From Oxalobacteraceae bacterium OTU3CAMAD1 (GTDB taxonomy: Bacteria; Pseudomonadota; Gammaproteobacteria; Burkholderiales; Burkholderiaceae_D): a DNA stretch of 64,000 nucleotides. The translations under genes were made by a program, and so were the position numbers. Where the stretch lies: NCBI GenBank assembly GCA_024123915.1, contig CP099650.1:3968001-4032000 (forward strand), in the 5' to 3' direction. How positions within the stretch are numbered: the stretch's first letter is position 1; each line of letters starts with the position of its first letter. The notes under the pieces were generated by a model. That model did not search any database. It was not told the DNA's origin and saw nothing but the letters and a program-made list of their open reading frames with translations. Below are positions 1 to 64,000 of the stretch, piece after piece.

Positions 1-2217
1 GACGGCCACACCTTCCCCGGCGCGGCCCGCCCGTTCGGCATGATCCAACTGAGCCCTGACACGCAGGTGCGGCCTTTCCGCCAGAGCTATCCGTGGGCCG
101 CCGGCTACCGCTACGAGGACGACAGCATCCTCGGCTTCTCGCACACGCACTTTTCCGGCAGCGGCCATTCGGACCTGGGCGACGTGCTGTTGATGCCCTA
201 CAGCGGCGAGACCAAGCTGGAACCGGGCTACCCCGAGCGTCCCTTCAGCGGCTACCGCTCACGCTTCAGCCACAAGGACGAACGCGCGGAGCCGGGCTAC
301 TACGCTGTCAAGCTGCTCGACAACGAGGTCGATGTCGAGCTGACCGCCAGCGAGCGGGTGGGGCTGCACCGCTACCGCTACGCGGCCGGCGCGCCGGCCA
401 AGGTGATACTGGACCTGCGCAGCAGCATCTACGATTACAAGGCCAAGAACCTGTGGTCGCGCCTGCGCGTGCGCGACGATAAGCTGATCACCGGCATGCG
501 CGAGACGCGCGGCTGGGCGGCCGGCCGCCAGCTGTACTTCGCTATCGCGTTCTCGCAGCCGCTGACGGCGCGCGCGCTGCGCAACATGGAGACCGATATC
601 GAATACAAGGGCTTCGCCAGTCCGGGCAGCGGCCCCGGCGCCGACCCGAACCTCAAGCCTTTCGTCGAGGGCAAGGCGCTGGTCGGCGCGCTGGAATTCG
701 GCGTGCCGGCCGACGGCAAGCTGCTGGCGAAGGTGGCGATATCCGCCGTCAGCGAGGAGGGCGCGATCGCCAACCTGGCCGAAATGCCGGGCTGGGACTT
801 CGACGCCGAACGCGCCAGCGCCTCGGCCGCGTGGAACCAGGCGCTCGGCGCGGTGGCGATCGAGGCGGCCGCGCCGATGAAGACCATGGTCTACACGGCG
901 CTGTACCACAGCATGCTGGCGCCCGGCCTGTTCATGGACCGCGACGGCCGCTATCGCGGGCCGGACAACGAGGTCCACCAGGCCGACGGTTTCCGCTTCC
1001 ATTCGACCTTCTCGCTGTGGGACACCTACCGCGCGCTGCATCCGCTGCTGACAATGATCCAGCCGGAGCAGCGCAACGTCGATTTCGTGCGCTCGCTGAT
1101 CGCCTCGCAAAAGGCCAGCCCCTACGGCATCCTGCCGGTGTGGCAGTACCACGGGCTGGAGACGTGGTGCATGATCGGTTACCACGCGGTGCCGGTCATC
1201 GCCGACGCCTACATGAAGGGGATGAAAGGCTTCGACGCCGAGGAGGCCCTCAAGGCCATGACCAGTAGCGCCGAATATGGTCCCTACGGCGGCCTTCAGC
1301 ACTACATGAAGCTCGGCTATGTGCCGATCGACCTGGAGCCGGAGGCGGCGTCGAAGACGGTCGAATACGCGTTCGACGACTGGACCATCGCGCGCATGGC
1401 GGAGAAGATGGGCAAGAAGGACGTCGCCGCGCGCTATTACAAGCGGGCGCTGAACTACCGCAACTCCTTCGACACCAAGACCGGCTTCCTGCGGGCGAAA
1501 AAGTCGGACGGCAAGTTCCGCGAGCCGTTCGATCCGGTGCGCTCGAACTTCGGCAGCGACTACACCGAGGGCAGCGCCTGGCAATATTCCTGGTATTCGC
1601 CGCACGATAACGCCGGCCTGATCAAGATGCTCGGCGGAGATGCCGGTTTGCAAAATAAGATCGACATGATGTTCGACGCCAAGGTCGACGACAACGTCTA
1701 CGCGCACATGGAGGATATCTCCGGCCTGATCGGCCACTACGCGCACGGCAACGAGCCGTCGCACCACGTGGCCTATCTGTACAACTTCGCCGGCGCGCCG
1801 TGGAAGACCCAGCAGCGCCTGACGCAGGTGGTGGCGTCGCAGTACAACGCCACGCCGCAGGGCTTGTCGGGCAACGACGATCTGGGGCAGATGTCGGCCT
1901 GGCTGGCCTTCACGGCGCTGGGCTTCTATCCGGTGGCGCCGGGCAGCAACGAGTACGTGATCGGCCGTCCCTTCCTGGACAAGGCGGTGATGAATCTGCC
2001 CAACGGCAAGACCTTCACCATCCGCGCGGTGGGCATGAGCGCCGACAACGCCTATGTCGCCGGCGTGACCTTGAACGGCAAGCCGCTGGCGCAGACTTTC
2101 CTGCGCCACGAGCAAATCATGGCCGGTGGCGAGCTGGTGTTTACGATGGACAAGGAACCGAACAAGGCGTGGGGCAGGGGCGCGGCGGCGCGCCCGTACA
2201 CGCAAACGGCCTACTAA
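1..2217 (+). CDS. GH92 family alpha-mannosidase-type glycoside hydrolase (5'-truncated by window)
   Basis: The reading frame is open from base 1, so the true start lies upstream and the N-terminus is missing. The first residues carry TFPGAARPFGMIQLSPDT, the signature near the N-terminus of GH92 enzymes. Later come NEPSHHVAYLYNFAG and GLSGNDDLGQMSAW, the conserved (alpha/alpha)6-barrel motifs, with Glu and Asp residues that in this family act in Ca2+-dependent inverting hydrolysis of alpha-mannosides. The protein ends in a small beta domain after GRPFLDKAV. By family knowledge it is exported and trims alpha-mannose from glycans; the signal peptide cannot be seen. The gene ends 148 nt before a small paralog-family gene. 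Family call is firm; the exact linkage specificity is not known. Confidence 0.93.
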   Translation, partial: DGHTFPGAARPFGMIQLSPDTQVRPFRQSYPWAAGYRYEDDSILGFSHTHFSGSGHSDLGDVLLMPYSGETKLEPGYPERPFSGYRSRFSHKDERAEPGYYAVKLLDNEVDVELTASERVGLHRYRYAAGAPAKVILDLRSSIYDYKAKNLWSRLRVRDDKLITGMRETRGWAAGRQLYFAIAFSQPLTARALRNMETDIEYKGFASPGSGPGADPNLKPFVEGKALVGALEFGVPADGKLLAKVAISAVSEEGAIANLAEMPGWDFDAERASASAAWNQALGAVAIEAAAPMKTMVYTALYHSMLAPGLFMDRDGRYRGPDNEVHQADGFRFHSTFSLWDTYRALHPLLTMIQPEQRNVDFVRSLIASQKASPYGILPVWQYHGLETWCMIGYHAVPVIADAYMKGMKGFDAEEALKAMTSSAEYGPYGGLQHYMKLGYVPIDLEPEAASKTVEYAFDDWTIARMAEKMGKKDVAARYYKRALNYRNSFDTKTGFLRAKKSDGKFREPFDPVRSNFGSDYTEGSAWQYSWYSPHDNAGLIKMLGGDAGLQNKIDMMFDAKVDDNVYAHMEDISGLIGHYAHGNEPSHHVAYLYNFAGAPWKTQQRLTQVVASQYNATPQGLSGNDDLGQMSAWLAFTALGFYPVAPGSNEYVIGRPFLDKAVMNLPNGKTFTIRAVGMSADNAYVAGVTLNGKPLAQTFLRHEQIMAGGELVFTMDKEPNKAWGRGAAARPYTQTAY

Positions 2218-2241
2218 TCGTTCGACGAACAGCAGGAAATG

Positions 2242-2282
2242 TCGATCGGATCATATCGCTCCCCGTTGGGCTGGGTAAGCTG
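2242..2282 (+). promoter_or_regulatory. Conserved upstream element, copy A
   Basis: TCGATCGGATCA at 2242-2253, exactly 20 nt, then GGTAAGCTG at 2274-2282. The same bipartite element with the same spacing precedes two other members of the small-protein family (3743-3783 and 6266-6306). It lies 82 nt before the start at 2365. It could be a promoter/operator or a structured leader; its role is inference. Confidence 0.6.
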
Positions 2283-2364
2283 GACTTTCGCCATATCGGG
2301 CGGGAAGTTCTCTTCGTCACTATTGCTCGCGCTTGGTGACCACTCAACCTGGACGGAGGTTATG

Positions 2365-2784
2365 ATGGATGAATTTGTCTACAGTCTGCTGTTGAAGGGT
2401 ACGCAAGGATTGACCCTGCTTGGCACGTTGCGCTACCGCTTCACCGATCTTGCCGCCGACGCCCGCACCCGCGACATGCAAGCGCTGATGGGCGCGACGA
2501 TCGACCGGCCCACCATCGAGCTGTTCATCCTGCCGGCCGAGGGCACGATCTCGGTGCCGCTGCTGACCGGGCTGACGCCGGTGCCGATCAGCGGCATCGG
2601 CTTCGGCAGTCCGGCGGGCCTGCTGACGGTGCTGTTCTCCAGCACCGACGATACGCGCGGCCTCAGCCTGCAAATCAATCCGATCGACGCCACCCACATC
2701 GGCGGCGGCCTGACCTGGAAGCCAGGCCAGCCGGACACGTTGCTGTTCAGTGTACTGGGCACGCAGCTTGCATTCCCGATGTGA
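2365..2784 (+). CDS. Small paralog-family protein A, function unknown
   Basis: A protein of about 139 residues of no family I recognise; it is one of four related proteins in the first 7 kb (others at 3867, 4379 and 6367). Shared blocks are an N-terminal MDE..Y.LLLK, a TLRYR(F/Y)TDL block, TISVPLLTGLTPVPISGI in the middle, and GGLTWKPG...LFSVLGTQ at the end. No signal peptide or clear membrane segment is seen; it is rich in beta-prone hydrophobic stretches. The frame is open further upstream (to 2239), but the second ATG of GGAGGTTATGATGGATGA is chosen because the fourth paralog has GTG ATG at this place and the GGAGG spacing is then 5 nt. A conserved element lies upstream and a hairpin terminator follows. 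Confidence 0.75.
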   Translation: MDEFVYSLLLKGTQGLTLLGTLRYRFTDLAADARTRDMQALMGATIDRPTIELFILPAEGTISVPLLTGLTPVPISGIGFGSPAGLLTVLFSSTDDTRGLSLQINPIDATHIGGGLTWKPGQPDTLLFSVLGTQLAFPM

Positions 2785-2812
2785 AGCGGGGGGCCGGGTG
2801 CGGATGGTGGGG

Positions 2813-2838
2813 AAGGGCGCCATGGGAGTGGCGCCCTT
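2813..2838. terminator. Hairpin terminator between convergent genes
   Basis: AAGGGCGCCA at 2813-2822 pairs perfectly with TGGCGCCCTT at 2829-2838 around a 6-nt loop. It lies between the converging ends of the small-protein gene (2784) and the PEP-CTERM gene (2855). The T-tract is short, so the termination role is inferred from position and stem. Confidence 0.6.
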
Positions 2839-2854
2839 GTTGCATCCGGGGTGC

Positions 2855-3565
2855 TCAGGCGCGGCGTTTGCGCAGCGCCGCGCCGATCACGCCGAGTCCC
2901 GCGAGCATCAGCAAGGCCGATTCCGGCTCGGGAACGGCGGATACCTGGACCCGCTGGATCGAGGTGAGCGTGCCCCAGAAGGAGACGCCGTAGTCGTCGC
3001 TTTGACGGTACCAGCCGCCGCCGATGGTCGACACCAGGTCCTTGTAGGCGATGTCGAGCGCCGACGGCAGCGCTGTCGAATTGAGATAGCCGCCACTGGC
3101 GTCCGTGAAACCCAGCCCCGCGCCGCCGCTCAGGTCGGGCTGTGCGCTCCCTTCATAATTGGTGTTGTCGAGGGCGATCGAATCGTTACCGGGTCCGTTC
3201 ACCACCGTCACCGCGCCCGTGTGGGCGCTGGCGTAATTGTTCTGGCCCGACTTGAAGCTGTATTCCATGCTGAACGTGGGCAACGTGCTCAGGCTGTAGC
3301 TGCCGTAGTCGAAGAAGGAAGACGGGTTGGCCGTATCAAAGCTGATGCGTCCCGTCAGTTGGTCGTTCACCGCCATGTGATGGCCCGCCAAGTTGGCGCT
3401 ATCGACATAGCCCCCCTGGCCTTTCGACAGAGCGAGCACGCGATCGACCACGGCGGTGAAAGTGTAGGTCACGGTCTCGGCATGCGTCGGGCTGGCGGCC
3501 GACAGCAAGGCCAGCGCCACCGCGCCGACGCTTGCGTTCATCTTGGTTGTCCAGGTCATAGCCAT
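2855..3565 (-). CDS. PEP-CTERM sorting domain protein
   Basis: A secreted protein of 236 residues. It has an N-terminal signal peptide ending near SAASPTHA, a beta-rich central region (YTFTAVVD...FSMEYSFKSG), and a C-terminal sorting tripartite signal: VPEPESALLMLAGLGVIG, then AALRKRRA. This is the classical PEP-CTERM motif, hydrophobic helix and basic tail, cleaved in related bacteria by exosortase EpsH/XrtA and tied to exopolysaccharide or biofilm. The body is not recognised beyond that. The frame is open upstream to 3691, but the start at 3565 gives a proper signal peptide. No exosortase gene lies in the window, so sorting would depend on a distant locus. Confidence 0.85.
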   Translation of the reverse strand: MAMTWTTKMNASVGAVALALLSAASPTHAETVTYTFTAVVDRVLALSKGQGGYVDSANLAGHHMAVNDQLTGRISFDTANPSSFFDYGSYSLSTLPTFSMEYSFKSGQNNYASAHTGAVTVVNGPGNDSIALDNTNYEGSAQPDLSGGAGLGFTDASGGYLNSTALPSALDIAYKDLVSTIGGGWYRQSDDYGVSFWGTLTSIQRVQVSAVPEPESALLMLAGLGVIGAALRKRRA

Positions 3566-3665
3566 TCCAATCTCTGTGTGAAGTAGGGAACTTATTATAA
3601 TAATTGCACTCAGGAATTGTAAATGTAAAATCTCAAGCGTGCGGGCCGATACAACGCCGACCATG

Positions 3666-3705
3666 CCGATTTGATCACAATGTGTGGACATGGCGGGTGG
3701 CGCTG
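3666..3705 (+). promoter_or_regulatory. Diverged second copy of the upstream element
   Basis: CCGATTTGATCA at 3666-3677 followed after 18 nt by GGTGGCGCTG (3696-3705) resembles the intact element that starts 77 nt further on. The internal spacer also matches (AATG.GT..A.AT.G). It looks like a tandem duplicate that has decayed; weak evidence. Confidence 0.3.
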
Positions 3706-3742
3706 GCGCGGGCGCCTGAAGCGGCGGGCCGCGATTGCAATA

Positions 3743-3783
3743 TCGATCTGATCAGAATGCGTCCAAATCGGCCGGGTAAGCTG
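3743..3783 (+). promoter_or_regulatory. Conserved upstream element, copy B
   Basis: TCGATCTGATCA at 3743-3754, 20 nt spacer, GGTAAGCTG at 3775-3783; it lies 83 nt before the start of the second paralog at 3867. Spacing and core match copies at 2242 and 6266. Confidence 0.6.
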
Positions 3784-3866
3784 AACTACTGCCCCATCAG
3801 GCAGGGAAGTTCTCGCTGTCACTATCGTTAGCGCATGGTGGCAGCTCAACCCGCATGGAGGTTATG

Positions 3867-4319
3867 ATGGATGAGATTATTTATGATCTGTTATTGAAGA
3901 GTCCGCTTGGTTTTGCCCTGTTAGGCACGCTTCGTTTCCGCATCATTTTCGATGAACCGGCGTCCGGAAAAAGCATCGGCGACGTCTCCGCGCTGTTGAC
4001 CGAGACGCTGGAGCGGCCCTTTATCACCATGAGCGCCCAGGAGCTGGAGGGCAGCATCTCGGTGCAATTCCTGACCGGCTCGCGTCCGTTGCCGGCCGCC
4101 GGCCGTCTCTTCGGCTTCGACATGACGCCGCTGCCGCTGAACGCCTTGTTAAACGGCGGCGACGCCACGCGCCAGCTGTTCCTGCAGTTCAGCTTCCTCG
4201 ACGCCACGCACATCGGAGGCGGCATGCTGTGGCAACCCAACACGCCGCAGCAAATGAAGTTCAGCCTGCTGGGCACGCAGCGTCCGTTCGGCATGTCGGC
4301 CGATGACATCCCCCAATGA
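3867..4319 (+). CDS. Small paralog-family protein B, function unknown
   Basis: The second of four paralogs, about 150 residues. Visible family blocks are MDEIIYDLLLKSPLGFALLGTL, SISVQFLTGSRPLPAAGRLF, and GGMLWQPN...FSLLGTQRPFGM. It diverges from copy A in the middle (an insert around FDEPASGKSIGD). No signal peptide, cysteines or catalytic motif stand out. The start is the second ATG after GGAGG, conserved across all copies. Its stop lies only 59 nt before the start of copy C, which lacks its own copy of the upstream element, so B and C are probably one transcript. Confidence 0.72.
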   Translation: MDEIIYDLLLKSPLGFALLGTLRFRIIFDEPASGKSIGDVSALLTETLERPFITMSAQELEGSISVQFLTGSRPLPAAGRLFGFDMTPLPLNALLNGGDATRQLFLQFSFLDATHIGGGMLWQPNTPQQMKFSLLGTQRPFGMSADDIPQ

Positions 4320-4378
4320 AATTCCCTTCGCCGCCATTGCCCGCGCATGGTGGCCGCTCAACATGGATGGAGGTTATG

Positions 4379-4849
4379 ATGGATGAGATTGCCTTTAATA
4401 TAATACTGACGAGCAGGTTCGGCCTGAGCCTGCCCGGCATGCTGCGTCTTCGCTTCACCGATCTGGACGCGCTCATGCCCAGCGGCGATATCGGCGCCGT
4501 GCTGGCGGCGATGCCGCAGCCGGTCGACATCGACGTGGCGGTGTTCCAGCTGGCCGGGACAATGTCGGTGCCGCTGCTGACCGGCGTGCGTCCCGTGCCG
4601 GTGGCCGGCATCGGCCTGGCCACGGCGGCCGGCCCCATCGGGTATGTGCTGGCCGGCACCGACCCGGCGCGTCCGCTTCGGCTGCTGTTCAACAACCTGG
4701 ACGTTCAGGACATCGCCGGCGGGCTGGTGTGGCGGGCGGGGCAGTTCGGCCAGCAGATTTTCAGCTTGCTGGGCACCCAGCTTCCGTTCGGCCTGCGGGG
4801 CGACGCGGCCCCGCAAGAGGAGGCCGCTCCCCAGGACGAGACCGCTTGA
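4379..4849 (+). CDS. Small paralog-family protein C, function unknown
   Basis: The third paralog, about 156 residues: MDEIAFNIILTSRFGLSLPGML at the start, TMSVPLLTGVRPVPVAGIGL in the middle, GGLVWRAGQFGQQIFSLLGTQLPFG near the end, followed by an acidic, Pro/Glu-rich tail of some 20 residues (PQEEAAPQDE) that the other copies lack. The RBS-start region GGAGGTTATGATGGATGA is identical to copies A and B. The sequence just upstream (GCGCATGGTGGC.GCTCAAC) matches the region upstream of copy B, so the duplication included part of the leader. No function can be assigned. Confidence 0.72.
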   Translation: MDEIAFNIILTSRFGLSLPGMLRLRFTDLDALMPSGDIGAVLAAMPQPVDIDVAVFQLAGTMSVPLLTGVRPVPVAGIGLATAAGPIGYVLAGTDPARPLRLLFNNLDVQDIAGGLVWRAGQFGQQIFSLLGTQLPFGLRGDAAPQEEAAPQDETA

Positions 4850-4852
4850 TGC

Positions 4853-5233
4853 TCAGGGACCGGCTTCCGCCTCGTCCAGCGACACGAAGGTGAGCCGGTT
4901 GCCGAACGGATCTTTGACCGACATCTCACGCCCGCCCCACGGCACCGTTTCGATGCCCGGGCGGGCGTATTTATAGTGCTTGACGGTCAGCTCGGCGTGC
5001 AGGGCGTCGATGTCGGCGCTAACCACCCGCAGCGCCGCGCCCGGGCTGCAATCGCCGTGGTGTTCGCTCAGGTGCAGCGCGCAGCCGTCGCGCGACACTT
5101 GCAGGTAGAGCGGCATGCCCGGCTCGAAACGGTGTTCCCAATCGACCCCGAAGCCCAGGTAGTCGATGTAGAACTCGCGCGCCTTGGCTTCGTCGAAGAT
5201 GCGCAGGATGGGCGTGATGGTTCCGAGGGTCAT
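4853..5233 (-). CDS. VOC-superfamily (glyoxalase/bleomycin-resistance-like) protein
   Basis: A 126-residue single-module protein. It opens with TPILRIFDEAKAREFYIDYLGF, the standard beta-alpha-beta start of a vicinal-oxygen-chelate module, and ends with VKDPFGNRLTFV, the typical last strand. YLQVSRDGCALHLSEHHGD in the middle resembles ShBle-type antibiotic-binding proteins, which act as dimers that sequester a ligand. Whether this copy is an enzyme or a binding protein cannot be told from the sequence. The gene converges on the paralog C gene with a 3-nt gap and lies 31 nt downstream of the PPK2 gene on the same strand, so the two are probably co-transcribed. Confidence 0.82.
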   Translation of the reverse strand: MTLGTITPILRIFDEAKAREFYIDYLGFGVDWEHRFEPGMPLYLQVSRDGCALHLSEHHGDCSPGAALRVVSADIDALHAELTVKHYKYARPGIETVPWGGREMSVKDPFGNRLTFVSLDEAEAGP

Positions 5234-5264
5234 GCTGGTTCCTGTGGATGGGCTGTACGGACCC

Positions 5265-6185
5265 CTAGTATATCTCCGGCACGATGATTTCGGACGGCAC
5301 CGGGCGGCGCACGTAGTCGTCGTGGTACTCGCGCTCCGGCAGCTGGATTGCCGGATGCTCGACTTCGATGTAGGGCATCTGTCCCAGCAGGTGGTGGATG
5401 CAGTTCAGCCTGGCCTTCTTCTTGTCCACGCCTTGCACCACCCACCATGGCGCCTCCGGAATGTGGGTGCGCTCGAGCATGATTTCCTTGGCCTTGGTGT
5501 ATTCCTCCCAGCGGCGGCGCGACTCCAGGTCCATCGGGCTCAGTTTCCATTGCTTGAGCGGATCGTGGATGCGGCCCAGGAAGCGCGCGTTCTGCTCCTC
5601 GTCCGAGATCGAGAACCAATATTTGATCAGCTGGATGCCCGAGCGCGCCAGCATGCGCTCGAACTCCGGCACAGTCTGGAAGAATTCCTCGTATTGTTCG
5701 TCGCTGCAAAAACCCATCACGCGCTCGACGCCGGCGCGGTTGTACCAGCTGCGGTCGAACAGGACGATCTCGCCGGCGGCCGGCAGGTGCGAGGCGTAGC
5801 GCTGGAAATACCACTGCGTGCGCTCGCGGTTGTTGGGCGCGGGCAGGGCGGCCACGCGGCAAACGCGCGGATTGAGGCGCTGCACGATGCGTTTGATCAC
5901 GCCGCCCTTGCCGGCGGCGTCGCGGCCCTCGAACAAGATCACCACCTTGTGGCCGGTGTGCACCACCCAGTCCTGCAGCTTGACCAGCTCGGCTTGCAGG
6001 CGGAACAGTTCGCGGAAGTAATGGCGGCGGGCCGCCTTGGCCGCCTCGCTGCGTTCCGTTTCGATGACCAGCTTGGTGACCGGGTCGATCTCGCGGTCCT
6101 CCAGCTCCATCTCCAATTCCTCGTCGTAGCTGTCGGTGAGCTCGCGGTGTACGCGCTCCAGCAATTCCTGCTCGTTCAATTTCAC
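5265..6185 (-). CDS. ppk2: Polyphosphate kinase 2 (PPK2 family)
   Basis: A 306-residue single-domain PPK2. Walker A reads FEGRDAAGKGG, the lid/Walker B region reads FDRSWYNRAGVERVMGF, and WFSISDEEQNARFLGR and APWWVV follow in the order usual for the family. PPK2 enzymes use polyphosphate to phosphorylate nucleotides, most often making GTP or ATP from the diphosphate. The size and single domain fit class I. The N-terminal 60 residues are charged and helical. The gene probably heads a two-gene transcript with the VOC protein downstream. Subclass and nucleotide preference are inference. Confidence 0.92.
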   Translation of the reverse strand: MKLNEQELLERVHRELTDSYDEELEMELEDREIDPVTKLVIETERSEAAKAARRHYFRELFRLQAELVKLQDWVVHTGHKVVILFEGRDAAGKGGVIKRIVQRLNPRVCRVAALPAPNNRERTQWYFQRYASHLPAAGEIVLFDRSWYNRAGVERVMGFCSDEQYEEFFQTVPEFERMLARSGIQLIKYWFSISDEEQNARFLGRIHDPLKQWKLSPMDLESRRRWEEYTKAKEIMLERTHIPEAPWWVVQGVDKKKARLNCIHHLLGQMPYIEVEHPAIQLPEREYHDDYVRRPVPSEIIVPEIY

Positions 6186-6265
6186 GCAATGCTCCTCGGT
6201 GTGGGTCGGGCACAGCTTACGCGTGGAATGTGACCTGGCGATGACGAATCAATATCGTCCCGATG

Positions 6266-6306
6266 TCGATCTGATCATGGCGCCGTGCGCCCGCCTCGGT
6301 AAGCTG
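6266..6306 (+). promoter_or_regulatory. Conserved upstream element, copy D
   Basis: TCGATCTGATCA at 6266-6277, exactly 20 nt, then GGTAAGCTG at 6298-6306; 60 nt before the start at 6367. The spacer sequence is not conserved while the two ends and their spacing are, as expected for a two-part protein-binding site or promoter. Confidence 0.6.
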
Positions 6307-6366
6307 AAATCCTGGCTCGCTCGTGAGGCAGGCATGTTTGCGGTGACTTTACCTATGGAGGTTGTG

Positions 6367-6786
6367 ATGGATGAGCTGGTCTATAACTTGTTATTGAAGA
6401 GTCCGCACGGTTTGACGCTGCCGGGCACCTTGCGCTATCGCTATACCGACCTGGACGCCCTCAAGGCGGGGGAGATGTCAGCCCTCATGGAGCAGGCGCA
6501 GCAGGTGGACACCTTCGAATTGTCGCTCTTCAAGCTGGCCGGTACCTTGTCGGTGCCGCTGCTGACCGGTTTCACGCCGGTGCCTGTCGAGGGGATCTCG
6601 TTCGTCGCCCTGCTGGGGCCGACCTTGACCAATTTGCTGAGCAGCACCGATCCGCGCCGCCGCCTCGATATGCAGTTCAACTTCCTCGGCAGTAATAATA
6701 TCGCCGGCGGCCTGCTGTGGCGTCCGGGCGAGCTGCGCCAGCAGGTGTTCAGCATCCTGGGCACCCGCGCGGCGCCGGGCGTGTAG
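6367..6786 (+). CDS. Small paralog-family protein D, function unknown
   Basis: The fourth paralog, 139 residues, separated from the others by the VOC and PPK2 genes. Blocks: MDELVYNLLLKSPHGLTLPG, TLRYRYTDLDAL, TLSVPLLTGFTPVPVEGISF, NNIAGGLLWRPGELRQQVFSILGT. The usual ATGATG start is GTGATG here; since only the second codon is a conserved ATG in all four, the start is set at 6367, 5-6 nt after GGAGG. It carries its own upstream element, so it is likely controlled together with A and B although it stands apart. No function is recognised. Confidence 0.74.
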   Translation: MDELVYNLLLKSPHGLTLPGTLRYRYTDLDALKAGEMSALMEQAQQVDTFELSLFKLAGTLSVPLLTGFTPVPVEGISFVALLGPTLTNLLSSTDPRRRLDMQFNFLGSNNIAGGLLWRPGELRQQVFSILGTRAAPGV

Positions 6787-6811
6787 AAGGGCCCAACCCG
6801 CAGAGCCAGGC

Positions 6812-6838
6812 GGGGTCGGACCCGACGGGTCCGACCCC
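6812..6838. repeat. Palindromic intergenic repeat GGGGTCGGACCC, copy 1
   Basis: GGGGTCGGACCC (6812-6823), loop GAC, GGGTCCGACCCC (6827-6838): a perfect 12-bp inverted repeat. Flanks AACCCGCAGAGCCAGGC before it and TAAGCG after it recur at the other two copies (21386, 41091). It lies between converging genes and may also stop transcription. Confidence 0.8.
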
Positions 6839-6886
6839 TAAGCGCGGCGGCAAGCGTCGAGTTGCCATCTCGGAGGGGGCTCGATT

Positions 6887-7867
6887 TTAATTCGGATACA
6901 GGCCGTGCACCCGGCCGAACAACCGGGTCAGGCCGAGCAGGGCGTCGATGTGGGGCGTGGGCAATTGCAGCCGCTGGCCGATTTCGCGCACGGCGCCCAC
7001 CAGCGCGTCCAGCTCCAGCACGCGGCCGGCGTCGGCGTCCTGCAGCATCGAACTCTTGAAGGCGCCCAGCTTGCGCGTGACCTGGTGGCGCTGCTCCGGC
7101 GTCTCGTCGATGTGGCAGCCGATGCGGTCGCCGATCAGCGCCGCCTCGCGCATGGCCGCGCGGCAGAACTCGGCCACCAGCGGATCGTCCAGGATGCGGT
7201 CGGCGGTGGCGCCGGTGATGGCCGACACCGGGTTCAACGTCATGTTGCCCCACAGTTTGTACCAGATGTCGTAGCGGATGTTGTCGGAGACGGTGACGTC
7301 GAAGCCGGCGCCGCCCAGCAGCGCGCCGAGCTGGCGCGCGCGCGCCGACTCGCCGCCGCCGGGTTCGCCGATGATCAGGCCGTTGCCCATTTTGTGGGCG
7401 ACCAGGCCCGGCTCCGGCGACGAGGTGCTGGCGTGCACGACGCAGCCGAGCACCTGGGCGTAGGGCAGGGCGGCGGTGATCGAGCCCTCCGGATCGACGC
7501 TGGCCAGCGGCTGGTCGCCGATGGCGGCCACGCCCTGGCCGAACCACCATGGCACGCCGTTCATGGCCGGCAGGATCACCGTCTCGGGCCCGATCAGCGG
7601 ACCGATCTCGCGCGCCACGGCCGTCAAGCCCTGGCCCTTGACAGCGACGATGACCACATCCTGGCGTCCCAGCTGCGAGGCGTCGTCGCTGGCGTGGGCC
7701 GGGGCCGTGGTCAGCACGTCGCCCTGGCGCAGCCGCCAACCGTTTTCTTGCAGCGAAACGAGTGCCGCGCGGCGCGCCAGCACACTTAAATCACACGCGG
7801 CCGCAGCCGCCAGACGGGTGCCGATGAAACCGCCAATGGCCCCGGCGCCGACGATACATACTTTCAT
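6887..7867 (-). CDS. panE: 2-dehydropantoate 2-reductase (ketopantoate reductase family)
   Basis: A 326-residue protein starting MKVCIVGAGAIGGFIG, the NADPH-binding Rossmann motif. The region VIVAVKGQGL and ILPAMNGVPWW follows the PanE pattern (K and N lining the active site), and KLWGNMTLNPVSAITGAT with the later LELDALVGAVREIG gives the C-terminal helical domain with its catalytic Lys and binding Glu. PanE reduces ketopantoate to pantoate for coenzyme A. Many genomes hold several PanE-like paralogs of other substrate range, so the gene name is tentative. The neighbour upstream on the same strand is an MFS carrier, but a strong hairpin between them suggests separate transcripts. Confidence 0.85.
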   Translation of the reverse strand: MKVCIVGAGAIGGFIGTRLAAAAACDLSVLARRAALVSLQENGWRLRQGDVLTTAPAHASDDASQLGRQDVVIVAVKGQGLTAVAREIGPLIGPETVILPAMNGVPWWFGQGVAAIGDQPLASVDPEGSITAALPYAQVLGCVVHASTSSPEPGLVAHKMGNGLIIGEPGGGESARARQLGALLGGAGFDVTVSDNIRYDIWYKLWGNMTLNPVSAITGATADRILDDPLVAEFCRAAMREAALIGDRIGCHIDETPEQRHQVTRKLGAFKSSMLQDADAGRVLELDALVGAVREIGQRLQLPTPHIDALLGLTRLFGRVHGLYPN

Positions 7868-7888
7868 GTTGTCTCCTCTGAAAGAAAA

Positions 7889-7909
7889 GGGGCCGCGATG
7901 TGCGGCCCC
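7889..7909 (-). terminator. Rho-independent terminator after the MFS gene
   Basis: GGGGCCGC at 7889-7896 and GCGGCCCC at 7902-7909 form a perfect 8-bp stem with a 5-nt loop; read on the minus strand it is followed by TTTTCTTT. It sits downstream of the MFS gene (ends 7968) and just before the PanE gene. Confidence 0.75.
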
Positions 7910-7967
7910 GCCTCCTGAAGCAGGTTTGATTACATCTTATTATTTGCTAAGTATATATCACTCTATA

Positions 7968-9305
7968 TCAATTGCGAATATCGAGCCTGCGGTTCAGGCT
8001 CAGCGCCGCCAGCGAGGCCACGGCGCCCGACAGCAGGTACAGGCCGACATAGGCCAGGCCGAAGTGCGCCGACACGCCCAGCGCCACCAGCGGCGCGAAA
8101 CCGGCGCCGACCAGCCAGGCGATATCCGACGTCAATGCCGCGCCGGTATAGCGGAAGCGCTGTTCGAAGTTGGCGGTAACGGCGCCGGCGGCCTGCCCGT
8201 AGGACAGGCCCAGCAGCGCGAAGCCCACCAGGATGAAGATGTCCTGGCCGATTTCGCCGCCGTCGATCAGCGACGGCACGGCCGCGCTGAAGACGGCGAT
8301 CATGATGGCGAGGGTGCCCAGGGTGCGGCGGCGGCCGTAGCGGTCGGCCACCAGGCCCGAAATAATGATGCCGATCGTCATCAATACCACGCCGACCATC
8401 TGCACTTGCAGGAAGCCGGACACCGAGCGCGGCGAATACAGGCTGATCCAGGACAGCGGGAACACCGTCACCAGGTGGAACAGCGCGTAGCTGGCCAGCG
8501 CGGCAAGCGCGCCGATCAGCACGTTGCGGCCCTGTTTGCTCAGCAGTTCGACGACGCTGACCGGCTCCAGCTGGCGCTCGTCGAGCAGGTGCGAGTATTC
8601 ATGGGTGGTAACCAGGCGCAGGCGGGCGAACAGCGCGACCACGTTGATGGCGAAGGCCACATAGAACGGATAGCGCCAGCCCCAGTCGAGGAAGTCCAGC
8701 GAGCTCAAGGTGGCCATCATATAGGCGAACAGGCCGGCCGCGATGAGGAAGCCGATCGGCGCGCCCAGCTGGCCCAGCATGGCGTACCAGCCGCGCTTGT
8801 GCTCCGGCGCGTTGAGCGCCAGCAGCGACGGCAGGCCGTCCCATGAACCACCCTGGGCGATGCCCTGGCCGATGCGCAGCAGCGACAGGATGACGATGGA
8901 GGTGGTGCCCAGCGACGCGTAGTCGGGCAGGAAGGCGATACCGGCGGTGGACACGCCCATCACCATCAGCGCGAGCATCAGCTTGGCTTCCCTGGTGAAC
9001 CGGTGTTGTACTGCCATAAACGCCACAGTGCCGAGCGGCCGGGCGATAAATGCTAGCGAGAAAATCGCGAAAGCGTATAGTGTTCCGTCAAGGCGGCTCT
9101 CGTACGGGAAGAACACCGACGGGAACACCAGCGCCGAAGCGATCGCGTAGACGAAGAAGTCGAAGTATTCGGAGGCGCGGCCGATGACCACGCCGATGGC
9201 GATTTCGCCTGGTGAAATATCCCCATCCCTGGCATTGATGTTACGCGCGCCTTGGCTGGTTTGATGCTCAGGGACGACGCCCGTTAATGTAGTCGTATTG
9301 GCCAT
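7968..9305 (-). CDS. MFS transporter, MHS (metabolite:H+ symporter) type
   Basis: A 445-residue polytopic inner-membrane protein with about 12 hydrophobic segments. The N-terminal region IAIGVVIGRASEYFDFFVYAIASALVF is the signature of the MHS branch (ProP/KgtP-like), as are RPLGTVAFMAVQHR and RIGQGIAQGGSWDGLPSLLALNA; the cytoplasmic loop between halves has VADRYGRRRTLG. Such carriers move dicarboxylates, osmolytes or aromatic acids with protons; the substrate cannot be read from sequence. The gene is divergent from cyoA with a 135-nt spacer that must hold both promoters. It has a hydrophilic N-terminal extension of about 35 residues. Confidence 0.85.
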   Translation of the reverse strand: MANTTTLTGVVPEHQTSQGARNINARDGDISPGEIAIGVVIGRASEYFDFFVYAIASALVFPSVFFPYESRLDGTLYAFAIFSLAFIARPLGTVAFMAVQHRFTREAKLMLALMVMGVSTAGIAFLPDYASLGTTSIVILSLLRIGQGIAQGGSWDGLPSLLALNAPEHKRGWYAMLGQLGAPIGFLIAAGLFAYMMATLSSLDFLDWGWRYPFYVAFAINVVALFARLRLVTTHEYSHLLDERQLEPVSVVELLSKQGRNVLIGALAALASYALFHLVTVFPLSWISLYSPRSVSGFLQVQMVGVVLMTIGIIISGLVADRYGRRRTLGTLAIMIAVFSAAVPSLIDGGEIGQDIFILVGFALLGLSYGQAAGAVTANFEQRFRYTGAALTSDIAWLVGAGFAPLVALGVSAHFGLAYVGLYLLSGAVASLAALSLNRRLDIRN

Positions 9306-9360
9306 GGTCTCGTCTCGTAAGTAAATTAATTTTTATTACGATCATGTCCCTGGACCACTA

Positions 9361-9373
9361 GGACAAAGTGTCC
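9361..9373. promoter_or_regulatory. Short dyad in the MFS-cyoA divergent promoter region
   Basis: GGACA-AAG-TGTCC, a perfect 5-bp dyad, lies 67 nt before the chosen cyoA start, with a further GGACCAC just upstream. It could be an operator for the oxidase operon; evidence is only symmetry and position. Confidence 0.3.
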
Positions 9374-9440
9374 AATGGCAAGAACATTCCGTAATAGGTA
9401 CAGTAGCATGTTATCCATATTCTGTGACGTAAATTACCGC

Positions 9441-10436
9441 ATGATTCCTCCTATCGCACGTCGTGGGCTATTCCTCGCACCGTTGTTGTGGCTTGCCGGC
9501 TGCAACACGGTCGTGTTGAACCCGTCCGGAGATATCGCTGCCCAGCAAGGAAACCTTGTCATTGTTTCCACATTGCTGATGCTGTTGATTATCGTACCCG
9601 TTATGATTTTGATCTGTCTGTTCGCTTGGCGCTATAGGAAGGCAAATACTTCCGCCAAGTACGAACCGAACTGGGATCACTCGACCAAGCTCGAATTGCT
9701 GATCTGGGGCGCGCCGCTGCTGATCATCATCGTGCTGGGCGCGATCACCTGGATCTACACCCACTTGCTGGACCCGTACCGTCCGCTCAGCCGCCTCGAC
9801 GCCAACCGTCCGATCGCCGCCGGCGTCAAGCCGCTGGAGATCCAGGTCGTGTCGATGGACTGGAAGTGGATGTTCATCTATCCGGAGCAGGGCATCGCCA
9901 CCGTCAACGAACTGGTGACTCCGATCGACGTGCCGGTGCGCTTCAAGCTGACCTCGTCGACCGTGATGAACGCGTTCTACGTCCCCGCGCTGGCAGGCAT
10001 GATCTACACCATGCCCGGCATGGAGACCCAGCTGAACGCGGTGATGAACAAGGTGGGCGTGTACGACGGCTTCTCGTCGAACTACAGCGGCGCCGGCTTC
10101 TCGCAGATGCGCTTCAAGTACCACGGCGTGAGCCAGGGCGACTTCGACGCGTGGGTCGCCAAGACCAAGGCTACCACCGGCACGCTTACCCGCGCCGAGT
10201 TCGTGACCCTGGACAAGCCGACCATTAAGCACCCGATCATGCACTTCGGTACCGTCGACAAGGGTCTGTACGACCTCGTGCTGAACCGTTGCGTCGTTGA
10301 AGGTTCGGTCTGCATGAACACCCTGATGCACCAGGACGCCACACGCATCAAGGCGGCGGCCGCAGTCAAAGCGCTGGACAAAGACGTCTGTGAGACTGAC
10401 GTTGCCGCCACCGCCCAACCTACCCGTAAAGAATGA
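9441..10436 (+). CDS. cyoA: Cytochrome bo3 ubiquinol oxidase subunit II
   Basis: A 331-residue lipoprotein precursor. The chosen ATG gives the signal peptide [21 protein letters not shown] with the lipobox LAGC; an in-frame start at 9375 would bury it. Two membrane helices follow ([22 protein letters not shown] and [14 protein letters not shown]), then the periplasmic cupredoxin domain with [19 protein letters not shown] and the [13 protein letters not shown] segment. The CuA-ligand cysteines of cytochrome c oxidases are absent, as expected for a quinol oxidase. CyoA is part of the proton-pumping quinol oxidase in the inner membrane. It overlaps cyoB by ATGA. Confidence 0.93.
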
Positions 10437-12445
10437 CCATGTCCGAACATACCTTGACACCCAACCACCCGATCCTGGGTCGCCTGTCGTGGGAATCGAT
10501 CCCGCTGCATGAGCCCATCCTGATCGGCACCTTCGCCATGGTGGCGCTGGGAGGCCTGGCCTTCCTCGCCGTCATGTTCAAATTCCGCCTGTGGGGCCCG
10601 CTGTGGAAGAACTGGATCACCAGTATCGACCACAAGAAGATCGGTATCATGTACATGATCCTGGGTATCATCATGCTGCTGCGCGGCTTCGCCGACGCGC
10701 TGATGATGCGCGCCCAGCAAGCGATGGCCTTCGGCGACAACGCCGGCTTCCTGCCGCCGCACCACTACGACCAGGTCTTCACGGCCCACGGCACGATCAT
10801 GATTTTCTTCGTGGCAATGCCTTTGGTCACCGGCCTGATGAACTACGTGGTGCCGCTGCAGATCGGCGCGCGCGACGTTTCGTTCCCGTTCCTGAACAAC
10901 TTCTCGTTCTGGATGACCACCTTCGGCGCCATGCTGACGATGGTGTCGCTGTTCGTGGGCGAATTCGCCAAGACCGGCTGGCTGGCGTTCCCGCCGCTGT
11001 CGGGCATCATGGCCAGTCCGGACGTGGGGGTTGACTACTATATCTGGTCATTACAGATCGCCGGGGTGGGCACGACCCTGTCCGGCGTCAACCTGATCGC
11101 CACCATCGTCAAGATGCGCGCGCCGGGCATGGACCTGATGAAGATGCCAGTGTTTACCTGGACCGCGCTGTGCACCAACGCCCTGATCGTCGCGACGTTC
11201 CCGATCCTGACCGTTACCCTGGCGATGTTGTCGCTCGACCGCATGGTCGGCACCAACTTCTTCACCAACGACCTCGGCGGCAACCCGATGTTGTACGTCA
11301 ACCTGATCTGGATCTGGGGCCACCCTGAGGTCTACATTCTGATCCTGCCGGTGTTCGGCGTGTTCTCGGAAATCGTCTCGACCTTCAGCGCCAAGCGCCT
11401 GTTCGGCTACACCTCGATGGTGTACGCCACCGTCGTGATCACCATCCTGTCGTACCTGGTATGGCTGCACCACTTCTTCACCATGGGTTCCGGGGCCAGC
11501 GTCAACTCGTTCTTCGGCATCACGACGATGATCATCTCGATCCCGACCGGCGCGAAGATCTTCAACTGGCTGTTCACCATGTACAAGGGCCGCATCACCT
11601 TCGACGTGCCGATGTTGTGGACCGTGGGCTTCATGCTGACCTTCGTCATCGGCGGCATGACCGGCGTGATGCTGGCCGTGCCACCGGCCGACTTCGTGCT
11701 GCACAACTCGCTGTTCCTGATCGCCCACTTCCACAACGTCATCATCGGCGGCGTGGTGTTCGGCCTGTTCGCCGGCATGAACTACTGGTTCCCGAAAGCG
11801 TTCGGCTTCAAGCTCGACGAATTCTGGGGCAAGGTTTGCTTCTGGTGCTGGCTGGTCGGCTTCTGGGTCGCGTTCACGCCGCTGTACGTGATGGGCTTCA
11901 TGGGCGTCACCCGCCGCATGAACCACTTCGAAGATCCGTCGCTGCAAATCTGGTTCGTCATCGCCGCCATCGGCGCGCTGATCATCGCCGGCGGTATCGG
12001 CGCGTTCCTGATCCAGATCTATGTGTCGTGGCGCGACCGCGCGAAGCTGCGCGACGTCACCGGCGACCCATGGGGCGGCCGTACCTTGGAATGGGCGACT
12101 TCGTCGCCGCCGCCGGACTACAACTTCGCGTTCACGCCGGTGGTGCATGACAGCGACAGCTGGGCCGACATGAAGGCGCACAACTACAAGCGTCCGACCA
12201 AGGGCTTCGTCGACATCCACATGCCGAAAAACACGGCCGCCGGCTTCATCATCTCGTCGCTGTCGTTCGTGATGGGCTTCGCCCTGGTCTGGCAGATGTG
12301 GGCGCTGGCCATCGTCGGCTTCGTCGCCATGATGGTCGCCATCATCAAGCACACCTTTAACTACAAGCGCGATTTCTACATCAAGGCGGAAGAAGTCATC
12401 CGTACCGAAGAAGCGCACACTCGTTTGCTGGAAAGCCATGTCTGA
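10433..12445 (+). CDS. cyoB: Cytochrome bo3 ubiquinol oxidase subunit I
   Basis: A 670-residue haem-copper oxidase subunit I with about 15 membrane helices. The binuclear-centre helix reads [17 protein letters not shown] (HPEVY crosslink), LHHFFT supplies the two CuB histidines, and HFHNVIIGG carries haem ligands; [16 protein letters not shown] holds the low-spin haem His. The length and the N- and C-terminal extra helices match E. coli CyoB rather than aa3 subunit I. It reduces O2 to water with electrons from quinol and pumps protons. The start ATG overlaps the cyoA stop (ATGA); an alternative ATG lies 6 nt later. Confidence 0.96.
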
Positions 12446-13067
12446 TATAACCGCTAACGCCGCCATGAGCGACGACCCAAGCGCGCGCTACTACGTAGCC
12501 GACCACCACCCGGAGAACGGCACGTTGCTGGGCTTCTGGCTCTACCTGATGAGCGACTGCCTGCTGTTCGCCGGCCTGTTCGCGGCCTACGCCGTGCTCG
12601 GCCGCAACTACGCGGGCGGCCCGTCGGGCGCCGAGCTGTTCGAGCTGGGCACGATCGCGCTGAACACCGCGTTCCTGCTGCTGTCGTCGATCACCTATGG
12701 CTTTGCCATGATCGCCGCCCAGCGCAAGAGCCTGAAGTTCGCCATCATCTGGCTGGGGATCACGGGCCTGTTCGGCCTGGCGTTCCTGTTCCTGGAGATC
12801 GAAGAGTTCATGCACCTGATTCACATCGGTGCCGGTCCGCAGCGCAGCGCGTTCCTGACCTCGTTCTTCGCGCTGGTCGGTACCCACGGTCTGCACGTGA
12901 CCTTCGGTACGATCTGGCTGATCACGTTGATGTTCCAGCTGAAAAAGCACGGTCTGACGGTCGAAAACAATCGGCGCATGATGTGCCTGTCGATGTTCTG
13001 GCACTTCCTGGACGTGATCTGGATCGGTGTATTTACCTTTGTTTACCTGATGGGAGTTCTGCCATGA
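12438..13067 (+). CDS. cyoC: Cytochrome bo3 ubiquinol oxidase subunit III
   Basis: A 209-residue subunit III with five membrane helices, typical of quinol oxidases (aa3 subunit III has seven). Landmarks: [46 protein letters not shown] and the final [21 protein letters not shown]. It stabilises subunit I in the inner membrane. Its start lies 8 nt inside cyoB and its stop overlaps the cyoD start, so the four subunits are translationally coupled. Confidence 0.95.
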
Positions 13068-13474
13068 GCGCGCCACACAATCACGGTCATGGCCACGGTC
13101 ATGACGATCATGGCCACGGCCACGGCGAAGAGGGCGCCCACGGCAGCCTGAAGGATTACGCCATCGGCTTCGTGCTGTCGGTGATCCTGACGGCAATTCC
13201 GTTCTGGCTGGTGATGGCCAAGGTGTTCGACAAGTCCAGCACCACGGCCGCCGTGATCCTGGCCTTTGCCGCCGTCCAGGTGGTCGTGCACATGGTCTAC
13301 TTCCTGCACATGAACGGCAAGAACGAAGGCGGCTGGTCGATGCTGGCCCTGTTGTTCACCGCAGTGTTGCTGCTGATCGTATTGGCGGGCTCGATCTGGG
13401 TCATGTACCACATGAACCTGAACATGATGCCGTCGATGGGCTCGGATGTGCACAGCATGCACGACATGAAATGA
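13064..13474 (+). CDS. cyoD: Cytochrome bo3 ubiquinol oxidase subunit IV with His-rich N-terminus
   Basis: A 136-residue small subunit with three membrane helices (DYAIGFVLSVILTAIPFWLVM, VILAFAAVQVVVHMVYFLHM, LLFTAVLLLIVLAGSIWVMYHMN), matching CyoD. The start is the ATG overlapping the cyoC stop (ATGA at 13064-13067). The first 25 residues are unusual: a run of alternating His, Gly and Asp (HNHGHGHGHDDHGHGHG), with ten His, plus a Met/His-rich C-terminus (MMPSMGSDVHSMHDMK). E. coli CyoD has no such tail as far as I know. Metal, perhaps copper, binding is an inference. Confidence 0.93.
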   Translation: MSAPHNHGHGHGHDDHGHGHGEEGAHGSLKDYAIGFVLSVILTAIPFWLVMAKVFDKSSTTAAVILAFAAVQVVVHMVYFLHMNGKNEGGWSMLALLFTAVLLLIVLAGSIWVMYHMNLNMMPSMGSDVHSMHDMK

Positions 13475-14256
13475 CGACTGGCGCACCGCGCCAACGTTCC
13501 CGCGCCCTGCGCGTCATCCTGGCCCTGGTGGCCGGGGTGATGTTCGCAGGGTTTTTTGCTTTGGGAACGTGGCAAATATTCAGGTTGCAATGGAAGCTGG
13601 CGCTGATCGAGCGGGTCGACCAGCGCGTGCACGCCGCGCCGACGGCCGCGCCCGGCATCGCCGACTGGCCGACGCTCAGCGCCGAGGACGACGAATACCG
13701 CCGCGTGCGCCTCAGCGGCGTGTACCTGCCGGCCTCGACCACGTGGACCCTGGCGTCGCTCGAGCGTGGCATCGGCTACTGGGTGTTGACGCCGCTGTGC
13801 ACACAAGACGGCGGCATCGTCATGGTCAATCGCGGCTTCGTGCCGGCGGGTACGGGCGGCTGGAGTCCGCGTCCGGCGCCGGCGCCCGCTGCGGCCAACG
13901 CCTGCGCGGCAGTGGCTGGCGGCCCGGCGGTGACGGTCACCGGCCTGCTGCGCGTCAGCGAAAAGACCAGCTCGCTGCGGGCCAACGAGCCGGCGCGCAA
14001 TTACTGGTACACACGCGACTTGCAGGCGATCGCCAAGGCGCGCGGTCTGCCGGCGGTGGCGCCGTATTACGTCGATGCCGACGCCGCCTCAGCGCAGGTC
14101 GATTTGCCGGGAGAAACCGTGCGCCCGATCGGCGGGCTGACGGTGGTCTCCTTCGTCAACAACCATCTGGTTTATGCTTTGACCTGGTTTGGGCTGGCGT
14201 TGATGGTGGCTGTCGCCACCTGGTGGGTCGCACGGGATACACGTGGGGGACGTTGA
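13471..14256 (+). CDS. SURF1 family oxidase assembly protein
   Basis: A 261-residue protein with one membrane helix at each end (VILALVAGVMFAGFFALGTWQIFRLQWK and ALTWFGLALMVAVATWWVA) and a periplasmic domain between. GTWQ..R..WK after the first helix, YRRVRLSGVYLP, VMVNRGFVP, NYWYTRDL and NNHLVYALTWF are SURF1 hallmarks. SURF1 proteins help haem insertion into haem-copper oxidases. The start overlaps the cyoD stop by ATGA, which ties this assembly factor directly to the bo3 oxidase. SURF1 is better known beside aa3-type oxidases, so its place here is informative. Confidence 0.92.
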   Translation: MTTGAPRQRSRALRVILALVAGVMFAGFFALGTWQIFRLQWKLALIERVDQRVHAAPTAAPGIADWPTLSAEDDEYRRVRLSGVYLPASTTWTLASLERGIGYWVLTPLCTQDGGIVMVNRGFVPAGTGGWSPRPAPAPAAANACAAVAGGPAVTVTGLLRVSEKTSSLRANEPARNYWYTRDLQAIAKARGLPAVAPYYVDADAASAQVDLPGETVRPIGGLTVVSFVNNHLVYALTWFGLALMVAVATWWVARDTRGGR

Positions 14257-14274
14257 TCACGTAAAATAACGGGG

Positions 14275-15651
14275 ATGGCGACAAAATACCCCAACCCCTT
14301 CGACCGCGGTCGTCCCAACGCCCCCGTGGTCGAACCGCTGGCCGCCGTGAAAGCGTCGGCCAACACCATCACGCACGCGGCCGGCCACAAGAACATGCAG
14401 CAGCTGATCCAGCTGCGCTGGATCGCCGTGATCGGCCAGATCACCACCATCGCCGCCGCCTCGCAGCTGCTCGACGTGCAACTGCCGATGCCGGCCATGC
14501 TCAACGTGCTGGCCTGCCTGATCGCCTTCAACATCGCCAGCACCCTGCGCTGGCAGGAAAACCAGTTCGTCTCCAACAACGAGCTGCTGCTCGCGTTGAC
14601 GGTGGACGTCGCCAGCCTGACCGCCCAGCTCTATTTGAGCGGCGGCGCCACCAACCCCTTCGTGTTCCTCTACCTGCTGCACGTGATCCTGGGCGCGGTG
14701 CTGCTGGAAGCCTGGTCGACCTGGACCATCGTCGCCGTCACCGGCGCCTGCATCGCCTGGCTGGCGCTGTTCTCCGAACCTTTGCGGCTGCCTCAAGACC
14801 ACGAACGCGGCATCCTCAGCCTGTACGTGCAGGGCATGCTGGTGTGCTTCATCCTCGACGCCGCGCTGCTGGTGGTGTTCATCAGCCGCATCACGCGCAA
14901 CATGCGCACCACCGCCGCCAAGCTGGCCGCCTTGCACCAGCGGGCGGCCGAGGAGGAGCACATTATCCGTATGGGCCTGCTGGCCTCGGGCGCCGCGCAC
15001 GAACTGGGCACGCCGCTGGCCACCCTGGCCGTCATCCTCGGTGATTGGAAGCACATGCCCGAGTTCAAGGGCAATCCGGTGCTGCTGGAGGAAATCGCCG
15101 AGATGCAGACGCAGCTCAAGCGCTGCAAGTCCATCGTCAGCGGCATCCTGCTGTCGGCGGGCGAGACGCGCGGCGAATCGTCGGCCGCGACCACCATCAA
15201 CACCTTCCTCGACGAGGTGGTGGCGGAGTGGCGCATCGGCCGTCCGGTGGTGGCGTTCGAGTTCGAGAATCGCATCGATCCCGACCTGCCGGTGGTGTCC
15301 GATTCAACACTGAAGCAAATGATCTGCAATGTGCTGGATAATGCGCTGGAGGCGTCGCCGCAGTGGCTGCGCATGGAAGCCAGCCGCGAGGACGACGCCT
15401 TGGTGCTGCAGGTGACCGACGCCGGTCCCGGTTTCGCCGAGGCGATGCTGGCGCAATTCGGCAAACCATATAATTCCAGTAAAGGACGGCCGGGCGGAGG
15501 GCTCGGGCTGTTCCTGGTGGTGAACGTGGCGCGCACCCTGGGCGGCGCCGTCACCGCCAGCAACCTGGAGCAGGGTGGGGCGATGGTGCGTTTGACGCTG
15601 CCGTTGTCGGCCATCGAAATCAAATCGGAACAAGCTAATCATGAGTACTGA
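14275..15651 (+). CDS. regB: RegB/PrrB/ActS-type redox sensor histidine kinase
   Basis: A 458-residue kinase with six membrane helices in the N-terminal half. Three RegB marks are present: the periplasmic quinone-binding heptapeptide GGATNPF (from residue 123), the H-box GAAHELGTPLATLAV with His242, and a cysteine at residue 284 in LKRCKSIV, 42 residues after the His, matching the redox-active Cys of RegB. The N and G boxes (NVLDNALEA, GGGLGLFLV) complete the kinase core. RegB senses the quinone pool and phosphorylates RegA. The gene begins 18 nt after SURF1, so oxidase and redox sensor appear to share a transcript. Confidence 0.92.
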   Translation: MATKYPNPFDRGRPNAPVVEPLAAVKASANTITHAAGHKNMQQLIQLRWIAVIGQITTIAAASQLLDVQLPMPAMLNVLACLIAFNIASTLRWQENQFVSNNELLLALTVDVASLTAQLYLSGGATNPFVFLYLLHVILGAVLLEAWSTWTIVAVTGACIAWLALFSEPLRLPQDHERGILSLYVQGMLVCFILDAALLVVFISRITRNMRTTAAKLAALHQRAAEEEHIIRMGLLASGAAHELGTPLATLAVILGDWKHMPEFKGNPVLLEEIAEMQTQLKRCKSIVSGILLSAGETRGESSAATTINTFLDEVVAEWRIGRPVVAFEFENRIDPDLPVVSDSTLKQMICNVLDNALEASPQWLRMEASREDDALVLQVTDAGPGFAEAMLAQFGKPYNSSKGRPGGGLGLFLVVNVARTLGGAVTASNLEQGGAMVRLTLPLSAIEIKSEQANHEY

Positions 15652-16189
15652 GGAAACTGAACAACGTTTGCTGTTGCTGGTCGAGGACGACGCCGCTTTC
15701 GCCCGCACCTTGAGCCGTTCGTTCGAACGGCGCGGCTACAAGGTGCTGCTGGCCGAGAACGTCGACGAGACCAGCGCGGTGCTGGTGGACCACTCGCCCG
15801 GCTACGCTGTGGTGGACTTGAAATTGAAGGGCAACTCGTCCGGCCTGGCCTGCGTGCAGATGCTGCATCAGCACGATCCGGAGATGCTGATCGTGGTGCT
15901 GACCGGTTTCGCCAGCATCAACACGGCGGTCGAGGCGATCAAGCTGGGCGCCTGCCAGTATCTGGCCAAGCCGTCCAATACCGACGATATCGAGGCGGCG
16001 TTCGAACACGTCGCCGGCTCGGCCGAGCTGGAGCTGACCAACCGGTCGACGTCGATCAAGACCTTGGAGTGGGAGCATATCCACACGGTGCTGGCGGAGA
16101 CCGATTTCAATATCTCGGAAGCCGCGCGCCGGCTCGGCATGCACCGCCGCACCCTGGCGCGCAAGCTGGAAAAGCAGCGGGTTAAATAG
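15641..16189 (+). CDS. regA: RegA/PrrA/ActR-type response regulator
   Basis: A 182-residue two-domain regulator. The receiver has LLLVEDD, Asp59 in VVDLKLKG, Thr in VLTGF and Lys in YLAKPSN. The C-terminal Fis-type helix-turn-helix (TLEWEHIHTVLAETDFNISEAARRLGMHRRTLARKL) is almost identical to the family, in which it binds degenerate GCGNC-type sites. It overlaps regB by 11 nt. RegA homologs control oxidases and redox-linked metabolism, so feedback on the cyo operon upstream is likely but not shown here. Confidence 0.93.
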   Translation: MSTEETEQRLLLLVEDDAAFARTLSRSFERRGYKVLLAENVDETSAVLVDHSPGYAVVDLKLKGNSSGLACVQMLHQHDPEMLIVVLTGFASINTAVEAIKLGACQYLAKPSNTDDIEAAFEHVAGSAELELTNRSTSIKTLEWEHIHTVLAETDFNISEAARRLGMHRRTLARKLEKQRVK

Positions 16190-16782
16190 TGACACAAGCT
16201 TCATTTCCCGGTTTCGAGCCTGAACCGGAACTGACGGACCGGATATTTTTTGCCGTGATGCCGGATGGCGCGGCGGTTGCCGGGATCAATCAGGTCACGG
16301 CGGAGTTGAAAGCCCGTCACGGCATGCGTGGCCGGCCCATCGTCGACGCCAAGCTGCACGCCACTTTGTGCAACCTGGGCGACTTTCCGGGCATGCCGGC
16401 CAGCCTGGTCGCGCGCGCGGAGCAGGCGGCTGCGTCCATAGCCGCCGCAACGCCCGAGTTCGATGTCGCCTTCGACACGGCGCAGACCTTCGTGAATCGT
16501 TCACGCAATCGGCCGTTCGTGCTGACCGGCGGCGACGGCGTGGTTGGGCTGACGGCGCTCTACAAGAATCTGGCGCAAGCGCTGCTCAAGGTCGGCATCG
16601 CCGGCAATCCTCCCAGCTATACGCCGCATGTCACGCTGCTGTACGACGATGTCACCGCCGCTCCGGCGCCGGTACCGGCGATCCAGTGGACCGTGCGGGA
16701 ATTGGTGCTGCTGCATAGCCGGATTGGCCAGAATCAACCAGCGTATACCACAGTGGCGCGTTGGCCGCTCGGCATGATTTAA
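16189..16782 (+). CDS. thpR: 2'-5' RNA ligase family protein (RNA 2',3'-cyclic phosphodiesterase)
   Basis: A 197-residue 2H-phosphoesterase. Two HxT motifs are visible, HATLCNLGDF and PYTPHVTLLYDD-like (SYTPHVTLLYDD), in the order and spacing of LigT/ThpR. Family members hydrolyse 2',3'-cyclic phosphate ends of RNA. The start is a GTG whose first base is the last base of the regA stop (TAGTG), so it closes the oxidase-RegBA transcript. The first 15 residues are Pro/Glu-rich. A functional link with redox control is not obvious. Confidence 0.85.
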   Translation: MTQASFPGFEPEPELTDRIFFAVMPDGAAVAGINQVTAELKARHGMRGRPIVDAKLHATLCNLGDFPGMPASLVARAEQAAASIAAATPEFDVAFDTAQTFVNRSRNRPFVLTGGDGVVGLTALYKNLAQALLKVGIAGNPPSYTPHVTLLYDDVTAAPAPVPAIQWTVRELVLLHSRIGQNQPAYTTVARWPLGMI

Positions 16783-17012
16783 CCATGTTGCGGTAGCCTA
16801 ATACGGTCTTTTTATCTTTGATCACGTCGACGGGATTCCACCATTGACTATCTTCGCCAGCACAGTTTGAAAATCTAAAATGTGCCTAGCAGAAGTGTCC
16901 GTGACGTTGGGGGGAAGGCCAGTATGGTCATTCTCCGCAGTAGCAAGAGGTGATTTCCTTCTTTAATCCTCTCGCTGGTGACACTGAATCGCTATCTGCG
17001 GCTCTTTGACAT
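16783..17012. other. Intergenic stretch without recognised gene
   Basis: About 230 nt, visibly richer in A and T than the flanking operon. No open frame with coding character, hairpin terminator or repeat was recognised. It begins an atypical patch that runs to about 17800. Confidence 0.5.
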
Positions 17013-17372
17013 TCAGTATTTGAAAGGAATTTGTGGCACCTTGTAATCGTTCTTGCTCTTGCCAGTTCGCTCCAAGTCCTCTTCAAATTCTTTCATGGCC
17101 CGCAACGCCTCCGAAAAGATAATTTGCTGCCGTCCCGAAAATTGGGGAGCCTTCTCAGCGCCGAACCACTTAGGCCATACCGTCTGATCGTATGTGTACT
17201 TTGCAACTGTAATCAGCGCATAGAGTTGAAATCTTATTTTCGGATCCAGGTCATGAGTTTTCCAGCGATTGATGGTCCAGTTGATGCACTCCACCATCAA
17301 GATCGCCTGGATGTCGTTACCGTAACCTCTCATCTTGCTATTGATACTTTCAGGTGCCATGAGGTGCTTCAA
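17013..17372 (-). CDS. Hypothetical protein, possibly the C-terminal remnant of a broken gene
   Basis: An open frame of 119 residues from a TTG, or 115 from ATG at 17360. The product is charged and mixed alpha (WTINRWKTHDLDPKIRFQLYALITVAKYTYDQTVWPKWFG, read in two parts), and resembles real protein rather than a shadow, but no family is recognised. Immediately upstream on the same strand, other frames (17369-17676) also look coding with shifts between them, so this may be the intact end of a decayed gene. Codon use is less GC-rich than in neighbours, which fits transfer from elsewhere. Confidence 0.4.
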   Translation of the reverse strand: MKHLMAPESINSKMRGYGNDIQAILMVECINWTINRWKTHDLDPKIRFQLYALITVAKYTYDQTVWPKWFGAEKAPQFSGRQQIIFSEALRAMKEFEEDLERTGKSKNDYKVPQIPFKY

Positions 17373-17676
17373 ACCCTCGCCAAGGTCACTTCATCAAATC
17401 CTTGGGATACAGGACGGCACCTGCACGATGACGCCGTTTCGCTATCTGGTGAAGACAAACCGATCGCCGACTTTACGATCACCCCGCCAACGGCCTGCTG
17501 TATGACGTCGTCATTGAAGTAGATCAACCTGACTTGGGGACGCTCGACAAACAGACAAATGAGTTTCGGCGTCGCATCGTGGTCGTAGACCGCATCGAAC
17601 CGCGAACAAGCGCCCCCGACATGTCGTCGCGCAAAATGTCGCCTTCGTCTATCAACTGATCCATGTTGGCGATCAT
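17369..17676 (-). pseudogene. Probable frameshifted gene remnant
   Basis: On the minus strand, ATG at 17676 opens MIANMDQLIDEGDILRDDM and runs to a stop at 17524; a second frame, shifted near 17620, reads RFDAVYDHDATPKLICLF then VERPQVRLIYFNDDVIQQ and stops at 17369. Both have good codon usage over adjacent halves, the pattern of one gene broken by a frameshift. The product is not recognised. A plus-strand reading of the same bases is also possible, so confidence is low. Confidence 0.25.
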
Positions 17677-17830
17677 GACTTTTTCTAGTTCAACCTCGTA
17701 GTATCGGCTTGCCGTCGCTATCGGCGCGCATGAATTCTAGTTCGGCAACAAGCGGTGCACACGGGTCGATTCTCGCAATAGATGCGGTAAATATCTTGCT
17801 TGTGCGGCGAAAGTGGCGAATAATCACCGC

Positions 17831-18955
17831 ATGAATAGCGGCTATTACACGTATATCTGGCAGGCCCGGGATTGGCCGGCGTGGCGCTTTGAGCTTGCCG
17901 TGCTGGCTACGCCCATGGCCGAGGTGAGCAGGGCGCAGGGGCATTTGGTCGGTCGTCTGGCTGACGTCGGCTTGGTACTGCGCGGCCAGGCAAGTCTGGC
18001 CGCACTGACCGAGGACGTCGTCAAAACCAGCGAAATCGAAGGAGAGGCGCTCAACGTCTCCTCCGTTCGCTCGTCCATCGCCCGTCGTCTTGGCGTCGAC
18101 ATCGGTGCCCTTGCGCCAGTTGATCGCCATGTGGAAGGCGTAGTTGAAATGGTTCTCGATGCGACGGCCAATTGCCACGCGCCGGTCACGCGGGATCGCC
18201 TGTTCGCTTGGCATGCGGCGCTGTTTCCTACCGGGTATTCAGGCCTTTCCAAAATCAATGTCGGTGCCTGGCGCGACGATGTCAACGGCCCGATGCAGGT
18301 GGTCTCCGGTCCCGTCGGCAGGCAACGGGTGCACTTCGAGGCACCTCCCGCAAGCGCGCTTGAAGCTGAAACCGCACTGTTTCTCGACTGGATAGACACG
18401 GATTCAAATGTTCCTCCGCTGATCAAGGCCGGTCTCGGACACTTGTGGCTGGTGACACTGCATCCATTCGACGATGGCAACGGCCGTATCGCGCGCGCCC
18501 TCGGCGATCTGCTGCTGGCGCGCGCCGAGGGATGTCCTCAGCGCTTCTATAGCCTATCCGCGCAAATCCAGCGCCAGCGCAAGGCATACTATGAAATTCT
18601 GGAGCGGACGCAGAAGGGTGCGATGGACGTCACCGAATGGCTTCTGTGGTTTTTCGATGCGCTGAGAAGCGCGGTCGAACAGGCTCATCTCGGTCTCGAT
18701 GTCGTTTTGTGGAAAGCGCGCTTCTGGCGACAATGGGCAGAGGCGCCGATGAACGAGCGCCAGGTCAAGTTGCTCAACAAATTGCTTGATGGCTTTGAAG
18801 GCAAGCTCACGACCAGCAAGTGGGCCGCGATCGCCAAGTGTTCGACCGACACGGCACTGCGTGATATCACCGATCTTGTGCGGCGTGGAGTGCTCCGCAA
18901 AACGGATGCCGGAGGGCGCAGCACCGGTTACGAGTTGAGTGGGCTGGCATTGTGA
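17831..18955 (+). CDS. Fic family protein (class II, DUF4172 N-terminus)
   Basis: A protein of about 374 residues. The Fic core motif HPFDDGNGRIAR begins at His211. The N-terminal part holds YIWQARDWPAW, typical of the DUF4172 domain, and the inhibitory motif T66-x3-E70-G71 (KTSEIEGE), which in class II Fic proteins blocks ATP binding until relieved. A C-terminal winged-helix-like segment (WAAIAKCSTDTALRDITDLVRRGVLRK) may bind DNA. Fic enzymes transfer AMP to Ser/Thr/Tyr of target proteins. A GTG at 17813 is an alternative start; the ATG is preferred because the domain begins right after it. It stands alone at the edge of an AT-richer patch. Confidence 0.9.
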   Translation: MNSGYYTYIWQARDWPAWRFELAVLATPMAEVSRAQGHLVGRLADVGLVLRGQASLAALTEDVVKTSEIEGEALNVSSVRSSIARRLGVDIGALAPVDRHVEGVVEMVLDATANCHAPVTRDRLFAWHAALFPTGYSGLSKINVGAWRDDVNGPMQVVSGPVGRQRVHFEAPPASALEAETALFLDWIDTDSNVPPLIKAGLGHLWLVTLHPFDDGNGRIARALGDLLLARAEGCPQRFYSLSAQIQRQRKAYYEILERTQKGAMDVTEWLLWFFDALRSAVEQAHLGLDVVLWKARFWRQWAEAPMNERQVKLLNKLLDGFEGKLTTSKWAAIAKCSTDTALRDITDLVRRGVLRKTDAGGRSTGYELSGLAL

Positions 18956-19041
18956 ACGCTCGCACTTGGCAGTGGATTGCAAAGGTGCAGTTAGCGTCAG
19001 ACTGGAACAAACTGGCAGGGGTTTTTACGAGGTGAACCATC

Positions 19042-20190
19042 ATGCTGATCAGACGCTGCGCCGTGCTGTTTGTCGAGCCCCGCGAGGATCTCGATATCGA
19101 TTGGTCTTCGCTGTTCGCCGGCGAGAGCGCGCTGGGCTCGACGGTGCGCTGGATCGCGCTGGCGCCGCATCTTGGCGCCGAGGTCGAGATCGGCAGCGAC
19201 GAGATGCTGGCCCTGGGTGGCATCAGCCTGACCTTGTGGCAGGAGCGCGCCGTCTGCGAGCGGAAGTCGTCGGCCGACGTCATCGGGCGTTTGCTCGCGC
19301 ACGGCCTGCTAATGAGTGATGCGCCCGAGGGCGCGGCGATTCGGGAACGCGACGAGGTACTGCGTTCGCAGCACTGGCGGCCGTTATCCGCCGCCGCGCA
19401 TATGTTTAGCCGCTGGGGCGATATGCGGGTCGATAAGGGCATGCAGTTTCCCAGCTTTGAGGAGCTGGTTGAGTCGTACGGCACGCCGCCGGGCCCCGCC
19501 ATCGAACGCGGCGCCGCCGCTGATGCGTTGATGTTGCCGGTTCCGGAGCGCGCCGGGTTGGACGAGACGCTTTTCAAACGCTACACCGGCCGTAATTTCG
19601 ATCCGGTCGCCACGCTGCCATTGGCCACCGCCTCGCGTTTGCTGCAACGCGCCTTCGGCTCGCAGGGCGAGCGCGAGATGGCGCCGGATGCCTTTGTGCT
19701 GAAGAAGCTCAGTCCCTCGGCCGGCGGCCTGCATCCCACGGAGGCGTATGTGCTGGCGCAGCGCGTGGAGGGCGTGGCGCCGGGGTTGTATCACTACCAC
19801 CCGGTGCGGCACGCGCTGGAGCCGCTGGTGGCGATGGATACCACGCAGACGGCGGAGCTGGCGATGCGCATGGTGGCCGATCAGGATTGGTTTGTCGATG
19901 CGCCCATGATGGTGGTGCTGGCGGCGCGCGTGGAACGGAATTTTTGGAAGTACCGTAATCACGCCAAGGCTTATCGGGCGTTGTTGTTGGACGCGGGGCA
20001 TTTGTCGCAGACGTTTTATCTGCTGGCGACGGAGGCGGGGATGCCGGCCTTTGTGACGGCTGCTGTCAATGAGGTGGATATCGAGCGGGCGTTGGGGCTC
20101 GATCCGCTCAAGGATATGGTGGTGGCGGTTTGTGGGTGCGGCGCGGCGTCGGGGGCGCAGGATACGGTGGAGATGCGGTATGAGCCGTGA
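19042..20190 (+). CDS. SagB-like nitroreductase-fold peptide maturation dehydrogenase
   Basis: A 382-residue protein in two parts. Residues 1-110 (MLIRRCAVLFVEPREDLDID...) form an N-terminal domain like those in a SagB-related group named putative peptide maturation dehydrogenases. From about 170 comes an FMN-binding SagB/ThcOx domain: RYTGRNFDP, LKKLSPSAGGLHPTEAYVLAQ, GLYHYHP and the C-terminal LDAGHLSQTFYLLATEAG. SagB-type enzymes oxidise azolines in RiPP natural products. RBS GAGGTG precedes the ATG. A leader-peptide-like gene lies 1.2 kb downstream on the other strand; no cyclase gene is adjacent. Fold is sure, the RiPP role is inference from family and context. Confidence 0.82.
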   Translation: MLIRRCAVLFVEPREDLDIDWSSLFAGESALGSTVRWIALAPHLGAEVEIGSDEMLALGGISLTLWQERAVCERKSSADVIGRLLAHGLLMSDAPEGAAIRERDEVLRSQHWRPLSAAAHMFSRWGDMRVDKGMQFPSFEELVESYGTPPGPAIERGAAADALMLPVPERAGLDETLFKRYTGRNFDPVATLPLATASRLLQRAFGSQGEREMAPDAFVLKKLSPSAGGLHPTEAYVLAQRVEGVAPGLYHYHPVRHALEPLVAMDTTQTAELAMRMVADQDWFVDAPMMVVLAARVERNFWKYRNHAKAYRALLLDAGHLSQTFYLLATEAGMPAFVTAAVNEVDIERALGLDPLKDMVVAVCGCGAASGAQDTVEMRYEP

Positions 20191-20221
20191 CGCTGACTTG
20201 GGTTCCTGACGGCGCTTGCAT

Positions 20222-20247
20222 GGCGGATTACGCTTCGCTAATCCGCC
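20222..20247. repeat. Palindromic intergenic repeat GGCGGATTA, copy 1
   Basis: GGCGGATTA (20222-20230), 8-nt loop, TAATCCGCC (20239-20247), followed by CTACG. A second, inverted copy is at 29709-29738. It is a REP-like element of a type common in many proteobacteria. Confidence 0.75.
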
Positions 20248-20290
20248 CTACGTGTTTATGATGTATGGTTGACTCATACATCCTCCGCCT

Positions 20291-21340
20291 ATGAAAACTC
20301 TTTTTTTGCTGCCGGTCGTTTTGTTCGCCGGGTGCGCGTTTGCCGATGCACCTTCCGCCACTTGGGACAAGCAGGCTAGCGGCGTCGCCGGTCGCTTGCG
20401 CGGCGTGAGCGCTGTCGATGACAATGTGGCCTGGGCCAGCGGCGCGGGCAACGCCGTGCTGCGCACCGCCGACGGTGGCGCCACCTGGCGCAGCCTTACA
20501 CCGCCGGTCGATGCCCAGGCCACGCCGCTCGATTTCCGCGATATCGACGCCGTCGACGCTCGCACCGCCTACTTGTTGAGCATCGGGCCGTCCACGGCCT
20601 CTCGCATCTTCAAGACCACCGACGCCGGCGTCACCTGGACGCAGCAGTATGTCAATCCCGATGAAAAAGGCTTCCTCGACGCGATGACGTTTTGGGACGC
20701 GGACAGTGGCCTGGTGATCGGCGATTCGATCGACGGCCGCTTTCAGATACTGCGCACCGCCGACGGCGGCGCGACATGGAGCAAGATTCCCGCCGCCGCG
20801 CTGCCGCCCGCGTTGCCGAACGAGGGATCATTCTCGGCCAGCGGGTCCAACATCGCCGTGGTCGGCCGCGACGACGCCTGGATCGCCACCGGCAGCCGGG
20901 TGCTGCACACCGGCGATCGCGGTAAAACCTGGAGCGTCGTCCAGGCGCCGCTCGATACCAGCGAGTCGGCCGGCATCTTTTCGATCACGTTCCGCGATGC
21001 GCTGCATGGCGTGATCGTCGGCGGCGACTACAAGCGCGAAGGCGCGGCCGTCAACAACGTTGCCGTCACCAGCGATGGCGGAAAGAGCTGGTCGCTGGTG
21101 CGTGAAAAAGGATTGTCCGGTTACCGCTCGGCGGTGAAGTACTTGCCCGGGGGCGGCAAGTCGCTGGTGGCCGTCGGTCCGTCAGGCGCCGATGTGTCGC
21201 GGGATGACGGCAGGACGTGGACGCCGTTGGCGTATCCGGCATCGGTCGCCGGCTTCGACGCGATCAGCTTTGCCGCCGGCCGCAAGACGGCTTGGGCCAG
21301 CGGCAACAAGGGCGAACTGGCGAAAGTGAATTTTAAATAA
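20291..21340 (+). CDS. Exported YCF48/BNR-repeat beta-propeller protein
   Basis: A 349-residue exported protein. The signal peptide MKTLFLLPVVLFAGCAFADA could be cleaved by signal peptidase I after ADA, or form a weak lipobox (FAGC). The body has repeated Asp-box-like units (RTADGGATW at two places, KTTDAGVTW, HTGDRGKTW, TSDGGKSW, RDDGRTW), each ending a propeller blade, as in YCF48/HCF136 and sialidase-like proteins. No catalytic residues can be named. Other YCF48 proteins aid photosystem assembly or bind ligands in the periplasm. It lies between the SagB-like gene and the leader-peptide-like gene but shows no RiPP-specific feature. Confidence 0.8.
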   Translation: MKTLFLLPVVLFAGCAFADAPSATWDKQASGVAGRLRGVSAVDDNVAWASGAGNAVLRTADGGATWRSLTPPVDAQATPLDFRDIDAVDARTAYLLSIGPSTASRIFKTTDAGVTWTQQYVNPDEKGFLDAMTFWDADSGLVIGDSIDGRFQILRTADGGATWSKIPAAALPPALPNEGSFSASGSNIAVVGRDDAWIATGSRVLHTGDRGKTWSVVQAPLDTSESAGIFSITFRDALHGVIVGGDYKREGAAVNNVAVTSDGGKSWSLVREKGLSGYRSAVKYLPGGGKSLVAVGPSGADVSRDDGRTWTPLAYPASVAGFDAISFAAGRKTAWASGNKGELAKVNFK

Positions 21341-21385
21341 ACTGCAAACCCGCATAGCTAAACGATGGGCCGGCGTTGGCGCAAT

Positions 21386-21412
21386 GGGGTCGGACCCCGC
21401 GGGTCCGACCCC
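21386..21412. repeat. Palindromic intergenic repeat GGGGTCGGACCC, copy 2
   Basis: GGGGTCGGACCC (21386-21397), loop CGC, GGGTCCGACCCC (21401-21412), a perfect 12-bp stem. Flanks on the right (GCCTGGCCCTGTGGGTTGGG) are the reverse complement of the left flank of copy 1, so this copy lies in inverted orientation. It separates two converging genes. Confidence 0.8.
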
Positions 21413-21435
21413 GCCTGGCCCTGTGGGTTGGGCGT

Positions 21436-21690
21436 TCAGCGCTGGCCTGATAGGAAGAACGGAATCGCGCCGGCGGCGTTTTCCAGTTTGCCTTTGATCG
21501 CATGACGATTGGCGGCGAGGACTTCTTTCGACGGCAGGCTGCGCAGGGCCGGAATCTGGGCGGCGTCGATGCGGATGCCCAAGCCATCGAGCGCAATTTG
21601 CGGATCGCTCAGGAAGCTCTGGCGGAAGCTGTCGTCGCCGGAGAGTTTGGACAGCAGCAGGTCGAGATCTTGCGGGGAATGCGAGGCCAT
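21436..21690 (-). CDS. NHLP-like RiPP precursor peptide candidate
   Basis: An 84-residue small protein starting MASHSPQDLDLLLSKLSGDD, then FRQSFLSDPQIALDGLGI. This pattern (LL.KL..D..FR..FL.DP..AL..LGI) is that of leader peptides derived from nitrile hydratase alpha subunit or Nif11, which guide RiPP-modifying enzymes. The C-terminal part (NRHAIKGKLENAAGAIPF and FLSGQR) would be the core; it has no Cys and only Ser as a possible cyclisable residue, which is odd for an azoline substrate. A good RBS (AAAGGTGA) precedes the ATG. The SagB-like dehydrogenase 1.2 kb away makes a shared pathway likely, not proven. Confidence 0.65.
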   Translation of the reverse strand: MASHSPQDLDLLLSKLSGDDSFRQSFLSDPQIALDGLGIRIDAAQIPALRSLPSKEVLAANRHAIKGKLENAAGAIPFFLSGQR

Positions 21691-21795
21691 GTGGTCACCT
21701 TTCGTATGCGGGGAGCAGGTTGATGCGTATCAATACGCAAGTCCATGCTAGGACAAAGCCTGACCGACCTCAAGAAATTTCAACATAGCAATATG

Positions 21796-24700
21796 CTAGT
21801 GAGTTTGCCCGGTGTTTTCCATGCTCGCGGGCGGCGCCGCTGATTGTTTGGCGATCTCGTCGTGCGCGCTGTGCATGACGATCTCGAAGGCCTGCTCGAA
21901 ATCGCTCAACAGTTGCGGCAACGCGGTTTCCCGCTCTCTGAGACGCTCCTCCAGCGCCGTCGCCGCCTTAAAAAGATCGGGCGCGGAAATGTTTCCAGCC
22001 GCGCCACGGATCTTGTGTACAAGTTCGGCCGCCCGGGCCAGATCGCCGGCGTCGATTGCATCATGAATGTGTTGCAAAATGGCGCCGAAGTCGTGGGCGA
22101 ACAGGCTCAAAAGCCGCGTCAGCAGGGCGCTGTGGCCGCCGAGGCGTTCCAGCGCGGCGTTCATGTCGATGCCCGGGCGCGCGCTTGGCGGCGCCGCCGG
22201 CGGCAGGCCCGCGCCGCGCGGCGCGTCCGGCTCGTCGATCGGCGCGCGTGCCGCATCGTGCTCCACCCAGGTCGCCAGCACGGCGTACAGCGTGTCCGGA
22301 TCGATAGGCTTGGTGACGTAGTCGTTCATGTCCATGTTCAGGCAGCGCTCGCGGTAGCCGGCCACCGCGTGCGCCGTCATGGCGATGATCGGCAGCGCGG
22401 CGTGGCGTTCGTCGGCGCGGATCAGCGCCGTGGCCTGGTAGCCGTCCATGTCGGGCATTTGTATGTCCATCAGCACCGCGTCGTACTGGCGCGCGTGGAC
22501 CATGCGCGCCGCCTCCTCGCCGCTGGCGGCCAGGTCGACCCGGACCCCGGCGCGCTGCAGGATTTCGCTCGCCACCTGCTGGTTGATGCTGTTGTCGTCG
22601 ACCACCAGTACAAGCGCGCCGCGTATGCGCTGGACCGCGAACGAGGGCGGGGCGGGCAGCTTGACGGCGGGCTGTCCGGCGTCCAGGCCGAGCGCCGTCA
22701 TGATCGCGCTGCGCAGCAGGTAGGGATTGGCCGGCTTGTCGATGAAGGGCATGCGGCGGGTCTGTTCGGCGGCCTCGATATTGTGCTCGCGCGCGTAGGC
22801 GGTGACCATGAGGATGGCCGGCGGCACGGCCAGCGCCGGGTCGGCGCCGATGCGGCGCAGCGTTTCGATGCCGTCCAGCTCCGGCATGTCGGCGTCGATC
22901 AGCAGGATGTCGTACGGTTCCAGCTGCAGCGCGGCCAGCGCCGCCGCGCCGGAGGCCACGGCGCGCGCCTGCAGTCCAAGGCCGCCCAATTGGATCTGCA
23001 GCATGTGGCGCGCCGCTTCGCAATCGTCGGCCACCAGCACGCGCTTGCCGAGCGCCTGCGCCGGAACCGGTAACAGGCGCGGCGTCTGGTCGGCGGCCGG
23101 TTGCAGCTGCACGGTGAAACTGAAGCTGCTGCCGACACCGGGCTCGCTGTCGACGGCGATCACGCCGCCCATTTTGCGCACCAGCTGCTGCGAGATCGCC
23201 AGTCCCAATCCGGTGCCGCCGTAGAGCCGCGTGGTGCTGGCGTCGGCCTGGGCGAAGGCCTGGAACAGGCGCGCCTGCTGCTCGCCGCTGATGCCAAGGC
23301 CGCTGTCTTCCACCGTGAAGCGCAGCGCGAACGCGCCGGGGACCACGTCGGCGGCGGCCAGGTTCGGGTCCAGCTCGACCCGCAGTTCGATGTGGCCGCG
23401 CACGGTGAACTTGAGCGCGTTGCCCACCAGGTTGACCAGGATCTGGCTCAGTCGCAGCGGGTCGCCCAGCAGGTTGGCCGGCACGTCCGGGGCCGACCAG
23501 ATCACCAGTTCCAGACCCCGTTCGGCGGCGCGCCACGAGAACAGGTCGGCCAGCTGGTTGAGCGTGTCGGGAAGGTCGAAGGGCAGGGCCTCCAGTTCCA
23601 GCTTGCCCGATTCGATCTTGGAGAAGTCCAGCACATCGTTGATGATCTCGAGCAGGCTTTGTCCCGCGCGGCCGATCTTGCGGAAGTAGTCCAGCGGTTG
23701 CGGCGGCAGGTCGAGGTGGGTGCCAAGTCCGGCGAAGCCGAGGATGGCGTTCATCGGCGTGCGGATCTCGTGGCTAATGTTGGCCAGGAACTCGCTCTTG
23801 GCGCGGGTGGCCGCTTCGGCGTTGGCGCGCGCCTGCTCGATCATGCGCAGCGCCCGCGCCTTCTGGTAGGCCGACACGAACGGCTCCTTCAGCGCCTTGA
23901 GCAGATCGAGGTCGCTCGCTTCGAACTTGGTCTGGTACTGGTAGTTCTCGAAGATCAGATAGCCCTCGACCTGGCCGTCGATCACCACGCGCACCGCCAG
24001 CATCGCGCAGACGTCGCCCGGCAGCGAATTGTGATGGTAGATTTCGAAGATGTCCGGCGCGATCATGGATTCGGGCGGGGCGTAGCGCAGCTCCGCCTGG
24101 CGCAGGTCGATGCTGTAGGCGTCGGCGGCGGCGTCGATGCGGCCCCAGGCCGCGCGCAAGGTCAGCGTCTCGGTGCCGGCTTCGCGCACCAGCGCCAGGG
24201 CCGAATCGATGCCCTTGATGACGGTGGATTCCTGCAGGATGGTCTGCAGCAGCGCGTCGAAGTCCAGCTGCTCGTTGATCGATTTGACGATGGCGTTGAG
24301 TTTTTCCAGATGCCGGGTGCGCGAGTAGACCAGCGCCTGCAGGACCTCGCCCTTGTTGTGCAGTTGTCTGACGCGCCAGCGCACCAGCGCCCATGCCAGC
24401 AGGCCGGCGGCCAGCAGGTAGCCGGTCCGGGCCCACCAGGTCTGGTGCCAGGCCGGCAGCACCACCACCCGCAGCGACAGTTCATCGACGTTCCACAGGC
24501 CCTCGCGGTTGCTGCCGCGCAGGCGCAGGCGGTAGGTGCCGGGCGGCAGGCTGTTGTAGCTGGCCACGCGGCGGCTGGCGTCGGCCTCGGTCCAGCGGCG
24601 GTCGAAGCCCTCCAGCAGATAGGCGTAGCGGTTGCGTTGTGGCGCGGAGTAGTCCAGCGCCGCCAGTTCCACCTCGAAGTTCTGGGTGTCGGGCGTCAGG

Positions 24701-26958
24701 GTCAGGGTCGGACCTTCGGGGGCGCTGAGCTGGTCGGGCGTGAGCGCGCGCTGGTCGACCCGCACGGCGCTGATCACCAGCGGCGGACGATAGGCCCAGT
24801 CGTTCAGGCGCGCGGAGTCCACCACCGCCATGCCGGAGGTGGCGCCGAACAGCAGATCGCGTTCGTTGGTGACGGTGCTGGCGCCGATGAAGAAGGTGCG
24901 GAACGCCAGCCCGTCGGCGCGGGCCAGCGCGCGCGCCTTGAGCGTGGTGGCGTCGACCACGGCGATGCTGTCCGAAGTGGCGGCCCAGATGCGGCCGGCG
25001 GGGTCCGACTGCAAGGCCATGATGGTGCCGGTCGACAGTCCCTCGGCGACGCCCACCCGTTCGAACACCGGCGCGCCCCTGGCATCGCGCCCGGTCATCA
25101 CGCAGATGCCGCCGCCGTAGGTGCCCACCCAAAGCCGGCCGCGCCCGTCGATCACCAGCGAACTGATAACGGCCTCGGAGAGCGCGGTGGGGAGGGCCGG
25201 CGCGGCGTGGATCTGCTCCACCTTGCCGGTCGCCGGATCGAGGCGATTGAGGCCGTTGCGGGTGGCGATCCACAGCGCGCCGTCGGCATCGGGGATCACG
25301 GCGTGGATGCGGTTGTCGGTCAGCCCGCCGCCCTCCGGCGGTCCCTGGACGTAGCGCTTGATGGTGCCGGCGGCGACATCGTAGCGCAGCAGTCCTTCGA
25401 AAGTGCCGAGCCAGAGCTGGCCGTCGCGCTTCAGGATGGTGCCGATGCGCGGATACTGGTTTTCCTGCGGCAGGGCGATGCGTTTGGCGGCCCGCCCGCC
25501 GCCCCGGGTGCGGTACAAACCGAGCTGGGTGCCGATCCAGGCCTCGCCGGGCTCCGCCTCGGCCAGCGCCAGCACCACGCGGTTGGGCAGCGCCGTTTCC
25601 GGCTGGTGCGGGTCGGGGCGCAGCGCCGCGCGCCGGGTGCCGTCGGTCGCCACGATGTCGATGCCCTGGTCGGCCAGCGCGATCCACACCTCGCGGCGGC
25701 TGTCGGTCATCAGCGCGGTGACGGCCGCCTCCAGCTTGCCCTCGCCGCCGAACACCGAGTCGATGCTCTCGCTGTGCGGATCGTGGATGTCGACGCCGCG
25801 CTCGGTGCTGACCCAGATCATGCCGCTGCGGTCGCGCAGCAGCGCGGCGGTGCGGTCGTTACTGAGGCTGAGCGGCACCGCCGGCTGGTGCAGTATGCGG
25901 TTGCTGCGGCCCGTGGCGGTGTGATACTCGACGATGCCGCCGCCGTAGGTGCCGGCCCACCAGGTGCCCGGCGTGCTCTCGGCGACCGACAGCACCATGT
26001 TCGATTCCATGTCCTTGACGCCCTTGAGCGCGACCAGCTGACCCCTGTCGGCCAGCGGATCGACCGTGCCGATGCCGCTTTTGAGCGTGCCGAAAGCGAT
26101 CTGTCCCCGGCTGTTCTCGCCCAGCGCCATGACGGTGTCGCTCCAGCCGCCCTGGCCGGCGGCGCCGACCGGAATGGCGGCGATGGCGCCGCCGGGTTTC
26201 ATCCGCGCCAGTCCGGTGCCGGTACCGATCCACAGGTTGCCCGAACGGTCCGCCAGCAGCGCGCGGACCTGGTTGTCCGGCAGGCCCGGCGCGGTCTCGC
26301 GGGTATGGCTAGTCACGGTGCCGGCGATGGCGTCGTAGAATTTGAGGCCGGCGGGCGTGCCTATCCACAGATTGCCCTTGGCGTCGCTGGCGATCGCGCT
26401 CACCAGGCCATGGCTCAACTCCTCGTTGAGGCGGACGAAGTGTTCCTTGCGATTGTCGTACATCGCCAGGCCGGCGGCGGCGGTGCCGACCCACAGGCGG
26501 CCGCGCGCGTCGACGTGCAGGGTTTGAATGAAATCGCCGGGAAGGCTGGTGGGGTCGGTGGCGTTGTGGTGGAAGCTGCGCACGCGGTAACCGTCCCAGC
26601 GCGCCAGCCCGCTCTGCGTGCCGATCCAGATGTAGCCGTCGCCGTCCTGCGCCAGCGCCATGCTGACCGGATGCGGCAAGCCTTGTTCGAGTCCGAGATG
26701 TTCAAACAGCGGGGTGGCCAATTTATCCCAGCGCTCGGCGCCGGCCCGGGCGGGGCCGAACGACATCGCGCCGGCCAGAAGGCACAGGCATGCCGCCGGC
26801 GCGAAGGCGACACGGGACAGCGGGACGACACAGCATAGCCGAAAAAGTCGACAAAGGGCGGCGATACAGGCATGCGGTGATAGGGCGTGGGCGTTCAAAT
26901 CAGGGCACTCTCCCGGCAAGTGATTATCAGCATACGGAATAGCCGGCCGAAAGTCCAT
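21796..26958 (-). CDS. Hybrid two-component sensor with beta-propeller ligand domain, two receivers and HPt
   Basis: A protein of about 1720 residues holding a whole phosphorelay. After a signal peptide ([14 protein letters not shown]) come two seven-bladed reg_prop propellers (repeats such as [15 protein letters not shown]), a Y_Y_Y domain ([18 protein letters not shown]), one membrane helix near residue 850, a GAF domain, HisKA with His1063 ([13 protein letters not shown]), HATPase, receiver 1 with Asp1355 ([12 protein letters not shown]), receiver 2 with Asp1498 ([11 protein letters not shown]), and HPt with His1648 ([11 protein letters not shown]). The layout resembles Bacteroides hybrid systems that sense glycan fragments, but ends in HPt rather than AraC. 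A TTG at 26991 is a possible earlier start. No partner regulator is adjacent. Confidence 0.9.
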
Positions 26959-27029
26959 GCTTGCGGCGCGAATTCGCCGCCGCTTGTACAATCGCCGTCA
27001 GCATCGCCTTACAAGGAATTACCCTCCCT

Positions 27030-27071
27030 ATGAAACCGTCGCTATGAAGCAGTCGCTATGAGACCGTCGCT
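27030..27071 (+). repeat. 14-bp tandem repeat forming three coupled five-codon minigenes
   Basis: ATG codons at 27030, 27044, 27058 and 27072 are spaced by exactly 14 bp. The first three each encode a five-residue peptide (MKPSL, MKQSL, MRPSL) and stop at TGA in an ATGA overlap with the next ATG. The fourth ATG is the start of the dehydrogenase gene. AAGGAA at 27013-27018 is the only RBS-like sequence and lies before the first ATG. Confidence 0.85.
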
Positions 27072-28022
27072 ATGAAACCTCAATTACTGGTGCTGGCCGC
27101 CAGCCCCTCCGCCTCCGTCATGGAGCAACTGGACGTCCACTTTGAATGCCACCACGCCTGGCGCCAGCCGCGCGAGACGCAGCCCAATTACATACGCGGC
27201 GTGGCCGCCGGTGTGCGCGGCCTGCTGACCACCGGCGCGATCGGCGTCGGCCCGGCGCTGCTGGAGCAGTTGCCGGCGTTGGAAATCGTCGCCGTCAACG
27301 GCATCGGCACCGACGCCGTGGCGCTGGAGGCGACCCGCGCGCGCGGCATTGCCGTCACCAATACCCCCGGCGTGCTGACCGACGACGTGGCCGATCTGGC
27401 ACTGACGTTGTTGCTGGCGGCGGCGCGGCGACTGCCGGCGCTGGACCGCTACGTGCGCAGCGGCGCCTGGGAGGCGGGGCAGCCGCTGGCGCCCACGCGC
27501 GCCTTGCGCGGCAAGGTCTGCGGCGTGTTCGGCTTCGGCCGCATCGGCCAGGCGGTGGCCGCGCGTGCCGAGGCGTTCGGCATGCGCACGCTGTACTTCC
27601 AGCCGCGCGCGATCGCCGGCGTGCCGCAGGAGCGCAGCGCCTCCCTGCTGGAGCTGGCGCGGGCGAGCGACTATCTGGTGGTGTGCGCCCCCGGTGGCGC
27701 CGCCACCCGGCACGCGGTGGACGCGCAGGTGCTCGCGGAGCTGGGGGCGGAGGGCACGCTGGTGAATATCGCGCGCGGTTCGCTGGTGGACCAGCAGGCG
27801 TTGATCGAGGCGCTGCGCGAAGGCGCGCTGGGGATGGCGGCGCTCGACGTGTTCGACGACGAGCCACGCGTTCCGGCCGCGCTGCGCGAGCTCGATAACG
27901 TGGTGCTGGCGCCGCACGTGGGCAGCCTGACGGTGGAGACCCGCCACGCGATGGGGCAACTGGTGGTGGATAACCTGGTGGCGCATTTCGAAGGGCGCGC
28001 GCTTCCCACTCCCGTGGTATAA
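27072..28022 (+). CDS. D-isomer-specific 2-hydroxyacid dehydrogenase
   Basis: A 316-residue NAD(P)-dependent enzyme. GVFGFGRIGQAVAARAEAFGM is the nucleotide-binding motif; the catalytic Arg is in NIARGSLVDQQALIEAL, Glu in DVFDDEP and His in LAPHVGSLT, all in family order. Substrates of such proteins are glyoxylate, hydroxypyruvate or related 2-ketoacids; VNGIGTDAVAL fits the GhrB-like group. Its start is preceded by three tiny coupled reading frames and no separate RBS, so translation probably depends on re-initiation. It stands alone between the giant kinase (divergent) and a chemoreceptor. Confidence 0.9.
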   Translation: MKPQLLVLAASPSASVMEQLDVHFECHHAWRQPRETQPNYIRGVAAGVRGLLTTGAIGVGPALLEQLPALEIVAVNGIGTDAVALEATRARGIAVTNTPGVLTDDVADLALTLLLAAARRLPALDRYVRSGAWEAGQPLAPTRALRGKVCGVFGFGRIGQAVAARAEAFGMRTLYFQPRAIAGVPQERSASLLELARASDYLVVCAPGGAATRHAVDAQVLAELGAEGTLVNIARGSLVDQQALIEALREGALGMAALDVFDDEPRVPAALRELDNVVLAPHVGSLTVETRHAMGQLVVDNLVAHFEGRALPTPVV

Positions 28023-28112
28023 ATTGCCGCGTGGTAATTATGGTGTCATATTCGTCGCGTATAGTGATTGATGTCGGTGTTATAACATTAATTACTCGGA
28101 AGAACTGTCGCG

Positions 28113-29732
28113 ATGAAACTCCCTCAATTGAAGACCGGCGCGCGCGTGCTGGCGTCTTTCGCCATGCTGCTGTTCGCGATGGCCTGCATGTCGGCCGTGT
28201 CGCTGTGGCGCCTGCAATCGGCCAACGACACCGCGTCCAACCTGGTCGATGAAAAGCTGGCCAAGCAGCAGCTGACGTCCGAGCTGCTGGGCGTGGCCGA
28301 GCTCAATGGGCTGCGGGCGATTTCAATCGCCCGCAGCGACAGCCTGGAAGTGGGCGACATCTTCCATGCGCAGCTGGTCGCCGGTGAAAAGGTGGCGGCG
28401 GCGATGGACCGCCAGTTGGCCGCCATGCCGGCGGACGGCGTGGAACACGAGCTGCTGCGCGCCGTCGGCGCCAGGCGGGCGGCGTACGCGGCCCTGCGCG
28501 CCGACTTGTTCAAATTGAAGGACGGCGGACGGATACAGGAGGTGAGCGACTTGCTCGACACCCGCCTCGCCGCCGCCTTCGGCGCGTACACCGGCGCGCT
28601 GCAAAAACTGCTGGCGTATCAAACGCAGGAGGCCAGGACGATGGCGGCGCTGTCGGCCAGCCAGTATCGAAGCAGCCGCGCGCTGCTGATCGGGCTCGGA
28701 CTGGCCACCCTTGCATTGGGCGCGGTGCTGGCGCTGATGCTGACGCGCAGTATCGTGCGTCCGCTGACGCGGGCGGTGGCGCTGGCCGAACAGGTGGCGG
28801 CCGGCGAGCTGCATGCCGTCATCGAGCATGGACGCGGCGACGAGATCGGCCAACTGTTCGACGCGTTGAGCCACATGACGGGCCGCCTGGCCCACACCGT
28901 CGGCCGGGTGCGCGACGGCGCGGTGGCGATCGACTCGGCCTCGCGCGAGATCGCCAACGGCAATATGGATCTGTCGCGCCGCACCGAACATCAGGCCGGG
29001 GCGCTGCAGGAGACCGCGTCGGCGATGGTGCAACTGACGTCGGCGGTGCGCGAAAACAGCGGTAACGCGCGCCATGCCAACGCGCTGGCCTTGTCGGCGT
29101 CGGAGGTGGCGGGCAAGGGCGGCAAGGTGGTGTCCGAAGTGGTGCGCACGATGGCCGGCATCAACGACTACGCGCACAAGATCGTCGACATCACCGGCGT
29201 GATCGACAGCATCGCCTTCCAGACCAATATCCTGGCGTTGAACGCCGCCGTCGAAGCGGCGCGCGCGGGCGAGCAGGGACGCGGCTTCGCGGTTGTGGCC
29301 TCCGAGGTGCGCAATCTGGCGCAGCGTTCGGCGGCGGCGGCCAAGGAGATCAAAAAGCTGATCAACGACTCGGCCGAACAAATCGCCAGCGGCAGCGTGC
29401 TGGCCGAAAACGCCGGCGCGACGATGGACGAAATCGTACTGAGCGTGCGCAAGGTGACCGCCATCATGGCCGCGATCAGCACCGCCAGCGCCGAGCAGGA
29501 ACACGGCATCGGGCAGGTCACCACCGCCATCGGCGAGATGGACGGCGTCACGCAGCAGAACGCCGCGCTGGTGGAGGAGGCGGCAGCGGCGGCGGCAGCG
29601 ATGCAGGCGCAAGCGAAGGAACTGGCGCAACTGGTGGGCTCCTTCAAAATCGACGCCACCAGCGCAAAACCACCGATGTCAACGAAACCAAGTATACCCA
29701 GGATCCACGTAGGGCGGATTAGCGCAGCGTAA
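28113..29732 (+). CDS. Methyl-accepting chemotaxis protein
   Basis: A 539-residue class receptor. Two membrane helices ([21 protein letters not shown] and [21 protein letters not shown]) bracket a four-helix-bundle ligand domain of about 150 residues. HAMP follows ([22 protein letters not shown]), then the signalling domain whose hairpin tip [22 protein letters not shown] is diagnostic for CheA/CheW contact. No CheR-binding pentapeptide is seen. The last codons (VGRISAA and stop) come from a palindromic repeat that overlaps the gene end, so the C-terminus has been replaced or extended by repeat insertion. The ligand is unknown. Confidence 0.93.
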
Positions 29733-29738
29733 TCCGCC
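29709..29738. repeat. Palindromic repeat GGCGGATTA, copy 2, overlapping a gene end
   Basis: GTAG then GGCGGATTA (29713-29721), 8-nt loop, TAATCCGCC (29730-29738). It is inverted relative to the copy at 20222 and supplies the last six codons and the stop of the chemoreceptor gene. Confidence 0.75.
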
Positions 29739-29824
29739 AATGCGTGCATGTCGACGACCCATGCACCGGCCGATATTGCTGTAAACTAGGAGAGCTCAGC
29801 ACCACTAACTCTCCCGAACCATCC

Positions 29825-31207
29825 ATGTCCGCTCCCAAATCCCCCTCCGGCACCCCGCCCATGTTCAACCTGGCGTGGCCGCTGCTGGTCGAACTGGGAT
29901 TGGCGATAGGCGCCGGCGTGGTCGGCACCGCGCTGGCCTCGCGCATCTCCGACGCCGCCGGCGGCGCCTTCGCGATCGCCAGCCAGGTCTCGGCCACTTT
30001 GTTCATCCTGTTCCGCATCATCGGCGCCGGCGTCAGCGTGGTGGTCACGCAAAATCTCGGCGGCGGCCAGCGTGACGCCGCCGACAATGTCGCCCGCGCG
30101 GTGGTCGGCGCCAGCACCTGGCTCGGCGCGGTCGCCGCGCTCGCGGCGCTGGTTGGCGCCAACGGCCTGCTGCACCTGCTCAACGCGCCGCCCGAGGTCT
30201 TCCCGCTGGCCGCGCCGCTGTTGATGGCGCTGGCGCCATCGCTGCTGTTCGACGCCTGGAACGCCTCCATGGCCAGCGTGATGCGCGCCCATCTGCGCAC
30301 GCGCGACACCTTGCTGGTGCTGATCGCCATGCACGTCAGCCACCTGGCGCTGGCCATTCCGCTGATGTACGGCTGGGGACCGGTGCCCGCCATGGGCCTG
30401 CCCGGATTCGCGGCGGCGCTGGCGGTCAGCCGCGCCATCGGCCTGGCGCTGCACCTTTGGCTGTGGCGCATCCACCTTGGCGTCACGCTGGTGCGCAGCG
30501 ACTGGTGGCGCCTGCCGCGCCGCGAGCTGGCGGCGGTGCTGCATATCGGCCTGCCCGGCGCGGCCGAGAATATCGCCTACCGCCTGGCGTTCATGTTCAG
30601 CGTGGCGACGGCGGCGAAACTGGGCGCCACCGCCCTGGCGACCCAGGCCTACGTGCTGCAGTTGATGGGCGGGGTGATGATGTTCAGTATCGCAACCGGC
30701 CTGGCGGTGGAGATTGTGGTCGGCTACCTGATCGGCGCGGGCGACCTGCGCGAGGCGCACGCCGTGGTGCGGCGCGCGCTGAAGATCGGATTGGTGGCGT
30801 GCGTGGCGATCGCCGCCGCCGCCGCGCTGGCCGGGCGCTGGTTGCTGGGATGGTTCACGCAGGACCAGCAGATCATCGACGCCGGCATCGCGCTGTTGTG
30901 GATCACGGTGCTGCTGGAGCCGGGCCGCACCTTCAACCTGGTGGTGATCAACGCGCTGCGCGCGGCCGGCGACGCCCGTTTTCCGGTAATGGCGGGCGCC
31001 TTGTCGATGCTGCTGGTACTGGCCGGCGGCAGCTGGGTGCTGGGCGTGGTGCTGGGCTGGGGCCTGGTCGGCGTGTGGATCGCCTACGTCGCCGATGAAT
31101 GGATACGCGGCTTGATCATGTGGCATCGCTGGCAAACCCACGCCTGGGTGCCGCACGCGCGGGCCTCGCGCAAGCGGCTGCGGCCCGTGATCGTGGTCGA
31201 GGGATAA
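29825..31207 (+). CDS. MATE family efflux transporter
   Basis: A 460-residue protein with 12 membrane helices in two halves, typical of MatE. Landmarks include FNLAWPLLVELGLAIGAGVVGTALASR at the start, FIIGAGVS-like FRIIGAGVSVVVTQNLGGGQRD, and the second-half start HIGLPGAAENIAYRLAFMFSVA. MATE carriers export cationic drugs or metabolites in exchange for H+ or Na+; the substrate here is not known. The start is set at the ATG of MSAPKSPSGTPPM, since upstream codons have no homology look. A perfect hairpin terminator follows the stop directly. Confidence 0.87.
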   Translation: MSAPKSPSGTPPMFNLAWPLLVELGLAIGAGVVGTALASRISDAAGGAFAIASQVSATLFILFRIIGAGVSVVVTQNLGGGQRDAADNVARAVVGASTWLGAVAALAALVGANGLLHLLNAPPEVFPLAAPLLMALAPSLLFDAWNASMASVMRAHLRTRDTLLVLIAMHVSHLALAIPLMYGWGPVPAMGLPGFAAALAVSRAIGLALHLWLWRIHLGVTLVRSDWWRLPRRELAAVLHIGLPGAAENIAYRLAFMFSVATAAKLGATALATQAYVLQLMGGVMMFSIATGLAVEIVVGYLIGAGDLREAHAVVRRALKIGLVACVAIAAAAALAGRWLLGWFTQDQQIIDAGIALLWITVLLEPGRTFNLVVINALRAAGDARFPVMAGALSMLLVLAGGSWVLGVVLGWGLVGVWIAYVADEWIRGLIMWHRWQTHAWVPHARASRKRLRPVIVVEG

Positions 31208-31238
31208 AAAAACGCCCGGCTGCGGCCGGGCGTTTTTT
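31206..31238. terminator. Bidirectional rho-independent terminator
   Basis: AAAAAACGCCCGGC and GCCGGGCGTTTTTT form a perfect 14-bp inverted repeat with loop TGCG; A-tract on one side and T-tract on the other make it work in both directions, between the MATE gene and the converging phosphate-binding-like gene. Confidence 0.92.
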
Positions 31239-31249
31239 ATCGCGCATCG

Positions 31250-31660
31250 TTACTGCACGGTGAGGATCACTTTGACCGTGTCGTCGACCTGCGATTTCTC
31301 GATATAGCCGATGGCGCTGGGGTCGGCCGCCACGGCTTTCTTCACTTCGGCGCTGGACGCGTATTCCTTGGGCGCGCTGGCCTTGCCGGTGAAGACCAGC
31401 TTCGACCAGATGGCCTTGACCTGCGTCGCGTCCTTGTCCAGCACCTTTTTATAGAACTCGTTGCGCAGCGCGCCGTCGGTGTGTTCGACGGGCGTGAACA
31501 AGGTCGATTTACCGAGGAAGAACTGGCCCGCCTGTTCGCTGAACATGCGCGTGGCCGGGTTCTTCGGATTGACGATCACCACGATCTCCGCCGCGAACGA
31601 AGGCGCGGCGAACGCGCACACACCCGCCGCCAGCAGCAGCTTGCCGATAGTCGTTTTCAT
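31250..31660 (-). CDS. Small periplasmic phosphate-binding-like (PBP) protein
   Basis: A 136-residue exported protein: signal peptide MKTTIGKLLLAAGVCAFA then APSFA|A, followed by EIVVIVNPKNPATRMFSEQAGQFFLGK and, later, ADPSAIGYIEKSQVDDTVKVI. This is the short half-length version of PstS-like periplasmic binding proteins, often annotated as phosphate ABC transporter substrate-binding protein. It lacks the second lobe, so phosphate transport is doubtful. It starts 11 nt after the stop of the porin gene and must share its transcript. Such porin-PBP pairs next to a sensor kinase may act together, which is inference. Confidence 0.8.
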   Translation of the reverse strand: MKTTIGKLLLAAGVCAFAAPSFAAEIVVIVNPKNPATRMFSEQAGQFFLGKSTLFTPVEHTDGALRNEFYKKVLDKDATQVKAIWSKLVFTGKASAPKEYASSAEVKKAVAADPSAIGYIEKSQVDDTVKVILTVQ

Positions 31661-31670
31661 GTGGTTCTCC

Positions 31671-32921
31671 TTAGAAGACGAAATCGATGGCGGCGGCGTA
31701 GACATTCACCGTGCTGCCGGCGAAGCCGGGCTTGGGGTTGGTGAAGTAGCCGTCGCCGTCACGCGTCTTGACGCGGTCCATCTGCACCTTGAACGCGGCC
31801 GACTTGTAGAAGTCCCAGCGCAAGCCGATCGCAGTGCTCGATTGCAGCCCCACCTTGAGCGCGGCGTTGGCGCCGGCCGCCAGCGGCGCCAGAGGACCGG
31901 TGGTGGGCAGCGTCGAGAAGTTGCGGATGCTGTCCTGTTTCACGTCGCCGTGCATCACGAACGGCACGAATTTTCCCCAGCGGTATCCCAGCATCACGTA
32001 CCAGGAGGTGGTGTCGTGCACCAGGCGGCTGTCGGTCTTGCGCTTGGCGAATTCCGTCATGCCGATGATGTTGTTGTAGTCCATGCTGATGCCGGCCGAA
32101 TTGAACGTTCCCTTGACGTCGCGTGACGGGATTTGTGCCAGCAGGCCGGTCAAATTCAGCGCGGTGAAGGAATTGGTGAGGACCGTCACGTTCGGGCTGC
32201 CATCGATGGTGAACTTCGTGCGCGAGTGGCCGAGCCGGTAGGTGAATGGGCCATTCTCGAGCAGGATTTGCGCGGCCATGGTGCGCTTGAAGTCGACATC
32301 GAATCCCTCCGACAGCCGCACCGTGGTGTTGCCGAGGCCCAGTTGGGCGGTGACGGTGCTGTCGCCGAAACTATGCTGGTAAGTGATGTCGCCGCCGTCG
32401 ACGCTGTCGAACGGCACCTGGCGATACACCTCGGTCGGCGGGCGAAGCATGGTGTTGGCGTAGCCGACGTTGCGCACATCGGAGATCATGTAGACCGGCA
32501 GGCCGACGCGGCCCAGCCGCACCGAGAAATCGTCGTTGAGCTTGAACTTGGCGAAGGCCCAAGTCAACTCGGCGCCGTAGCTGTCTTCATCGCCGTACTT
32601 GCGCACCAGGCCTTGGGCGGTGAACGAGATGGTGTCGCTCAATTTCCCGGTAACCTGCAGTCCAAGATTGGAATCGACGCCGGTGCGCCAATCCTTGCCC
32701 GCGCCGCTGGCCTGGTTCAGACGTGTAAATTCCGCGCCATCGGTGTCGGTCCGCGTGACAGCGCCGGTACCGAAACCGCTAATCGTGATCGGCAGGCTGT
32801 CCTGGGCGTAGGCCGTGGCGCAAAAGGCGCCAAGGATCGCCAGCGCCATCAGCGATTTCATCGCGGGATTCAACACTGGATTGCTGACTAAAGTGCGGTT
32901 TGCAAGCTTGGTTTGTTTCAT
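31671..32921 (-). CDS. Outer-membrane porin-like protein
   Basis: A 416-residue beta-barrel protein with a long signal sequence (basic N-region, then MALAILGAFCATAYA|Q). The mature part has alternating amphipathic strands (ITISGFGTGAVTRTD, FTAQGLVRKYGDEDSYGAELTWAFAKFKL, RLGRVGLPVYM) and ends in VNVYAAAIDFVF, with the terminal Phe needed for barrel assembly. It resembles porins of the DcaP/putative OprP-type group; no specific ligand is assigned. RBS GGAGGG stands 6-7 nt before the ATG. It is the first gene of a two-gene unit with the phosphate-binding-like protein. Confidence 0.82.
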   Translation of the reverse strand: MKQTKLANRTLVSNPVLNPAMKSLMALAILGAFCATAYAQDSLPITISGFGTGAVTRTDTDGAEFTRLNQASGAGKDWRTGVDSNLGLQVTGKLSDTISFTAQGLVRKYGDEDSYGAELTWAFAKFKLNDDFSVRLGRVGLPVYMISDVRNVGYANTMLRPPTEVYRQVPFDSVDGGDITYQHSFGDSTVTAQLGLGNTTVRLSEGFDVDFKRTMAAQILLENGPFTYRLGHSRTKFTIDGSPNVTVLTNSFTALNLTGLLAQIPSRDVKGTFNSAGISMDYNNIIGMTEFAKRKTDSRLVHDTTSWYVMLGYRWGKFVPFVMHGDVKQDSIRNFSTLPTTGPLAPLAAGANAALKVGLQSSTAIGLRWDFYKSAAFKVQMDRVKTRDGDGYFTNPKPGFAGSTVNVYAAAIDFVF

Positions 32922-33197
32922 TGGGTACCCTCCGGTGGTTGCGTCTGGACGTTTTGGTTGTCCTGATCGTCCTTTTTAGTGTGGCCCGGAAGGCATTGAT
33001 TTGGGTTAAATTTATACGGAAATGTCACAATTTCGTTGTTCATGGGCAACGACTTGCGATATGGGATCGCTATCATGTGACTGAAACGGCAAGCTTTCCC
33101 AAGCCATGTCTACGATTTCTGGCACGGTCGCCGGTGCCGGGCGGCGCCGGGTCATGACACAAATTCCGGAGGACGAGGGACGGGCAGGGAAGGCGCT
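32922..33197. other. Intergenic stretch upstream of the porin gene
   Basis: About 276 nt between the hybrid-kinase gene and the porin gene, both on the minus strand. It contains an AT-richer middle (ATTTGGGTTAAATTTATACG near 33000-33020) that may hold the porin promoter, and the RBS GGAGGG next to the porin start. No gene or repeat was recognised. Confidence 0.45.
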
Positions 33198-36953
<3,756 letters not shown>

Positions 36954-37164
36954 GGCAGCATGTTTTGGATTATTTGAGTTGCACTTGTCCACTATATCGT
37001 ATTTGCACCGGGGTTTGCGCCGGGTTTATACATTTCGCGCCACCGGTATGCATTTGGCGCCGTTTGGGCGCCGCTCGTCGCATCGGCCGGCGGCGGGACG
37101 CTCGCCTGGCTACAGTGGAATCCCGATTCATCCACCGCAACCGCCACATCCAACGGAGCCCGAT

Positions 37165-37587
37165 ATGACACGCCAGACCGCGACAGCCTTCCTTGCCTTC
37201 CTTTTCGCCGCAGCCAGCGCCTGCGCCAGCGCGGGCGACCTCACCATCACCGTCGAAGGCGTGGCCAGCGCCGATGGCCGGTTGATGGTCGCCTTGTACA
37301 ACTCCGCCGAGACCTTTCGCGGCAAGCCGGCCCTGGCGCGGATGGCTCCCGCGTCGGCGGGCGCCGTCACGCTGGCGTTCAAGGAACTGCCTGCCGGCGA
37401 CTACGCGTTCGCCGTCTATCACGACGCCAACGGCAACGGCAAACTGGATTTGAACGCTGTCGGCATGCCCGTCGAGGACTACGCCTTCAGCAACAACGCC
37501 ATGGGCAACCGGAGCGCGCCGAGTTACGAGGACGCGCGCTTCCAGGTGCCGGCCGGCGGCGCCGCCGTTAGCGTCAACCTGCGCTGA
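37165..37587 (+). CDS. DUF2141 secreted protein
   Basis: A 140-residue exported protein with a signal peptide (FLAFLFAAASACASA|G) and a DUF2141 domain: LTITVEGVASADGRLMVALYN, FKELPAGDYAFAVYHDANGN and KLDLNAVGMPVEDYAFSNNA. The motif YHDANGNGKLD looks like a calcium- or metal-binding loop. The role of the family is unknown; it is common next to carotenoid-related and signalling genes. RBS GGAG precedes the start. The carotenoid oxygenase gene begins 7 nt after its stop, so they form one transcript. Confidence 0.85.
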   Translation: MTRQTATAFLAFLFAAASACASAGDLTITVEGVASADGRLMVALYNSAETFRGKPALARMAPASAGAVTLAFKELPAGDYAFAVYHDANGNGKLDLNAVGMPVEDYAFSNNAMGNRSAPSYEDARFQVPAGGAAVSVNLR

Positions 37588-37594
37588 AAGGGCG

Positions 37595-39088
37595 ATGATG
37601 AACCAACGCCGTCAATTCCTTTTTCGTGGCGTCGGCCTTGCCGCCCTGGGTGCGTCCGCCCGACCGGCGCTTGCCGACAGCGGGACCTTCGGCCGTTTTC
37701 ACCAGGCGCTCGAGCGCAATCCGCGTTTGTCCGTGTACGCCGATACCAGCGGCGAACAGGCGGGCCTGGCGCAGGTTTGGGGCAGCATGCCGCCGGACCT
37801 GAATGGCGTGTTCTACCGCAACGGGCCGGGACGTTTCGAGTTGGGCGGCGAGCGCTATCACCATTGGTTCGATGGCGACGGCTTTGCGCAGCGCTGGCAA
37901 GTCGGTGGCGGCAAGGTAGGTCATCGTGGGCGTTTCGTGTTGACGAAAAAATTCGAGGACGAGAGCAAAGCGGGGCGCTTCCTGTACCCGGTCTTCGGCA
38001 CCGCGATCGCGCGCCGGGCGGTGAAGAACAATGACAGCGTCAACGTCGCCAATACCAATCTGCTGCCGTTCAACGGCGCCTTGTACGCGCTGTGGGAGGG
38101 CGGTTCGGCGATCGAACTCGATCCGGATACATTGGCCACGCGCGGCGTCAAGACCTGGCGCGCCGATTTGAAGGCCATGCCTTTCTCCGCCCATCCGAAG
38201 ATGGACCCCGATGGCGGGCTGTGGAACTTCGGCAATCCGCCTGGAGGCGACCAGTTGGTCATCTATCGCCTGAACGCCGCCGGCGAAGTGACGCGCACCG
38301 CCATGGTGCCGGTGCCCAGCTTGAACATGGTGCACGACTTCGTCGTCAGCGGCCGCCATCTGATCTTCCTGGTGGCGCCATACGCCGTGCGCGCCGATGC
38401 CGGCCTCAGTCTGGCCGAGCGCATGCGATGGGACGGCGGCACGCGGCCGCTGCGCGCGGTCGTCATCGACAAGAATACGCTGGAACTGCGCCAGGTGTTC
38501 GAGCTGCCGGCGCGCTCCGTCTTCCACCTCGGGAACGCGTTCGAGGATGGCGGCTGCACGCGGCTGGACGCGGTGCTGCACGAAGGCGACGTCCTGCCCG
38601 ATCCCGCGCTGCCGATGCGCGGAGACATGCGCGAGTACCGCGAGGCGCGCAGCGCCACGGTGCAGATCACGCTGGACTATGCCAGCGGCCAGGCGCGCGA
38701 GGCGCGGCTGTTCGGCGTCAGCGAGTTCCCGCGCGTGGCGCCGCAGGTGGTGTCGGCGCGCCATCGCAGGTTGGCGGTGCTTGGCGCCGACGGCGTGGGC
38801 AAGGATCTGATCCTGAACACCGTTAATCTGATCGACACCGACACCGGCAAGGCCGACAGCTATGCCTTCGGCGCCGGCTGGCAGGTGGAGGAGCATGTGC
38901 TGGTGCCCAGGCGCGGTGCGCGCTCCGAGACCGATGGCTATCTGGTCGGCGTCGCGCAGGACACGCGGCGCGGGCAAACGGTGCTGACCGTGTTCGATGC
39001 ACACAACATCAAAGCCGGTCCGAGGGCTTTGGCGCGATTGTCCTATCGCGCGCCGGTTTGTTTTCATGGTAACTTTCTGGCCACATGA
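37595..39088 (+). CDS. Carotenoid oxygenase (RPE65/CCD family), Tat-exported
   Basis: A 497-residue protein beginning MMNQRRQFLFRGVGLAALGA, a twin-arginine signal (RRQFLF), so it is likely folded with its iron before export. The four iron-binding His residues of the seven-bladed propeller are present at 200 (SAHPK), 247 (MVHDF), 311 (FHLGN) and 491 (CFHGNF); YRNGPGRFELGG and WFDGDG mark the entry blade. The family cleaves carotenoids or related stilbene/lignin compounds with O2. The stop overlaps the next gene by ATGA, tying it to a sensor kinase. Export of a carotenoid oxygenase by Tat is unusual. Confidence 0.92.
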   Translation: MMNQRRQFLFRGVGLAALGASARPALADSGTFGRFHQALERNPRLSVYADTSGEQAGLAQVWGSMPPDLNGVFYRNGPGRFELGGERYHHWFDGDGFAQRWQVGGGKVGHRGRFVLTKKFEDESKAGRFLYPVFGTAIARRAVKNNDSVNVANTNLLPFNGALYALWEGGSAIELDPDTLATRGVKTWRADLKAMPFSAHPKMDPDGGLWNFGNPPGGDQLVIYRLNAAGEVTRTAMVPVPSLNMVHDFVVSGRHLIFLVAPYAVRADAGLSLAERMRWDGGTRPLRAVVIDKNTLELRQVFELPARSVFHLGNAFEDGGCTRLDAVLHEGDVLPDPALPMRGDMREYREARSATVQITLDYASGQAREARLFGVSEFPRVAPQVVSARHRRLAVLGADGVGKDLILNTVNLIDTDTGKADSYAFGAGWQVEEHVLVPRRGARSETDGYLVGVAQDTRRGQTVLTVFDAHNIKAGPRALARLSYRAPVCFHGNFLAT

Positions 39089-40272
39089 ATATTACTCCCG
39101 ACACCCTAAGCCGTAAGCAGCCGCCGATCGCCCATCCGCTCGAAGTCATCCCGGTTTTCCGGCGTTGGCCGTCCTCGGTGCCGCGCAACGTGCTCTATAC
39201 GATTATCTTCAGCTGCCTGGTGGCCCTGGTGCTGACGGCGATCGACAAGACCCGGGGAGCGAGCGACCAGATGCTGCGCGCGAACTTTCCCGCCACGCTG
39301 TTGATCTCCAACTTGATCGGCGCGTTGGTGTATGGCGGGATGTTCGCGCTGAATCGCTCGCTGGACGGGTGGGTGGCGCGCCTGCGCGGTGTGCGGCGCA
39401 TGCTTTTCTACGTGTCGCTGATGTCGGTCAGCGTGCCGCTCGGCATAAGCTTGGGCAATGTGCTGCTGCGGGGTGCCAGTCCTTTGGTGGTGTTGGCGCA
39501 GCGCGGGGTGTGGGTGTACTCGCTGGCGACGGCGGTGCTGGTCGCCGGCTTCATGTACCTGGTTCATCGCAGCGGGGAACGGCGGATGCAGCAGGCGATG
39601 GCCACGGCGCGCAACAATGAATTGATCGCGTCCAGCCAGCGGCTGCTGGCCGAGGCGCGCCTGCGCGCTTTGCAGGCGCAGATCGAGCCGCACTTTTTGT
39701 ACAACACGCTGGCCAATGTGGTCGGCTTGATCGGCACGCAGCCGGCTCGCGCGCAGCATATGCTGGAACGGTTCATCGACTACCTGCGCGCCAGCCTGGC
39801 GGCCAGCCGTGGCGACCAGGCGACCCTGGCCAGCGAGGCGGCCATGCTGGCGGCGTATCTGGATGTGCTGGCGGTGCGCATGGGCGAGCGGCTGCGCTAC
39901 CGCATCGACGTGCCGGACGATCTGCGCGGCTTCGCTATCGCGCCCATGCTGCTGCAGCCGGTGGTGGAGAACGCGATCACCCATGGCCTGGAGCCGAAAG
40001 TGGAGGGCGGCGAGATCGTCATCGGCGCGCGAGTGCTTGGCGACCGTGTGTGCGTGGAGATCAGCGACACCGGCGCCGGCCTGGCCGAATCGGGGGCGGC
40101 GTCGAAGAAGCATGGCGGCGGGGTGGGGTTGAGCAATCTGCGCGAACGCCTGGCCAGTTTGTACGGCGGCGCTGCTCGGGTAGAATTACTGGAAAATCAA
40201 CCTTGCGGCATGACGGTGCGCCTGATGCTGCCTTTGAATGCGAGTCCGACATCGATACCTTCCACGCCCTGA
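39085..40272 (+). CDS. LytS/AlgZ-type sensor histidine kinase
   Basis: A 395-residue kinase with about four membrane helices in residues 35-165 (VLYTIIFSCLVALVLTAI, LLISNLIGALVYGGMFAL and others). The His_kinase domain reads LRALQAQIEPHFLYNTLANVVGLI, the phospho-acceptor of the LytS/YehU family, followed by LLQPVVENAITHGLEP and GGGVGLSNLRERL of the ATPase domain. No periplasmic sensor domain is evident, so sensing is probably by the membrane part. It starts inside the stop of the carotenoid oxygenase gene and overlaps the LytTR regulator gene. Confidence 0.9.
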   Translation: MNITPDTLSRKQPPIAHPLEVIPVFRRWPSSVPRNVLYTIIFSCLVALVLTAIDKTRGASDQMLRANFPATLLISNLIGALVYGGMFALNRSLDGWVARLRGVRRMLFYVSLMSVSVPLGISLGNVLLRGASPLVVLAQRGVWVYSLATAVLVAGFMYLVHRSGERRMQQAMATARNNELIASSQRLLAEARLRALQAQIEPHFLYNTLANVVGLIGTQPARAQHMLERFIDYLRASLAASRGDQATLASEAAMLAAYLDVLAVRMGERLRYRIDVPDDLRGFAIAPMLLQPVVENAITHGLEPKVEGGEIVIGARVLGDRVCVEISDTGAGLAESGAASKKHGGGVGLSNLRERLASLYGGAARVELLENQPCGMTVRLMLPLNASPTSIPSTP

Positions 40273-41063
40273 TAGCAGACGACGAGGCGCACCTGCGCGA
40301 TTATCTGGAGGGACAACTCAAGACCGTGTGGCCCGAACTACGGGTGGTCGCGAAGGCGGCCAACGGGCTCGATGCGCTGCGTTTGATCGACGAGGAGGCG
40401 CCCGATGTGGTCTTTCTGGACATCCGCATGCCGGGCATGACGGGGCTCGACGTGGCGGCGCGGCTGGTGGAGGGACGCAAGCCGCCGCACATCGTGTTCG
40501 TCACCGCATTCGACCAGTATGCGGTGGAGGCGTTCGAGCATTCGGCGGTGGACTACCTGTTGAAGCCGGCCAGCCTGGATCGGCTGACCAAGACGGTGGT
40601 GAAGTTAAAGGCGGCGTTGCAGGCGAGGCGGGAAGTCGGGCAAGAGCCTGCGGCGGCGGGCGGTGTGACGGCGGCCGCTTTGCAGGCCTTGCTGGCGCAG
40701 TTGGGTGGCGCGGTGGCCGCTCCTGTCGCCGCTGTGGAGCCGCTGCAGTGGATACGCGCTTCGCAGGGAGATCAGACGCGCTTGATCTCGATCGACGAGG
40801 TGATTTATTTCCAGAGTAATGACAAGTACACCAGCGTGTTCCTGGCCGATGGCGAGAGTTTGATCCGCACGCCGATCAGCAAGTTGCGCGAGCAGCTCGA
40901 TGAGCGGCAGTTCTGGCAGATACACCGCAGTGTGATCGTGGCGGCGCGGCATGTGGCGGGGACGCGGCAGGATTTTCGCGGACGCTTGATGGTGCTGTTG
41001 AAGGGGCGCGGCGAGCAGCTGGTGGTCAGCCGCAATTACGTGGATTTGTTCAGGCAGATGTAG
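40203..41063 (+). CDS. LytTR-family response regulator
   Basis: A protein of about 286 residues: receiver (LIADDEAHLRDYLEGQL, VVFLDIRMPGMTGLD, FVTAFDQYAVEAFEHSAVDYLLKP) and C-terminal LytTR DNA-binding domain (EVIYFQSNDKYTSVF, QLDERQFWQIHRSVIVAARHV). The start is unclear: there is no ATG or GTG in frame close to the receiver. TTG at 40203, preceded by GGAAAA, is chosen; it lies 70 nt inside the kinase gene. Starting later would need a CTG or ATC. Translation is probably coupled to the kinase. Members bind two 9-bp repeats and control exported factors or biofilm. Confidence 0.85.
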   Translation: MRHDGAPDAAFECESDIDTFHALIADDEAHLRDYLEGQLKTVWPELRVVAKAANGLDALRLIDEEAPDVVFLDIRMPGMTGLDVAARLVEGRKPPHIVFVTAFDQYAVEAFEHSAVDYLLKPASLDRLTKTVVKLKAALQARREVGQEPAAAGGVTAAALQALLAQLGGAVAAPVAAVEPLQWIRASQGDQTRLISIDEVIYFQSNDKYTSVFLADGESLIRTPISKLREQLDERQFWQIHRSVIVAARHVAGTRQDFRGRLMVLLKGRGEQLVVSRNYVDLFRQM

Positions 41064-41090
41064 GGCGGTTTTTAACCCGCACGGCCATAC

Positions 41091-41118
41091 GGGGTCGGAC
41101 CCTACCGGGTCCGACCCC
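41091..41118. repeat. Palindromic intergenic repeat GGGGTCGGACCC, copy 3
   Basis: GGGGTCGGACCC (41091-41102), 4-nt loop, GGGTCCGACCCC (41107-41118), with AACCCGCACGGCCATAC on the left and TAAGCG on the right, as in copy 1. It lies between two converging genes. Confidence 0.8.
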
Positions 41119-41180
41119 TAAGCGGTATGGTCGGCATATCGTTGAAAGCACGCGGGGTTGAAAGCGTGCGTATTCTGGAA

Positions 41181-42392
41181 CTACTTGGCGATGACCGGCT
41201 TGACCTTCGCCGCCGCTTCCTTGGCGCGCGCGCGTGCGGTTTCCACGTCGTCCGCAGTCGCCAGCGCCACGCCCATGCGGCGGCGCGCGAACGATTCCGG
41301 CTTGCCGAACAGGCGGATGTCGCTGCCCGGCACGCGCAGCGCTTCGGCTACGCCTTCGAACGCGATGCCGGCCGCTTCGTGCTGGCCGTAGATGACGGCA
41401 GAGGCGCCCGGCGCCTTGAGCGCGACATTGACCGGCAGGCCCAGGATCGCCTTGGCGTGCAGTTCGAATTCGCTTTGCACCTGCGTCGCCATGGTCACCA
41501 TGCCGGTGTCGTGCGGACGCGGGCTCACTTCCGAGAACCAGACCATGTCGTCCTTGACGAACAGCTCGACGCCGAACAGGCCAAGGCCGCCCAGGTCGCC
41601 CGTCACCTTGCCGGCGATGTCGCGCGCGCGTTCCAGCGCCACCGGGTCCATGCGGCACGGCTGCCACGATTCGACGTAGTCGCCCTGCACCTGTACGTGG
41701 CCGATCGGTTCGCAGAACTGCGTTTCCACCTGGCCGTCGGCGCCGATCGAGCGCACCGTCAGCAGCGTGATTTCGTAATCGAAGTCGATGAAGCCTTCGA
41801 CGATGACGCGGCCCGAGTCTACCCGGCTGCCGGCGGCGGCGTAATCCCACGCGGCCTTGACTTCGGCGGCGCTGTCGATCTTCGACTGGCCTTTACCCGA
41901 CGACGACATGACAGGCTTGATCACGCACGGGAAGCCGATGGCGGCGGTGGCCGCCTCAAGTTCCGCCAGGCTGCTGGCGAAGCGGTAAGGCGACGTCGCC
42001 AGGCCGAGCGTTTCGGCGGCCAGGCAGCGGATGCCTTCGCGGTTCATGGTCAGCTGCGCGGCGCGCGCGGTCGGGATGCAGGTGATCTTGCCGGCTTGTT
42101 CCAGCGCTGCCAGCGTGTCGGTGGCGATGGCTTCGATCTCCGGCACGATCAGGTCCGGCTTTTCCTGCTCGATCAGCGCGGCCAGCGCGGCGCCGTCGGT
42201 CATGTTGATGACATGGGCGCGGTGCGCGACCTGGTGGCCCGGCGCGTTCGGATAGCGGTCGACGGCGATCACTTCCACGCCCAGGCGCTGCAGCGCGATG
42301 ATGACTTCCTTGCCTAGCTCCCCTGAGCCGAGCAGCATGACTTTGGTGGCGGTGGGGGACAGCGGCGTGCCGAGGATGCGTGGAGTGTTCAT
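41181..42392 (-). CDS. purT: Formate-dependent phosphoribosylglycinamide formyltransferase
   Basis: A 403-residue ATP-grasp enzyme starting [26 protein letters not shown], the PurT N-terminal nucleotide-fold motif. [31 protein letters not shown] (the ATP-binding loop) and [16 protein letters not shown] follow as in E. coli PurT. It makes N-formyl-GAR from formate and ATP in purine synthesis, an alternative to folate-dependent PurN. It begins 31 nt after the DUF481 gene on the same strand, so they may share a transcript, though no functional link is known. Confidence 0.96.
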
Positions 42393-42423
42393 GTTTGGTT
42401 CAGAGAGAAGAAAAGTAAAGGCG

Positions 42424-43179
42424 TCAGAAAGAGTAGACCAGGGTCACCGAGGTTTGCGTGTCGGTGCTCTTTTTATCGTCCGGGACGTTGGTGTCGCTGC
42501 GGACGCTGAACGCGGCCTTCAACTGCATGGTGTTGTTGATCTTGGTGCGCAGCGATGTTTCCGCCTCCGAGTGGGTGTTCGAGGTGCCCCGTTCGACCAT
42601 CAAGGTTTGCTGGAACAGGGCGTTTTCGCTCAGGCGCCATTTGAAGTTGCCCGCGCCGCGGATGGTCATGCCGTTCTCGGTTTCGCCGGTGTCGCGCGCG
42701 CCGCGGAAGTAGCCCGGACCGATTTCCACGTCCAGCGTCTTGGTCTCCGACTGATAGACCTGGGTGCCGTAACCGACGCCGATCGTCGAGTAGCGGATGT
42801 AGGCGCCGAACCGGTCGTCGACGTGCGTGGCCAGCGCGAACAGCCGGTCGCGGTCCTGCATCAACTTGTACGCGGCCTTGGCCGACAGCGAGTAGCGCTG
42901 CGCCGAACGCTCGCGCACTTTTTCGCCGTCGCTGTTGGTGACCTGCTCGTCCTTGAAATAGCCGGCGGCGATGTACTCGTTGCTCCAGTCGGGAAGTTCC
43001 TGCTTGGAATCTATCTTGCCGGTAACGGAGGTGCCGACGGTGTTGCCGGAGGTGGAAATCGCGCCCAGCTCGGCGGAGGTGCTCCAGCCGTAGGGTGGGT
43101 CCAGATCGACGGCGGCCGCGTGGCCGACGGTGAGTGATAGCGCTAGCGCGGGTACGAACAGCAATGGTTTCATAGGCAT
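42424..43179 (-). CDS. DUF481 outer-membrane protein
   Basis: A 251-residue exported beta-barrel protein. The signal peptide ([19 protein letters not shown]) is followed by [16 protein letters not shown], the standard start of DUF481 proteins, and strands such as [22 protein letters not shown] and [14 protein letters not shown], ending [12 protein letters not shown] with the terminal Phe. In other bacteria a DUF481 protein (YdiY) is acid-induced; its role is unknown. Two starts are possible, Met1 (43179) and Met3 (43173). It heads the minus-strand unit with purT. Confidence 0.85.
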
Positions 43180-43328
43180 GGGAGGGCGATGCCGGGCATT
43201 GCCGGCGGTGCGTCGTCTTGTACGGAAGAAGCCGCTATTGTACCCGACACCGATTACGTGTGGTTCCGTACAGAACGGGGCCTTTCAACGGAGGATCATT
43301 GCCCCATTAGCTGAACGGGGTAACGATC

Positions 43329-43730
43329 ATGAAGACATCATTGAAATTGACAAAAATGCTGCTGTGCGCGGGCCTGTTCGCCGCCACCGCCTCCGCCACC
43401 TCGTTCGCCAGCGCCGGCATCAACCGCTGCGTCGACCCGCAGGGCGCCGTGCTGCTGACCGACGCCGACTGCCCGCAGGGCAGCCGCGTCGCCAACGAGG
43501 ACGCCGTGAGCGACACTGGCGCCGATGGCGTCATCATCAACAGTGGTGTCGAACGCGTCGTCCCGGGAATTCAGAGCGGCGCCAGCCTGCCGCGCAGCCG
43601 TTGGGCCGATTTGCCGCGCCCTCTGGTGCGCAAGGCCGGCGGCACGGACGCGATGACCTTGCAGGCCGCCCGCAGCACGCTGCAGATGCAGGACGAGTTG
43701 CGTCGCCAGAGCCGCGTGGCGGCCCGTTGA
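43329..43730 (+). CDS. Small exported protein with DUF4124-like Cys pair
   Basis: A 133-residue exported protein with a signal peptide ending ATSFASA. INRCVDPQGAVLLTDADCPQGS resembles DUF4124, in which two Cys about 14 residues apart frame a beta-hairpin. The rest is Ser/Arg-rich with a basic C-terminus (LRRQSRVAAR) and shows no domain. The gene is single and converges with a diguanylate cyclase gene 19 nt away. Confidence 0.72.
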   Translation: MKTSLKLTKMLLCAGLFAATASATSFASAGINRCVDPQGAVLLTDADCPQGSRVANEDAVSDTGADGVIINSGVERVVPGIQSGASLPRSRWADLPRPLVRKAGGTDAMTLQAARSTLQMQDELRRQSRVAAR

Positions 43731-43749
43731 TGCCCCACCCGGACCGGCG

Positions 43750-44811
43750 TCAGGCAGCTTCGCGCTGATCGGTGGCGACGACGTAGCGGTTTTTACCGGC
43801 ATGCTTGGCCGAGTACAGCGCCCGGTCGGCATGGCGGTAGCTGACCGAGAGGTCGGCCTGTTTGTCGAATTCGGCGATGCCGATGCTGATCGTGCGCGCC
43901 GGCACGCAGGCCGCCCGCACCTCGTCCAGCAGCCGGCCGGCGAACACGCAAGCGTCATCGAGGTCGCCGTGGAAGACGACGCCGAATTCCTCGCCGCCCA
44001 GCCGCCCGCACAGGTGGTTGGCGGACAGCCGGCCGACGACGGCGGCGGCCCTTTTCAAGACCTCGTCGCCGGCGTCGTGGCCGAGGGTATCGTTGATCTT
44101 CTTGAAGTCGTCGATGTCGATCATCAGCAAGTGCAGCGGACCTGTCGTTTGCTGGGCGGCGCGGGCGTCGAGGGTGAACTTGCGGCGGTTGCTCAAGCCG
44201 GTGAGGCTGTCCTTGAACGCCAGCACCGTCAACTCCTTGCGGGCGCGGAAATTACCGACGCGCAAGGTGAGGAAAAAAATATTGAGATAAACGCCGATGC
44301 ACAGGCTCCCGCCGACGGCGACCAGCGCCAGGTTGAAGTCGAGGTGCCCCGGTTGGCCGGGGAAATTGCCGACGCCGAGCACCAGCCAGATGACGACGAC
44401 GGTGGCCACGTAATTAATCAGCCCGCTAAACACGGGCGCCGACGCCAGCGCCATGGCGATGCCGATCGGCAGTACCCAGAACGCCGGGTGCGCGGTTTGA
44501 TCGATGAACAGCCGGAAGGCGACGGCGGTGGTCACCGCCCCCAGCACGCCGCTGACGATCAACTGGCGCAGCGAGCGCGCGCGGACGGTCATCAGCAGGC
44601 TGGCCAGGATGCCCGGCGCGCCCAGCAGCAATTTCAGGTGGCCGTTGCCGTGCGCGCCGAACAACAAAGTGATAGAGCACAGCCAGGCGATCAGTCCGAA
44701 GGCCTGGGTCAGGATGACGACCGGACGGCCTTCGACAAAAAATTGTCGTTGCTGTTCGGGATCGCCAATGAAATAGGAGTAAGCAAAAAGTTTTCGCATG
44801 CGCGTTCGCAT
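43750..44811 (-). CDS. Membrane-bound diguanylate cyclase (GGDEF)
   Basis: A protein of about 353 residues. Six hydrophobic helices fill residues 30-190 (ILTQAFGLIAWLCSITLLFG and others, a MASE-like region), followed by a GGDEF domain: FKDSLTGLSNRRKF, MIDIDDFKKINDTLGHDAGD, and the active-site motif RLGGEEFGVVF. The GGEEF form is fully competent in this family, so c-di-GMP synthesis is expected. No receiver or PAS domain is present; the membrane part may sense a ligand. A TTG at 44823 is a possible earlier start, but ATG 44811 is preferred. Confidence 0.9.
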   Translation of the reverse strand: MRTRMRKLFAYSYFIGDPEQQRQFFVEGRPVVILTQAFGLIAWLCSITLLFGAHGNGHLKLLLGAPGILASLLMTVRARSLRQLIVSGVLGAVTTAVAFRLFIDQTAHPAFWVLPIGIAMALASAPVFSGLINYVATVVVIWLVLGVGNFPGQPGHLDFNLALVAVGGSLCIGVYLNIFFLTLRVGNFRARKELTVLAFKDSLTGLSNRRKFTLDARAAQQTTGPLHLLMIDIDDFKKINDTLGHDAGDEVLKRAAAVVGRLSANHLCGRLGGEEFGVVFHGDLDDACVFAGRLLDEVRAACVPARTISIGIAEFDKQADLSVSYRHADRALYSAKHAGKNRYVVATDQREAA

Positions 44812-44939
44812 ATAATTTCCCAAGAGTATAAATCTTGTGCTCGGGAAAAAATAGTGATTTTGGTGGAAATGTAAGCGAAATCACAGGAGTTGCTTCAATT
44901 TATCAACAATTCCTTAAATGCAATTGATCCGCCGACAGC

Positions 44940-45398
44940 TCACGGCGCCACCGAAAAGCTGCGTTTCAGGCACCGCAGCACGAAGGTCGAGCGGCTGTGG
45001 CGCAGTCCCGGCAGCTTGTACAGTTTGCGGCGCAGGAACTCTTCGTAGCCGGCCGTTCCGGCCACCGCCACCTTGATCAGGTAGTCGTACTCGCCGGTCA
45101 GCAAATAGGCTTCCATCACCTCCGGCAGTTCGGCCAGCGCCTGGCCGAACTTGTCGAAGATGTCGTCGTCGTGGCGATCCAGCGTGACCTCGATGATGAC
45201 GGTGTCGGGGTAGCCCAGCGCCGTCTGGCTCAGCAGCGCGGTGTAGCCCTCGATCATCCCGCCTTCCTCCAGCGCGCGCACGCGATTCCAGCATGGCGTG
45301 GTAGACAGACCGACCTTTTCAGCCAGCTTGGTGTTGCTCAGGCGCCCGTCCTGGCGCAGCTCGCGCAAGATGCGGCGGTCGATCTCGTCGATTTCCAT
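44940..45398 (-). CDS. Lrp/AsnC family transcriptional regulator
   Basis: A 152-residue regulator. The helix-turn-helix is IDRRILRELRQDGRLSNTKLAEKVGLSTTPCWNRVRALE, followed by the RAM ligand-binding domain (VIIEVTLDRHDDDIFDKFGQAL, LLTGEYDYLIKVAV, STFVLRCLKRS). RBS GGGAGCG precedes the ATG at 45398. Lrp proteins respond to amino acids. It is divergent from a small ACT-domain protein gene across a 125-nt spacer that probably contains its binding sites. Confidence 0.92.
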   Translation of the reverse strand: MEIDEIDRRILRELRQDGRLSNTKLAEKVGLSTTPCWNRVRALEEGGMIEGYTALLSQTALGYPDTVIIEVTLDRHDDDIFDKFGQALAELPEVMEAYLLTGEYDYLIKVAVAGTAGYEEFLRRKLYKLPGLRHSRSTFVLRCLKRSFSVAP

Positions 45399-45523
45399 GT
45401 TTCGCTCCCGGGAAGATGAATATTCCATGAATTTTACATGTGCGGGGACGATCTTCTTGGAAATGGGCGGAATCGGGGCAATTCAGGGAGCCTATTTCGC
45501 CCGACTGTGGATATTCTGATGGT

Positions 45524-45778
45524 ATGAATACCACACAGAAAAACTACCGTTTTTGCATCGAGCCGGATGCGCCCATCGCCACCCTTGAGGCCGCGCTGGC
45601 CGTCGTGCGCCGCCTCGGCATCGAGCTGCGCGGCCTGCGCACGACCGCCGGGGACCACGGGCTGGAGGTGCATTTGCGCCTGGCCGCGCCGGAGGAGGAC
45701 CCGCTGGTGCTGTGCCGCATGCGCCTGCACAACGTCATCGGCGTGCAGGCGATCCGCGAGCTGGCCGAGATTACGTGA
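45524..45778 (+). CDS. Small ACT-domain protein (IlvM/IlvN-like)
   Basis: An 84-residue single-domain protein, MNTTQKNYRFCIEPDAPIATLE, AVVRRLGIELRGLRTTAG, LEVHLRLAAPEEDPLVLCRMRLHNVIGV. The layout beta-alpha-beta-beta-alpha-beta and the ARR/VVRR helix resemble the ACT domain of small acetolactate-synthase subunits (IlvM). No catalytic ilvB/ilvG gene is in the window, so it may be a free ACT regulator of amino-acid metabolism, a fit to its Lrp neighbour. The gene end overlaps the converging AzgA gene by 8 nt. Confidence 0.68.
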   Translation: MNTTQKNYRFCIEPDAPIATLEAALAVVRRLGIELRGLRTTAGDHGLEVHLRLAAPEEDPLVLCRMRLHNVIGVQAIRELAEIT

Positions 45779-47060
45779 CGCTGTACTTAATCAGGAAAAC
45801 GATGGCGATGATCCAGACCACCGGCTTGACCTGGCGCGCCTGGCCGGTCAGCAGCTTGAGGCCGGCGTAGGTAATGAAGCCGAAGGCGATGCCGTGGGCG
45901 ATCGAGTACGTGAACGGGATCACCAGCGCGGTGATCGCCGCCGGCACGCTTTCCGTGGTGTCGCTCCAGTCAACGTCGACCAGGTCGCGCAGCATCAGGC
46001 AGGCGACGAACAGCAGCGCCGGCGCGGTGGCGTAGGCCGGCACCACGCCGGCGATCGGCGCGAAGAACAGCGCGGCGAGAAACAGCAGCGCCACCACCAG
46101 CGCCGTCAGGCCGGTGCGCCCGCCGGCCTGCACGCCGGCCGCGCTTTCCAGATAGGCGGTGGTGCTCGAGGTGCCCAGCACCGAGCCGGCCACGATGGCG
46201 CAGCTGTCGGCCAGCAGCGCCTTGTTCAGGCGTTCCATCTTGCCGTTGACCAGCAGGCCGGCGCGGCTGGCCACGCCCATCAGGGTGCCGGTGGCGTCGA
46301 ACAGCTCCACCAGGAAGAACACCAGCACCACATTGAACAGCCCCATCGAGATGGCGCCCGCCAGGTCGAAGTGGAACAAGGTCGGCGAGATCGACGGCGG
46401 CAGTGACATGAAGCCTTTGAAGGTGTTGCCGCCGAAGAAGAAGCTCAGCACGGTGACGGCGACGATGCCGATCAACAGCGCGCCCGGCACCCGCAGCCGG
46501 TCCAGGGTGACGATCAGCAGGAAGCCGAAGATGGCCATCAGGGTGTGCGGATTGTGCATGTCGCCGACGGTGACCAGCGTTTCCGGGTTGGCCACCACCA
46601 GGCCGGCGCTTTTCATCGCGATCAGCGCCAGGAACAAGCCCAGGCCGACGGTGATGGCGACCCGCAGCGATTGCGGGATGCCGTTGACGATATGCTCGCG
46701 CACCTTGAACACGCTGACCACGATGAACAGGCAGCCGGAGATGAACACCGCGCCGAGCGCCGTCTGCCACGGCACGCCCATGCCGAGCACCACGGCGTAG
46801 GCGAAGTAGGCGTTCAAGCCCATGCCCGGCGCCATGCCGATCGGGTAGTTGGCGTACAGGCCCATGATCAGCGTGCCCAGCGCGGCGGCCAGGCAGGTGG
46901 CCACGAACACCGAGTCCTTCGGCAGGCCGGCGTCGCCGAGGATGGCGGGATTGACGAAGATGATGTAGGCCATCGTCAGGAAGGTGGTGACACCGGCGAT
47001 CACCTCGGTGCGGATGGTCGTGCCGTGCTCGGCGAGCTTGAAGAATTGGTTGAGTGACAT
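45771..47060 (-). CDS. AzgA-type purine (hypoxanthine/adenine/guanine) permease
   Basis: A 429-residue membrane protein of the NCS2 AzgA-like branch, starting FFKLAEHGTTIRTEVIAGVTTFLTMAYIIFVNPAIL; ANYPIGMAPGMGLNAYFAY, the TM3 region, and ADSCAIVAGSVLGTSSTTAYLESAAGV, the TM10 region, are signatures. About 13-14 helices are visible. Family members bring in adenine, guanine or hypoxanthine with H+. Close in gene order is purT, but they are not adjacent. It is divergent from the MBL-fold gene. Confidence 0.9.
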   Translation of the reverse strand: MSLNQFFKLAEHGTTIRTEVIAGVTTFLTMAYIIFVNPAILGDAGLPKDSVFVATCLAAALGTLIMGLYANYPIGMAPGMGLNAYFAYAVVLGMGVPWQTALGAVFISGCLFIVVSVFKVREHIVNGIPQSLRVAITVGLGLFLALIAMKSAGLVVANPETLVTVGDMHNPHTLMAIFGFLLIVTLDRLRVPGALLIGIVAVTVLSFFFGGNTFKGFMSLPPSISPTLFHFDLAGAISMGLFNVVLVFFLVELFDATGTLMGVASRAGLLVNGKMERLNKALLADSCAIVAGSVLGTSSTTAYLESAAGVQAGGRTGLTALVVALLFLAALFFAPIAGVVPAYATAPALLFVACLMLRDLVDVDWSDTTESVPAAITALVIPFTYSIAHGIAFGFITYAGLKLLTGQARQVKPVVWIIAIVFLIKYSVT

Positions 47061-47166
47061 GGCTGGTCAAGGTCGTGGTCGACCCGGTATCGCGGGGAGG
47101 GCGAAGAATACCACGACCTCGGCGGCACCCGGGGCATCACATATTGTATTGCCTTTTAGACACAGA

Positions 47167-47203
47167 GGTGTCAAAATGCAAAATCTGCTGCCTGTTTGAC
47201 ACC
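47167..47203. promoter_or_regulatory. Perfect dyad GGTGTCAAA-N19-TTTGACACC
   Basis: GGTGTCAAA at 47167-47175 and TTTGACACC at 47195-47203 are perfect inverted repeats of 9 bp separated by 19 nt, in an AT-rich divergent spacer. TTGACA inside the right arm could act as a -35 box for the MBL-fold gene. A regulator binding two helical turns apart is the likeliest reading. Confidence 0.5.
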
Positions 47204-47254
47204 ACTAGTTGCTTTATCGACACGGGGCCATCGCACCACCATGGAATTCGCTTT

Positions 47255-48223
47255 ATGAAAGCCCGCATCTGGGGCGCGCGCGGCTCGCTGCCGGTGGCGC
47301 TGAACCATAAGCACATCCGCGCCAAGCTGGTCTCGGCGCTGGAGGGGGCGATCGGCCGCGATCTCGACTCGCGCGAAAAGGTGGCGTCGTATGTCGACAA
47401 CGAGCTCGATTTCGACGTGCGCGGCACGTATGGCGGCAATTCCAGCTGCGTCGAGGTCGAGGCCTGGGACCCGGACGCCACCACCGACCACATCATCCTC
47501 GACCTCGGTTCGGGCGTGCGGCCGCTGGCCGGCGCCAAGCTGGCGCGCTACGGTCCGGCCAAGCCGCAGACCTACCATGTGTTCATGTCCCATCTTCATT
47601 GGGACCACATCATGGGCTTTCCGTTCTTTACGCCTGCCTACATTCCGGGCAACCGCATCATCATCTACGGCTGCCACGCGGAACTGGAGGCGGCGTTCCG
47701 GCGCCAGCAGGACCCGATCAGCTTCCCGGTCGGCTTCGACCAGCTGGCGGCCACCATCGAATTCGTGCGCATGGAGCCGGGCGTGCCGGTGATGGTCAAG
47801 GACGTGAAGGTGACGGCCAAGCGCCAGCTGCACCACGGCGATTCCTACGGCTACCGGCTGGAGCGCGGCGGACTGGCCATGGTCTACAGCACCGATTCCG
47901 AGCACAAGCTCGACGACGCCGCCGGACGCGCGGCGTTCGTGGAGTTCTTCCGCGACGCCGACCTGGTGATCTTCGACGCTATGTATTCGCTAGCCGAATG
48001 CGTGTCGGCCAAGGCCGACTGGGGCCATTCGAGCGGCGCGGTGGGCGTGGAGCTGTGCCGGCTGGCCGGCGTGCGCACGCTGTGCCTGTTCCACCACGAG
48101 CCGGTCTACGACGACGCCCGCATCTCCGGCGTGCTGGCCGAGACGCGCCGCTACGCGGCCGCCACCGGCGAGACGCCGCTGGAGGTGGTGTCGGCCTACG
48201 ATGGCATGGAGATCGACCTGTAA
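47255..48223 (+). CDS. MBL-fold metallo-hydrolase
   Basis: A 322-residue protein starting MKARIWGARGSLPVA, typical of a branch of the MBL family. The metal motif SHLHWDHIMGFPFF (HxHxDH), the upstream TYGGNSSCVEVE, the acidic YSTDSEH and the late CLFHHEP supply the other ligands of a two-zinc site. Family members cleave phosphodiesters, including cyclic nucleotides, and several lie beside GGDEF genes, as here with one directly downstream (converging). The start ATG is in a region matching the family; upstream codons have no such match. Confidence 0.85.
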   Translation: MKARIWGARGSLPVALNHKHIRAKLVSALEGAIGRDLDSREKVASYVDNELDFDVRGTYGGNSSCVEVEAWDPDATTDHIILDLGSGVRPLAGAKLARYGPAKPQTYHVFMSHLHWDHIMGFPFFTPAYIPGNRIIIYGCHAELEAAFRRQQDPISFPVGFDQLAATIEFVRMEPGVPVMVKDVKVTAKRQLHHGDSYGYRLERGGLAMVYSTDSEHKLDDAAGRAAFVEFFRDADLVIFDAMYSLAECVSAKADWGHSSGAVGVELCRLAGVRTLCLFHHEPVYDDARISGVLAETRRYAAATGETPLEVVSAYDGMEIDL

Positions 48224-48236
48224 GAGGCGTGGCGCC

Positions 48237-50618
48237 TTAGTCGGCGATCGCGTAGCCGTCGCGGCCGTTGTGCTTGGCCGCGTACAGCGCGCTGTCGGCG
48301 CGCGCCACCAGTTCCGCCGCCGATTCCCCTTCGCCAAGATGCAGCGCCAAACCGATGCTGGTGGTGACCGCCATCGCCGCCTCCGCCACCATGAACGGCC
48401 GCCGGATCGCCTCGACGATCTTGAGCGCCATGCGCGCCGCCTCGTCGACGTTCGCCACTTGTTCGAAGATGATGATGAATTCGTCGCCGGCGACGCGGGC
48501 GACGGTGTCCGAGGCGCGCACGTTGGCCGTCAGGCGGGCGGCAAACTCCTTGAGCACGCCGTCGCCGGCGCCGTGGCCGCGCGTGTCGTTGATGGCCTTG
48601 AAGTGGTCGATGTCCAGGTAGGCCAGCGCCAGCGGCTGACGATTGCGCCTGGCGCGCACGATCGCCAGTTGCAGTATTTCCTCGAACATGCGGCGGTTGG
48701 CGATGCCGGTAAGTGTGTCGATGCGCGCCAGCTGCGTCAGGCGCTGTTCGATTTCCTTCATGCGCGTGGTGTCGTGGGTCAGCGAGTAGATGCCGACGAC
48801 GGCGCCGTCGGTGCCCAGCTCCGGCACGAAGGTGGTCTCGAGCGCGTGCTCGCCGCCGTCGATCCTGGCGGTGTGCTCGTAGGTGGCGTTGTGGCCCTGG
48901 TAGGCGCGGTCCAGGTGCGGTTGCGCCAGCGCGTACTGGGTGTTGCCGATGCCTTCGACCAGATGGCGGCCGATCATCTTGACCGGGTCCATGCCGAACC
49001 AGTGCAGGAAGGTGGCGTTGAGGAACTGGAAGGTGCGCGCGTGGTCCAGGTAGGAGATCAGCACCGGCAAGTTGTCGGCCAGGGTGCGCAGGCGCTTTTC
49101 GCTGGCGGCGATCTTGCGCTCGTACGCCACCCGCTCGGTGATGTCGTGCAGGAAGGCGGTGGCGTAGTAGGCGCCGTCGTGGCGCAGCGCGCCGAGCGAC
49201 AGTTCGACCGGCACCTCGCTGCCGTCCTTGTGCAGCGCCGCCACCCGCACCCGCGAGTTGATCAGGCGTCCGGCGTGGCCGTCGGCGAAGCTGCGCATGC
49301 CGGCGCCGTGCTTGCCGCGCATCGCCGGCGGGACGATCAGTTCGGCGATGTCGCGGCCGATCGCCTCCTCGCGCGTCCAGCCGAAACTGCGCTCGGCGGC
49401 GGCGTTCCACTTGGTGATGATGCCGGTGGCCTCGCAACTGACGAAGGCGTCGGGGGCGCGCTCGAGGATGCTGCTGATGAGCGCTTCGCTGTCGCGGATC
49501 GCCGTTTGCGCGGCCTCGCGTTCGGCCATCAGTTCGTGGAAGGCCACGCTCAGCGCGCCGATCTCGTCGGCGCGCCCGCGCTGCAGCACGCCGATGTCGG
49601 CGCGGCCGCCGCGGATGTCGTCGATGTGCCCGCGCAGGCGGCCCAGCGGGCGCAGCATCCACTGCACGGCGATCCACGCCGCCAGCCCGGCCAGCGCGGC
49701 GAAGGCCGCGGCGCCCAGCATGGCCTTGTGGCGCATGGCGATCATCGGCGCGAACGCCTCGTCCACCGGGAAGCGGGCGCCGATGATCCAGTTGGTGGCG
49801 CGCAACCGTTTGAAGCAGTAGATGCCTTGCACGCCGTCGCGGCCGGTCGTTTCGGTCCAGCCTTCGAAGCCCGTCAGCGCCAGCGCGGTGGCCTTGCTAT
49901 GGCCGGGGCGCTCGTCGCGCCGTTTGAGCAGCAGGGAAGTGTTGGGATGGTGCAGTATCACGCCGTCGGCGGTCATCATGTAGGTGTAGCCGGTCTTGCC
50001 CGGCTTTTGCGCGGCCACCTGTTCGGTGAACGAAGGACTGCTCAGGTCGATGCTGCCGCACAGCAGCATGAGCGCGCGGCCGCCGGCGTCGAGCACCGGA
50101 TGGACGATCATAATGGCCGGGCGGCCCGTCAGTATGCTCTTGAAAGGCGGCGACACGGCCGGCTTGCCGGCCGCCAGCGCGCGCTCGAACCAGGCGTGCG
50201 CGGCCTCGCCCGGGTCGAGCGCAGTCACGCCAGCATCGGCGCCATCGCCGACACCCCCGCCGGTATTGAGCAGCGCGCCTTGCCGATTGTAGATGTGCAG
50301 ATTGAGGAAGCGCCCGCGCGCCACCGGATGGCGGGCGACGAACGCCTGCATGGCCGCCGGGCTGGCACCGTCGCTTTCGGTGACGGTGTCGGCCAGGCTG
50401 GCGAGCAGCACCTTCCTGGCGGTGAACTGGGCGTCGACCTGGGCGGCGGCCGACGACAGCAGCGCGTATTGCTGGTCGCCGATCACGCTTTTCATGTCGC
50501 GCTCGGCGAGCACCAGCGCGACCCAGGCCACCGTCACCGTGGCGGCCAGAACCAACATCACGACGACCCCGGTCATGCGGAACTTGAGGCTGCGCGGAAG
50601 TCGTGCAAAAACGGCCAT
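48237..50618 (-). CDS. Membrane sensor diguanylate cyclase (dCACHE-HAMP-PAS-PAS-GGDEF)
   Basis: A protein of about 793 residues. A first helix (MTGVVVMLVLAATVTVAWVALVL) and a second near residue 315 frame a dCACHE-like periplasmic domain (GYTYMMTADGVILHHPN). HAMP (LRPLGRLRGHIDDIRGG), two PAS domains (ERAPDAFVSCEATGIITKWN; LADNLPVLISYLDHARTFQF) and GGDEF (RIDTLTGIANRRMF, LDIDHFKAINDTRGHGAGD) follow. The active-site motif reads VAGDEF, i.e. AGDEF instead of GGDEF; such variants are active in some proteins. The start at ATG 50618 has RBS AAGAGCG. It may make c-di-GMP in response to small molecules. Confidence 0.9.
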   Translation of the reverse strand: MAVFARLPRSLKFRMTGVVVMLVLAATVTVAWVALVLAERDMKSVIGDQQYALLSSAAAQVDAQFTARKVLLASLADTVTESDGASPAAMQAFVARHPVARGRFLNLHIYNRQGALLNTGGGVGDGADAGVTALDPGEAAHAWFERALAAGKPAVSPPFKSILTGRPAIMIVHPVLDAGGRALMLLCGSIDLSSPSFTEQVAAQKPGKTGYTYMMTADGVILHHPNTSLLLKRRDERPGHSKATALALTGFEGWTETTGRDGVQGIYCFKRLRATNWIIGARFPVDEAFAPMIAMRHKAMLGAAAFAALAGLAAWIAVQWMLRPLGRLRGHIDDIRGGRADIGVLQRGRADEIGALSVAFHELMAEREAAQTAIRDSEALISSILERAPDAFVSCEATGIITKWNAAAERSFGWTREEAIGRDIAELIVPPAMRGKHGAGMRSFADGHAGRLINSRVRVAALHKDGSEVPVELSLGALRHDGAYYATAFLHDITERVAYERKIAASEKRLRTLADNLPVLISYLDHARTFQFLNATFLHWFGMDPVKMIGRHLVEGIGNTQYALAQPHLDRAYQGHNATYEHTARIDGGEHALETTFVPELGTDGAVVGIYSLTHDTTRMKEIEQRLTQLARIDTLTGIANRRMFEEILQLAIVRARRNRQPLALAYLDIDHFKAINDTRGHGAGDGVLKEFAARLTANVRASDTVARVAGDEFIIIFEQVANVDEAARMALKIVEAIRRPFMVAEAAMAVTTSIGLALHLGEGESAAELVARADSALYAAKHNGRDGYAIAD

Positions 50619-50765
50619 GTCGCTCTTCGAATATGCGTTGGGGCAAGTATTGCATACCCTGTCAGGCAAGACCAGCGGGTACAATCGCCGCTGCCAACGG
50701 GCCATCGCGACGCCGGCGCCGGCCACGTCGCGGCCGCTTGCCGGCCTTTACAAGGAATGCGGAGT

Positions 50766-51422
50766 ATGCTGCAAGCAATTTTGTGGGACAACGACGGGGT
50801 GCTGGTCGATACCGAACGGCTGTTTTACGAGGCCAACCGGGAGCTGTTCAGGCCGCTTGGCCTGGAGCTGAGCGAGCAGCACTTCTTCGACTGGTACCTG
50901 GCCGACAATCGCGGCGCCTGGCATCTGCTGGAGCCGGCCATGGACGAAGCGCAAATCGAGGCGGCGCGCGCGCAGCGCAACGAGCGCTACGCGCTGCGGC
51001 TGGCGTCGGAACACATCCCGGCCATCGCCGGCGTGGCCGAGGTGCTGGCCAGCCTGGCGCCGCGCGTACGCATGGCCGTCGTCACCAGTTCCATCAGCGA
51101 GCACTTCGAGATCATCCACGGACGTTTGCCGCTGCGGCGGCACTTCGAATTCGTGCTCACGCACGAGTCGTATGCCAACAGCAAGCCGTCGCCCGAGCCC
51201 TATCTGCTGGGCCTTGAGCGGCTGGGGGTGGCGGCGGCCGACGCGCTGGTGGTCGAGGATTCGCCGCGCGGCCTGCAGGCGGCGATGGCGGCCGGCATCC
51301 GCTGCGTCGTCCTGCGCAACGCGCTCACGCGCGGCCACGATTTCCCCGGCGCCTACCGGGTGGTCGACACGATGACCGAGTTGCTTGCGGAGATAGAACT
51401 GCTGTTGTCGGTGGAAAACTGA
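50766..51422 (+). CDS. HAD-superfamily hydrolase (beta-phosphoglucomutase-like)
   Basis: A 218-residue phosphatase. Motif I is LWDNDGVLVDTE (D-x-D), motif II is VVTSS, motif III is the Lys in SKPSPEPYLL, and motif IV is VVEDSPRGLQAA. A helical cap is inserted after motif I, as in subclass I HADs such as phosphoglycolate phosphatases and beta-phosphoglucomutases. The substrate is not known. AAGGA lies about 9 nt before the ATG; another ATG (50757) gives three more residues. It is divergent from the sensor diguanylate cyclase gene. Confidence 0.88.
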   Translation: MLQAILWDNDGVLVDTERLFYEANRELFRPLGLELSEQHFFDWYLADNRGAWHLLEPAMDEAQIEAARAQRNERYALRLASEHIPAIAGVAEVLASLAPRVRMAVVTSSISEHFEIIHGRLPLRRHFEFVLTHESYANSKPSPEPYLLGLERLGVAAADALVVEDSPRGLQAAMAAGIRCVVLRNALTRGHDFPGAYRVVDTMTELLAEIELLLSVEN

Positions 51423-51529
51423 CAAGCGAAACAGGGATTGCGGCGTAGCAGCCGTGCGACATCCCCGACGGCGTTTCAGTAGCATGGTTCGCGTAGATGC
51501 TGAACATGTTCTGAAGAAAGGAGTCCATC

Positions 51530-51745
51530 ATGCCCCGAGGAGCAAGCCCCAAACGCGAGCACGAGTACAAGGAGCTGGAACACAAATTCGAACAGGAAGG
51601 ACGCTACCCCGGCCGCGAGGAGGAGGTGGCGGCCCGGATCGTCAACAAGCAGCGGACCGAGGCCGGCGAGACCAAGCAGCCGCCCGGCCGCACCGGCACC
51701 GGCCACCGCCGTCGCAACACCACACGCCGCAACAAGCCGTCCTGA
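51530..51745 (+). CDS. Small, very charged protein (plasmid-stabilisation-like)
   Basis: A 71-residue highly charged protein: MPRGASPKREHEYKELEHKF, EQEGRYPGREEEVAARIVNK, with a basic C-terminus (TGHRRRNTTRRNKPS). RBS AAAGGAG at 7-8 nt before the ATG is strong. The look matches small proteins annotated as plasmid stabilisation protein in many beta- and alphaproteobacteria, in which the repeating EE..A..VNK helix is conserved; the real function is unknown. A terminator hairpin follows 120 nt later. Confidence 0.7.
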   Translation: MPRGASPKREHEYKELEHKFEQEGRYPGREEEVAARIVNKQRTEAGETKQPPGRTGTGHRRRNTTRRNKPS

Positions 51746-51862
51746 GCTCGCCGCTTTCGTTGTCAAAGTTTTCACCCAAGCCGCTAAAAACAATGTAAAA
51801 TGACAAGCAGTGTTATAGCAATGGAAATATAAAACAAGGCCTCTGGTAGGGCGGATGTTTTG

Positions 51863-51896
51863 AAAGGGTCGAATCCTGACGGGTTCGGCCCTTTTT
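51863..51896 (+). terminator. Rho-independent terminator
   Basis: AAAGGGTCGAA at 51863-51873 pairs with TTCGGCCCTTT at 51884-51894 (one G-U pair), followed by a T-tract. It ends the transcript of the small charged protein before the nuclease gene. Confidence 0.8.
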
Positions 51897-51949
51897 GTTT
51901 GGAGCGTGGTCGGCTAGAATGCCGCCTCCAAAATCTGCCCCAGGGAAAT

Positions 51950-52786
51950 ATGAATTTGTTTCAAAAAAGCGTGGCCGCGACGGCCATCGCTTGCGGCCTG
52001 ATCGCCACGTCGGGCTTGTTCTCCGTCGCGCCGGCCTTCGAGGCCCGCGCCGCCAAAAGCCGCTGTGCCGCCCACTACGTCGACGGCCGGCTGCCGGAAA
52101 TCGCCAACCGCAAGCTGGGCGCCGCCACAACCGAGCTGTGCTATGGCGTGTTCGGCGTCATGCATTCCGGCATCACGCGCACGCCGCTGTGGTCGGCGGA
52201 GCACCTAACCGCCGACAATATCGCCGCCGCCAGGGAATTGTCGCGCGAGGACAGCTTCCACGCCGAAAAGCGCTTGCCGCCCGGCGTCCGCGCCGAGCTG
52301 GACGACTACGCGCGCAGCGGCTACGACCGGGGGCACATGGCGCCCAACGGCGACATGCCGGACCGCCGCACCCAGCACGAGAGCTTCACCCTGGCCAATA
52401 TGGTGCCGCAGGACGCCGACAATAACCGCCATCTGTGGGCGGGCATCGAGGCGGTGGTGCGCAAACTGGCGCAGAAGGAGGGCGACCTGTATGTCATCAC
52501 CGGCCCGGCCTTCATCGGCCGCGAACTGCGCAAGGTCGGCAACGTGCTGGTGCCCACCCATTTGTATAAACTGGTCTACAGCCCGCGCCAGCGCGCCGGC
52601 GCCGCCTACTTTGTCGAAAACCGGGCCGACGCGGAGTACGAGGTGCTCAGCGTCGCCGAACTGGAAAGCAGGATCGGCATCGATCTGTTACCGTCGTTGT
52701 CGGCGGAGCGCAAGCAGGAACTTCTGCGCCTGCCGCATGCGCGGCAACGCAAGGGCAAGGAAAGGAGCAGGCAATGGGCCAATTGA
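51950..52786 (+). CDS. Secreted DNA/RNA non-specific endonuclease (DRGH nuclease)
   Basis: A 278-residue exported nuclease with a signal peptide (ATAIACGLIATSGLFSVAPAF-like). The catalytic motif DRGHMAP has His129 as general base; NMVPQDADNNRHLWAGIE follows with the metal-binding Asn, and VITGPAF the core strand. The family of Serratia nuclease (NucA) degrades DNA and RNA using Mg2+. RBS AGGGAA is 5 nt before the ATG. Target and role, nutrient or defence, are unknown. Its 3' end overlaps the next gene by 13 nt. Confidence 0.92.
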   Translation: MNLFQKSVAATAIACGLIATSGLFSVAPAFEARAAKSRCAAHYVDGRLPEIANRKLGAATTELCYGVFGVMHSGITRTPLWSAEHLTADNIAAARELSREDSFHAEKRLPPGVRAELDDYARSGYDRGHMAPNGDMPDRRTQHESFTLANMVPQDADNNRHLWAGIEAVVRKLAQKEGDLYVITGPAFIGRELRKVGNVLVPTHLYKLVYSPRQRAGAAYFVENRADAEYEVLSVAELESRIGIDLLPSLSAERKQELLRLPHARQRKGKERSRQWAN

Positions 52787-53034
52787 GAAACGTATTCGTT
52801 CCCTATGCGAACGAGTCGGATGTGCTGAACATCGGGCATCTGACGATCGAGAACCGGGTCGACCGCATCACCGTCAGCGGCGATGTCGACCTGACCGCCG
52901 ACCTGGCCGGCCTGGATTATGCGCGGGCGCTGCACCAGTTGCTGGGCGAGGTGGTGGCCAGCCTGGAGGCGCGGGAATTGCCTGACAAATTGCCCGCGCC
53001 GCCCACGAAGACGGTGGCGAACCCCTTCGAGTAG
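52774..53034 (+). CDS. Small hypothetical protein coupled to the nuclease gene
   Basis: An 86-residue protein starting MGQLRNVFVPYANESDVLNI. GHLTIENRVDRITVSGDVDLTAD suggests a small beta domain, and a Pro-rich tail follows (PDKLPAPPTKTVANPFE). The start lies 13 nt inside the nuclease gene with RBS AAAGGAG, so translation is coupled. It has no signal peptide. An immunity or inhibitor partner for the nuclease would fit the arrangement, but nothing in the sequence proves it. Confidence 0.65.
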   Translation: MGQLRNVFVPYANESDVLNIGHLTIENRVDRITVSGDVDLTADLAGLDYARALHQLLGEVVASLEARELPDKLPAPPTKTVANPFE

Positions 53035-53120
53035 AGCGCCAACGATTACGCCGGCGTAAGTGGCGGGAGGCTAATCCGCAACACTTGCCGCTGAGAAATT
53101 CACCATTGCCCGGCCATGAT

Positions 53121-53145
53121 GTTACTATTGGGCAATTATACTTGC
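53121..53145 (+). promoter_or_regulatory. Protease-array upstream element, copy 1
   Basis: A 25-nt block starting GTTACTATTGGGCAATT, 12 nt before the start at 53158. It is a diverged version (about 18 of 25 positions) of the element before proteases 2-4, with the same spacing. Confidence 0.5.
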
Positions 53146-53157
53146 GCTGGATAGATC

Positions 53158-54864
53158 ATGGCTACCATCACTGGAATCAACTCCCTGGACGCGTTGCTGA
53201 AGAGCAGTTGGGCGTCGTCCGCCGGCACCGCCGTCACACTGACCTACAGCTTCCTGACCACGTCGCCGGCCGGGGCCACGACCACGGATGCGAACGGATT
53301 CAAGCCGATGACGGCCGCCCAGCAGGCGGCCGTCAAGGTGGCGCTGGACAGCTGGGCGGCGGTGGCCGACATCACCTTCACGCAGGTGAGCTCGGGCGGC
53401 GACCTCCAGGTGGGCACCAACAACCAGGGCGACGACAGCAGCGCTTACGCCTATCTGCCGGGCGGCCGGGGTCCGGTGTATATGTACACCAATAACACAT
53501 ATGCGCCCGGTTCCACCTATGCGGCCGGCGACTTTGGCGCCTCGGTGCTGATCCATGAATTCGGCCATACGCTGGGACTCAAGCATCCGGGCAATTACGA
53601 TTCGACCGGCGGCGCGACCGACGGCCCGTTCCTGCCGGCCGCCACCGATAATCTGGATTTCACGCAGATGTCGTACAACACCGGTTCCGGCTTTAGCCTC
53701 AACGGCAACTATGGCGTCACGCCCATGCAGTTCGACATCCAGGCGATCCAGTACATGTACGGCGCCAACATGGCCTATCACACGGGCGCCGACACCTACA
53801 GCTTCGTGCGCGATTCGGCGCTGCAGTGCATCTGGGACGCGGGCGGCACCGACACCCTCGATTTTTCCGCTTGCACGGGCGCCACCATCATCAACTTAAA
53901 CCAGGGCAACTTCAGCTCGACGGCGCCCGGTTACAACAACATCTCGATCGCCTACAACGTGACGATCGAGCGTGCGATCGCCGGCAGCGGCGGCTCCACC
54001 ATCCACGGCAACGACGCCGGCAACGTCATCATCGGCGGCATCCGCAGCGACACCGTCTATCTGGGCAAGGGCAGCGATACGGTCACCGGCGGTGGCGGCG
54101 GGGATACGGTCGTCTTCGATCTCGCCCTGGCCAGCTACGGCTTCAGCGGTAGTAAAGCCGCCCTGACCGTCACCGGCGAGGGCACCGACCTGTTGAATAA
54201 TATTTCGACGCTGAAGTTCGACGACCGCACGATACAACTGTCGAATTACATCTCGCTGAGCGGCGGCGGCGCCGGCGACGACAAGTTGGTGGCCGGCACG
54301 GGCAACGAGTTGTTTTCAGGCGGCACCGGTTTCGACACGGTCCACTACAGCCTGGCGCGCAGCAACTACACGGTGGCCGCCAGCGGCAAAGCCTTCACCG
54401 TCGGCGACAAGAGCGTCAGCGGCGGCACCGATCTGGTGGCCGGCGTCGAGCGCCTGGAGTTTTCCGACGGCAGCGGCGTGGCGCTGGACATCGCCGGCGC
54501 GGCCGGCCAGACCTACCGCCTGTATCAGGCGGCCTTCAACCGGAAGCCGGACCTGGGCGGATTGAGCTTCTGGCTCGACAAGATGGACGACGGCCTGGGA
54601 CTGGCGAGCATGGCGCAGTTCTTCCTCAACAGTAAAGAGAGCGTGGCGATCTACGCCTTATTGACGGACGCGCAGTTCGTCGCCCAGGTGTACACCAACG
54701 TGTTGCACCGCGAGCCGGACACCGGCGGCCTGGATTTCTACATCAAAGGCATGGCCGCCGGGGTGACACGGGCGGCGGTACTGGCCGACTTCTCCGAATC
54801 GGCAGAGAATCAGGCCGCCGTGATCGGATCGATTACCAACGGCATCAATTACACGGTGTTCTAA
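53158..54864 (+). CDS. M10 serralysin-like metalloprotease with DUF4214, tandem copy 1
   Basis: A 568-residue protein with no N-terminal signal. The zinc motif HEFGHTLGLKH begins at His133 with Glu134 as catalytic base, and the Met-turn is QMSYN. An RTX-like Peptidase_M10_C region (GSGGSTIHGNDAGNVIIGG, GKGSDTVTGGGGGDTVVFD) binds Ca2+ after secretion, and a DUF4214 domain fills about residues 450-560 (YRLYQAAFNRKPDLGGLSFW). Such proteins leave by type I secretion through a C-terminal signal; no ABC exporter genes lie in the window. The copy is more divergent than copies 2-4, especially after FLNS, where it has KESVAIYALL. Confidence 0.9.
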   Translation: MATITGINSLDALLKSSWASSAGTAVTLTYSFLTTSPAGATTTDANGFKPMTAAQQAAVKVALDSWAAVADITFTQVSSGGDLQVGTNNQGDDSSAYAYLPGGRGPVYMYTNNTYAPGSTYAAGDFGASVLIHEFGHTLGLKHPGNYDSTGGATDGPFLPAATDNLDFTQMSYNTGSGFSLNGNYGVTPMQFDIQAIQYMYGANMAYHTGADTYSFVRDSALQCIWDAGGTDTLDFSACTGATIINLNQGNFSSTAPGYNNISIAYNVTIERAIAGSGGSTIHGNDAGNVIIGGIRSDTVYLGKGSDTVTGGGGGDTVVFDLALASYGFSGSKAALTVTGEGTDLLNNISTLKFDDRTIQLSNYISLSGGGAGDDKLVAGTGNELFSGGTGFDTVHYSLARSNYTVAASGKAFTVGDKSVSGGTDLVAGVERLEFSDGSGVALDIAGAAGQTYRLYQAAFNRKPDLGGLSFWLDKMDDGLGLASMAQFFLNSKESVAIYALLTDAQFVAQVYTNVLHREPDTGGLDFYIKGMAAGVTRAAVLADFSESAENQAAVIGSITNGINYTVF

Positions 54865-54916
54865 TAGATCATCAAAAAGTTATTCACAAAAATCATTGCC
54901 GATTTAGTAAGTTCGC

Positions 54917-54941
54917 GTTACCATAAAGAAATTAAACTTTA
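54917..54941 (+). promoter_or_regulatory. Protease-array upstream element, copy 2
   Basis: A 25-nt block, GTTACCATAAAGAAATT then AAACTTTA, ending 12 nt before the start at 54954. The copies at 56719 and 58524 differ from it at only one to three positions. Confidence 0.6.
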
Positions 54942-54953
54942 AGATAGCGGACC

Positions 54954-56660
54954 ATGGCAGATATCACAGGCATCAACTCGATTGACTCGTTGCTTTACTC
55001 GAGCTGGGCGGACTACACCCACACGCCGGTTTCGCTGACCTACAGCTTCCTGACCGTGGCGCCAACCCGTGCGGCGAAGGACGCCATCGGCTTTGCCGCC
55101 ATGACCGCCGGGCAGCGCGAGGGCGTCAAGGCGGCGATGGCGACCTGGTCGGCGGTGGCCAATATCAAGTTTACCGAGGTCGCTTCCGGTGGCGACATTC
55201 AAATCGGAACCAACAATCAGGGTGACGACAGCGCGGCTTACGCGACCTTTCCCAACCCGGGCGGGGCTTCCTATTTGTTAACGAACAATACCGACGACTA
55301 TAACTTCAAGTTCGATGCCGGCGGTTATGGCCTTGAGACGCTGGTGCATGAACTGGGCCATACGCTCGGGTTTAAGCATCCGGGCGACTACACCGACGAC
55401 GGCACCGCGCTGCATGAAGGGCCGTACCTGCCGACGGTTACCGACAATACCGATTACTCGGTGATGTCCTATCACAACGGCGACGGTTACTCGGTGCACG
55501 GCAAGTATGTCAGCACGCCCATGTTGTACGACATTCAGGCGATGCAAGTGCTGTATGGCGCCAACATGGCATACCACACCGGCAACGACACCTACAAATA
55601 CGCCAAGGACACGGCGCCGCTGTGCATCTGGGATGCGGGCGGCACCGACACGCTGGATTTCTCGCTGTGCACCGGCTCGACTGTCATCAATCTGCGCGAG
55701 GGGGGCTTTAGCTCGACCGCTCGCGATTACTACAATATCTCCATCGCGTTCAACGTCACGATCGAGCGCGCGATCGCCGGCAGCGGCGGCGGCTCCATTT
55801 TCGGCAACGACGCCGGCAACGTGATCAGCGGCGGCGCCGGCACCGATTTCATTTATTTGGGCAAGGGTAGCGACACGGTGACCGGCGGCGGCGGTACGGA
55901 CGAGGTTATCTTCGATCTCGACCTGGCGAGCTACAGCTTCAGCGGCGGCAAAGCCCTGCTGACCGTCACCGGCGAAGGCACCGACGTGCTGAGTAACATC
56001 TCTTCGCTGGAGTTCAACGACCGCACGATTCAGTTGTCGAACTATCTCTCGCTGAGCGGCGGCGGCGCCGGCAAGGACTCGTTCGTGGCTGGCACCGGCA
56101 GTGAATTGTTTTCCGGCGGCGGCGGCCTCGATACCGTCCACTACGGCCGTGTTCGCGATAATTACACGGTGAGCGCCAGCGGCAAGGATTTCACCATCGG
56201 CGATAAAAGCGGCAGCGGCGGCACCGATCTGGTGGCCGGCGTCGAGCGCCTGGAGTTTGCCAACGGCAGCGGCGTGGCGCTCGACATCGCAGGCGCGGCC
56301 GGCCAGACCTACCGTCTGTACCAGGCGGCCTTCAACCGGACGCCGGACCAGGGCGGCTTTAGCTTCTGGCTGGACAAAATGGACGACGGCCTGGGCCTGG
56401 TCACAATGGCGCAGTTCTTCCTTAACAGTGCCGAGAACGTTGCGACCTACGGCACGCTGACGGATGCGCAGTTCGTTGGCCAGGTGTACACCAACGTGCT
56501 GCACCGCCAGCCCGACGCCGGCGGCCTGGATTTTTATATCAAGGGCCTTGGCGCCGGGGTGACGCGCGCGACGGTGCTGGCCGACTTCTCCGAATCGCCG
56601 GAGAACCAGGCCGCCGTGATCGGCTCGATCACCAACGGCATGAACTACACGGTGTTCTAA
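54954..56660 (+). CDS. M10 serralysin-like metalloprotease with DUF4214, tandem copy 2
   Basis: A 568-residue homolog of copy 1. Its zinc motif HELGHTLGFKH starts at His132, followed by VMSYHN as the Met-turn. The middle (ADYTHTPVSLTYSFLTVAPT, EVASGGDIQIGTNNQGDDS) keeps the serralysin core, and the RTX-like GGAGTDFIYLGKGSDTV follows. The C-terminal 115 residues from AGQTYRLYQAAFNRTPDQGG to NYTVF are nearly the same as in copies 3 and 4, unlike the catalytic domain, which points to gene conversion. It lies 89 nt after copy 1 with its own upstream element. Confidence 0.9.
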   Translation: MADITGINSIDSLLYSSWADYTHTPVSLTYSFLTVAPTRAAKDAIGFAAMTAGQREGVKAAMATWSAVANIKFTEVASGGDIQIGTNNQGDDSAAYATFPNPGGASYLLTNNTDDYNFKFDAGGYGLETLVHELGHTLGFKHPGDYTDDGTALHEGPYLPTVTDNTDYSVMSYHNGDGYSVHGKYVSTPMLYDIQAMQVLYGANMAYHTGNDTYKYAKDTAPLCIWDAGGTDTLDFSLCTGSTVINLREGGFSSTARDYYNISIAFNVTIERAIAGSGGGSIFGNDAGNVISGGAGTDFIYLGKGSDTVTGGGGTDEVIFDLDLASYSFSGGKALLTVTGEGTDVLSNISSLEFNDRTIQLSNYLSLSGGGAGKDSFVAGTGSELFSGGGGLDTVHYGRVRDNYTVSASGKDFTIGDKSGSGGTDLVAGVERLEFANGSGVALDIAGAAGQTYRLYQAAFNRTPDQGGFSFWLDKMDDGLGLVTMAQFFLNSAENVATYGTLTDAQFVGQVYTNVLHRQPDAGGLDFYIKGLGAGVTRATVLADFSESPENQAAVIGSITNGMNYTVF

Positions 56661-56667
56661 CGTAGAG

Positions 56668-56700
56668 GAAATAGTCGGTGCCGTGCGGCTCCGGTTATTG
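56668..56700. repeat. 33-nt intergenic unit after protease 2
   Basis: A 33-nt segment, starting GAAATAGTCGGTGCC and ending CGGCTCCGG.TATTG, is shared with 58473-58505. CGGTGCC and GGCTCCG can pair as an imperfect stem, so it may end the transcript of protease 2. Both spacers (2-3 and 3-4) are 95 nt long. Confidence 0.6.
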
Positions 56701-56718
56701 TTATGCTGTCAAGTTAAT

Positions 56719-56743
56719 GTTACCATAAGGAAATTGACCTTTA
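56719..56743 (+). promoter_or_regulatory. Protease-array upstream element, copy 3
   Basis: A 25-nt block, GTTACCATAAGGAAATT then GACCTTTA, ending 12 nt before the start at 56756; matches copies at 54917 and 58524. Confidence 0.6.
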
Positions 56744-56755
56744 TGCTAACAAACG

Positions 56756-58465
56756 ATGACTACCTTCACCGGCAATAACTCGATCGACGCGCTGTTTCAT
56801 AGCAGCTGGGCGACCCAAACCAAAACACCGATCAGCCTGACTTACAGCTTCCTGACCGTGGCGCCGGTTGGAACCTACTGGATGGATTCAGTCGGTTTCG
56901 CCGCGATGACCGCAGGTCAGCGTGAGGGCGTGAAGGCGGCGATGGCGACCTGGTCGGCTGTTGCCAATATCACCTATACGGAGGTCGCTTCCGGCGGCGA
57001 CCTGCTTCTTGGCACCAATGATCAAGGCACGGCGAGCGCCGGCTACGCCACCTATCCGGCGTCTGGCAGGACTGTCTACTTATTTACCAGCAATATAGAC
57101 CCGAACAACTTCAACCTTGTCGACGGTGGTTATGGCAAGAACGTGCTGATACACGAACTTGGCCATACGCTTGGATTGAAGCACCCGGGCGACTACGCTC
57201 ACGAAGACGACTCGAAAGACGAAGGCCCGTTCCTGCCGACCGCGACGGATAACCGGGACTACACGGTAATGTCGTACAACCAAGGTTCGGGGGTTGTTTA
57301 TCATGGCAAGTACGGCATCACGCCGATGCTGTACGACATCCAGGTGGCCCAGCTGCTGTACGGCGCCAACATGACCTATCATACCGGCGCGGACACCTAC
57401 CGCTTTACCGGGGACACCGTGCCGCAGTGCATCTGGGACGCGGGCGGCGTCGATACCCTCGATTTTTCCGCGTGCGCGGGCGCCACCGTGATTGATCTGA
57501 ACGCCGGTTCCTTCAGCTCGACCGCGCCCGGCTACCACAACATTTCGATCGCTTACAACGTGACGATCGAGCGCGCGATCGCGGGCAATGGCGGATCCAC
57601 CATTCACGGCAACGATGCCGGCAACGTCATCATTGGCGGCATCCGCAACGATTACGTTTATCTGGGCAAGGGCAGCGACACTGTCACCGGCGGCGGGGGC
57701 GGCGACATCGTGATATTCGAGAACGACATCGAGAACTACACCCTCAGCGGCAACAGCGCCACCCTGACGGTCAAGGGCCAGGGCACGGACGTGCTCAACA
57801 ATATTCCGACGCTGTATTTCAAGGATTTCATCGTGCGGGCCACCGACTACGTCTGGATCGGCGCCGGCGGCGACGGCGCCGACGTGTTCAAGGGCGGGTC
57901 GGGCGCCGAACTGTTCAGCGGCGGGGCCGGCGTCGATACCGTCAGCTATAGCCGGGAGCGCGCCAATTTCACCGTATGGTCCGCCAACAGCGCGTTCAAG
58001 GTGCGCGACGATGGCGGCAGCGGCGGGATCGATGTGACCGCCGGCGTAGAACGCTTGAAGTTTTCCGATGGCAGCGGCGTGGCGCTCGACATCGACGGCG
58101 CGGCCGGCCAGACCTACCGCCTGTACCAGGCGGCCTTCAACCGGACGCCGGACCAGGGCGGTTTCAGCTTCTGGCTCGACAAGATGGACGACGGCCTCGG
58201 CCTGGCGAGCATGGCGCAGTTCTTCCTCAACAGCGCCGAGAATGTTGCGACCTACGGCACGCTGACGGACGCGCAGTTCGTCGGCCAGGTGTACACCAAT
58301 GTGCTGCACCGCCAGCCGGACGCCGGCGGCCTCGACTTCTACCTGAAGGGCCTCGCCGCCGGGCTGACCCGCGCGGCGGTGCTGGCGGACTTTTCCGAAT
58401 CGCCGGAGAACCAGGCCGCCGTGATCGGCTCGATCACCAACGGCATCAACTACACGGTGTTCTAG
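56756..58465 (+). CDS. M10 serralysin-like metalloprotease with DUF4214, tandem copy 3
   Basis: A 569-residue homolog. The zinc motif HELGHTLGLKH starts at His133; Met-turn VMSYNQ. The substrate-cleft region around YPASGRTVYLFTSNIDPNN differs from the other copies, as does the RTX-proximal VIFENDIENYTLSGNSATL, which copy 4 shares in part (VYFERALDSYTVHG). The last 115 residues match copies 2 and 4 almost exactly. It follows copy 2 by 95 nt. Differences in the catalytic domain suggest different targets, an inference. Confidence 0.9.
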   Translation: MTTFTGNNSIDALFHSSWATQTKTPISLTYSFLTVAPVGTYWMDSVGFAAMTAGQREGVKAAMATWSAVANITYTEVASGGDLLLGTNDQGTASAGYATYPASGRTVYLFTSNIDPNNFNLVDGGYGKNVLIHELGHTLGLKHPGDYAHEDDSKDEGPFLPTATDNRDYTVMSYNQGSGVVYHGKYGITPMLYDIQVAQLLYGANMTYHTGADTYRFTGDTVPQCIWDAGGVDTLDFSACAGATVIDLNAGSFSSTAPGYHNISIAYNVTIERAIAGNGGSTIHGNDAGNVIIGGIRNDYVYLGKGSDTVTGGGGGDIVIFENDIENYTLSGNSATLTVKGQGTDVLNNIPTLYFKDFIVRATDYVWIGAGGDGADVFKGGSGAELFSGGAGVDTVSYSRERANFTVWSANSAFKVRDDGGSGGIDVTAGVERLKFSDGSGVALDIDGAAGQTYRLYQAAFNRTPDQGGFSFWLDKMDDGLGLASMAQFFLNSAENVATYGTLTDAQFVGQVYTNVLHRQPDAGGLDFYLKGLAAGLTRAAVLADFSESPENQAAVIGSITNGINYTVF

Positions 58466-58472
58466 GCGGTAA

Positions 58473-58505
58473 GAAATAGTCGGTGCCTGGCGGCTCCGGC
58501 TATTG
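58473..58505. repeat. 33-nt intergenic unit after protease 3
   Basis: Same 33-nt unit as at 56668, starting GAAATAGTCGGTGCC, in the spacer between proteases 3 and 4; evidence that the spacer was duplicated with the gene. Confidence 0.6.
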
Positions 58506-58523
58506 TCGTGCTGGCAAGATGAT

Positions 58524-58548
58524 GTTACCATAAGGAAATTGAACTTTA
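58524..58548 (+). promoter_or_regulatory. Protease-array upstream element, copy 4
   Basis: A 25-nt block, GTTACCATAAGGAAATT then GAACTTTA, ending 12 nt before the start at 58561. Confidence 0.6.
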
Positions 58549-58560
58549 TGATAACAAACG

Positions 58561-60267
58561 ATGGCTACCTTCGGCACCAACTCGATCGACGCGCTTTACT
58601 ACAAGAGCTGGGCGGCTTTTACGCAAACGCCGATCACGCTGACCTATAGTTTTCTGAAGGCGAGCCCGGCGGACGCCACCGCCAGGGACGCCCTCGGCTT
58701 CGCGCCCATGACGGCGGCGCAGCAGGCGGCAACCAAGGTCGCGATGGCCGCCTGGTCGGCGGTGGCCAACATCACCTATACCGAGGTCGCTTCCGGCGGC
58801 ATTCTGGGCATCGCGACCAACGATCAGGGCAACGAGAGCGGTGGTTACGCGGGGTATCCGAACGGTACCCGTCCCATTTACTTGTACACCAATAACACGG
58901 GCGACTATAACTTCAAGTTCGCGGACGGCGACTATGGCCGCGATGTGTTGCTCCATGAGCTGGGACACATGCTGGGATTGAAACATCCCGGCGACTACAG
59001 CAAAGACGCCATGCCCCACCACCAGGGCCCCTTCCTGCCGACCTGGTCGGATAACAAGGACTACACGGTGATGTCGTATAACGACGGGGCGGGCCGGGCG
59101 CTGCACGGCAACTATGGCATCTCGCCGATGTTGTACGACATACAGCTGGTCCAGTTGCTGTACGGCGCCAACATGAGCTATCACGCCGGCGCCGATCGGT
59201 ACAGCTTCGTCAAAGACTCGGCCCCGCAGTGCATCTGGGATGCCGGCGGCACCGATACGCTCGATTTTTCGTCATGCACCGATAGCGTTGTCATCAACAT
59301 GAACGCGGGCACCTTCAGCTCGACCGCGCCCGGCTACGACAATGTATCGATCGCCTATAACGTGACGATCGAGCGCGCCGTCGCCGGCAGCGGCGGCTCC
59401 ATCATCCACGGCAACGATGCGGGCAACGTCATCACCGGCGGCATCCGCGCCGACAACATCCATCTGGGTGGCGGCAGCGACACCGTGAACGGCGGCGGCG
59501 GTGCGGACATCGTTTATTTTGAGCGCGCCCTGGATTCCTATACGGTCCACGGGGACGGCAAGGTGCTGACCGTCAAGGGGCAGGGCACGGATACGTTGAA
59601 CAACATCCCGACAGTCTATTTCAGCGACCTGATAATTGAAGCGTCAAAATATATCAGCATCATCGGCGGCGGCGACGGCGACGATGCGTTCAGGGCGGGA
59701 ACGGGAGCCGAGTTGTTCACCGGCGGCGCAGGAGTGGATGCCGTCAGCTACAGCCGCGGGCGTGACAATTTCACCATCAGCGCGATCCGCAGCGCGTTTA
59801 CGGTCAGCGACAAGGGCGGCAGCGGCGGCCTGGATGTGGTCGCCGGCGTCGAGCGTCTGAAGTTTTCCGACGGCAGCGGCGTGGCGCTGGACATCGACGG
59901 CGCGGCCGGCCAGACCTACCGCCTGTATCAGGCGGCGTTCAACCGGACGCCGGACCAGGGCGGCTTCAGCTTCTGGCTCGACAAGATGGACGACGGCCTG
60001 GGACTGGTGAGCATGGCGCAGTTCTTCCTCAACAGCGCCGAGAACGTGGCGACCTACGGCACGCTGACGGACGCGCAGTTCGTCGGCCAGGTGTACACCA
60101 ACGTGCTGCACCGCCAGCCCGACGCCGGCGGCCTCGATTTCTACCTGAAGGGCCTTGCCGCCGGGCTGACCCGGGCGACGGTGCTGGCGGACTTCTCCGA
60201 ATCGGCCGAGAACCAGGCCGCCGTCATCGGTTCCATCACCAACGGCATCAACTACACGGTTTTTTAA
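58561..60267 (+). CDS. M10 serralysin-like metalloprotease with DUF4214, tandem copy 4
   Basis: A 568-residue homolog. Zinc motif HELGHMLGLKH from His132 (Met in place of Thr in the loop); Met-turn VMSYNDG. The RTX-like region (GGGSDTVNGGGGADIVYFE) and DUF4214 tail are intact; the tail is close to copy 3 (LDFYLKGLAAGLTRA). Its 3' end overlaps a converging diguanylate cyclase gene by 20 nt, so transcripts of the two must collide. Secretion is expected to be by type I, as for the other copies. Confidence 0.9.
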   Translation: MATFGTNSIDALYYKSWAAFTQTPITLTYSFLKASPADATARDALGFAPMTAAQQAATKVAMAAWSAVANITYTEVASGGILGIATNDQGNESGGYAGYPNGTRPIYLYTNNTGDYNFKFADGDYGRDVLLHELGHMLGLKHPGDYSKDAMPHHQGPFLPTWSDNKDYTVMSYNDGAGRALHGNYGISPMLYDIQLVQLLYGANMSYHAGADRYSFVKDSAPQCIWDAGGTDTLDFSSCTDSVVINMNAGTFSSTAPGYDNVSIAYNVTIERAVAGSGGSIIHGNDAGNVITGGIRADNIHLGGGSDTVNGGGGADIVYFERALDSYTVHGDGKVLTVKGQGTDTLNNIPTVYFSDLIIEASKYISIIGGGDGDDAFRAGTGAELFTGGAGVDAVSYSRGRDNFTISAIRSAFTVSDKGGSGGLDVVAGVERLKFSDGSGVALDIDGAAGQTYRLYQAAFNRTPDQGGFSFWLDKMDDGLGLVSMAQFFLNSAENVATYGTLTDAQFVGQVYTNVLHRQPDAGGLDFYLKGLAAGLTRATVLADFSESAENQAAVIGSITNGINYTVF

Positions 60268-61270
60268 CCGCTTCGACGATGGCCGCCGCCAGATCGCTGT
60301 CCGCCGAGGGCAGGCTGATGCGGTTGCGGCCCATGTGCTTGGCGCGGTAAAGGGCCGAGTCGGCCGCCGCGACCAGCTGGCTCGAATCGTTGTCCGGCGC
60401 CGCCAGCGCCGTGGCCGCGCCGATGCTGACCGTCACCACGTGGCCCTCGTTGCCGAGGTTGGGCATGTGCAGCTGCTCGACGCGGCAGCGGATGCGCTCG
60501 GCCACGATGGCCGCGCCCTTGAGCGACTGGTTGGGCAGGATCACCGCGAACTCTTCTCCGCCATAGCGCGCCACCAGGTCGTTGGTGCGCATTTCGCTGG
60601 CCACCGCCTTGGCGATGCGCTGCAGGCACTCGTCGCCGCCGAGGTGGCCGTAGGCATCGTTGTATTGCTTGAAATTGTCGACATCGACCATCAGCAGCGA
60701 CAGCGGCTGTTGCTGGCGCAGCGCGCGTTGCCATTCCGCGTACAGCGTGTTGTCGAAGCAGCGGCGGTTGGCCAGGCCGGTCAGGCCGTCGCGCGTGGCC
60801 AGCTGCTCCAGCGCCACCTGCGCGCATTTTTCGTCCGTCACGTCGCGCAGCGTCTCGACCACCGCCAGCAGCTTGCCCTCGTTGTCGACGATGGGGCTGG
60901 CGTCGGCGGCCAGGTAGCGGCGCCGGCCGATGCGCGGCATGTCGCACCAGTTTTCCGCGCGCAGGTTGCCGTCGGGGTCGGCGCGCCGCTGGCTGTGCGG
61001 GTCGGCGCCCCGGCCCTGGAGCACCAGGTCGGCCAGGGTGGTGCGCTGTTCATGGTAAAAGCCGCGCCAGTGGTCGGTGGTGCCCAGCACTTCCCAGGCG
61101 TCCACCGCCGTCAGGCGTTCGCAGGCGCGGTTCCAGATGATGACTTTGCCGTGGCAGTCGAGCACGAAGGTTGGAATGACCAGCAATTCCATCATTTTGA
61201 GCGCGAATCCATGCGGCTGCTCCGGGTGCGGATATTCCATCACATGCTGAATCTTGGGCTTGCGGTTCAT
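60248..61270 (-). CDS. PAS-GGDEF diguanylate cyclase
   Basis: A 340-residue cytoplasmic protein. A PAS domain fills residues 25-155 (IPTFVLDCHGKVIIWNRACERL, ADASPIVDNEGKLLAVVETLRDVT), then GGDEF: ATRDGLTGLANRRCFD, MVDVDNFKQYNDAYGHLGGD and the active motif RYGGEEFAVILP. The motif is intact, so c-di-GMP synthesis is expected. No membrane helix is seen. No I-site RxxD was located with certainty. It lies 62 nt before the end of the NarX-like gene on the same strand, which may thus be co-transcribed. Confidence 0.92.
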   Translation of the reverse strand: MNRKPKIQHVMEYPHPEQPHGFALKMMELLVIPTFVLDCHGKVIIWNRACERLTAVDAWEVLGTTDHWRGFYHEQRTTLADLVLQGRGADPHSQRRADPDGNLRAENWCDMPRIGRRRYLAADASPIVDNEGKLLAVVETLRDVTDEKCAQVALEQLATRDGLTGLANRRCFDNTLYAEWQRALRQQQPLSLLMVDVDNFKQYNDAYGHLGGDECLQRIAKAVASEMRTNDLVARYGGEEFAVILPNQSLKGAAIVAERIRCRVEQLHMPNLGNEGHVVTVSIGAATALAAPDNDSSQLVAAADSALYRAKHMGRNRISLPSADSDLAAAIVEAVKKPCS

Positions 61271-61325
61271 GACGGCGGCCTTTGGGGGTATGGGTACGAA
61301 ATCTGGAGGGGAGGTGCCGCAAGTG

Positions 61326-62207
61326 CTATGGCAGCGGGAACGACATCGTCAGCGCCGTGCCGCTGCCTGGCGCGGTGGCGACATCGAAACGTCCGCCGGC
61401 TTCCGCCACCCGTTCCGCCATGCCGCGCAGGCCATTGCCGCGCCGGGCCGGGGACGAGGTGTCGCTCGCGGCGTGGGCGGGGGCGCGGGCCGGCCCGTGG
61501 CCGCTGGCGATGCCAACCCCGTTGTCGCGCACGGTCAGGCTCAGCCGGTCTTCGGCGCGGCTGAGGCCCACCGAGACCTGCGACGCCTTGGCGTGGCGGG
61601 CGATATTGCTGAGCGATTCCTGCAGGATCCGGTAGATGACCTTGTCCATGCCGCCGTCGATGCGTCCGTCGGCGGCGATGGCGCCGGCGTCGAGCTGGCA
61701 GGCAATGCCGCTGAGGCGCGAGAACTGCGCCACCTGCTGTTCTACCGCGCCGCGCAGGCCGTCGCGCAAGCCCTCCGGCTGTAAATCGCGTACGATGGAG
61801 CGCATCGAACGCAAGGTCGCGGCGATGCGCTCGTCGACCTTGTGCAGCGCGTCCTTCAGCTCCGGGTGCTGCGCGGCCAGCGCGCCCAGCTCAAAGCTCA
61901 TCGCCAGCAAGTGCTGGCCGAGGTCGTCATGCAGGTCGCGGGCGATGCGGCGGCGGTCGGCGTCGCGCAGCGATTGCTGGCTCTTGCTCAGGTGGCAAAC
62001 CTGGCGGCGGGTGTCGGTCAGCGCCTGTTCGGCCAGCGCGCGGCCGCAGCGCTCGTGCGACAGCCTCGCTTGCAAGCGCGCCTCGATCCGGGCGAACGCG
62101 CTGCGTTGCCGTTGCTGTCGCCACAGCAGCAACAGGGCGAGCCAGACCAGCGCGCACACGCCCGCGACGATGAGATCGATCTGGATGGCTTGCGTCGTGT
62201 AGTTCAT
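61326..62207 (-). CDS. NarX/DegS-type sensor histidine kinase (HisKA_3)
   Basis: A protein of about 293 residues with one N-terminal membrane helix (LIVAGVCALVWLALLLLW), a coiled-coil stretch, the HisKA_3 dimerisation segment with the phospho-acceptor His in RRRIARDLHDDLGQHLLAM, and the HATPase domain (ILQESLSNIARHAKASQV, VRDNGVGI, GNGLRGMAERV). No sensor domain is visible, and no NarL-type regulator is adjacent, so it is an orphan in this window. The ATG at 62207 (RBS GGGGACG) is preferred over a longer frame open to 62324, which lacks coding character. Confidence 0.88.
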   Translation of the reverse strand: MNYTTQAIQIDLIVAGVCALVWLALLLLWRQQRQRSAFARIEARLQARLSHERCGRALAEQALTDTRRQVCHLSKSQQSLRDADRRRIARDLHDDLGQHLLAMSFELGALAAQHPELKDALHKVDERIAATLRSMRSIVRDLQPEGLRDGLRGAVEQQVAQFSRLSGIACQLDAGAIAADGRIDGGMDKVIYRILQESLSNIARHAKASQVSVGLSRAEDRLSLTVRDNGVGIASGHGPARAPAHAASDTSSPARRGNGLRGMAERVAEAGGRFDVATAPGSGTALTMSFPLP

Positions 62208-62392
62208 GGTGGTTCGTCCCCTGTGGTCGGGCGCCGGGCCGGTGCACTTGGTGAGATGCACGAAGCCGGTCGCCACCCTATGAAAATACCGTGGTTGCCG
62301 CACGGCAGCATTGTGCAAGGTCAACTTCCGCCGGAAACCGCGAAAAAGTGTCGCGTGGGATATAATTGAGGGTTGTCCAATCAGGAACTATC

Positions 62393-63028
62393 GTGACTTA
62401 CAGCATCAAAGAGATCTTTTACACACTGCAGGGCGAGGGCGCGCATGCCGGACGCCCGGCGGTTTTCTGCCGTTTCTCCGGCTGCAACCTGTGGACCGGG
62501 CGCGAGAGTGACCGCGCCGGCGCCGTGTGCCAGTTCTGCGATACCGATTTCGTCGGCACCGACGGCGAAGGCGGCGGCAAATTCAAGACCCCGGAGGAAC
62601 TGGCGGCGGCGATCGACGCGCTGTGGCCGGCCGCCTATCCAGCCAGCAAGTACGTGGTGTTCACCGGCGGCGAGCCGCTGTTGCAACTGGACGCGGCGTT
62701 GATCGCCGCCATGCACGCGGTCGGCTTCACGATCGCCATCGAAACCAACGGCACCTTGCCGGTGCCCGACGGCGTCGACTGGATCTGCGTCAGTCCGAAG
62801 ATGGGCTCGACACTGGTGGTGACCAAGGGCAGCGAGATCAAGGTCGTCATTCCGCAGACGGGACAGGACCTGGCGGCCTACGAACAGCTCGATTTCGAGA
62901 ATTTCTATGTGCAGGCGATGGACGGCCCGCTGGCCGAGTTCAACACCAAACTGGCGATCGAAACCTGCAAGCGCAATCCGAAATGGAAGCTGAGCCTGCA
63001 AACCCATAAACTTTTACAAATACCCTAA
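62393..63028 (+). CDS. queE: 7-carboxy-7-deazaguanine synthase
   Basis: A 211-residue radical SAM enzyme. EIFYTLQGEGAHAGRPAVF is followed by the atypical cluster motif C-x14-C-x2-C (GCNLWTGRESDRAGAVCQFC), as in the Burkholderia QueE with its long loop, in place of Cx3Cx2C. GGEPLLQ is the SAM-binding glycine motif. QueE turns 6-carboxytetrahydropterin into CDG for queuosine and 7-deazaguanine modifications. The start is GTG with RBS AGGAA 7 nt away; homology begins right there. It forms an operon with queD and tadA. Confidence 0.95.
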   Translation: MTYSIKEIFYTLQGEGAHAGRPAVFCRFSGCNLWTGRESDRAGAVCQFCDTDFVGTDGEGGGKFKTPEELAAAIDALWPAAYPASKYVVFTGGEPLLQLDAALIAAMHAVGFTIAIETNGTLPVPDGVDWICVSPKMGSTLVVTKGSEIKVVIPQTGQDLAAYEQLDFENFYVQAMDGPLAEFNTKLAIETCKRNPKWKLSLQTHKLLQIP

Positions 63029-63039
63029 GAAAAGATGTC

Positions 63040-63994
<955 letters not shown>

Positions 63995-64000
63995 GACTCC

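Follow-up and report, generated by a model that had tools for sequence, protein, structure and literature searches.

What a SagB-like dehydrogenase and a small leader-bearing protein do together, when no cyclase is encoded beside them, was the question raised by a locus in the 64 000-nucleotide stretch of the Oxalobacteraceae bacterium OTU3CAMAD1 genome analysed here (contig CP099650.1; hereafter the window). A sequence-only reading had proposed a RiPP system that lacked its cyclase. Both genes were found where that reading had placed them, in convergent orientation, the dehydrogenase gene (382 aa) at 19042..20190 on the forward strand and the precursor gene (84 aa) at 21436..21690 on the reverse strand, with a YCF48/BNR-type gene in between (349 aa; 20291..21340, forward strand; PF14870 and PF02012). 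The product of the latter has a signal-like N-terminus and was rejected as a partner of the system, as its gene is absent between the other two in loci L047 and L048; judged from the sequences, it is a lineage-specific insertion in the window's lineage. Just beyond the segment covered by the earlier reading (19042..21690) sits a gene for a hybrid sensor histidine kinase (21796..26991, reverse strand), which we propose as the receptor on the basis of its domains, adjacency and co-divergence.

The dehydrogenase and its precursor peptide

Profile searches of both proteins bore out the pair as RiPP-type. The 382-residue protein scored 545.4 bits against TIGR04511 (cut-off 240; profile positions 1-380 of 380), and the leader pattern seen in the 84-residue protein was matched by TIGR04509 at 72.9 bits (cut-off 34). 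The two are thus members, over curated cut-offs, of the TIGR04509/TIGR04510/TIGR04511 system of NCBIfam, where the models are named NHLP-related RiPP peptide, putative peptide modification system cyclase and putative peptide maturation dehydrogenase, respectively. No paper was found under the TIGR04509-04511 names or the term 'peptide modification system cyclase' in a search of the literature outside subscription papers and preprints.

The SagB/ThcOx-type fold ascribed to the dehydrogenase was supported by TIGR03605 (120.6 bits; cut-off 78.4) as well as TIGR04511, and by the PDB relatives CyaGox, McbC and BmdC. The protein comprises an N-terminal part (residues 1 to about 165) and a nitroreductase/SagB domain (PF00881, 75 bits), and is alignable to CyaGox from about residue 96 onward. 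Lys303 and Tyr304 are invariant in 41 homologues and belong to an FWKY motif that aligns to the FWKY of CyaGox; the Lys-Tyr motif of SagB-type flavin oxidases is one that we take to be catalytic. A profile of the N-terminal part gave no known domain in sequence searches of Pfam and the PDB, and an RRE was considered there, for which these searches returned nothing usable. The dehydrogenase shares the FMN-nitroreductase family with the SagB, McbC and CyaGox azoline oxidases, but differs from those systems in having no detected cyclodehydratase partner and a precursor with no conserved azole-forming residue.

In the precursor, conservation among homologues marks a leader motif at residues 6-23 (PQDLDLLLSKLSGDDSFR; 21622..21675, reverse strand). 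A profile built from 41 precursors matched a nitrile hydratase alpha chain among PDB sequences (E 3e-4), as expected of an NHLP-type leader, and the leader helix pattern is held in common with the NHLP/nitrile-hydratase-leader precursors of TIGR03793, although the window's precursor falls below the cut-off of that model (16.9 vs 50.9). Among 16 close homologues, leader residues 6-15 showed zero non-synonymous differences. The putative core, residues 71-84 at the protein end (NAAGAIPFFLSGQR; 21439..21480, reverse strand), had a pN/pS of 0.066, compared with 0.25 for residues 1-40 and 0.38 for residues 41-70; the C-terminus of the precursor is under strong purifying selection, and F78, L80 and G82 are each kept in at least 90% of the 41 homologues. 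Residues 36-45, by comparison, reached a pN/pS of 1.14, and such a variable middle between two constrained ends is the pattern expected of a leader plus core.

Association of the pair with a sensor kinase

The kinase is 1731 aa long when counted from a mechanically assigned TTG start, the true start being uncertain. It has a hydrophobic N-terminal region, a Reg_prop propeller, a Y_Y_Y domain and, by homology, a transmembrane segment, followed by HisKA, HATPase, two receivers and Hpt as output modules. While this sensor and kinase domain set is the same as that of other Reg_prop/Y_Y_Y hybrid two-component sensors, the window's subfamily, taken as sensors with at least 49% identity, differs from them in being tied to a peptide gene and a putative modifying enzyme.

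Across 60 genomes of the genus, precursor and dehydrogenase were present in exactly the same 31, a distribution indicating that their pairing is not due to chance. Sensors of the subfamily adjoin 39 of the 41 precursors in these genomes, and among the matches listed none of the 47 weaker sensors lies beside a precursor. The kinase subfamily itself occurs in 32 genomes, namely the 31 that carry the pair and G598, in which the kinase gene runs off the contig end. The trio is retained although flanks and gene order change, and over 33 loci the distance correlations, calculated with no neighbour-gene control, were 0.96 for dehydrogenase and kinase, 0.95 for dehydrogenase and precursor and 0.92 for precursor and kinase. 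By these distances, the trio diverges as a unit. Two genomes contain two trios each, and these are as distant from one another as trios of different clades.

Exceptions to the linkage were also found. In 10 loci of the genus the kinase is kept and the precursor and dehydrogenase are gone; profile searches beside these loci detected no hidden precursor, and all 10 lie in genomes that encode the pair at another place. In G583 the pair has no kinase of the window's subfamily beside it, three loci have precursor and kinase with no dehydrogenase nearby, and G577 carries a lone dehydrogenase elsewhere, beside which a profile search likewise detected no hidden precursor. Among the sensors that do adjoin a precursor, one (locus L092) is joined to a GGDEF output in place of the kinase.

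TIGR04510 and the Xanthomonadaceae-type loci

By model the cyclase is indeed missing: TIGR04510 has a cut-off of 400 bits, and its best match in the whole genome scored 24.2. At E<=1e-20, TIGR04510 was found in 0 of 195 genomes of the family; an empty search of this kind proves nothing alone, and its positive control was the match of the same model in 63 of 99 Xanthomonadaceae-type genomes. The missing cyclase has to be read differently: TIGR04510 resembles a nucleotidyl-cyclase signalling protein and, in the window's family, the propeller-sensor hybrid kinase fills its slot. TIGR04510 proteins consist of a nucleotidyl-cyclase-like domain, one transmembrane helix and TPR repeats. The three that were scanned are 841-893 aa long with TPRs from about residue 410 on, and the cyclase domain gave a sub-threshold PF00211 match in one of these three. 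Asp20 and Asp63 occur in at least 95% of 25 aligned proteins, and in 8 of the 25, those with hydropathy profiled, a single transmembrane segment lies between the cyclase and TPR regions, with a conserved K/R on its cyclase side. In view of this architecture and of a cNMP-GGDEF neighbour, the reading of TIGR04510 as a peptide cyclase was rejected; from their sequences the proteins look like nucleotidyl-cyclase signalling proteins, and a locus without them is therefore short of no known step in peptide modification.

In the Xanthomonadaceae-type genomes, a TIGR04510 gene is found within 6 kb for 64 of 67 dehydrogenases, and a dehydrogenase at the same range for 62 of 66 TIGR04510 genes, leaving three dehydrogenases and four TIGR04510 genes with no partner nearby. 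All 24 of the loci that were read contained a precursor, and in 22 of them a cNMP-binding GGDEF protein adjoins TIGR04510, with an Asn-Glu pair present in 20 of the 22. According to the main text of An et al. 2013 (PMC3770947), this pair binds cGMP in XC_0249 of Xanthomonas campestris, where XC_0250 and XC_0249 form a cGMP pathway; its TPR domain is called uncharacterised there and in PMC8042644. The TIGR04510 loci share with XC_0250, as it appears in that text, the predicted architecture of cyclase domain and TPRs (PF00211 being only sub-threshold) and the adjacent cNMP-GGDEF gene, and by analogy XC_0250 may itself be a TIGR04510 member. The main text of PMC3770947 names neither XC_0251 nor XC_0252, and guessed tags for neighbouring loci gave no match in literature outside subscription papers and preprints. 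The window's family differs from the XC_0250/XC_0249 pathway in having no TIGR04510 by these searches.

A proposed peptide signal and alternative explanations

The pair travels either with a membrane sensor, in Duganella and relatives, or with a nucleotide-cyclase-like protein, in relatives of Xanthomonas, which suggests a signal that is read by a receptor. We propose that the dehydrogenase would recognise the precursor through its leader and oxidise the short hydrophobic C-terminal core, and that the finished peptide would leave the cytoplasm and serve the transmembrane receptor of the neighbouring gene either as its ligand or as a partner that sets its activity. The receptor would be the propeller-sensor hybrid histidine kinase in the window's family (with GGDEF output at one locus) and the cyclase-TM-TPR protein, of XC_0250-like architecture, in Xanthomonadaceae, where the second messenger from TIGR04510 would drive the cNMP-GGDEF diguanylate cyclase. 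What the data support directly is the family assignments, the linkage of the three genes and their inheritance together, the architecture predicted for the receptors, the exchange of one output for another and the selection acting on the core. From linkage, co-inheritance and predicted architecture, we put at about 50% the probability that these loci are peptide-signalling cassettes, with a leader-guided, oxidised peptide signal and interchangeable transmembrane receptors. Weighing against this are the exceptions to the linkage, the merely sub-threshold PF00211 match of the cyclase domain, searches that identified neither an exporter nor a protease, and cores that in Duganella and Xanthomonadaceae have little but hydrophobic character in common. 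A dedicated C39 exporter was rejected, the genome having two PF03412 matches, of which the one classified, on sequence that lacks its end, was HlyB-type. More tentatively, the same kind of precursor/oxidase pair may feed a phosphorelay kinase, a propeller-GGDEF protein or the cyclase-TPR/cNMP-GGDEF route, and the input of the Xanthomonas cGMP pathway may be a peptide of this sort, produced by SagB chemistry that needs no azoline. The proposal joins two threads treated apart in the literature searched, an annotated and apparently undescribed RiPP-like family and a published bacterial cGMP pathway. Were the peptide the ligand, Gram-negative bacteria would have a new type of ribosomally made peptide signal that is open to direct testing, and the SagB fold would gain a substrate with no conserved azole-forming residue.

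A sensor linked to the pair may instead be there to regulate the cluster, the kinase (or cyclase) responding to an outside cue by switching on a modified peptide that has another job, such as an antimicrobial, metallophore or surface factor. Sensors are common beside RiPP clusters, the kinase outlasts the pair at 10 loci, and the precursor gene is preceded by a conserved promoter-like element (TTGAGG, 17 nt, TAGCAT, GG; 21743..21773, reverse strand), found in 18/18 close loci and 29/41 of all upstream regions and matched once in the window vs 0.03 expected; a strict consensus scan of 18900-22000 returned no promoter. Just downstream of the -10-like hexamer, the inverted repeat GCGTATTGATACGC (21725..21738, reverse strand) is a possible operator, its GCGT-N-ACGC form occurring in 14/18 close loci and 0/23 others. 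However, the pair keeps its partner even where the flanks and the order of genes have changed, despite outputs as different as phosphorelay, GGDEF and nucleotidyl cyclase-like, the kinase-only loci all have the pair elsewhere in their genomes, and the core is nearly invariant within the genus clade, which most antimicrobial cores are not. We consider a regulatory role unlikely, yet it deserves serious weight beside the signalling model.

Another explanation is that the 84-aa protein stays uncut and acts at full length, with or without oxidation, as a regulator that partners the receptor or the dehydrogenase. The constraint on both leader motif and C-terminus would suit this, as would the lack of an identified protease and of an evident double-glycine site in the window's precursor. 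The free middle of the protein, as in a leader plus core, and the co-occurrence of a dedicated SagB-like enzyme nonetheless make an uncut protein rather improbable.

An ordinary thiazole/oxazole-type RiPP with its cyclodehydratase encoded elsewhere is harder still to credit. The SagB domain has the Lys-Tyr pair and the genome has two YcaO genes, each more than 200 kb from the locus, but both products, at 867.8 and 752.7 bits, exceed the cut-off of 700 for the accessory family of ribosomal S12, leaving no dedicated YcaO cyclodehydratase in the genome, and the sole match to a TOMM cyclodehydratase model scored 33.7 against a cut-off of 219.25. TOMM azole chemistry was rejected on these grounds. 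The window's core has, as had been noted, no Cys and one Ser, which is replaced in homologues by Gly (L041, L042), Ala (L090) or Asp (L046); none of the core positions holds a Cys, Ser or Thr throughout, and in several Xanthomonadaceae-type cores the matching stretch is free of all three. Given this and the S12-type YcaO genes, the expectation of unusual chemistry stands.

A redox cofactor made from the peptide and used inside the cell, in the manner of PQQ or mycofactocin, would fit the strong conservation of the core within the genus clade and the lack of an identified exporter, but is equally implausible, since the core is not the same from family to family (IPFFLSG, TTPQLDA, VVHCFEAG) and one locus (L117) carries nine different precursors.

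Linkage and co-inheritance of precursor, dehydrogenase and sensor kinase

The dehydrogenase (382 residues; 19042-20190, + strand) and the precursor (84 residues; 21436-21690, - strand) were confirmed in the sequence, and gene calls in the window bore out the sequence-only reading that both genes are genuine and convergent. The families proposed there also held against the curated NCBIfam cut-offs, with TIGR04511 scoring 545.4 bits on the dehydrogenase (cut-off 240) and TIGR04509 72.9 bits on the precursor (cut-off 34), while the SagB likeness of the 382-residue protein was recovered with TIGR03605 (120.6 bits; cut-off 78.4). The classical NHLP model failed on the precursor in the NCBIfam scan (16.9 bits; cut-off 50.9). 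Searched against the PDB, a profile of 41 precursor sequences matched the alpha chain of a nitrile hydratase (E 3e-4), as expected from the precursor's leader type.

The TIGR04511 cut-off was exceeded in 14 of 195 genomes of the family. In 60 genomes of the genus, taken as Duganella from the names of the nearest loci, 41 TIGR04509 genes were found in 31 genomes and 39 TIGR04511 genes in the identical 31; a precursor lay within 5 kb of 38/39 dehydrogenases and a dehydrogenase within 5 kb of 38/41 precursors. The pair is adjoined in the window by a 1731-residue hybrid histidine kinase (21796-26991, - strand). Related sensors were listed at E<=1e-100, with at most 13 candidates scored per genome, so that not every propeller sensor is included. 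Among the matches listed, 51 had at least 49% identity and 39 of these, one of them a GGDEF protein, adjoined a precursor, whereas none of the 47 weaker propeller sensors listed (<=43% identity) was near one; since the 60 genomes share kinship, P values for this association overstate independence. Ten of the remaining 12 sensors (L077-L086) represent loci that kept the kinase and lost both precursor and dehydrogenase, with neighbours also found at loci carrying all three genes; the other two are a gene cut at a contig end (G598) and a fragment with a stop (G120:C14). Only two of the 41 precursors lacked such an adjoining sensor, one at a contig end with a kinase piece present (G120:C107) and one a genuine exception (G583:C75). 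Precursor and kinase were kept with no dehydrogenase close by at L087, L088 and L094, whose genomes carry a dehydrogenase at another site, the one in G577 having neither a precursor nor a subfamily sensor adjoining it.

We compared 33 neighbourhood rows, 31 of them distinct (L033=L047, L036=L060). In every row except L063, where the contig ends, the precursor was near the dehydrogenase and the large hybrid kinase adjoined the pair; L034 and L045 have a piece of it where their contigs end. Flanking genes varied from clade to clade. In the window's clade the precursor lies downstream of the kinase and converges with the dehydrogenase; in L044, L046, L091 and L093 precursor and dehydrogenase are divergent and it is the kinase that faces the dehydrogenase. 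The YCF48 gene noted earlier between the pair does lie there in the window but is not a shared partner, the gap in L047 and L048 having no such gene; neither it nor the upstream Fic gene is common to the neighbourhoods.

Pairwise distances over 33 complete loci, calculated for these three genes only, correlated at 0.956 (dehydrogenase-kinase), 0.949 (dehydrogenase-precursor) and 0.918 (precursor-kinase). Two sets within one genome (L060 and L044) shared 58/37/51% identity for dehydrogenase, precursor and kinase respectively, and L090 and L091 59/40/45%; L044 and L091, from separate genomes, shared 80/58/75%. We conclude with high confidence that the pair and the proposed receptor are linked and co-inherited.

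The DUF4172-Fic protein (17813-18955), upstream of the dehydrogenase, clustered with no gene of the other neighbourhoods read. A perfect palindrome, GGCGGATTA-N8-TAATCCGCC, occurs twice in the window (20222-20247 and 29713-29738; 0.00 expected by chance) and also between the pair's genes in L048. Three paired inverted copies of GGGTCGGACCC were found (6813-6837, 21387-21411 and 41092-41117; 6 matches, 0.04 expected), one directly 3' of the YCF48 gene.

The peptide as a possible ligand or regulated product

The chances that the proposed receptor has the peptide as its ligand are about even, the main alternative being that the sensor regulates the peptide cluster. In 16 close homologues, precursor residues 6-15, within the leader motif, showed zero non-synonymous change and the C-terminal core (residues 71-84) a pN/pS of 0.066, with 1.14 for residues 36-45. 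F78, L80 and G82 were present in at least 90% of 41 precursors, the core Ser falling below this. A promoter-like element of the precursor gene was kept in 18/18 close loci and 29/41 overall, with an inverted repeat by the gene in 14/18 close loci; a strict consensus scan at this element found no promoter.

The window's kinase comprises a hydrophobic N-terminal region, a Reg_prop propeller, Y_Y_Y, HisKA, HATPase, receivers and Hpt. A transmembrane segment after Y_Y_Y (WWA..GY... or similar) exceeded the hydropathy threshold in 5 of the 10 proteins read (L048, L060, L054, L046 and L043) and fell below it in the window's own kinase. Kinase-phosphorelay C-terminal domains were found in four of five subfamily sensors scanned with Pfam (window, L092, L094, L044 and L046); the L092 sensor, which precursor and dehydrogenase also adjoin, ends in GGDEF.

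Putative chemistry

The dehydrogenase, a relative of CyaGox, McbC and BmdC with Lys303 and Tyr304 unchanged across 41 homologues, would oxidise the precursor's hydrophobic core. Both YcaO genes found in the window's own genome (G000:C1:4204915 and 2303711) are of the S12-accessory type, and thus no known enzyme for azole formation was found. One of the two YcaO proteins carries an OsmC domain (TIGR03549, 1471.5 bits). SagB-like enzymes are also reported from some loci of graspetide type, where they lie next to ATP-grasp genes (PMC8939145).

The putative TIGR04510 cyclase in Xanthomonadaceae-type genomes

TIGR04510, the annotated third member of the system, was present in 63/99 genomes labelled Xanthomonadaceae-type from homologue names (Xanthomonas, Lysobacter, Stenotrophomonas), 62 above cut-off, and TIGR04511 in 60/99. 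Within 6 kb, 64/67 dehydrogenases had a TIGR04510 gene and 62/66 TIGR04510 genes a dehydrogenase; the precursor was present in all 24 loci read (23 Xanthomonadaceae-type; L073 from another family). Cores were diverse in Xanthomonadaceae-type loci (TTPQLDA, MQPIQLD, VVHCFEAG). In L117 (G634:C2:338000-357900) a single TIGR04510 gene accompanies nine precursor-profile matches and five dehydrogenase frames, and the diverged cores of this locus offer a natural library for pairing cores to enzymes.

Three scanned TIGR04510 proteins scored 884-1112 bits on their own model and had TPR matches; PF00211 appeared in one, below cut-off, and a lipase/adenylate cyclase model matched all three N-termini weakly (44-55 bits; cut-off 800). 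Asp20 and Asp63, at >=95% in 25 aligned sequences, stand where the two metal-binding Asp would be expected. A single transmembrane segment separates cyclase from TPR regions in 8/8 of the aligned proteins with hydropathy read and is flanked by conserved basic residues towards the cyclase, an orientation that would put the TPRs outside the cytoplasm. A same-strand cNMP-binding GGDEF gene, verified with Pfam for two of 22, adjoins TIGR04510 in 22/24 loci (absent in L116 and L117), and an Asn-Glu pair is kept in 20 of the 22. The L111 neighbour matched PDB 5h5o, an entry titled diguanylate cyclase, which we take to be XC_0249.

An et al. (2013, PMC3770947) describe XC_0250 as an 886-residue guanylate cyclase (cyclase 32-191, TPRs 413-625), linked to XC_0249, a diguanylate cyclase that cGMP enhances and whose cGMP site includes Asn145-Glu146. 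TIGR04510 resembles XC_0250, as there described, in architecture and neighbouring gene, and judged from these two features it is probably the XC_0250 family. Among the 24 loci (L071-L074, L100-L119), malate synthase lay near the cassette in 18 and isocitrate lyase in 12, as assigned by clusters with a Pfam check of one protein each.
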